Below are positions 1 to 33,157 of a stretch of 33,157 nucleotides of DNA, piece after piece. A program made the translations under genes and the position numbers. The stretch covers positions 1 through 33,157 of the forward strand of contig DYLN01000025.1 of the NCBI GenBank assembly GCA_020722085.1, read 5' to 3'. Position 1 is the stretch's first letter. Each line of letters starts with the position of its first letter. This DNA comes from Melioribacter roseus. Lineage in GTDB: Bacteria; Bacteroidota; Ignavibacteria; Ignavibacteriales; Melioribacteraceae. The notes beneath the pieces were generated by a model that had not been told where the DNA came from, did no database searches, and was given only the letters and a program-made list of their open reading frames with translations.

Positions 1-85
1 AATGAATTGTTTTCAAATCGATTCCCCGTTATAAAAAATAATTTGGACAGTACTGTTTTATATCGTTGCTTATCAAAAGAAAGGA

Positions 86-169
86 ATGTCAGAAAACAAA
101 TCCACTTTCGAAATATTTAATGAAACTTTTAATCCGCCTTTAGATGTTCTTTTCGCAAAACTAAATTGA
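86..169 (+). CDS. Possible 27-residue leader peptide or remnant ORF
   Basis: A small ORF (MSENKSTFEIFNETF...) begins at an ATG preceded by a good purine-rich ribosome site (AAAAGAAAGGA) and stops at TGA 167-169, about 75 bases before the permease start. It is in a different frame from the permease. I recognise no family. It could be a leader peptide, a real short protein, or the remains of an upstream gene. Support is only the ribosome site and position. Confidence 0.25.
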   Translation: MSENKSTFEIFNETFNPPLDVLFAKLN

Positions 170-243
170 GACAAAATTTTTTTATAATTCGAATATTTGG
201 CTTAATTTTGTCCCCAACAATTTTTCGAAAAACTCGGAAAACT

Positions 244-1542
244 ATGGAACCTCTCGGTGTATCAATTCCTTTAATTTCAGTGATCCCTTTCGTACTGATG
301 CTGCTATCAATTGCATTGTTTCCTCTTTTCATGAATCATTTTTGGGAAAAGAACAAAAACAAATTAGTTATTGCAATAATTTTAAGTGTGCCTGTAATTA
401 TTTTCATGTTAGCGAGCAATTTAAGCAAAGAGCTGTTCGACACTCTTGTTTTCGATTACGTTCCCTTCATAATTCTTTTAGGTTCTCTTTTCACAATAAC
501 CGGAGGAATTTATCTTACCGGGGATATCGAAGCAAAGCCGTCTATCAACACTGCATTTTTGGGAATCGGTGCAATATTAGCTTCTTTCATGGGAACAACG
601 GGTGCGGCTATGCTATTAATTCGTCCCGTAATTCAAACAAACAAAGAAAGAACTTTTAAGGAACACACTATATTATTTTTTATCGGCATAGTTGCAAACT
701 GCGGCGGATTGCTTACCCCGTTAGGAGATCCCCCGCTGTTTATGATGTATCTGCGCGGTGCACCGTTTACATGGTTTTTCAATCTTTCTTTTGAATGGTT
801 TGTAACTAACGGGCTGCTGCTTTTAATTTACTTTTTTATTGACAGCTACTACTATAAGAAAGAGCCGCTTTCTTCGAAGAGAAGAGATATTGAATATATA
901 AAACCGTTAAAAATTCACGGTAAGCTGAATTTCGTCTGGCTTGCTGGTGTGGTTCTTGCCGTTGCCTTTTTGAATGAACATTACCTCCCTTTTATTAAGC
1001 AGAACGAATTTTACAGATTTATTCGCGAAGCTGTCATTTTTATTATGGGTGGTTTATCTATTTTGTTTACGACTAAGCTGGTTAGAGAGTCAAACAACTT
1101 TACGTGGGAACCAATAAAAGAAGTAGCTTATTTATTTTTAGGAATTTTTATAACAATGGTGCCGTGTCTGTTGTATCTTGAAACAAATGCACACTCTCTC
1201 GGAGTTAATACTCCGGTTCAATTTTATTACTATACCGGTTTACTAAGTAGTTTTCTCGATAATACTCCAACTGCGGTCACTTTCCATTCGCTGGCTTTAG
1301 GATTAGGACAGACTTCAGGGAAAATAGTTGCGGAAATCGGTGAAGAGCTTTTAAGGGCAATCTCTATTGGTGCAGTTTTCTTTGGAAGTATGACTTACAT
1401 CGGCAACGGTCCTAATTTTATGGTAAAGGCAGTAGCTGAAGAAAACAACATTAAAATGCCGAGCTTCTTTAGTTATATCTTCAAATTTTCTTTAATTATT
1501 TTGCTGCCGATTTTCGTTATCGTTCAGCTTCTATTTGTATAA
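244..1542 (+). CDS. Sodium:proton antiporter-like permease (CitMHS/ArsB-NhaD superfamily)
   Basis: Integral membrane protein of about 432 residues with roughly ten to twelve hydrophobic segments. Conserved features of the ion-transporter superfamily are visible: a glycine-rich GTTGAAMLLIRP segment, the TPLGDPPLF loop, and the SSFLDNTPTAVTF motif near the C terminus, where the acidic DNTPT turn is characteristic. The likely role is cation/H+ exchange or organic-anion transport across the inner membrane; the substrate cannot be read from sequence. The frame is open back to a TTG at 166, but the ATG at 244 starts just before the first membrane helix and is preferred. The 3' end overlaps the convergent metallopeptidase gene by 12 bases, so no separate terminator fits between them. 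Confidence 0.75.
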   Translation: MEPLGVSIPLISVIPFVLMLLSIALFPLFMNHFWEKNKNKLVIAIILSVPVIIFMLASNLSKELFDTLVFDYVPFIILLGSLFTITGGIYLTGDIEAKPSINTAFLGIGAILASFMGTTGAAMLLIRPVIQTNKERTFKEHTILFFIGIVANCGGLLTPLGDPPLFMMYLRGAPFTWFFNLSFEWFVTNGLLLLIYFFIDSYYYKKEPLSSKRRDIEYIKPLKIHGKLNFVWLAGVVLAVAFLNEHYLPFIKQNEFYRFIREAVIFIMGGLSILFTTKLVRESNNFTWEPIKEVAYLFLGIFITMVPCLLYLETNAHSLGVNTPVQFYYYTGLLSSFLDNTPTAVTFHSLALGLGQTSGKIVAEIGEELLRAISIGAVFFGSMTYIGNGPNFMVKAVAEENNIKMPSFFSYIFKFSLIILLPIFVIVQLLFV

Positions 1543-2070
1543 ATCCAGTTGAAGGTTTACATGTTTATAATTTCTCATTATTAAAGGCATTAAAAAAGAG
1601 ATAACGAAAACAATCACTCCGAGATAATAAAATATATCACCTATCAATCTGTCGCTGTTTAGAAGCCCGATTTCACCAAGAACATAAGTCCAATCGTGAT
1701 ATACTTTACTGCCTCCGAGCAGAGGCAATTTATGAGCCCTTGCGTCCGCAGCGTAAGCTCCGATATTCATAAAATTTTCGCCCAGCCATAACAAAGATAT
1801 TTGAACACCAAACCTCTTTCTGTTAACAGCAAAATAAGCAATAAACAATCCCGGAATAATAATTTGCATTAATGTGCCGCCCAGCGTATAAATAAACTTC
1901 CCGAAAAAATTAAAAACTCCGTGACCTCCTTCATGTATCAGAATATTGATATAATCTACTACGTTAAACTTTCCTTTGTTCAGAATAAAAAACGCTATTA
2001 AGGGTAAGAGAGCTGCCGAAACAATCCATGGCTTAAGCAAATCTTTAATATTATGTTCTTTCTGTTTCAA
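1531..2070 (-). CDS. Small membrane zinc metallopeptidase, M50-like
   Basis: Protein of about 179 residues with several hydrophobic helices and the sequence IHEGGHGVF, an HExxH zinc site lying in or beside a membrane segment as in M50 (site-2-protease-like) enzymes. A second conserved-looking stretch is WLGENFMNIGAYAADARAH. I do not see the PDZ domain or the NxxPGG-type third-ligand motif of classical M50 members, so the family placement is tentative and a non-proteolytic role is possible. The start is chosen at TTG 2070 because AAGGAT lies just upstream; a TTG at 2082 would overlap the asparaginase gene. It directly follows asparaginase and is probably co-transcribed with it. Confidence 0.55.
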   Translation of the reverse strand: MKQKEHNIKDLLKPWIVSAALLPLIAFFILNKGKFNVVDYINILIHEGGHGVFNFFGKFIYTLGGTLMQIIIPGLFIAYFAVNRKRFGVQISLLWLGENFMNIGAYAADARAHKLPLLGGSKVYHDWTYVLGEIGLLNSDRLIGDIFYYLGVIVFVISFLMPLIMRNYKHVNLQLDLYK

Positions 2071-2071
2071 T

Positions 2072-3058
2072 TTATCCTTCAAAAAGTTTTTTCAGCTCAG
2101 TAAGGTTTTTCGTCACTCCTAATGAAATCATCAGTTTTATTCGTGCTTTTTGCCCGTTCAGGTAGTCGGCAAAAATTACACCAATTTCTTTAAGCCATTT
2201 CCCCGCACCCGGGTAGCCGTAAATATCGAGCGTTTCTCCTGCCGGACACCGGGAAACTAAAACGACAGGAATATTTTTTTCTACTGCATATTTTATTCCG
2301 TTAAATGCTTTTGGAGGAACATTCCCCACTCCCATCGCCTCGACAACAATCCCTTCTGCGCCGCTGTCTGCTGAAAACTTAAAAAATTTTTCATCCATTC
2401 CTGCATAGGCTTTAATAAGATCCACGTTAGAAATTACCTTCTCTGTTTTTATTGTTTCCAGTTTTCTAGGCATTCTGTTGAAGAAAACGCGTCCTCTATC
2501 TACAAAGCCAAGCGCTCCAAAATCAAGACTATGGAATGTTTCTATATCTTCGGTGTGCGTTTTGGTAACTTCACTGGCTGCATTAATTTCGCCGTTTAAA
2601 CAAACTAATACTCCGAGATTTTTACTGTTCGGATTATTGCAAATATGAATTGCATCGAGAAGGTTTCTCGGACCGTCCCAATCTGCCTCTGTGCTTGTTT
2701 TCATTGCGCCGATAACAACAACCGGTTTGGATGTTTCTAATGTCAAGTCAAGAAAGTATGCCGTTTCTTCGAGCGTATCGGTACCATGAGTTATAATCAC
2801 TCCGTCTACATCATTTCTTTTCGTAAATTCATTTACTTTTCTGGAAAGATTTAGCATTAATTCCGGCGTCATATGAGGTCCGGGATAATTTCCAAATTCA
2901 TACAACGAAACATTTGCATACTTATCAGCTTCAGGAATTTTAGCTAATAATTCTTTTCCATGAAAATACGGCACTGCCGCCTTTGTGGTTTCGTCTATCT
3001 TCATCGAGAAAGTACCGCCTGTAAAAACTATTAAAATGTTTTTCATTTTCATGTTCAT
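2072..3058 (-). CDS. L-asparaginase (type I/II asparaginase family)
   Basis: Hydrolyses L-asparagine to aspartate and ammonia. About 328 residues, the normal length. The first signature FTGGTFSM near the N terminus carries the nucleophilic threonine, and the second signature HGTDTLEETAYFL carries the second Thr-Asp pair. DGPRNLLDAI and the C-terminal small domain (GIVVEAMGVGNVPP) also match the family. There is no signal peptide, so a cytoplasmic enzyme is expected. Several ATGs lie close together (3058, 3052, 3046) and none has a convincing ribosome site, so the exact start is uncertain. It is transcribed away from the dnaA upstream region and shares that intergenic space. Confidence 0.9.
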   Translation of the reverse strand: MNMKMKNILIVFTGGTFSMKIDETTKAAVPYFHGKELLAKIPEADKYANVSLYEFGNYPGPHMTPELMLNLSRKVNEFTKRNDVDGVIITHGTDTLEETAYFLDLTLETSKPVVVIGAMKTSTEADWDGPRNLLDAIHICNNPNSKNLGVLVCLNGEINAASEVTKTHTEDIETFHSLDFGALGFVDRGRVFFNRMPRKLETIKTEKVISNVDLIKAYAGMDEKFFKFSADSGAEGIVVEAMGVGNVPPKAFNGIKYAVEKNIPVVLVSRCPAGETLDIYGYPGAGKWLKEIGVIFADYLNGQKARIKLMISLGVTKNLTELKKLFEG

Positions 3059-3217
3059 CAAATTTTTATAGTGGAATCAAAAATATGAAAGAGAAAATTC
3101 AATAAAAATTATTCTTTGTTTATTCTTTGCTTTATCGGAAAAATTGTTTTTAATTTTTTTGTAAGAATTAATTTGCACAAGATAATTCTAAATGATATTT
3201 TGCACCGTAATTGAGTT

Positions 3218-3258
3218 ACAAAAAACGTGTTGACAACTTGTGGATAATCGTTTTTTGT
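3218..3258. repeat. Inverted repeat enclosing the first DnaA box
   Basis: Arms ACAAAAAACG (3218-3227) and CGTTTTTTGT (3249-3258) are perfectly complementary and flank a 21-base loop that contains the TTATCCACA box at 3239-3247. The right arm overlaps the 16-bp palindrome that begins at 3256. Confidence 0.7.
3239..3247 (-). promoter_or_regulatory. DnaA box, perfect
   Basis: TTATCCACA read on the minus strand, the consensus DnaA binding site. It sits in the loop of the 3218-3258 inverted repeat. Confidence 0.85.
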
Positions 3259-3271
3259 GAAACGTTTCACA
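3256..3271. promoter_or_regulatory. 16-bp perfect palindrome in oriC
   Basis: TGTGAAACGTTTCACA is a perfect inverted repeat. Its half-sites GTGAAAC and GTTTCAC are those of parS but in swapped order, so it is not a canonical parS. A dimeric DNA-binding protein is a reasonable guess; identity unknown. Confidence 0.6.
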
Positions 3272-3391
3272 CGTAACCGTAACCCAGTTTGCTTTTGTGA
3301 CAGGAGCTAAAATCTGTTCATTTTTAACCGTGCACTTTTATAACTCTTTTATTTTATGCGTGTTGCCGCACGCTAATTAATGTTAATAATT

Positions 3392-3400
3392 TGTTGATAA
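3392..3400 (-). promoter_or_regulatory. DnaA box, one mismatch
   Basis: TTATCAACA on the minus strand, one base from consensus and in the same orientation as the two perfect boxes. Confidence 0.5.
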
Positions 3401-3412
3401 ATTTTGTGGTGT

Positions 3413-3441
3413 GTTTTACGCGGCTGTAAAACGTCTATAAT
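3413..3441 (+). promoter_or_regulatory. Candidate dnaA promoter with overlapping inverted repeat
   Basis: A TATAAT hexamer at 3436-3441 lies 16 bases after TTTTAC at 3414-3419. GTTTTAC (3413-3419) and GTAAAAC (3426-3432) form a perfect inverted repeat with a 6-base spacer inside this promoter, which could be an operator. The start site is not proven. Confidence 0.4.
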
Positions 3442-3466
3442 TTCACAGTTTTTGTATTTTTCCTTT

Positions 3467-3475
3467 TGTGGATAA
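3467..3475 (-). promoter_or_regulatory. DnaA box just upstream of the dnaA start
   Basis: A perfect TTATCCACA on the minus strand, 5 bases before the ATG at 3481 and just after the candidate promoter. Binding here could let DnaA repress its own gene. Confidence 0.75.
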
Positions 3476-3480
3476 CTAAT

Positions 3481-4875
3481 ATGAATGAACTGGCAGTAAG
3501 ACTTGCTACTAACAAAGACCCAAATATTATTTGGAAAGAATTTTTAAGCATAATTAAAGAAAATGTACCCTTTATCACTTATAACACCTGGTTTTTACCA
3601 ATAAAACCCTATGAGATAGACGGCTCAACTTTAAAAATTCATGTACCTAATAATTTTTTTATTGAGTGGATAGAAGGTCACCACAATACACTGATTAACA
3701 AAACTTTGCATCAAGTATTGGGACCTGAAGGGAAACTTGTTTACATTGTTTTAGAAGATAAAGAATCCGCAGTGCCCGAACTGTCGGAAAAAATCATTTC
3801 TAATGCCCCTAACACGGAAAATTCAAAATCACAAAATGCGTTTGTAGCTTATTTAAATCCGCGTTACCTATTTGATAATTTCATAAAAGGTGAAGGAAAT
3901 CAGCTTGCACGTGCTGCTGCTATTGCCGTAGCAGAAAATCCTGGGGAAACTTCATTCAATCCGCTGTTTATTTACGGCGGCGTTGGATTAGGCAAAACAC
4001 ATTTAATTCATGCTATCGGTAATAAAATTTTAGATAAACACCGTACGAAAAGGGTAGTTTATGTTTCCTCCGACGTTTTCACTGTTGAGTTCGTAGAAGC
4101 AATCCAAAATAACACTGCTAACGAGTTTGCTAGTTTCTACAAAAGCATGGACGTTCTTATTATAGACGATATTCAATTCTTAATGGGGAAAGAGAAAACG
4201 CAGGATTTATTTTATAATATATTCAACTCGCTTCACCAAGCCGGCAAGCAAATTATTTTATCAAGTGATAAACCTCCGAAAGATTTAAAGGGTTTGAACG
4301 AAAGATTAATTTCTCGTTTTCAATGGGGACTTACTACCGATATTCAGCCGCCAGACTTTGAAACCAGAGTTGCAATTCTCAAAAATAAAAGCGAGTCGTA
4401 CGGTATTATCCTTCCAAATGAAATTTTTGAGTACATAGCACAAAATATAACCACCAACATAAGAGAGCTTGAGGGTTGTTTAATTAAACTGCTTGCTAAT
4501 GCTTCTCTCAGCTCAAAACAAATTGATTTTGAACTTGTAAGAAAAACAGTTAAAGAAATATCTACGACCAAACATATTGAGGTATCGATAGATTTCATTA
4601 CTAAAATCGTTTGCGAGTTTTTCTCTGTCGATGAAAACAAAGTAAGAGAAAAGAACAGAAGAAAAGAAGTAGTTCTTGCACGCCAGATAGCAATGTACCT
4701 TTCTAAACAGCTAACAAAATCCTCTCTTAAAACTATTGGTTTACATTTCGGAGGCAGAGATCATTCTACCGTAATACATGCATGTAGTAATATTGATAAA
4801 ATGATAGAAGAAGATCCTATGCTAAAAGAAAAAGTAAATAAGATTAAAAATAAAATAGAATTAAGCGCTACCTAA
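3481..4875 (+). CDS. dnaA: Chromosomal replication initiator protein DnaA
   Basis: Binds DnaA boxes and melts oriC. About 464 residues with all four domains. Domain I (about 1-85) has the ITYNTWFLPIKP helix region. A short variable linker follows. The AAA+ domain has Walker A GGVGLGKTH (K172, T173) and Walker B VLIIDDIQF (D229-D230). The C-terminal DNA-binding domain ends with the DnaA signature GGRDHSTVIHA. The frame is open back to a TTG at 3466, but that would make a DnaA box part of the coding sequence; the ATG at 3481 is preferred although it has no visible ribosome site. It is followed by a 321-base AT-rich gap before dnaN. Confidence 0.97.
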   Translation: MNELAVRLATNKDPNIIWKEFLSIIKENVPFITYNTWFLPIKPYEIDGSTLKIHVPNNFFIEWIEGHHNTLINKTLHQVLGPEGKLVYIVLEDKESAVPELSEKIISNAPNTENSKSQNAFVAYLNPRYLFDNFIKGEGNQLARAAAIAVAENPGETSFNPLFIYGGVGLGKTHLIHAIGNKILDKHRTKRVVYVSSDVFTVEFVEAIQNNTANEFASFYKSMDVLIIDDIQFLMGKEKTQDLFYNIFNSLHQAGKQIILSSDKPPKDLKGLNERLISRFQWGLTTDIQPPDFETRVAILKNKSESYGIILPNEIFEYIAQNITTNIRELEGCLIKLLANASLSSKQIDFELVRKTVKEISTTKHIEVSIDFITKIVCEFFSVDENKVREKNRRKEVVLARQIAMYLSKQLTKSSLKTIGLHFGGRDHSTVIHACSNIDKMIEEDPMLKEKVNKIKNKIELSAT

Positions 4876-5196
4876 CCTTGTGTTCATTATTTGTGTAATA
4901 CTTGTTAAGAACGATTGGATAATTTGTAAATTTCTTTTTTCAAACTACCTGTTGTTAATAAGAAAATTATTATCAAGAAATTATTAACATTTCTTCTGCT
5001 TAAAAAAACCTCTTTCTGCATTATAATTAAACCAGAAATAAATTATAAACATATTCACTTCTTTATTATATTATTGATATTATTTATTTATTTTTTCTTT
5101 ATAATAATAGCTGTGTAAAACTACTATTAATGATGATCTTTAAATTGTAACTGAGGTGTTTTTTTAATAATTTTAAATTCATTAAGGAGAGATTTT
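4876..5196. other. AT-rich dnaA-dnaN intergenic region
   Basis: No gene seen. The stretch around 5035-5110 is almost pure A/T and could serve as an unwinding element or promoter region. TTTTACACA on the minus strand at 5112-5120 fits the relaxed DnaA box TTWTNCACA; TATTACACA at 4892-4900 is weaker. A clear ribosome site (AAGGAGAG) lies at the right edge for dnaN. Confidence 0.5.
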
Positions 5197-6330
5197 ATGG
5201 AATTCAAGGTAAACAGTAAAGAATTAGAAAAACTCCTGTCTAAGATTATACCGGCTGTTCCTTCGAGAACCCCTATGCCTATACTAGAGAATTTTTTATT
5301 CGAAGTTACTGACGGTCTGCTAACTATTTATGCAACAGATCTTGAAATTTCTCTCAAATCCTCCTTAAATATTGTAGCAGAAGAAAATATAAAAATAGTA
5401 GTTCCAGCAAGATTACTTCACGAAGTTGTGAAATCTCTTAAAGAAACAACTATACATTTCAATATCCTTGCAAACGGGAAGATGAACTTATCAACAGAAA
5501 TGGGGAAATACACTCTTAGTTATATTGAACCTGATGAATTTCCGGAAATTCCCACAGTGATAGGAGATAAAGGAGCAAAAGAAATAAATGAGATGATAAT
5601 AAGCGGAGAGGAATTGTTGAAAGCATTCAATTTAACATCTTTTGCTATGAGTAAAGAAGAAATTAGACCGGCTATGATGGGAACGCTTTTTGAATTTAGT
5701 GACGAAGGCTTAAGATTTGTTGCTACAGACGGACACAGACTGGTAAACCTTCTTGAAAAACAGATATCAATAGGTGTAGAACAGCAATATGTAGTCCCGG
5801 AAAGAGCGGTTACTGTTTTAGAAAGGATACTGGATGAGAAAGATGTTAAAATTTATTTTACTAAAACATATGCAGCGTTTAAGTTAAGTGATATTGAACT
5901 TACAACACGGTTGATAGGGCAGAAGTATCCGGATTATATGAGCGTAATTCCATTGGAAAACGAGTTTTTGATGAAAATAAAAACGAAAGAACTTCACGAT
6001 TCTATAAGAAGAATGATGTTGTTTTCTACTTCAAATACAACAAGAAGGGTAAAGTTTGCAATTACAAAAGATAGACTGGATATATCTGCAGAGGACATAG
6101 ACCTTGGTGCATCTGGTGAAGAGCATGTTGCGTGTCAATACAACGGAGATGATTTGGAAATAGGGTTCAATTCCACATACGTGAACGACATCTTATCTCA
6201 TCTGGGTACGGAGGAAGAGATTACATTTAAACTGCATTCGCCAACTAAAGCAGTAATCATTGAACCGGTAGAAAAAAAAGAAAACCAAGAATTAATGATG
6301 CTTTTGATGCCGGTTCGTTTAAATAGTTAA
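5197..6330 (+). CDS. dnaN: DNA polymerase III sliding clamp, beta subunit
   Basis: Forms the ring that tethers polymerase III to DNA. At 377 residues it has the usual length and three-fold domain layout. The N-terminal MEFKVNSKELEKLL, the middle RFVATDGHRLV motif and the C-terminal ending LLMPVRLN are typical of the family; the last replaces the more common MPMR(L/V). The start ATG is well placed after AAGGAGAGATTTT, the clearest Shine-Dalgarno in the replication cluster. recF begins 1 base after its stop, so the two are translationally close and surely co-transcribed. Confidence 0.97.
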   Translation: MEFKVNSKELEKLLSKIIPAVPSRTPMPILENFLFEVTDGLLTIYATDLEISLKSSLNIVAEENIKIVVPARLLHEVVKSLKETTIHFNILANGKMNLSTEMGKYTLSYIEPDEFPEIPTVIGDKGAKEINEMIISGEELLKAFNLTSFAMSKEEIRPAMMGTLFEFSDEGLRFVATDGHRLVNLLEKQISIGVEQQYVVPERAVTVLERILDEKDVKIYFTKTYAAFKLSDIELTTRLIGQKYPDYMSVIPLENEFLMKIKTKELHDSIRRMMLFSTSNTTRRVKFAITKDRLDISAEDIDLGASGEEHVACQYNGDDLEIGFNSTYVNDILSHLGTEEEITFKLHSPTKAVIIEPVEKKENQELMMLLMPVRLNS

Positions 6331-6331
6331 A

Positions 6332-7444
6332 ATGGTTCTTAGACAAATTGATTTAACAAATTTTAGGCTTCATAGGAAAACGACAATAAATTTTTCTGAT
6401 GGGATTAACTATATAATAGGCGGGAATGGGCAGGGAAAGACCACCATTTTAGAGGCTATTTATTATTTGTGCACTACTAAAAATATAAATGCAGCAGCCG
6501 ACTCAGACGTAGTAAGTTTTGGTCAAGAAATGTTTGAAGCTTCAGGAGACTTTAACGAACTTTCCAAAGACCACACAAAAATAGTTTTTGATCTATCTCG
6601 AAACAAAAAATTCTACTATCTAAATGAAAAGGCAGTTAACAGCTCTGCATCGGTTATCGGCAGGTTTCCCATAGTTGTTCTAATTCAGTCTGACCATGCT
6701 ATTACACTCGGTGGTCCTTCTGATAGAAGAAAATTTGTTGACACGGTTATCTCGCAGGCAAGTCAGACATACTTAAGACTTTTAATCGATTATAACAAAA
6801 CACTGAAGCAGAGAACTAATTTGCTTTTACAGATAAGGGAAACAGGAAATAACAGGCTGCTCGAACAGCTTAATGCGTGGTCTGAATCGTTAGTTAATGC
6901 GGGTACAGAGATTATAAAACACAGAAAAAATTTCGTGAACGAGTTTAATATATACATAAAAGAAGCGTACAACCGGATTATGACAGATAAGGAAGAACCC
7001 GAAATTTTATATGAATCATCTGTTAATACTGAAACACAAACAATAGAAGAAAATTTTAAAAGTGCTCTGTTAAACGAGAGAGATAACGAAATAAGAAGAG
7101 CAGTAAATCTGGTTGGTCCTCATAGAGATGAATTCATATTTAAAATAAACGGACTGGAATTGAGAAGGTTTGGATCACAAGGACAGCACAAAACGTTTCA
7201 GGTATCGTTGAGGTTTGGTGAATTCTTCTATTTAAAGGAAAAGCTTGGGAAAACACCGATATTTTTGATGGACGACATATTTGGCGAACTAGATATTTAT
7301 AGGGCAAGCAAAATAAGCGAGTATCTGCCGAAAGTGGGGCAGACTTTTATTACTATGACAGACTTGACCAAACTCGATGATCTCAATAAAAAAGAAAATC
7401 GTCTAGTTATAATAATAGAACAGGGCAAGGCCTCGTATGCTTAA
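6332..7444 (+). CDS. recF: DNA replication/repair ATPase RecF
   Basis: SMC-like ATPase that helps load RecA at single-strand gaps. About 370 residues. Walker A is GGNGQGKTT (K36, T37), following the family start LRQIDLTNFRLH. QSDHAITLGGPSDRRKFVD, the signature-like FGSQGQHKT and Walker B IFLMDDIFGELD are all present. It follows dnaN almost without a gap and its last 8 bases overlap the next small gene, a layout seen in many dnaN-recF-gyrB operons. Confidence 0.96.
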   Translation: MVLRQIDLTNFRLHRKTTINFSDGINYIIGGNGQGKTTILEAIYYLCTTKNINAAADSDVVSFGQEMFEASGDFNELSKDHTKIVFDLSRNKKFYYLNEKAVNSSASVIGRFPIVVLIQSDHAITLGGPSDRRKFVDTVISQASQTYLRLLIDYNKTLKQRTNLLLQIRETGNNRLLEQLNAWSESLVNAGTEIIKHRKNFVNEFNIYIKEAYNRIMTDKEEPEILYESSVNTETQTIEENFKSALLNERDNEIRRAVNLVGPHRDEFIFKINGLELRRFGSQGQHKTFQVSLRFGEFFYLKEKLGKTPIFLMDDIFGELDIYRASKISEYLPKVGQTFITMTDLTKLDDLNKKENRLVIIIEQGKASYA

Positions 7445-7721
7445 TAAATTTAAAAGCATATCGGAAATAATAGACAAGGAAAAAGATTTTGAAAATATAA
7501 GGATTACTGTTAAAAACTACTCAGTGGTGGAAGATTTTCAGAAAATATTTCCTGAAATCAAAACCATTGCGAAGGCTGTTAAAGTAGTCAAAGGTGTTTT
7601 GTACCTGAAAGTGGAAAACTCTGTTTGGAAAAGTGAATTGAATTTTCAAAAAAGGTTATTAATAGAAAAAATAAATAATCACTATAAGGAGAAAATAATA
7701 AATTCTGTGCGGTTTTTATAA
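7437..7721 (+). CDS. DUF721 (DciA-like) protein
   Basis: A 94-residue protein with the small mixed alpha/beta fold pattern of DUF721, including the VLYLKVENSVWKSELNFQK segment in which a Trp-x-x-Glu-Leu motif is the best conserved part. DUF721 includes DciA, which loads the replicative helicase in bacteria that lack DnaC, and position between recF and gyrB supports a replication role. It lacks the long basic C-terminal extension of larger DciA proteins. The start overlaps the end of recF by 8 bases; gyrB starts 12 bases after its stop. Confidence 0.8.
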   Translation: MLNKFKSISEIIDKEKDFENIRITVKNYSVVEDFQKIFPEIKTIAKAVKVVKGVLYLKVENSVWKSELNFQKRLLIEKINNHYKEKIINSVRFL

Positions 7722-9746
<2,025 letters not shown>

Positions 9747-9779
9747 TTAGTAGCTGATACTTCGCTTCGATCAGTATAA

Positions 9780-10772
9780 ATGGACAGAAAGCATACATAC
9801 CAGCAGCCGATAACGGATTTTACCCGGAAAGATTTTACCGCTCTTAACAAAAATCTTACGGTAGACGATGCTTTGCATAAAATAAGAAAAGAAGGTGCCG
9901 GCGAAAGAATAGTTTATTTTTATGTGGTGGACGACGAGAACCGGCTGGTTGGTGTGCTGCCTACACGTAGAATTTTAACTGCTCAGCCTGATAAAAAAAT
10001 TGAAGAAATAATGGTCAGCCGGGTAGCTTCTCTTACGTCAGGCGCAACGGTTTATGATGCGTGTGAGTTCTTTGTTACTTATAAATTTTTAGCTTTTCCA
10101 GTTGTTGATGAAGAAAAGAAACTTATAGGAATAGTCGATGTTAATCTTTTTACCGAAGAATTCTTAAATCTCGAGCCAGATATAGATGAGCGGCAGGAGA
10201 TAAAAGATGTATTTGAAACGATAGGTTTTAATGTAAACGAAGTAAAAAATGCATCTCCAGTTAAAGCATGGAAAATCCGCCTTCCGTGGCTTTTGGCAAC
10301 GATTGCAAGCGGCACGGTCTGCGCAGTGCTTGCCGGCTTTTTTGAAGCGACTATAGCCGAAAGTTTGGTGATTGCGTTCTTTTTAACATTGGTACTTGGA
10401 CTCGGCGAAAGCGTGGGAATACAAAGCATGACGCTTACTGTACAACTGCTCCACACCACAGCTCCGTCTTTAAGCTGGTACCTGAAATATTTAACCCGCG
10501 AACTGCAGACATCTTTTTTGCTTGGCTTTAGCTGCGGGATTTTAGTCGCGTTAATAATATTTCTATGGAAAGGAGCAGTAGTTGCCGGTACAGTCATTGG
10601 TGCAAGCATTCTACTGGTGGAACTTCAAGCAGCTATTTGGGGATTAAGTATTCCTGCGATTCTTCATAAAACCGGATTAGATCCCAAAATTTCTGCTGGA
10701 CCGATTACACTAGCAATGACTGATATTTGTACGATACTGTTTTATTTCGGGCTGGCAGCAATATTGTTATAA
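9780..10772 (+). CDS. Short MgtE-type divalent cation transporter with CBS pair
   Basis: About 330 residues: two CBS domains (roughly 25-145, with VVDDENRLVGVLPTRRIL and FPVVDEEKKLIGIVDV) followed by an MgtE-like membrane domain of about five helices (175-330). The GLGESVGIQSMTLTVQ stretch corresponds to the GGNAGNQS region of MgtE, and GPITLAMTDICTILFYFGLA keeps the aspartate of the MgtE pore helix. The N-terminal MgtE_N gating domain is absent, so Mg2+ gating must differ from the well-studied protein. It lies between gyrB and gyrA on the same strand. No ribosome site is visible at the ATG. Confidence 0.8.
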   Translation: MDRKHTYQQPITDFTRKDFTALNKNLTVDDALHKIRKEGAGERIVYFYVVDDENRLVGVLPTRRILTAQPDKKIEEIMVSRVASLTSGATVYDACEFFVTYKFLAFPVVDEEKKLIGIVDVNLFTEEFLNLEPDIDERQEIKDVFETIGFNVNEVKNASPVKAWKIRLPWLLATIASGTVCAVLAGFFEATIAESLVIAFFLTLVLGLGESVGIQSMTLTVQLLHTTAPSLSWYLKYLTRELQTSFLLGFSCGILVALIIFLWKGAVVAGTVIGASILLVELQAAIWGLSIPAILHKTGLDPKISAGPITLAMTDICTILFYFGLAAILL

Positions 10773-10880
10773 GGAAGAAGTATTATGAACGATATAAAAT
10801 AGCATAACAACTTTTAAATTAAGCAGAAATTACAAGCCAAGTAAACATAAAGATTATGAATAATAAAACACTTTTGACAC

Positions 10881-13328
10881 ATGACTACAATATTTGAAAA
10901 AATAGTACCCGTTTCATTAGAAGAAGAAATGAAGTCCTCTTACATAGATTATGCAATGAGTGTAATTGTGGCACGTGCGCTGCCGGATGTAAGAGACGGA
11001 CTTAAACCGGTTCACCGAAGAGTTCTTTTTGGTATGCATGAACTGGGACTAGCATACAATAAACCTTACAAAAAATCAGCAAGAATTGTCGGCGAAGTTC
11101 TCGGTAAATACCACCCTCACGGAGATACTGCAGTTTATGATACAATGGTTCGTATGGTTCAGGAATTCTCTCTGCGATATCCTTTAATAGACGGACAGGG
11201 AAACTTCGGCTCAATAGACGGCGATTCTCCCGCAGCAATGCGTTATACTGAAGCACGACTTGCACGCATTGCCGACGAAATGCTTCGTGACCTTGATAAA
11301 AACACAGTTGAGTTTACTCCCAACTTCGATGAATCATTACAGGAACCGACAGTACTTCCATCCTATTTACCCAATCTCCTTGTAAACGGCGCAAGCGGGA
11401 TTGCTGTCGGAATGGCAACAAACATTCCGCCGCATAATCTTGGGGAAATCGTTGACGGACTTGTAGCTATGCTTGACAATCCCAAATTAAAGTCGGAAGA
11501 CTTAATGAAGTATGTCAAAGCACCGGACTTCCCGACCGGCGGAATTATTTACGGGTACGATGGAGTAAAAGAAGCATATTTAACTGGACGCGGCAGAATA
11601 GTGCTGCGTGCTAAAGCGAATATCGAGACCCTGAAAAACGATAGGGAGAATATTATCATTACGGAAATTCCCTACCAGGTAAATAAAGCCTCGCTGATAG
11701 AAAAAATTGCCGAGCTTGTGCGCGAGGGTAAAGTTGATGGTATTTCTAATATAAGAGACGAATCGGATAGAGACGGCTTGCGCATCGTAGTAGAAATGAA
11801 ACGCGATGGACAGCCTGCTGTAACTTTGAATCAGCTTTTTAAACATACCCAAATGCAGGTAACTTTCGGTGTAATAATGCTTGCTCTCGTCAATGGAGTT
11901 CCGAAGGTTCTTACACTTCAGCAGGTGATGGAGCATTTTCTCGACCACCGGATGGATGTGCTGATTAGAAGAACGAAGTTTGATCTCGACGCAGCCGAGC
12001 GCAGAGCACATATTCTCGAAGGGTACATTATTGCTCTCGACAATATCGACGCAGTTATAGAAACCATCAAAAAATCTAAAGATGTTGAAACTGCCAAAAA
12101 TAACTTGATGAGAAAGTTCAAGCTGACCGAGATTCAAGCTAAAGCGATTCTGGATATGAGATTACAGCGTTTAACGGGACTTGAACGCAAAAAAATAGAA
12201 GATGAATACAAGGAAACAATAAAGCTTATCGAAAGACTGAAAGGAATACTTAATAACGAAAAGAAAAGGAAGCAAATCATAAAGGAAGAACTTTTAGCAT
12301 TAAAAGAAAAATACTCCGACGAGCGAAAAACCGAAATCATTCATGACTTTAAAGAATTTGCTCTTGAAGATATTATTGCAGAAGAAGATGTGGTTGTTAC
12401 GATTTCTCATCAGGGCTTTATTAAAAGATTTCCGGTAAGCGGCTATAGACGTCAGGGAAGAGGTGGAAAAGGTGTTACCGGCGCAGGCACTAAAGAAGAA
12501 GATTTTATCGAACACATGTTTGTAGCATCCACTCATCATTACATTATGTTTTTTACAGACCGCGGAAAATGTTACTGGCTTAAAGTTCACGAAATTCCCG
12601 AAGGAGGAAGAGCTGCAAAAGGCAGATCGATATTGAATCTTATTCAAAAGGATAAAGAAGAGAATATTACGGCATTTGTTACTGCTAAAGAATTCAGCGA
12701 TGATAAATTTGTAGTGATGGCAACTGCAAGAGGTACGATTAAAAAAACAGTCCTTTCCGCCTATTCGAATATTAGACGCGGGGGAATTAACGCAATCAAT
12801 CTTGCCGCCGGAGATAGATTGATAGAAGTCAAACTAAGCGACGGAAACAACGATATTATCATCGGTACTAAAAACGGTATGGCAATACGCTTTAATGAAA
12901 AAGATGTAAGGCAAATGGGAAGAACTGCTACCGGAGTGCGGGGTATTAAACTTGGCAAAGATGATATTGTAATTGGAATGATTGTCGTCCGAAATGCGAA
13001 CACTCTCATGGTAGTAACTGAAAAAGGATTCGGGAAAAGATCCGAAATAGAAGACTACAGATTAACCCGCCGCGGCGGCAAAGGTGTTATTACTATTAAA
13101 ACATCCGAAAGGAATGGAAAACTTATTGCCATGATGGAAGTAAACGACAACGATGAACTTGTTATTATTACCGTTAAAGGTATCGTAATAAGACAATCAG
13201 TTTCTGAAATTAGAGTGATGGGAAGAAATACTCAAGGCGTAAGATTAATTAGGCTTGGTGAAGGCGATGAAATAGCGGACATCGCACGGGTAATTCCCGA
13301 CGAGGCAAACGGCAACGGTGAAAGTTAA
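10881..13328 (+). CDS. gyrA: DNA gyrase subunit A
   Basis: DNA breakage-reunion subunit of gyrase, 815 residues. The N terminus shows [17 protein letters not shown], the [15 protein letters not shown] quinolone-pocket segment and the catalytic tyrosine Y122 in AMRYTEARL. The C-terminal half is a beta-pinwheel with repeated blades, and RRQGRGGKG is the GyrA box needed for DNA wrapping. Residue 83 is Thr and 87 is Asp (numbering coincides with E. coli); Thr rather than Ser is normal in many phyla. It is preceded by 108 bases without a gene and followed after 15 bases by the small 63-residue gene. Confidence 0.97.
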
Positions 13329-13343
13329 TGTTCCCGGCAAATA

Positions 13344-13535
13344 ATGGAAAAAGTAATTAGAAAAATATCGCTCAAAGACAAACGTAATTACGACCTTGAA
13401 TACTGGCTCTCTAAAACGCCGGAAGAAAGAATCTCGGCGATAGAATTCCTTCGTCAACAATTTTATGAGACAGAAGATGGTTCTGCACCAAGACTTCAAA
13501 GAGTTGTTAAAATTATTAGACGAGAACAGCGTTGA
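13344..13535 (+). CDS. Small protein paired with nucleotidyltransferase
   Basis: A 63-residue charged protein with the pattern LEYWLSKTPEERISAIEFLR and RLQRVVKIIRREQ. Short proteins of this type (LEYW...TPEER...RLQR) are often found just before, and overlapping, a small nucleotidyltransferase gene, which is exactly the situation here: it overlaps the next frame by about 70 bases. It has no membrane segment or catalytic motif. It may be the partner or neutraliser of the enzyme, as in MNT-type toxin-antitoxin pairs, but that function is inferred from pairing only. Confidence 0.7.
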   Translation: MEKVIRKISLKDKRNYDLEYWLSKTPEERISAIEFLRQQFYETEDGSAPRLQRVVKIIRREQR

Positions 13536-13929
13536 TTATTTAATAATTGGCGCTTTTGCCCTTGGATTTTTTGGCTATCCGCGAAGCACCGGAGATCTGG
13601 ATGTTTGGATTCGTGCAGATGAGGAAAATGCGAAAAAAATGGTAAAAACATTGAATGGTTTTGGGTTTGCGTCTCTCGGATACAAAGAGACGGATTTTTT
13701 AGATAAAAACAATATTATTCAATTGGGGGTGCCGCCGGTTAGAATAGATATAATCATGAGTATCAGCGGGGTGGAATTTGATGAGGCATATCAAAACAAA
13801 AATACTGTCAAACTTGACGGAATAAAAGTTTATTACATCGGTAAAGAGGATTTTATCAAGAACAAGAAAGCATCGGGGCGATTAAAAGACCTTGCAGATA
13901 TAGAGAGCCTTTCTCAACAACATGAATAG
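13465..13929 (+). CDS. Nucleotidyltransferase-fold protein (DUF6036/MNT-like)
   Basis: A 154-residue protein with a polymerase-beta-like nucleotidyltransferase core: GAFALGFFGYPRSTGDLDVWI supplies the helix glycines and the DxD metal pair, and VRIDIIMS gives the third acidic residue. The C-terminal KASGRLKDLADIESL matches small antitoxin-like or AbiEii-like transferases. The likely activity is transfer of a nucleotide to a protein or tRNA, but the target is unknown. An ATG at 13477 (MVLHQDF) is an equally likely start. It overlaps the 63-residue gene in another frame, suggesting translational coupling. Confidence 0.75.
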   Translation: MRQKMVLHQDFKELLKLLDENSVDYLIIGAFALGFFGYPRSTGDLDVWIRADEENAKKMVKTLNGFGFASLGYKETDFLDKNNIIQLGVPPVRIDIIMSISGVEFDEAYQNKNTVKLDGIKVYYIGKEDFIKNKKASGRLKDLADIESLSQQHE

Positions 13930-13931
13930 AT

Positions 13932-14246
13932 ATGCCTAAGAACAAAAACTTCCGTTTTGATTCAAAATGTGTTCATTCCAGCATTTGGGAATATGAATAC
14001 GAACCGGCAATCCCGCCGATTTATCAAACATCCACGTTTAGATTTACAAGCGTTGAGCAAGGGCAAAGCTTTTCAAAGGAGAAAAACGGATACGTTTACA
14101 GCCGCATGAGAAACACCACAATCGAAGCTATGGAAAATGCAATTGCTGAACTTGAAGAGGGGATAATTGTTGTAAAAGATGAGCAGATATATTCTTTAAT
14201 GAGAAAAACGCTTAACCAATCCGGCGGAGTATTGAAAAGTAAATAA
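13932..14246 (+). pseudogene. Truncated Cys/Met-metabolism PLP enzyme
   Basis: The first 77 or so residues match the N terminus of methionine gamma-lyase / cystathionine gamma-synthase enzymes: FDSKCVHSS, IPPIYQTSTFRF, NGYVYSRMRNTTIEAMENAIAELE. After ELEEG the family sequence, which should continue with a glycine-rich PLP-site loop (SSGMAA), stops and is replaced by 27 unrelated residues ending at 14246. The PLP lysine and some 300 residues are therefore missing, and it cannot be an active enzyme. It starts 2 bases after the nucleotidyltransferase stop. A deletion that joined the gene to foreign sequence is the simplest explanation. Confidence 0.8.
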
Positions 14247-14349
14247 TTAGCTGTTTTAACACAGCGGGTAAATTTTGCCCAAGTTATTATTTCAATAAAA
14301 GAATATTTTAAAGCGTTCTTTATCTTTATAAATAATTGGAGGTAATGAA

Positions 14350-16242
14350 ATGAACAAAATTCTCCCATTTTTTCTTGTCATCTTTTTTTCTTGTGTCTTT
14401 TCTATCAGCTCTCAAACACAAAATCAGCTATACACGCCGATCGAATATCAACGTGCTTATAAAAAAGGAACACGTTCTATGGACGGGAAAGCCGGCGTTA
14501 ATTATTGGCAGAATTCATCCGACTATAAAATTAGAGTAGAAATAAATCCTTCTACAAGAGAACTTTCCGGTGAAGAAACTATTACTTACCATAATAATAG
14601 TCCCGACACCTTGAAACAACTCGTTGTTCGTCTTTATCCGGATATTTACAGAAAAGGAAATATCCGCGACTTTGAAATTCCCCCGCAAGCTGTAACCGAA
14701 GGCACTAATATTAAGCAGGTCACGCTTAACGGAAAAGAGATAACGTTGAAAGGCAGCGAGGAATCCCCTGTTAGGCAGGGAACAAACCTGATATTTAAAC
14801 TGAATTCTCCGATTCCTCCTAAATCAAAAGTCAGCTTGGGATTTAAATGGAATTACATAATTTCGGAAGAAGCTCCTATTCGCACCGGTGCTTACGACAG
14901 CACATCGTTTTTAGTTGCCTATTGGTACCCTCAAATGGCAGTTTATGATGATATATCCGGATGGGATATGCTGAATTACACAGGGAGTCAGGAATTCTAT
15001 AATGACTTTTCGAATTACGATGTTGAGATTACACTTCCTAAAGGATTTTTAGTATGGGCAACCGGACTGCTTCAAAATCCTGAAGAAGTTTATTCTGGAA
15101 GAACTTTGGAGAAAGTTAAAGAAGCGTGGAAATCCGATAAGGTTGTGAGAATAGTTACCGATGAGGATTTGAAGAGAGGCGCGCTAACGGCAGATAATCC
15201 TAAAAATACTTGGAAATACAAAGCCGAAAATATAAGTGATTTTGCCTTTGGAACAAGTAATCATTATCTGTGGGATGGTTCAACCGTTGTTGTAGACAGC
15301 TCAACAGGAAGAAAGACATTCGTTGATGCTGCTTATAAAAAAGAATCCAAAGACTTTTACGAAGTTGCGGAAATAGCAAGAAATTCAGTAGCAATGCTTT
15401 CACATGATTTTCCAGGTTACCCTTTTCCATATCCAAAAGAAACTATTTTTAACGGCTCGGGTGGAATGGAATATCCCATGATGGTCAATGACGGCTCGTC
15501 TCAGGAGAGGTGGGGCACGGTTCACGTTACATCGCACGAAATATCTCATACTTATTTTCCTTTTATGATGGGAATAAATGAAAGAGCGTACGCATGGATG
15601 GACGAAGGCTGGGCAACAGCGCTGCCATACGATATTCAGGAAAAACTTTCTCCGGGCTACAAACCAAGAGCAAGAAATGCCGAATCTTATTCTAAATACG
15701 GCGGCACAGAAGGAGAAGTACCGTTGATGGTGCCTTCTTATATTTTAACGGGGGCTTCCTATAGAACCGCATCTTACAGAAGACCTGGGTGTGCATACGA
15801 TTTTTTGAGAGATATGTTGGGCGACTCTTTAATGAAAAAAGCTTTGCATGAATACATGAACAGATGGAGAGAAAAGCATCCGACCCCATTTGATTTCTTT
15901 TATACATTTAACGATGTCACAAAACAAAACTTAAACTGGTATTGGAAGGCGTGGTTCTATGACTGGGCATATCCGGATCTTGCCGTTGGAAAAATCACTA
16001 ATTCATCGGGTAAAAATTTTATTGAAGTTGAGAATATAGGAAAACTTCCCCTGCCGGTTTATTTAAATGTTACATACAAAGACGGGACGAAGGAGACAAT
16101 TAAACAAACAGCAGCCGTCTGGAAAAACGGAAACGAAAAAGCCATAATTGCAGTTAAAAACAATAAAAAAATTAAAGAAGTGGAATTGGGAGATCCGCGG
16201 GTTCCCGACGTAGATATTTCAAATAACAAAAAAGAATTTTAG
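14350..16242 (+). CDS. Secreted M1-family metallopeptidase, first paralogue
   Basis: A 630-residue exported peptidase with an N-terminal signal peptide (residues 1-22, hydrophobic, ending SISSQTQ). The N-terminal beta domain (40-200) is followed by the thermolysin-like catalytic domain. The exopeptidase motif is GGMEYP (E374), and the zinc site is HEISH (H396, H400) with E419 in WMDEGWA, giving the M1 spacing HExxH-x18-E. It lacks a T9SS C-terminal domain. A strong ribosome site GGAGGTAATGAAATG fixes the start. It is the first gene of a tightly spaced run with the second M1 gene 25 bases downstream. Confidence 0.9.
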   Translation: MNKILPFFLVIFFSCVFSISSQTQNQLYTPIEYQRAYKKGTRSMDGKAGVNYWQNSSDYKIRVEINPSTRELSGEETITYHNNSPDTLKQLVVRLYPDIYRKGNIRDFEIPPQAVTEGTNIKQVTLNGKEITLKGSEESPVRQGTNLIFKLNSPIPPKSKVSLGFKWNYIISEEAPIRTGAYDSTSFLVAYWYPQMAVYDDISGWDMLNYTGSQEFYNDFSNYDVEITLPKGFLVWATGLLQNPEEVYSGRTLEKVKEAWKSDKVVRIVTDEDLKRGALTADNPKNTWKYKAENISDFAFGTSNHYLWDGSTVVVDSSTGRKTFVDAAYKKESKDFYEVAEIARNSVAMLSHDFPGYPFPYPKETIFNGSGGMEYPMMVNDGSSQERWGTVHVTSHEISHTYFPFMMGINERAYAWMDEGWATALPYDIQEKLSPGYKPRARNAESYSKYGGTEGEVPLMVPSYILTGASYRTASYRRPGCAYDFLRDMLGDSLMKKALHEYMNRWREKHPTPFDFFYTFNDVTKQNLNWYWKAWFYDWAYPDLAVGKITNSSGKNFIEVENIGKLPLPVYLNVTYKDGTKETIKQTAAVWKNGNEKAIIAVKNNKKIKEVELGDPRVPDVDISNNKKEF

Positions 16243-16267
16243 CTGTTTACTTCAAAGGAAAAACATT

Positions 16268-18199
16268 ATGAAAAAACAAATTCTCTTATCATTTTTTTCC
16301 GTCACCTTTTTTATAGTATCATTTGACAATTCATTTGCACAGCAGCTGCCAAGATTGTTTGTCCCGGAAAGTATTAAAGCGGCTTATAAAAACGGCACGC
16401 GAGCTCTCGATGGAAAACCAGGTAAAAATTATTGGATAAATTCTTCAGACTATACTATAAAAGCAGAACTTTTTCCCGAGACAAGAACGATTAAAGGTCG
16501 TGAGTGGATAACTTTTCACAACAATAGTCCGGACACACTAAAAACATTTATGTTCCGATTGTATCAAAATATTTTTAAAGAAGGAGGCGCACACGAATTC
16601 CCCGTTGATAAAAGAGATTTAACTAACGGTGTTAATATTGATACTCTTATCATCGATGGAAATGGATACAGTCTTAACGAACGTAGTTTAGGTCGGTTTG
16701 GTTTTAGAAGTGTATCAACAAATTATTTTATAAGAAAGCTTGTAAAACCTATACCACCAAACTCTATTGCTAAAGTGGAAACAGAATGGAGTTTTGTAAT
16801 TCCAAAATATTCCAGAAATAGAATGGGTGCATATAACGATTCAACATTTTACGTTGCTTACTGGTATCCGCAAATTGCCGTTTACGACGATATCGATGGC
16901 TGGGATAGACAGGAATTTACCGGCACGACAGAATTTTACAACGACTTTAACAACTACAACGTCGAAATAACAGTACCAGGTAACTTTTTGGTAAGAGCAA
17001 CCGGCGAATTAAAAAATGCACAGGAGGTTTTAGATTCCGAAGTTTATAACAGATACAAAAGTGCGTTTGCGTCAGACACAGTGATTCATATTATTACTTC
17101 CGAAGATTTGAAGAACAACACCGCAGTAAAAAATAGACAAAAAAATACATGGAAATACTCAGCCGAGCATGTACCCGACTTTTCATTTTGTGCAACGGGG
17201 CAATATTTATGGGATGGCGTAAGTGTAGTTGTGGATAACAGTACCGGAAGAAGAGTGTTTACTGATGCAGTTTATCCCGAAGGAGCCGCCTTTTGGAATG
17301 AGGTGGCATCATTTGCTCGTCAATCGGTTGAATATTTTTCTAAAGAACAACCCGGCGTACCTTTTCCTTATCCTAAAATAACTGTGTTTAACGGAGAACG
17401 AAACCGCGGCGGCGGAATGGAAACTCCGATGATGTGTAACAACGGTCAATATAGAACCAGGGGCGGACAATTAGGTGTTACAGCACATGAAATTGCTCAT
17501 ACTTATTTCCCTTTTTATATGGGTATCAACGAAAGGAAATATGCATGGATGGATGAAGGCTGGGCAACATATTTTACTTACGGTGTTGTAAAAAAAGAGG
17601 CACCAGATGAAGACGAGTTTCCGGGCACAGTACATACTCTTTCTGTCGCATTACCAACTGAAGCAATGATTCCGCCAATGATTCTTTCCTATGAAGCAAC
17701 GGGTGGCAGCGGATACACCCTAATGGCATATCCCCATGCAGCGTTTGCTTATACTATGCTTCGGGATATTCTAGGAAAAGATGTTTTTGCCGAAACTCTT
17801 CACGAGTATATTAAGAGATGGAACGGTAAACATCCCATACCTTACGATTTTTTTAATACATTCGACAATGCTTCCGGGAAGAACCTTAACTGGTTCTGGA
17901 AACCGTGGTTCTTTGAAAAAGATTATGCCGATCTGGCAATTAAAAATGTAGAAGCCGATAAGAGTGTTTATAAAGTTGTTATTGAAAATATTGGCGGACT
18001 GCCGCTTCCGGTTAATTTAAAACTAATCTATGAAGATGGAAAAGAAGATTCCATTTACAACACGGCAGAAGTTTGGAAAGATAACAATGATGAGATAACA
18101 ATTAATATCCCTGCAAAAGGGAAAATCAAAAAAATTGAACTGGGAAGCGATTTAATTCCTGATTCGGATAAGTCAAACAATACTTATGATCTAGAATAA
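16268..18199 (+). CDS. Secreted M1-family metallopeptidase, second paralogue
   Basis: A 643-residue paralogue of the preceding gene, with the same order of motifs: signal peptide (1-24, ...DNSFAQ), NYWINSSDYTIKAEL, GGGMETPMMCN, HEIAH (H407, H411) and the downstream glutamate E430 in WMDEGWA. The C-terminal ending GSDLIPDSDKSNN parallels GDPRVPDVDISNN of the first copy. Divergence is spread over the whole length, so the duplication is old. The gap to the subtilase gene is 22 bases. It probably cleaves N-terminal residues from peptides outside the cytoplasm, feeding a protein-scavenging lifestyle. Confidence 0.9.
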   Translation: MKKQILLSFFSVTFFIVSFDNSFAQQLPRLFVPESIKAAYKNGTRALDGKPGKNYWINSSDYTIKAELFPETRTIKGREWITFHNNSPDTLKTFMFRLYQNIFKEGGAHEFPVDKRDLTNGVNIDTLIIDGNGYSLNERSLGRFGFRSVSTNYFIRKLVKPIPPNSIAKVETEWSFVIPKYSRNRMGAYNDSTFYVAYWYPQIAVYDDIDGWDRQEFTGTTEFYNDFNNYNVEITVPGNFLVRATGELKNAQEVLDSEVYNRYKSAFASDTVIHIITSEDLKNNTAVKNRQKNTWKYSAEHVPDFSFCATGQYLWDGVSVVVDNSTGRRVFTDAVYPEGAAFWNEVASFARQSVEYFSKEQPGVPFPYPKITVFNGERNRGGGMETPMMCNNGQYRTRGGQLGVTAHEIAHTYFPFYMGINERKYAWMDEGWATYFTYGVVKKEAPDEDEFPGTVHTLSVALPTEAMIPPMILSYEATGGSGYTLMAYPHAAFAYTMLRDILGKDVFAETLHEYIKRWNGKHPIPYDFFNTFDNASGKNLNWFWKPWFFEKDYADLAIKNVEADKSVYKVVIENIGGLPLPVNLKLIYEDGKEDSIYNTAEVWKDNNDEITINIPAKGKIKKIELGSDLIPDSDKSNNTYDLE

Positions 18200-18221
18200 T
18201 TTTTAACAACAGGAAACAATT

Positions 18222-21101
18222 ATGAGTTACTGGAAACTGATTTTGCCGGCGTTATTGATTGCAGGCATAATATTTGGACAGAGCAAAGTAATTCAAAAAG
18301 GCAATAAATATTATTTGTCCGACAAGGTGGTTGTAAAGTTTAAAGATAGTTACCCTGTTGCCGGGGGTAACAGTTATATCCTTCCACCGAAATTGCTGAA
18401 CAAGCTGCGGCGCGCCGGCGCTGCCAAAGTTGGCACACGATTCGAATTTAAAGCCGGAATTTTAAGGAAAGGCGAAGAGAGCCTTTCACGAATAGCATCT
18501 CTAAAAATAAATAGTTACGAAAACCCCGAAAACGTGATTAAGAAACTAAAAAAATTAAAAGAAATAGAATGGGCAGAACCACGCTACGTCTACCGCCTTA
18601 CTGCAGTTCCAAACGATTCTTTATACCTGCAGGGAACACAGACCAACCTTGACAGAATAAAAGCCGCAGATGCGTGGAATGTGGTAACCGGGGATTCAAA
18701 TGTTGTTATTGCAATTATTGATACAGGAGTTGATTGGAAACATCCCGACTTAAATCCAAATATATGGCGTAACCCGCATTGGCAAACCGATACTGATTTT
18801 CCCGGAGATTCAATAGGCTGGGATTTTGGCGGGTTGAATGGAACGCCGGATAACGATCCCAATGAAGATAAAGATTCCCGAAACCCATACCATGGAACAC
18901 ACGTTGCTGGAATTGCTGGTGCTGTTACAAATAATGGAATTGGAATAGCTTCAATAAGCTACAATTGCAGGATATTTCCGGTGAAGGTTACAAGGAGTGA
19001 TTATAGAGATTCCCACGGTTCGCCGTATGTTTATTACGGTTTTGATGGAATTAAATATGCTGCAGATATGGGCTGCAAAATAGCCAATTGCAGCTGGGGG
19101 GGATATAGCTATTCAAGAGCGGAGCAGGAAGTTATCGATTATGCAGTGTCGAAAGGAATGCTGGTCGTTGCTGCTCAGGGAAACGACAATAAAAACGAGC
19201 CGTTTTATCCTGCCGATTACAACGGTGTACTTTCTGTTGGCTGGCTTCAAACAACTTCCGACAAGAAGAGCATTGCTGCAAACTACGGAACACAGGTAGA
19301 TGTCTTTGCACCTGGAGATTTAATAATGTCAACGTTTCCTACATATTCAACTTCAAACCCGTATTATAACCCGTGGTACAGCGGCTCGTCAATGTCGAGT
19401 CCGCATGCTGCAGGTTTGGCGGCTTTGGTTGCTTCGGTTCCCGTGTTTTCAAATTGCACACCGCTGCAGATTGCAGAACAAATTCGTGTAAACTGCGATA
19501 ATATTGACGCCTCTAATCCCGGATATGAATATATGCTCGGCAGAGGAAGAATTAATGCATATAAAGCAGTTTCAAATACAAACTCAATTTCAGTAAGAGC
19601 AAACAGAGTTGAATTGCATGAAATTGGAAACGGCGATGGTCTTTTTGAATCCGGCGAATCAGTTACCATAGGAGTAAATTTTGTTAATTACTTAAATCCC
19701 ATCACAAATTTTACAGCGGTGCTTCAGCAAAGTGACCCAAATATTATTTTGGAAAACGCACAATTCAATGGCGGCAGCGTCGGAATGCTGGACAGCGTCA
19801 ACAATTATTCGAATCTTTTCAGAGTTAGAATAACAGATAACGCCGCACAGGATCACATAGTAAATTTACTTATTAAGTATTCCGGCGATAACGGATATGA
19901 TGATTTTCAATGGATAACATTTAATATTAATCCTCCGTACAGAACCCAAAACGCAAATAAAATAGCAACAACCATTACCAGTAAAGGCGTTATCGGATAT
20001 AATGATTTTCCCAATAATCTTCAGGGAATTGGATTTAAGTATAATGATAATGAGAGCGTATTGTTCGAGGGAGCTTTTATGTATGGAAATTCTCCTCAAA
20101 AGGTAATGGATGCCGCGCGGAAATTGGATGACCAGAGTCATGATTTTGTAACGCTGCAAAGCATAGAGATGAGTTCGCCGGGAATTATTTCGGCGCAGGA
20201 TGGAAAATCTGTCTTTAATGATTCCGGTGATACGGTTAATTCGCTTGGCATTGAGACACAATTTAAGACTTACGAATTTACTCAAGCTGGCTACGATAAT
20301 TTTATAATTATCAGGACGCAGCTTTTTAATAAAACTGACACAGCAGTAACCAATCTCTATGCCGGTTTATATCTTGACTGGGACATTCCCGAATCAGATT
20401 ATGACCATAATACTGCAGCTTACGATTCAGCCGGCAACTTTTCGTATGCTTATAACACAGCAGGCACAACAAACATTTATTACGGAGCCGCATTAATTTC
20501 TGATGATAATTACGGAGCTTATGCAGTTGATAATGCGGCATCGAGCGGCGTGGTTCTGAGTGATGGTTTTTCCGATAGTGAAAAATGGACAACTATGACA
20601 AGCGGACTTGCAAATTCAAATGCAGGGGTTGGTGATATTTCTTTGGTAGTTTCCGGCGGCCCTTATTCTATTCCTGCCGGCGGCTATAAAGATGTCGGAT
20701 TTTGCCTTGCTGCCAGCGCCTCTGTTGATGAACTGAGAACGTCGGTTCAAAATGCTCGGCAGAAATTTGCCGGTATTATTACTGCAGTTGATGCTGAAAA
20801 AGAAAAACTCCCGGCGGAATTTAGTTTGGAACAAAATTACCCGAATCCGTTTAATCCAACTACTACAATAAAATATTCAATAGCCCCTCCAAACCTCACC
20901 AAAGAGGAGACTTTACAGAATGTTACATTGAAAGTGTACGATGTGCTCGGCAGAGAAGTCGCCACTTTGGTGAATGAAGAAAAATCCCCGGGAAATTACG
21001 AAGTAAAATTTGATGCCTCAAAACTTGCAAGCGGAGTCTATTTTTACAGGCTGACTGCTGGCAATTTTGTATCAACAAAAAAAATGGTGTTATTGAGATA
21101 A
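18222..21101 (+). CDS. Subtilisin-like S8 peptidase with T9SS C-terminal domain
   Basis: A 959-residue secreted endopeptidase. Residues 1-20 are a signal peptide; about 30-125 resemble an inhibitor-like propeptide ([13 protein letters not shown]...[10 protein letters not shown]). The S8 catalytic domain has Asp167 in IIDTGVDW, His227 in HGTHVAG and Ser390 in [11 protein letters not shown]. The region 440-865 is beta-rich, and residues 870-959 are a Por/T9SS type A sorting domain ending KKMVLLR. That tail is identical at the DNA level to the one on the protein at 23309. T9SS tails of this type direct passage through the outer membrane and are then removed. Confidence 0.93.
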
Positions 21102-21424
21102 TGAGAGAAATATGACAGAGAAAACCAGTACAATATTCGATATTCTTATTTTAATATTTGGCAGTACAGCCGGCTCATTCTTTTCCGGAGTTTTGCTTCA
21201 AGCGCTTGGGCTTAAAACATGGACTTTTTTATTTGCGGTTCTGTATTTGATTCTGTTTTTAATTTTGTTTCAGATTGCTGTAATAGCAGTCTCTTTATTG
21301 TTTGGCAGGAGTAAATTTTTTTTAGAAGCAATTAAGAGATTTTACTTGAAGAAGTAGGAAAATATTTGCTGTCCAAAGCCGCTAATTCGCGAATAGCCAA
21401 TATATGTTACGCTCTGTTCTATAC
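20829..21424 (+). repeat. 596-bp perfect direct repeat, copy 1
   Basis: By line-by-line reading, this segment is identical to 24785-25380 at a constant offset of 3,956. It covers the last 90 codons of the subtilase gene (T9SS tail), the entire 81-residue membrane protein and about 67 bases of 3' flank. Two mismatches separate the following 15 bases. The flank contains the near-palindrome GCTAATTCGCGAATAGC. Confidence 0.9.
21112..21357 (+). CDS. Small two-helix membrane protein, copy 1
   Basis: An 81-residue protein with two hydrophobic segments (about 10-32 and 36-64) and a basic C-terminal tail (FLEAIKRFYLKK). The ribosome site is GAGAGAAAT just before the ATG, 10 bases after the subtilase stop. 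It has no recognised domain. An identical copy lies at 25068-25313, also directly behind a gene with a T9SS tail, so it travels with the tail. It may act with the exported proteins or simply be carried along. Confidence 0.65.
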   Translation: MTEKTSTIFDILILIFGSTAGSFFSGVLLQALGLKTWTFLFAVLYLILFLILFQIAVIAVSLLFGRSKFFLEAIKRFYLKK

Positions 21425-21427
21425 AGG

Positions 21428-22001
21428 CTAATTCATAAAATTTATTTTGATGTTTACAATTTTTGAGAGCATAGCAGGACCAATTATCGTTCCAAGATGA
21501 ATATCCAAAACAACAGCAATGTTTAACTTCTTCAGTGCGCCCGCCTTTTTATTTACAGTTAATGAAAGATTTTTGACCGTTATTTTTTTCGTATTTATAA
21601 AGCCTGCTAATACCAGAATAGAAACAACAAAAAGAATGACCGCCACCGTAATTTTTTTTGCTGTATAATAGTCTTTTGTAATGAATGAAGGGAATATTCC
21701 GAAAAAGTGGTTTAACAAGCGGAGGCAATCGATAATTAAAAAAAGAGGAAAAAATAAAACATAAAAGCAAACCAGAAAGAGTCTATCCAGATTAAAGCAT
21801 TGGTGAAAACAGAAGCGTATTTTCTCTCTAAAAATTTTCCGGCTAAGAAAGATAAAATTATAACTATCATAATAGTTAGAAAAGGATACTTAAAATTTTT
21901 GGAAATGACAGTTAAACCTCTTTTGAGAATGTAAAAGTTTATGAGTCCGTAGACAGCAAGTACAACTGTAAAAAAATTATGGTGGCGGTTTTATTGGTCA
22001 T
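21428..22001 (-). pseudogene. Decayed membrane-anchored metallophosphoesterase (YkuE-like)
   Basis: Read on the minus strand, several frames together spell the N-terminal half of a membrane metallophosphoesterase: helices around LAVYGLINFYILKRG, WIDSFWFAFMFY and KKITVAVILFVVS, then KKLNIAVVLDIHLGTIIG, the first metal motif (DIH). Three frameshifts are needed (near 21975 and 21745 in A/T runs, near 21880), and the gene stops right after GTIIGPAMLSKIV, before the GD, GNH and later metal motifs. Its break coincides with the right edge of the 596-bp repeat. No active enzyme can be made. Confidence 0.7.
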
Positions 22002-22249
22002 GACTGATGAATAGTTGAATTTTAAAATTGATTATACATAAATTTTTCCAAACGAACAGTAAAAATGCCGATTAAAGTTTATTTCTGAAATAGAAATAAT
22101 GATAATGGTTACTTTTTGTTAAGAAATTTTCGAAGCACAAAAATTAACAATGTAATTTGAGATAATATGTCTATTAATGAAATTTTTTTAGTTGACATCG
22201 CAAAAATATTTATTTAGGTTTTTTACAGGAAATGTGGAAGGAAGGAAAA
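22002..22249. other. Intergenic region before the lipoprotein gene
   Basis: No gene seen. AT-rich. A candidate promoter is TTGACA at 22193-22198 followed after 16 bases by TAGGTTTT at 22215-22222, which resembles the Bacteroidota -7 element TAnnTTTG. A ribosome site GGAAGGAAA precedes the ATG at 22250. Confidence 0.4.
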
Positions 22250-23269
22250 ATGAAAAAGGTTTTATTATTGTCGGTGGTTTTACTTGTACTTCTACAGCAA
22301 TGTAGCAGTCCAACTAATCCGCCGCCGGAAAAACCCCTGAAAGACCCCAGGACTTACGAATGGACCATTGATACCCTGAAGATTAGTTTTCAAACAAGTT
22401 TGGGCAGAATATGGGGCAGTGCGCCTAATGATGTTTACATAGGAGGTCACAACATTGATGCGTATAAGCCAGGCAACTTATGGCATTTTGACGGAGACAG
22501 TTTGTTTCCAGTTGAATTGCCTATAGATGTATATTCAATAGACGGCATATATGGCTTCTCCTCTACAAATGTGTGGGTTGTGGGTGAAAGAGCAGCAGGC
22601 GGGAGTTTAATTCTAAACTATAACGGAATGGTATGGAAAAACTATTCAATTAATGAAGGTAAAGCACTTTTATGTACATGGGGTAGTTCATCAAAAAATA
22701 TTTGGGCTGCTGGGAGAAACACTTTGTTCTATTATAACGGAAGCACATGGAATAAATTTCCAATATTTATTCCAACTCAAGGGATTCAATTTATTAGTAT
22801 TGCAGGTTTAGGCGCTAATAATGTTTATATGTCTGGATATCGAAATGATGCAGTACCACCGATAGACACTGCTTTCTATTATCTGTACAATTTTAACGGT
22901 AGCCAGTGGTCTGTAGTGGATTCTTCATATTCGACACCGTATGAAGTTGTCATAAATTTTGGAGTTATAGTAAAAGCAATCGGCGGTTCGATGTATAGTG
23001 CAGGTCGCAAAATATTTAAGAAAGAAAGTAATGATTGGGTTATAATAAATGATGATCCACTGATAGTAAGCTTAGGCGGCAGTAGTTCAAAAAATTTATT
23101 TGCTGCTGGACTTTCTGGAATAGTTTATCATTATAATGGTTCTGACTGGAAGAAAATATTAATTGAGGAAGGATTTCAAGAAAGTATAATTGATATCTGG
23201 ACTGATGGAACTGAAGCATTTATGATAGCTTCAGATGGGTACCGGAGTTTCTTTATTCACGGGAAATAA
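22250..23269 (+). CDS. Secreted lipoprotein with beta-propeller-like repeats
   Basis: A 339-residue protein with a lipoprotein signal: hydrophobic LLLSVVLLVLLQQ followed by Cys18, the lipobox cysteine. The mature part repeats the pattern W-G-S-S-(S/P)-x-(N/D)-x-(W/Y)-x-(A/G)-G about every 50 residues (IWGSAPNDVYIGG, FSSTNVWVVG, WGSSSKNIWAAG, GGSSSKNLFAAG), alternating with LxHFDG/YYNGSTW strands. This suggests a beta-propeller. The start at 22250 is preferred to the ATG at 22232 because the ribosome site lies between them. It precedes the T9SS protein by 39 bases and is likely its co-transcribed partner. Function unknown. Confidence 0.75.
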   Translation: MKKVLLLSVVLLVLLQQCSSPTNPPPEKPLKDPRTYEWTIDTLKISFQTSLGRIWGSAPNDVYIGGHNIDAYKPGNLWHFDGDSLFPVELPIDVYSIDGIYGFSSTNVWVVGERAAGGSLILNYNGMVWKNYSINEGKALLCTWGSSSKNIWAAGRNTLFYYNGSTWNKFPIFIPTQGIQFISIAGLGANNVYMSGYRNDAVPPIDTAFYYLYNFNGSQWSVVDSSYSTPYEVVINFGVIVKAIGGSMYSAGRKIFKKESNDWVIINDDPLIVSLGGSSSKNLFAAGLSGIVYHYNGSDWKKILIEEGFQESIIDIWTDGTEAFMIASDGYRSFFIHGK

Positions 23270-23308
23270 ATAATAAATATTTTTCAACAACTAAAAAGAG
23301 GTAAAAAA

Positions 23309-25057
23309 ATGAACTCTATAAAGTTGTTCAATTTGCTTTTTGCTTTATTCTTTCTCTTATTTCTTGGGGAAGTATTTCCTCAATGCGATCCAACAGATTG
23401 CCTCGGTTATTATCAAAATAACAATTCTAATGCAAGGATTTTGCACAGTCATAATACTGAACTAGGCGGAAAAGGGAATTGTATAGGATTTGCAATTGCT
23501 TCAACGCAGCAAAGTTACATCGGGTTCATATGCGGTGAGCCAAAATCGATAGCGATAGGTGAAGCCTATGCAAAAAACTACTGGATGGACTGGGGATTTT
23601 ATAGCAAGTATGATTTTACAGGAGGAGCAGCTTCAGATGACATTTTGATTTGGGATCCTGAGCCAAATAATATTAATTATCCTTTAAGGCATGCTGCAGT
23701 TGTAACTTCTACAGGCTCCGGCTGGATAGATATTGAATGGATTGATGCATCATTGTCCGATGATTCCGTTCATCACACTACTTTATTTTCTCCAAATTAC
23801 TCTGATCCGACTTATGGTACTCCAAGTTACATAGTAAGACTAAATTATGGAAGTAAAACTTATGGATATGCAGTAACTGTTAAAACCTCTTTTAACGGCG
23901 GCAGTGTTAAAGTAGATGGAGTAAATTACAACATAAACGGAAGTTCCGGAACGCTGGTCAGTAATTTAAGCAGGGGTGAACATGATTTATACGCAGATGA
24001 AACACAATATAATGGCAGCGAACCGCTTGGGTATAAAGAGTGGAGAGATATTATCTACCGTGAGCAATTAGCTTCCTATCCATATCATACAGCAACAATA
24101 ACCTTAAGCAGTTCCAATGGTTTTGGCGGACAGTATACTGCTAATTATGTGCCGATATATCAGATAAATTTTCAAAATAATTTCGTTAACGTTGGTAGCG
24201 GCGGTGTTATTAATGTAAACGGTTCACAGTATGATTCTCCTACCGGTACTTTTCCTGTTAAAGAAGGAAACTCTATTACTGCCTCTGCAATAGGTCCTCA
24301 AACATTCAACGGCATTAATTACAGTTTCGATCACTGGAGTGACGGCAGTACTTCCAGCGCCAAAACTTTTTATTCGAGTTCAAACATAACATATACAGCA
24401 TATTTTATTGGTTGTCCTGACCCATCTGCTATAAATTTTGGATTCGATTATATTGCAGATAATCCCATTAAATTCCATTGGACTGATAACCCTAACACAG
24501 CAGTTACACAGTATCAAATCTGGCGTAAGGTAAAACATAATGGTGTGATGGGCAGCCCTGTTCTTTTAACAACTGTTGGCAGAGGAGTTCAGACCTATAC
24601 AGATTATGATTACGTTTTTACAGACGGCTACACAGATGATTTAGTTATGTATGACGTGAGGCAGTATTATTCTATAGAAAACACATATTCACCAGAGTAC
24701 TGGCATGTAGAATTTGGTGGGCTACCGCCATTAAATAAAATACAGGTTAATAAAAATACAAAAGAGATAAGAAACTACGCTTTTGAACAAAATTACCCGA
24801 ATCCGTTTAATCCAACTACTACAATAAAATATTCAATAGCCCCTCCAAACCTCACCAAAGAGGAGACTTTACAGAATGTTACATTGAAAGTGTACGATGT
24901 GCTCGGCAGAGAAGTCGCCACTTTGGTGAATGAAGAAAAATCCCCGGGAAATTACGAAGTAAAATTTGATGCCTCAAAACTTGCAAGCGGAGTCTATTTT
25001 TACAGGCTGACTGCTGGCAATTTTGTATCAACAAAAAAAATGGTGTTATTGAGATAA
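23309..25057 (+). CDS. Secreted CHAP-like protein with InlB-type repeats and T9SS tail
   Basis: A 582-residue exported protein. Signal peptide 1-24; N-terminal domain about 25-190 with GNCIGFA (Cys58), [15 protein letters not shown] (His128) and IEWIDA (E143/D146). This is the Cys-His-acid order of CHAP/NlpC-P60 amidases or peptidases. Two domains resembling divergent InlB B-repeats follow (about 190-275 and 280-370, [20 protein letters not shown]), then a fibronectin-III-like segment ([17 protein letters not shown], 375-480) and the T9SS tail 493-582. The tail is identical to that of the subtilase. The peptidoglycan or peptide substrate is not determined; the CHAP assignment is by motif order only. 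Confidence 0.65.
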
Positions 25058-25380
25058 TGAGAGAAATATGACAGAGAAAACCAGTACAATATTCGATATT
25101 CTTATTTTAATATTTGGCAGTACAGCCGGCTCATTCTTTTCCGGAGTTTTGCTTCAAGCGCTTGGGCTTAAAACATGGACTTTTTTATTTGCGGTTCTGT
25201 ATTTGATTCTGTTTTTAATTTTGTTTCAGATTGCTGTAATAGCAGTCTCTTTATTGTTTGGCAGGAGTAAATTTTTTTTAGAAGCAATTAAGAGATTTTA
25301 CTTGAAGAAGTAGGAAAATATTTGCTGTCCAAAGCCGCTAATTCGCGAATAGCCAATATATGTTACGCTCTGTTCTATAC
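24785..25380 (+). repeat. 596-bp perfect direct repeat, copy 2
   Basis: Identical to 20829-21424. The sequence 5' is unrelated (CHAP-like protein instead of subtilase). On the 3' side the match weakens after 25380; GGGCT...AGCCC at 25381-25399 forms a small hairpin in this copy only. Confidence 0.9.
25068..25313 (+). CDS. Small two-helix membrane protein, copy 2
   Basis: Identical in protein and DNA to the gene at 21112-21357: 81 residues, two hydrophobic segments, basic C terminus. It starts 10 bases after the stop of the CHAP-like T9SS gene. Perfect identity including the non-coding flanks means recent duplication or gene conversion, so the identity by itself is not evidence of protein-level selection. 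Confidence 0.65.
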   Translation: MTEKTSTIFDILILIFGSTAGSFFSGVLLQALGLKTWTFLFAVLYLILFLILFQIAVIAVSLLFGRSKFFLEAIKRFYLKK

Positions 25381-25395
25381 GGGCTAATTTATAAA

Positions 25396-25964
25396 GCCCA
25401 AGATGGAAATTTTACGAAATAGGTTTAATCAATTAATGGATTCTTTTGAATCGATATTAACAATTATTTTGTTAAGTGATACGGCAATGCAATATAACAA
25501 GCAAGCCGACCGCTTTTTTCGCATTTGCTCGTCAGTCGTTCGACAGAATCTCGTTGAGTCCAATAGACTCTAACGGTCGAAGACTCAGACGGAATCTTCG
25601 ACTGTTAGTCACCAGACCTCGCTAGTGTAGTCTATTTGGACTCCCCGGTCGTCTCTGACGAACCTCGACAAAGTCGAGCAGAACGCTCGTCTCGGCAAGA
25701 ACGAAGTCCTGACGGAGAGTTCTAACAAACCGGACTTTAATAAGCATTTGTGTAATTTTAATTGCAGTTAGTCCCAGCCAGCGGCTGACAAGCTGTGTCG
25801 GCTGTTCCGTTCAAGGTAGAAGTCCTAAGAAAAATTCTTTGTAATTTCGGAGTAGTTGGGCTAAGCGGCATTGTCGTATTGGGCTGCTGCCTTAACCGCA
25901 AGACCTACCGCAGAGTATTAGGCAAAGGGTTGACTTTAATTGTGGTATTGGATATAATATCACA
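25396..25964. other. ORF-free, GC-richer, highly palindromic region
   Basis: No convincing ORF in over 550 bases. By hand count 122 of 240 bases in 25501-25740 are G or C, against 13 of 60 in the start of the neighbouring PIN gene. Outer arms ATACGGCAATGC (25479-25490) and GCATTGTCGTAT (25868-25879) pair at 11/12. Inside are nested arms 25556-25569 with 25629-25643 (one bulge), 25570-25583 with 25595-25608 (one G-T), and hairpins CTCGAC/GTCGAG (25664-25678) and CAGCC/GGCTG (25775-25787). It may be a structured RNA, an integron-like non-coding cassette, or a mobile remnant. Confidence 0.6.
25513..25531 (+). repeat. 19-bp direct repeat, left copy
   Basis: CTTTTTTCGCATTTGCTCG, identical to 26713-26731, exactly 1,200 bases away. 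It is preceded by TATAACAAGCAAGCCGAC, which resembles the left half of integron attC sites. Confidence 0.8.
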
Positions 25965-26393
25965 ATGAAAAAATATAAAATTATTATTGATACTAATGTT
26001 ATAGTATCATCTTTACTCTCAAAGAAAGGTTTTTCATTTAAGCTTCTGTCAATTATTGATGACGAAAGAATAGAATTATTTATTTCAGTTCCAGTAATAT
26101 TAGAATATGAAGATGCTATTAAAAGGGAAAAGACTAATATTAAGTTTAAGAAATCTGAAATAGAGGATTTCTTGGATTTTATTTGTCTGATTGGAAAGCA
26201 GCGTAAGATACATTATTTGTGGAGACCATTATTAAAAGACCGTAAAGATGATATGTTTCTTGAATTAGCCGTAGAATCTGAAAGTGATTTTATAATAACA
26301 TTTAATAAAAGAGATTTTGAAAAAGCAGAATATTTTGGAATAAGAACATTGACACCGAAAGAATTTTTAATAGTAATAGGAGAAATAAAATGA
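25965..26393 (+). CDS. PIN-domain toxin (COG1569-type)
   Basis: A 142-residue PIN nuclease of toxin-antitoxin systems, expected to cut RNA. The acidic metal-binding residues are visible: Asp9 in IIIDTNV, Glu47 in ILEYED, Asp95/96 in KDDMFLE, and Asp108 or Asp117 in SDFIITFNKRDF. The C-terminal ending GIRTLTPKEFL is typical of the PIN family toxins that partner with small ribbon-helix-helix proteins. Its last 4 bases (ATGA) overlap the antitoxin start. Base composition is markedly A/T-rich compared with the upstream non-coding stretch. It sits between the 19-bp repeats. Confidence 0.88.
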   Translation: MKKYKIIIDTNVIVSSLLSKKGFSFKLLSIIDDERIELFISVPVILEYEDAIKREKTNIKFKKSEIEDFLDFICLIGKQRKIHYLWRPLLKDRKDDMFLELAVESESDFIITFNKRDFEKAEYFGIRTLTPKEFLIVIGEIK

Positions 26394-26623
26394 GCACAAT
26401 AAGTTTGAGATTGCCAGAATCTTTGCACAAGAAAGCCCGTGAGTTAGCAAAGAAAGAAAATACTTCAATAAACCAATTGGTTTCATCGGCATTGGCAGAA
26501 AAGATTTCAGCATTGATGACAGAAGAATATATAGAGCAAAGAGCTAAGAGAGCAAGCAAAGAAAAATTTAAGAAAGTATTAAGTAAAGTTCCTAATGTTG
26601 AACCTGAAGAATACGATAAATAA
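26390..26623 (+). CDS. Ribbon-helix-helix antitoxin
   Basis: A 77-residue protein beginning TISLRLPESLHKKARELAKKENTSINQLVSSALAEK, the ribbon-helix-helix DNA-binding pattern (an N-terminal beta strand, two helices). The C-terminal acidic and charged tail (RASKEKFKKVLSKVPNVEPEEYDK) probably binds and blocks the PIN toxin. The gene order toxin then antitoxin with a 4-base ATGA overlap implies coupled translation. As in related systems, the complex is likely to repress its own promoter, probably upstream of 25965 (GGTATTGGATATAATATC), which I infer but cannot prove. Confidence 0.85.
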   Translation: MSTISLRLPESLHKKARELAKKENTSINQLVSSALAEKISALMTEEYIEQRAKRASKEKFKKVLSKVPNVEPEEYDK

Positions 26624-26692
26624 AAAAATCAGTGAAAGGAAGGTTGTAAGAAGAAAATAATTTTGGAAAAAGACCAAGTAAAAAGCAGCAGT

Positions 26693-26840
26693 ACAACATG
26701 CCGCTTAACCCTCTTTTTTCGCATTTGCTCGAGGCTGACCAAAAAGTAATTATTCAACAAAATTATTCGTGAATATTAGCGTTATTATCGGCTAAGATAA
26801 ATAAAAAGATTACTTTTTGGTCACCCTCAAGCGTAGTTGT
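26693..26840. repeat. attC-like long imperfect hairpin after the toxin-antitoxin pair
   Basis: Nested complementary arms: ACAAC (26693-26697) with GTTGT (26836-26840), CGCTT (26702-26706) with AAGCG (26829-26833), and a 24-base inner arm (26727-26750) matching 26809-26832 at 22 of 24, including the perfect 15-base TGACCAAAAAGTAAT / ATTACTTTTTGGTCA. The loop is 58 bases. Total span 148 bases. The nesting recalls an integron attC site, but the outer heptamers do not fit RYYYAAC/GTTRRRY cleanly. It may also act as a bidirectional terminator between convergent genes. Confidence 0.6.
26713..26731 (+). repeat. 19-bp direct repeat, right copy
   Basis: Identical to 25513-25531, inside the left arm region of the 26693-26840 hairpin. 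Just upstream, 26695-26711 is an inverted copy (14/17) of 25858-25874. Confidence 0.8.
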
Positions 26841-26911
26841 TGTTTAATGCTTGCTCCGCCAAGTCGGGCGCCTCGGCGAGAAGCTGGGTTCATTCATTCA
26901 TTAGACACCTT

Positions 26912-27229
26912 TTAACAACACCCTATTCTCGAAAAAAGCTTATCTAATACTGCCTTAGATTTAGCAAGAGTACGGTTATTCAAGCAGTAACAAATTTTAG
27001 ATCCTTCAATTTCCCCTTCAATGAATCCGGCTTTTTTAAGCTCTTTAAGATGCTGTGATACTGTTGACTGCGCAAGCGGGAGTTTTTCAACAAGGTTCCC
27101 GACCATACAAGCGTTCATATCATTCAACAGCTTCAAAATTCTTATTCTTGCAGGATGCGAAAGGGCTTTGGCAATATCCGCGAGCCGTATTTCTTCGTTT
27201 GCAAATTCTTCTTTTTTAGAATATGCCAT
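26912..27229 (-). CDS. ArsR-family transcriptional regulator
   Basis: A winged-helix repressor of 105 residues: ADIAKALSHPARIRILKLL is the ArsR start, LAQSTVSQHLKELKKAGFIEGE is the recognition helix and wing. Cysteines occur in NACMVG, in KICYCLN and at the C-terminal end (IGCC), so metal or metalloid sensing is possible but the ligand cannot be assigned. The start is placed at ATG 27229 (GGAAAAG upstream); the frame is open further, but that extension would include the operator palindrome at 27247-27262. No arsenic resistance or transport gene is adjacent, and the only obvious target is itself. Confidence 0.85.
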   Translation of the reverse strand: MAYSKKEEFANEEIRLADIAKALSHPARIRILKLLNDMNACMVGNLVEKLPLAQSTVSQHLKELKKAGFIEGEIEGSKICYCLNNRTLAKSKAVLDKLFSRIGCC

Positions 27230-27246
27230 AACTTTTCCAATTGTAT

Positions 27247-27262
27247 ATCGTAAATATACGAT
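27247..27262. promoter_or_regulatory. Candidate ArsR operator
   Basis: ATCGTA-AATA-TACGAT is a perfect inverted repeat 18 bases before the chosen start of the ArsR gene, in the usual position for autorepression. Confidence 0.6.
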
Positions 27263-27280
27263 GAATAATCGTGCAGTCAA

Positions 27281-27569
27281 GAACTTTTTGTTATTCTAAG
27301 AAAATTATAGAGAGTTGGAGTTATCCTCTTCGAAGAATAATATTTCATATCTTGTGAGCTGAAAATTGAAAATTGTCTATTAAACATTGAAAATTGTTTA
27401 TTGTTTTTCAACAAACCGGATTCATCTTTTCATTCAGCATTTTTTGTGTTTCTTGGATTGCCTTTGTGGAAACGAAACTTTGGCTTAGTGCAGACAGGTG
27501 GTTCCGACTGTTTTTTAACAGCGTTTCATCATCACGAAAGTGATAAGTTGAAAATTGGGAACCGTCCTT
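27281..27569. repeat. Intergenic stretch with TTGAAAATTG repeats
   Basis: No gene seen. Direct repeats of TGAAAATTG occur at about 27361-27410, with another near 27548. Similar motifs recur at 33088-33125, which suggests a dispersed intergenic repeat. Confidence 0.5.
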
Positions 27570-28691
27570 TTATGCAAGAATTTCTTCAAGAAGCAATTCG
27601 TTGTTAAGAAGATCTTCGAAGCTGGAGTAAATAAATTTTGCTGACTCACTCAGCGATCTGTAATTTAACAGCAGCGACTCTTTCTCTTTAGGATTAATTA
27701 CAATTACATCTGTTTCCGGCTGAATATGTTTTTTAAATAAGGCTTTTATATGAAGGTCGGCACTGGAAAGAGAATAGCCGATAAATACAATTTTTCTTGT
27801 GGCTCTTATTTCTCGTGCGGCTTCGTTGGTTACCAGACTGATAACGGGATGAGTTAACGTTTTTAAGTATGAGGGAGGCATTATCAAAGTCTGAAAATCA
27901 GTGCCGTCTAACGGGCACTTGTATTCGTATTCCGACATTTCAGGATAAGTGTAGCCTAAAAATTTTCCTTTGTTCAAATCGATAATTCTATCCCACGGAG
28001 TAAGAAGAGTTTGATTACAGCAATTACAGTATTTCCAATTAAGACTTCCATGCAGCTTAATAATTTTATAAACTGCAGGATTTTCTCCGTTTAATATTTT
28101 GACGGGCTCTCTGGTATTAATCCAGAAATTATAGGATTTAATTTGAGGCAGATTTTCATAATTCATAAGCGGTATGCAGTAATCAATGAAGCCGGCTCTT
28201 GATTTGAACAAAAATTCAAATGCCTGCTCGAGAAGAGTGTCGTAGTTTACAGTTAGTATAGAAATACTTTTTCCCGAATTGTGAATTAGATTCCAAAATC
28301 TGTGGTAATAAGGACTGCTTTTGTTTGTCCGGAAATTGACCACGTAGTGAATAAGTTTAATCAGGTATTCTTTTATTTCCTGGATCTTTTCGTTTGTGTA
28401 CTTCGCATTAAGACTTTCATTCTGTTGAATAAAATAATCCAGAAACCCAAAGACAGCTTCGAGCTGCGGGAATTGATTAGTAGAGATGTTATACTTAAAA
28501 TTATCGTTGATAAACTCAGTTACAATTTTTCCGATTTCCGAATTTTGAATCTCGCGTATTTCCCCGGAAAGGATTGTAGCAAGCAATTCACGCTGAAGGG
28601 GAACACCATCAGGATTCGATACCCCGGCACCCAGAACAAAAACAACATCGCGTTTAGCCGGATATCTCAAAAAAATTTCTATTTCACCCAT
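27570..28691 (-). CDS. Stand-alone SIR2-family protein (SIR2_2-like)
   Basis: A 373-residue SIR2-type NAD-binding protein. The nucleotide loop is VLGAGVSNPDGVP (G21-S25), followed by TVNYDTLLE (N149-D151) and LHGSLNW with the conserved His214. A cysteine cluster (KYCNCCN and KCPLDG) resembles a zinc site, and the C-terminal IGYSLSSADLHI and VINPKEKE are typical of the SIR2_2 group. SIR2 proteins either remove acyl groups or destroy NAD+; many stand-alone members act in phage defence. No other defence gene is adjacent, so this role is only a possibility. Expression is separate from rsmG, with 60 bases between them on the same strand. Confidence 0.82.
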   Translation of the reverse strand: MGEIEIFLRYPAKRDVVFVLGAGVSNPDGVPLQRELLATILSGEIREIQNSEIGKIVTEFINDNFKYNISTNQFPQLEAVFGFLDYFIQQNESLNAKYTNEKIQEIKEYLIKLIHYVVNFRTNKSSPYYHRFWNLIHNSGKSISILTVNYDTLLEQAFEFLFKSRAGFIDYCIPLMNYENLPQIKSYNFWINTREPVKILNGENPAVYKIIKLHGSLNWKYCNCCNQTLLTPWDRIIDLNKGKFLGYTYPEMSEYEYKCPLDGTDFQTLIMPPSYLKTLTHPVISLVTNEAAREIRATRKIVFIGYSLSSADLHIKALFKKHIQPETDVIVINPKEKESLLLNYRSLSESAKFIYSSFEDLLNNELLLEEILA

Positions 28692-28751
28692 ATTAAAAAA
28701 TAAATTTTATGCGTATCAAAAATCTATGAAATAAATGATAAGAAATGAAGG

Positions 28752-29435
28752 CTACTTATTCAATTCAATAAGAATCAGCTTTTTGCCTTTTTCGTTTCTG
28801 GAATTCGTGGGTTTATATGCCAATTCAAAGATGGTAGATTTTTTAATATAAGCTTTGTACTTCATCTCCGCAGTTTTGTATTCACTGTCTAAATCCCCGC
28901 CTTTGATTGAAGCGATATAAGACTTTGCTCGGACAAGCGGCAAAGCATATCTGAATAAAATTATTAAAGGAACTGTTGCACGGCTGATTACCAAATCAAA
29001 CTGTTCCGAGTATTTTTCAATAAACTCGTCGCTTTCAACTCGGCTGTTTTCAGCCACCACATTATTTAGTTTTAGTCTGTTAATAAAATCCTGTACAGCT
29101 TGAATTTTTTTGGAAGTGGAATCGACAAGCACACCGTGCATTAAAGGTCTTGTAATGCCAAGCGGGATGCCCGGAAATCCCCCGCCTGTACCAATATCTA
29201 AAAATTTATTCGCCTTCGGCGGAAGAAATTCAGCTATAAACGATGAAAGAAAAACATGGTTCTCAATAATATTTTGGACATCCTTTCGGGAAATAAGATT
29301 TAGTTTCGAATTCTTTTCAGTCACTAACTCTGCAAAATGGGCTAATCGTTCAAGCTGGTATTCGTCCGGACTTAAACTATTTTCCCAGAAAAATACTTTC
29401 AGTTCGCGGAGATACCGATCCTGAAGATCCAACAA
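28752..29435 (-). CDS. rsmG: 16S rRNA (guanine527-N7)-methyltransferase RsmG
   Basis: Methylates G527 of 16S rRNA using S-adenosylmethionine. About 227 residues. KLNLISRKD, the methyl-donor loop FLDIGTGGGFPGIPLGI, and DLVISRATVPL match GidB/RsmG. The start is taken as a TTG at 29435 because GAGG lies just upstream and no ATG is near. It begins 12 bases after the mnmG stop, so the two are co-transcribed, as in many bacteria. Confidence 0.95.
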   Translation of the reverse strand: MLDLQDRYLRELKVFFWENSLSPDEYQLERLAHFAELVTEKNSKLNLISRKDVQNIIENHVFLSSFIAEFLPPKANKFLDIGTGGGFPGIPLGITRPLMHGVLVDSTSKKIQAVQDFINRLKLNNVVAENSRVESDEFIEKYSEQFDLVISRATVPLIILFRYALPLVRAKSYIASIKGGDLDSEYKTAEMKYKAYIKKSTIFELAYKPTNSRNEKGKKLILIELNK

Positions 29436-29447
29436 AGAGCCTCAATT

Positions 29448-31325
29448 TTAATTTTTCAAATATACTAATAAAACAGATATATCTGCAGGTGTTACACCCG
29501 AAATTCTTGACGCCTGACCCACAGACCGTGGTCTAATTTTGTTCAGTTTTTCCTTACCTTCAGCAGAGATTGTTTTTAAATTTAGATAATTAAAATTTAT
29601 TGGAATAGTTAACTTCTCCAGCTTTTCCATTCTTGCAATAAGTTCTTCTTGACGTTTAATATAGCCTTCATACTTCGTTTCAATTTCGACCTGCTCAATT
29701 ACTTTTGGATTAATTTTAATTGCTTTAACCAATGGATACTCGTTCTCATCAATTTGTTTAATCAGTTCAAGTAGAGAAACTTCGGGACGCTTAGCGAGCT
29801 TATCTATCGTTTCGGAGTTCGCGATTTCCTGAGTTCCAAATTTCGATAGAATCGGATTTACCCGCTCCGGCTTAATTTTCACATTCGAAACAAGCTCTTT
29901 TGTTTTCAAAATAAGAATTTCATTTTCCTTTAGTTCATTGTACAAATCTTTGGGGATCAATCCAAACTCGTAGCCGTATTTCATAAGTCGCCTATCAGCA
30001 TTATCCTGTCGTATTAGCAGCCGGTGCTCTGCCCTTGAAGTAAACATCCGATAAGGTTCGTTTGTAGATTTGCCAACAAGGTCATCAATCAAAACACCGA
30101 TATAGGCTTCATGCCGTTTTAGAACAAACTCCTTTCTTTTTTGGATTTTCAATGCCGCATTTATTCCGGCAATAATTCCCTGTCCGGCAGCTTCTTCGTA
30201 CCCAGATGTTCCATTTATCTGTCCCGCAAAATATAATCCTTCAATAAGTTTAGTTTCCAGCGTTAGATCGATCTGATAAGGTGGAAAATAATCATATTCA
30301 ACGGCGTAACCGGGACGAACCATTTCCACACTTTCCAATCCTTTTATTTTTCGCAGTGCTTCGAACTGAATTTCTGCTGGCAGAGATGTTGAGAATCCGT
30401 TTATGTAAATCTGGTCGGAATCCAAGCCTTCCGGCTCCAGGAACAACTGGTGTCTTTCTTTATCAGCGAATCTAACAATTTTATCTTCAATTGAAGGACA
30501 ATATCTCGGTCCAACCCCTTCAATCAATCCGGTAAACATCGGTGATTGGTCGAATCCCTTCTCGAGAATTTTGTGAACGGATTTATCAGTATAAGTGATA
30601 TAACAACTTAATTGAGGTAGAACCGGAAATTCATTCTTATTTGTTCTTAAAGAAAAAGGCAAAGGAGGAACGTCACCAGGCTGCTCTTCCAGGATATCCC
30701 AGTTAATTGATTCCTTTTTTAATCTCGGCGGAGTACCAGTCTTTAATCTCCCTGAAACAAAGCCCATTTTGATTAGAGATTCCGTCAATCCAACTGCGGG
30801 GGCTTCTCCAAATCTTCCACCTTTAGTGGACTTAAGTCCTGTGTGCATTAAACCATTTAGAAAAGTACCGGAACAAACTATCAGCGCTTTACATGCAATT
30901 TCACTTCCGCTTTTTAATTTCACACCGTTGATTTTTTTATCTTCTTCAATGGCATCTATAATTGAGTCTTCAATTATTTCCAAGTTGTTTATTTTTTCGA
31001 CCACCTTCAAAGCTTCGATCGAATATAACTTCCTATCGTTTTGGCTCCTGCCAGCCCAAACAGCTGGACCTTTAGATTTGTTTAATGTTCTAAATTGAAT
31101 TCCCGATCTGTCTGCAATTAATCCCATCTCGCCGCCTAATGCATCAATTTCGTGCACGAGATGTCCTTTGGCGCTTCCGCCAATTGCTGGGTTGCACGAC
31201 ATTCTTCCTATGGCATTTTTATCCATTGTTACGATTGCTGTTGAACAGCCCATTCGGGAAGCAACGCTGGCGGCTTCAATACCGGCATGTCCGCCGCCGA
31301 CAATAATTACATCGAAATACTTCAT
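29448..31325 (-). CDS. mnmG: tRNA uridine-5-carboxymethylaminomethyl synthesis protein MnmG
   Basis: FAD enzyme that, with MnmE, modifies U34 in tRNA anticodons. 625 residues. The FAD motif [13 protein letters not shown] is at the N terminus. [65 protein letters not shown] and the C-terminal [15 protein letters not shown] complete the GidA signature. The start ATG at 31325 follows AAAGGAAAAA, and the 14/16 parS sequence lies 12 bases upstream. It is flanked by mnmE upstream and rsmG downstream on the same strand. Confidence 0.97.
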
Positions 31326-31336
31326 TTTTTCCTTTC

Positions 31337-31352
31337 GGTTTCACGTGAAACC
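31337..31352. promoter_or_regulatory. parS-like site, 14/16
   Basis: GGTTTCACGTGAAACC, matching the universal TGTTTCACGTGAAACA except at the two end positions. It is itself a perfect palindrome. ParB binding site candidate. Confidence 0.8.
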
Positions 31353-31499
31353 ATGACGAATGCTGAATTAAGAATTAAAAACGTAGAGTGTAGAGTTAAA
31401 TGCTTTCAATTCTGTATTCCCTCTATATTAGGTGAGGCTCACTCCCCCTTTTAAGCTAAATCTCGTCTTCGACGAATCTTCAGCAACTACACTCATTCT

Positions 31500-31515
31500 T
31501 GTTTCACGTGAAACA
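31500..31515. promoter_or_regulatory. parS site, perfect 16/16
   Basis: TGTTTCACGTGAAACA, the consensus ParB/Spo0J binding palindrome, 3 bases beyond the mnmE stop. Centre-to-centre distance to the other site is 163 bases. Confidence 0.9.
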
Positions 31516-31518
31516 ATA

Positions 31519-32880
31519 TTATTTGCCAATACAAAACTTTGCAAAAATGTTGTTCAATATGTCGTCTGTAGTAACCTTTCCAATAATTTCACCAAGAGAG
31601 GATTCGGCATTCCGTAAATCAACAGCAATGAATTCCCCTGTCATTTTAGAATTAATCGATTCAACTGCATTTAACAAAAATTCTTTAGCTTTTAACAGTG
31701 CGTTATAATGCCGCAAATTAGTAACAATAGCAGTTTTCTCACTGTAACTTTCAGTACCAAGTGCTTTAATTTTTAACTTTTTGAATAATAAGTCCATTCC
31801 TTCGCCAGTTTTTGCAGAAACCTTGACATCATTACTGAAATTCACATCTGGTTTTAAATCGATTTTATTTGCAATTTTAATTATTCGATTTTCACTTGTT
31901 AATTCTAGTAATTCATTGAACAATTCAAGAGAAAATCCGTTAACTGCATCGTTAATAAAAATTACAATATCTGAGTTTCTTACAGCATCTCTGCTTCGAT
32001 AAACGCCTTCTTTTTCTATTATATCTTCTGTAAGCCGGATTCCGGCTGTGTCATAAAGCTTAAAAAGTATTCCATCAATAGAAACTTCCTCGCGGATTAT
32101 ATCGCGCGTTGTGCCCGGAATTTCGCTTACGATTGCTCTTGATTCTTTTAAGATATAATTCAACAAAGAAGACTTGCCTACATTCGGCACGCCGACTAGT
32201 GCAACATTAACACCGTCTTTAATTACTTTGCCAAACGAGTAGCTTTCGAGTAACCGGTCAATTTCCCCTATTATCGATTCTATATTTTTCTTGACCTCGT
32301 TTAAAGAAACAAACTCAATATTCTCTTCTGCAAAATCGAGCTCCAATTCTATTAAGGATGAACTGTTGATCAGCATTTCTCGGAGAGCTTCAATTTTTTG
32401 AGAGAGAAGTCCGTTAAGCTGATTCCGCGCCCCTTTCAACGAGGCTTCCGTCCGCGAATTTATTACATCTGCAACTGCTTCTGCCTGCGCAAGGTCCAGC
32501 CTCCCGTTTAGAAAAGCACGTTTTGTAAATTCTCCCGGCTCGGCTAATCTTACACCGTTTTCAATTAATACACGGATTATTTTTTGAACTATTAACTGGC
32601 TGCCGTGCGTACTGATTTCAATCGAATCTTCTCCGGTATAAGAATTCGGAGCTTTGAAAACAGAAACCAAAACATCATCAATCAATTCACCCCGACTGTC
32701 ATAAATTTTTCCGTAATGAATAGTGTGAGAAGCACTATCAGCGATTTTGATTTTCCCTGCAAAAATTTTATCGGCAGCTGAAAAACTTAACGGACCGCTT
32801 ACACGAATAACTGAAATAGCTCCGACACCGGCAGGAGTTGCGAGTGCAACTATTGTATCTTCGTTTTGAGTTAATAACAT
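31519..32880 (-). CDS. mnmE: tRNA modification GTPase MnmE
   Basis: GTPase partner of MnmG in U34 modification. About 453 residues: the N-terminal domain (DTIVALATPAGVGAISVIRVSG), a helical domain, and the inserted G domain with GVPNVGKSS, GTTRD, DTAG and NKID motifs. It ends with the invariant C-terminal CIGK. The ATG at 32880 is preferred to 32892 because GGATGG lies just upstream of it. mnmG starts 193 bases downstream, leaving a gap that carries the two parS sites. Confidence 0.96.
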   Translation of the reverse strand: MLLTQNEDTIVALATPAGVGAISVIRVSGPLSFSAADKIFAGKIKIADSASHTIHYGKIYDSRGELIDDVLVSVFKAPNSYTGEDSIEISTHGSQLIVQKIIRVLIENGVRLAEPGEFTKRAFLNGRLDLAQAEAVADVINSRTEASLKGARNQLNGLLSQKIEALREMLINSSSLIELELDFAEENIEFVSLNEVKKNIESIIGEIDRLLESYSFGKVIKDGVNVALVGVPNVGKSSLLNYILKESRAIVSEIPGTTRDIIREEVSIDGILFKLYDTAGIRLTEDIIEKEGVYRSRDAVRNSDIVIFINDAVNGFSLELFNELLELTSENRIIKIANKIDLKPDVNFSNDVKVSAKTGEGMDLLFKKLKIKALGTESYSEKTAIVTNLRHYNALLKAKEFLLNAVESINSKMTGEFIAVDLRNAESSLGEIIGKVTTDDILNNIFAKFCIGK

Positions 32881-32892
32881 ATTTCCATCCAA

Positions 32893-33157
32893 TCGAATAG
32901 CAAAATTAATTTAATTGAAAAGCAGTAACAAGGTGCAGCAAGTATAATAATATGATATAATATATTACGAGTTCGTGGTAATAATATATTTTTTAGCACC
33001 AACTAAAAAAAGAACGATACACATTTTTTATTCTATTTAATGTGGTAACTGAAATGCTATATTCCAACTATAATTTAAGGGGATGCGTATTGAGAGTTGA
33101 GAATTGAAAATTGAATATTGAAAATTATTTTTGCTTTCAATGAATAAATTCTCAATA
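32893..33157. other. Intergenic region upstream of mnmE
   Basis: No gene seen. A/T-rich palindromic segment at about 32960-32990 (TATATTAC and GTAATAATATA around GAGTTCGTG). Near the window end, TTGAGAATT (33097-33105) and AATTCTCAA (33147-33155) form a perfect inverted repeat enclosing TTGAAAATTG-type repeats. Confidence 0.45.

What the first reader, a model, noticed from the sequence alone, without database searches (positions are those of the whole stretch)
20829..25380. T9SS tail, small membrane gene and flank duplicated as one perfect 596-bp cassette behind two unrelated proteins
The two copies are identical through coding and non-coding parts at a constant 3,956-base offset, while the upstream passenger regions (subtilase, CHAP-like protein) are unrelated. 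That means recent gene conversion or cassette transfer which adds a secretion tail plus an 81-residue membrane gene to a new passenger. It could be a way for the genome to recruit proteins to T9SS export.
Basis: partly seen in the sequence, partly recalled or inferred. Interest (0 to 1): 0.7.

Follow-up and report, generated by a model that had tools for sequence, protein, structure and literature searches.

The report
Secretion tail swapped onto neighbouring gene
A stretch of DNA holding a protein-export tag and a small membrane gene was recently copied from one secreted-protein gene onto an unrelated neighbour that probably already had such a tag, and similar tag swaps, several with their break at the start of the tag, turn up in related bacteria.

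Summary
In detail: window 20829-21424 and 24785-25380 match over 596 of 596 bases; the flanks differ. The block holds a type IX secretion tail, an 81-residue DUF6787-like membrane gene and 67 bases of flank, and was found only twice in the genome. The copy behind the subtilase is native: subtilase, tail and DUF6787-like gene stand in this order in two relatives, and a metallophosphoesterase remnant follows, an old neighbour. The copy behind the CHAP-like gene is derived. Relatives of that gene's C-terminal part have their own tails in 13 of 14 fetched loci, so a tail was probably replaced, not recruited. The left edge lies at the tail's [10 protein letters not shown] motif; the right edge has only a 15-base near-match. 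It is not a one-off: partial tail samples from three relatives gave 10 tail pairs with at least 40 identical bases behind unrelated passengers, and one single-contig genome shows same-passenger/different-tail and same-tail/different-passenger genes with the switch inside YPNPFNP. Best reading: ectopic recombination anchored in the tail. Only 6 of 13 shared tracts start at the motif, so it is no fixed joint. No sign of a mobile cassette. Assembly error is unlikely but not excluded without reads.

The parts
18222..21101 (+). Subtilase-family protein (959 aa, 'SUB') ending in a T9SS type A tail; native owner of the block
   Evidence: PF00082 4e-42, PF18962 46.6 bits; 75% aa match to its passenger part in sister genome G001, with about 12 kb of synteny
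20829..21424 (+). Repeat copy 1 (native): tail codons [10 protein letters not shown] to stop, 81-aa gene, 67-bp 3' flank
   Evidence: 596/596 identical to copy 2; old neighbours on both sides
21112..21357 (+). 81-aa protein with two hydrophobic stretches, DUF6787-like (below cut-off), 10 bp after the tail stop
   Evidence: 23.6 vs 27.5 bits; hydrophobicity and spacing; same place behind SUB in G001 and G025
21449..21975 (-). Remnant of a metallophosphoesterase gene (about residues 9-185 of 385, frame broken, C-terminal half missing)
   Evidence: convergent intact gene beside SUB in G013 and G034 and beside the DUF6787-like gene in G032
22232..23269 (+). 345-aa lipoprotein-like protein with repeated motifs (label from reading the sequence)
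   Evidence: translation; weak Rax2 propeller hit below cut-off
23309..25057 (+). 582-aa CHAP-like (unconfirmed) protein carrying the copied tail
   Evidence: PF18962 47 bits; relatives of its C-terminal region carry tails of their own in 13 of 14 fetched loci
24785..25380 (+). Repeat copy 2 (derived)
25068..25313 (+). Second, identical copy of the 81-aa gene
25381..25395 (+). 15-bp extension with 13/15 matches to 21425-21439; right junction of the copied tract
14350..18199 (+). Two M1-family peptidase genes upstream of SUB (old neighbourhood)
   Evidence: PF01433; an M1 gene next to SUB in G001, G004, G007 and G025

Best explanation
A recent ectopic recombination event copied the 3' end of the subtilase gene (its tail), the downstream 81-aa gene and 67 bases of flank onto the CHAP-like gene about 4 kb downstream. 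The exchange was anchored on the left by the homologous T9SS tail that both genes carried, at its [10 protein letters not shown] motif, and resolved on the right at a short near-match. It replaced the recipient's old tail in frame and put a second DUF6787-like gene behind it. It is one instance of a wider process in this family: tails are shared, in-frame homology between dozens of otherwise unrelated secreted-protein genes, so recombination swaps tails and passengers there. Shown: identity, only two copies found, which copy is native, and shuffling of tails and passengers in other genomes. Inferred: the recipient's old tail, the order of events, and the route (gene conversion, or homology-facilitated illegitimate recombination with DNA from a sibling cell).
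For: 596/596 identity with abrupt edges, the left one at the tail motif, same frame in both genes. Copy 1 is native: about 12 kb of synteny with G001 including SUB, tail and DUF6787-like gene; M1-SUB-tail-DUF6787 in G025; a metallophosphoesterase remnant follows copy 1, and an intact convergent one follows SUB in G013 and G034 and the DUF6787-like gene in G032. Relatives of the CHAP-like gene's C-terminal part have tails of their own in 13 of 14 fetched loci. Recurrence: in G001 C5 the tail plus about 156 bp of 3' flank is shared 2889 bp apart by 1808- and 338-aa proteins without similarity (detail); in G089, a single contig, 89 identical bases lie behind unrelated passengers 2293 bp apart; in G009, a single contig, 1786155 and 1789240 share the passenger (99% over 291 bp) but not the tail (55%), while 1789240 and 1750814 share the tail (97%) but not the passenger (30%), the switch lying in 17 bases common to all three, within the DNA of YPNPFNP. 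In the own genome the C109 tail is a mosaic of two others (83-bp and 47-bp exact runs). Pairs with a shared run of at least 40 bases and unrelated passengers lie within 5 kb in 5 of 10, against 88 of 5157 other pairs.
Against: The right edge is not in pre-existing homology, so classic two-ended gene conversion does not fit. Only 6 of 13 shared tracts behind unrelated passengers start between -9 and +3 of YPNPF; the other 7 start at +30 to +165, so the motif is not a fixed joint. The metallophosphoesterase remnant is cut off about 10 bases from the right end of the similarity, which the model does not explain. The recipient's old tail is not seen. The DUF6787-like gene follows SUB in only 2 of the 12 SUB loci fetched from relatives. 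SUB's own tail is less like its G001 ortholog (43-64% aa in the last two 60-residue blocks) than most of the passenger (57-92%), and the block's reported matches in G001 are other tails, so that tail may itself have been exchanged earlier. The genome is a fragmented bin with one redundant contig pair (C139/C158, 14.77 kb at 99.99%). Four of the 10 pairs come from one G009 region, so events are fewer than pairs. Two of the three mosaic tails in the own genome lie within 210 bp of contig ends.
Confidence: 0.72

Rival explanations
1. Two-step tandem duplication: unequal crossing-over between the tails of the subtilase and CHAP-like genes duplicated the 3.96-kb unit, and a later deletion removed the second CHAP-like gene and its old tail, leaving the present A-R-B-R-C layout.
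For: Explains the left edge by ordinary homologous recombination and the right edge as a deletion end; the same layout (direct orientation, 2889 bp) occurs in G001 C5; several shared-tail pairs are direct neighbours.
Against: Needs two events; the deletion must start where copy 1 borders the metallophosphoesterase remnant; no leftover of a second CHAP-like gene was seen downstream of 25396 in the ORF list or the repeat searches.
Confidence: 0.2
2. Assembly or binning artefact: the repeat was resolved wrongly, for example two strains or two genes joined through a shared tail.
For: Fragmented bin (338 contigs), redundant contigs C139/C158, tails near contig ends somewhat more than expected (13 of 64 within 400 bp, expected 9.6%, p 0.007).
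Against: Both copies have distinct flanks on both sides, and the right flanks already differ at 21425; one real copy cannot supply two left and two right neighbours. The block shares at most 24 exact bases with any other of the 64 tails. The same kind of event is seen in the single-contig genomes G009 and G089. Assembler and reads of this genome are unknown to me.
Confidence: 0.1
3. Mobile or programmed cassette (integron-like or transposon-like) that spreads a tail plus a membrane gene to new passengers.
For: A compact unit with an in-frame tail and an accessory gene; a toxin-antitoxin pair of mobile character lies downstream (87% DNA to G042).
Against: Only two copies found in the genome; in the other 78 family genomes no reported match beyond the tail part (capped scoring); no inverted repeat pairing the block's two edges among those listed (one search lists 25 of 28 pairs and does not cover the left edge of copy 1); the left edge coincides with protein homology. 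A recombinase or attC search was not made.
Confidence: 0.03
4. Insertion of the middle segment (metallophosphoesterase remnant, lipoprotein-like gene, CHAP-like gene) into an ancestral SUB-tail-81aa locus by template switching, duplicating the block at the insertion point.
For: Explains why the metallophosphoesterase remnant is cut off next to the right end of copy 1.
Against: A convergent metallophosphoesterase next to SUB (G013, G034) or the DUF6787-like gene (G032) looks like the old order, so the start of the middle segment looks native.
Confidence: 0.08

Closest known systems
KLIKK proteases of Tannerella forsythia (PMC4404884; abstract and passages seen)
   Same: Different catalytic domains of one genome end in a virtually identical T9SS C-terminal domain; six genes in two clusters; the authors call this unusual and suggest a common, relatively recent origin by fusion
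   Different: The passages seen give no breakpoint analysis. Here the shared tract includes a downstream gene, the native copy is identified, and swaps recur in several genomes, some broken inside YPNPFNP
Domain rearrangement and allelic exchange in P. gingivalis surface proteins (PMC5266723; passages seen)
   Same: Recombination and gene conversion among T9SS-exported surface proteins
   Different: There adhesin and catalytic modules vary in front of a conserved C-terminal domain; here the tail itself is exchanged
Homology-facilitated illegitimate recombination (PMC3240628, abstract and passages; PMC5361080, passages on T6SS effector displacement in Vibrio)
   Same: One homologous end and one illegitimate end; brings in downstream DNA next to a conserved anchor
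   Different: Known from transformation and conjugation, and proposed for T6SS loci; the route is not shown here
Rhs/CDI-type C-terminal replacement (recalled; mentioned in PMC5361080 passages)
   Same: A constant module next to an exchangeable one, with a small downstream gene carried along
   Different: There the variable part is the toxic 3' end with its immunity gene and the 5' end is constant; here the C-terminal tail is the shared piece and the 81-aa gene is not known to be an immunity gene

Membership tests
T9SS type A sorting domain (PF18962 / TIGR04183) | Profile match above curated cut-off at the C-terminus | tested here: met
   46.6 and 47.0 bits vs 27; 44.9 and 43.6 vs 23
T9SS type A sorting domain (PF18962 / TIGR04183) | Protein is exported through T9SS | not testable with these tools
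   Needs secretome data; T9SS machinery genes of this genome were not searched for
DUF6787 (PF20584) | Profile match above gathering score | tested here: not met
   23.6 bits vs 27.5; described as DUF6787-like only
Intragenomic gene conversion | Identical tract with abrupt edges between otherwise unrelated loci, donor in its old place | tested here: met
Intragenomic gene conversion | Both tract ends inside pre-existing homology | tested here: not met
   Left end in the tail; right end only 13 of 15 bases
Homology-facilitated illegitimate recombination | One homologous anchor and one illegitimate junction with few matching bases | tested here: inconclusive
   Junction anatomy fits, but the recipient before the event is not known
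Homology-facilitated illegitimate recombination | Uptake of linear DNA by the cell | not tested
   Competence genes not searched for
Mobile cassette or transposon | Further copies of the unit | tested here: not met
   Two copies only; none beyond the tail part reported in the other 78 family genomes (capped scoring)
Mobile cassette or transposon | Recombinase or recognised end sequences | not tested
   Inverted repeats looked at only in part; no attC or recombinase search
CHAP amidase | Profile or fold match | tested here: inconclusive
   No Pfam or NCBIfam hit; fold unusable

The most novel reading that the evidence does not exclude
In these Melioribacter-like bacteria the T9SS tail works, as a by-product of its conserved in-frame sequence, as a natural domain-shuffling joint: ectopic recombination in the tail, often in the roughly 20 bases encoding YPNPFNP, swaps passengers and tails (with downstream genes) between dozens of unrelated secreted-protein genes, preferentially neighbours, so that tails evolve as a recombining pool separate from their passengers.
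Probability: 0.5. Interest if true: 0.62.

Novelty: new variant of a known kind. Interest (0 to 1): 0.5.

Why it matters
Dozens of proteins per genome share one sorting tail (64 profile matches in this genome, 58 over the cut-off), and how so many unrelated proteins came to have it is open. If the tail is a recurrent crossover region, tail gain and exchange become traceable in genome sequences and testable in a laboratory strain. It also warns that tail similarity need not track protein ancestry, and that fragmented assemblies may break or mis-join at tails.

Tried and rejected
A mobile-cassette reading was dropped. A DNA-level signal in the motif was looked for by codon usage: some proline codons are biased against the passenger background (lowest p 8e-6, G089), but no codon is fixed at any of the seven positions in the four genomes, so no recombination signal is claimed. 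Rfam on the window: no hit. tRNA scan of the window: none. The G001 sequence downstream of the DUF6787-like gene showed no similarity to either right flank; the metallophosphoesterase remnant was used instead. Of the regions, four (G034, G013, G007, G032) were taken because one search had put a metallophosphoesterase near SUB or the DUF6787-like gene; in G007 it lies 8.5 kb away; the other eight regions and the G001 region showed none. One search showed one pair (G089 1480569/1483555) aligned with itself by mistake, because the two tails are identical; searches give its extents (-439 to +287). Some tracts for adjacent genes are overlaps of the same DNA; one search keeps only tracts in register. 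In one search minus-strand tails were read in the wrong orientation; mended. The passenger of C53 is only 46 aa (contig end), so 'unrelated' cannot be judged there. The CHAP fold prediction was unusable. Tail sampling was partial: 42 tails in G001 (68 profile matches), 43 in G009 (85), 83 in G089 (127), 55 in G000 (64 at a looser E), because one search did not list all matches and regions were chosen around listed, high-scoring and often clustered tails. The C139/C158 pair is a redundant contig, counted among the 22 pairs but not as biology. The proximity test with related passengers included gave 10 of 18 against 83 of 5149.
Full report
What is there. Two stretches, 20829-21424 and 24785-25380, are identical over 596 of 596 bases at an offset of 3956. 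Each runs from the codons [10 protein letters not shown] through the rest of a T9SS type A tail, the stop, a 10-base gap, an 81-codon gene and 67 bases of flank. Both passengers enter the block in the same frame. Similarity continues for 15 bases with two transitions and then ends. Simulated windows give longest repeats of 14-18 bases. The block was found twice in the own genome; the next best match is 73% and lies in the tail. In 79 family genomes (own included) no reported match outside the own genome extends beyond the tail part of the query (at most 7 candidates per genome were scored, at E <= 1e-20).

Parts. The upstream passenger is a subtilase; both tails pass the Por_Secre_tail cut-offs. 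The 81-aa protein resembles DUF6787 but below its cut-off. The window is the whole contig C35 of a 338-contig genome. The nearest named subtilase relatives are Melioribacter MAGs (49% over the whole protein, 53% over a partial match; the tool says the own genome may be left out), so I infer the family Melioribacteraceae.

Which copy is old. The sister genome G001 keeps the order over about 12 kb: peptidase, subtilase (75% aa), tail, DUF6787-like gene (about 42%). G025, another genus, has M1 peptidase, subtilase, tail and DUF6787-like gene in a row. This order is not general: 2 of the 12 subtilase loci fetched from relatives show it, and only 10 of 58 genomes, own included, gave any match to the 81-aa protein (the two weakest, G008 and G046, may be chance). 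On the other side, bases 21449-21975 on the minus strand are a broken remnant of a metallophosphoesterase, residues about 9-185 of 385. An intact one lies convergent right after the subtilase tail in G013, 1.1 kb after it in G034, and right after the DUF6787-like gene in G032; in G007 it is 8.5 kb away, and nine other regions showed none. So copy 1 sits among old neighbours on both sides and copy 2 is the derived one. A homolog of the CHAP-like protein was not found at the G001 locus (only a 36% match 32 kb away). One result cuts across this: the subtilase's own tail is less like that of its G001 ortholog than the passenger is, and the block's reported matches in G001 are other tails, so that tail may itself have been exchanged earlier.

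Replacement, not recruitment. Of 14 fetched loci encoding relatives of the CHAP-like protein's C-terminal part (the best places of 14 genomes), 13 have a T9SS tail 6-117 bases after the end of the match. The left edge of the copied tract falls in the part of the tail that tails share best. The simplest reading is that the CHAP-like gene already had a tail and received the subtilase's. The 81-aa gene came along because it lies 10 bases behind the tail.

Not a one-off. I collected tails in the own genome and three relatives (G000 55, G001 42, G009 43, G089 83 tails; partial samples) and listed pairs with an identical run of at least 40 bases in the tail. Of 6652 within-genome pairs, 6618 share runs under 30 bases and 22 reach 40. 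Leaving the own genome aside there are 18 such pairs, 10 with unrelated passengers by blastp. Of these 10, 5 lie within 5 kb of each other, against 88 of 5157 other pairs (Fisher 4e-7); four of the ten come from one G009 region, so the events are fewer, and the fetched regions favour clustered tails. The clearest cases: in G001 contig C5 the tail plus about 156 bases of 3' flank (with one indel) is shared, 2889 bases apart, by an 1808-aa and a 338-aa protein with no similarity, in the same A-R-B-R-C layout as the window. In G089, a single contig, 89 identical bases from -7 to +81 sit behind unrelated passengers 2293 bases apart. In G009, a single contig, genes 1786155 and 1789240 have the same passenger (99% over 291 bp) but different tails (55%); 1789240 and 1750814 have the same tail (97%) but different passengers (30%); 1786155 and 1751686 have the same tail and 3' flank (98%, 97%) but different passengers (26%). 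The first switch lies in the 17 bases CCCAATCCGTTTAACCC common to the three genes, part of the DNA of YPNPFNP. In the window's own genome the tail on C109 is a mosaic: 83 exact bases shared with C266 and 47 with C53.

Against. Of the 13 tracts shared behind unrelated passengers (3 in the own genome, 10 in the relatives), 6 start between -9 and +3 of YPNPF and 7 start inside the tail, at +30 to +165. That suits conversion tracts limited by where homology exists, not a fixed joint. Codon choice in the motif is biased at some prolines but nowhere fixed, so I see protein homology at work, not a DNA signal. The right edge of the window block lies outside old homology, and the metallophosphoesterase remnant ends close to the same point; I cannot explain that coincidence. 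The bin contains one redundant contig pair (C139/C158), and tails lie near contig ends more often than expected (13 of 64 within 400 bases, expected 9.6%, p 0.007), so assembly trouble at tails is possible. Still, two left and two right neighbours of the block cannot come from one real copy, and the single-contig genomes show the same kind of event.

Mechanism. Shown: identity, two copies, polarity, recurrence. Inferred: recombination anchored in the tail on the left with an illegitimate end at a 13-of-15 match on the right. This is like homology-facilitated illegitimate recombination (PMC3240628, PMC5361080; passages seen), or a conversion tract that ended by short-homology joining. A tandem duplication between the two tails followed by a deletion would give the same end state.

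Known and new. The closest precedent in what I saw is the KLIKK protease set of Tannerella forsythia, whose virtually identical tails behind different catalytic domains the authors call unusual and perhaps recently acquired (PMC4404884, passages). P. gingivalis rearranges domains of its T9SS-exported surface proteins (PMC5266723, passages). The Melioribacter roseus genome paper notes Por sorting domains on most of its CBM-containing enzymes (PMC3534657, passages). A Tannerella tail did not work properly in P. gingivalis (PMC11285876, passages), so tails are not freely exchangeable between species. The listings of searches in an open-access library showed me no paper on tail swapping at the YPNPFNP motif; most subscription journals were not covered.

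Verdict. It is one clean instance of a recurrent tail-swapping process.

Noticed in passing
window 25515-25730: GC-rich, CGAC-rich modular repeat present in pieces on contigs C97, C123, C45, C100, C251, C34 and C6 of the same genome, several near contig ends.
   Followed up: partly
window 25965-26623: PIN-domain / HicB- or CopG-like toxin-antitoxin pair; the DNA around it (about 25915-26671) is 87% identical to an order-level relative (G042), so probably recently mobile.
   Followed up: no
L144 and L145 (G000 C139 and C158): Two contigs of the bin share 14.77 kb at 99.99%, a redundancy that warns about strain mixture or assembly.
   Followed up: partly
window 20880-20925 and tails on C55, C266, C305: Several tails carry odd insertions at one place, between TTIKYS-like and VTLKVYD-like strands, the longest on C55:15682-15981.
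   Followed up: no
L197 (G089 1480569 and 1483555): Neighbouring paralogs with 61% identical passengers have 99.6% identical DNA over 727 bp around the tail: homogenisation of the 3' end.
   Followed up: partly
window 33076-33157: The contig end recurs on C153 (three times, 132 bases apart), C42 and C3 of the same genome.
   Followed up: no
window 21449-21975: Broken metallophosphoesterase remnant whose truncation point lies about 10 bases from the right end of the similarity between the two copies.
   Followed up: partly
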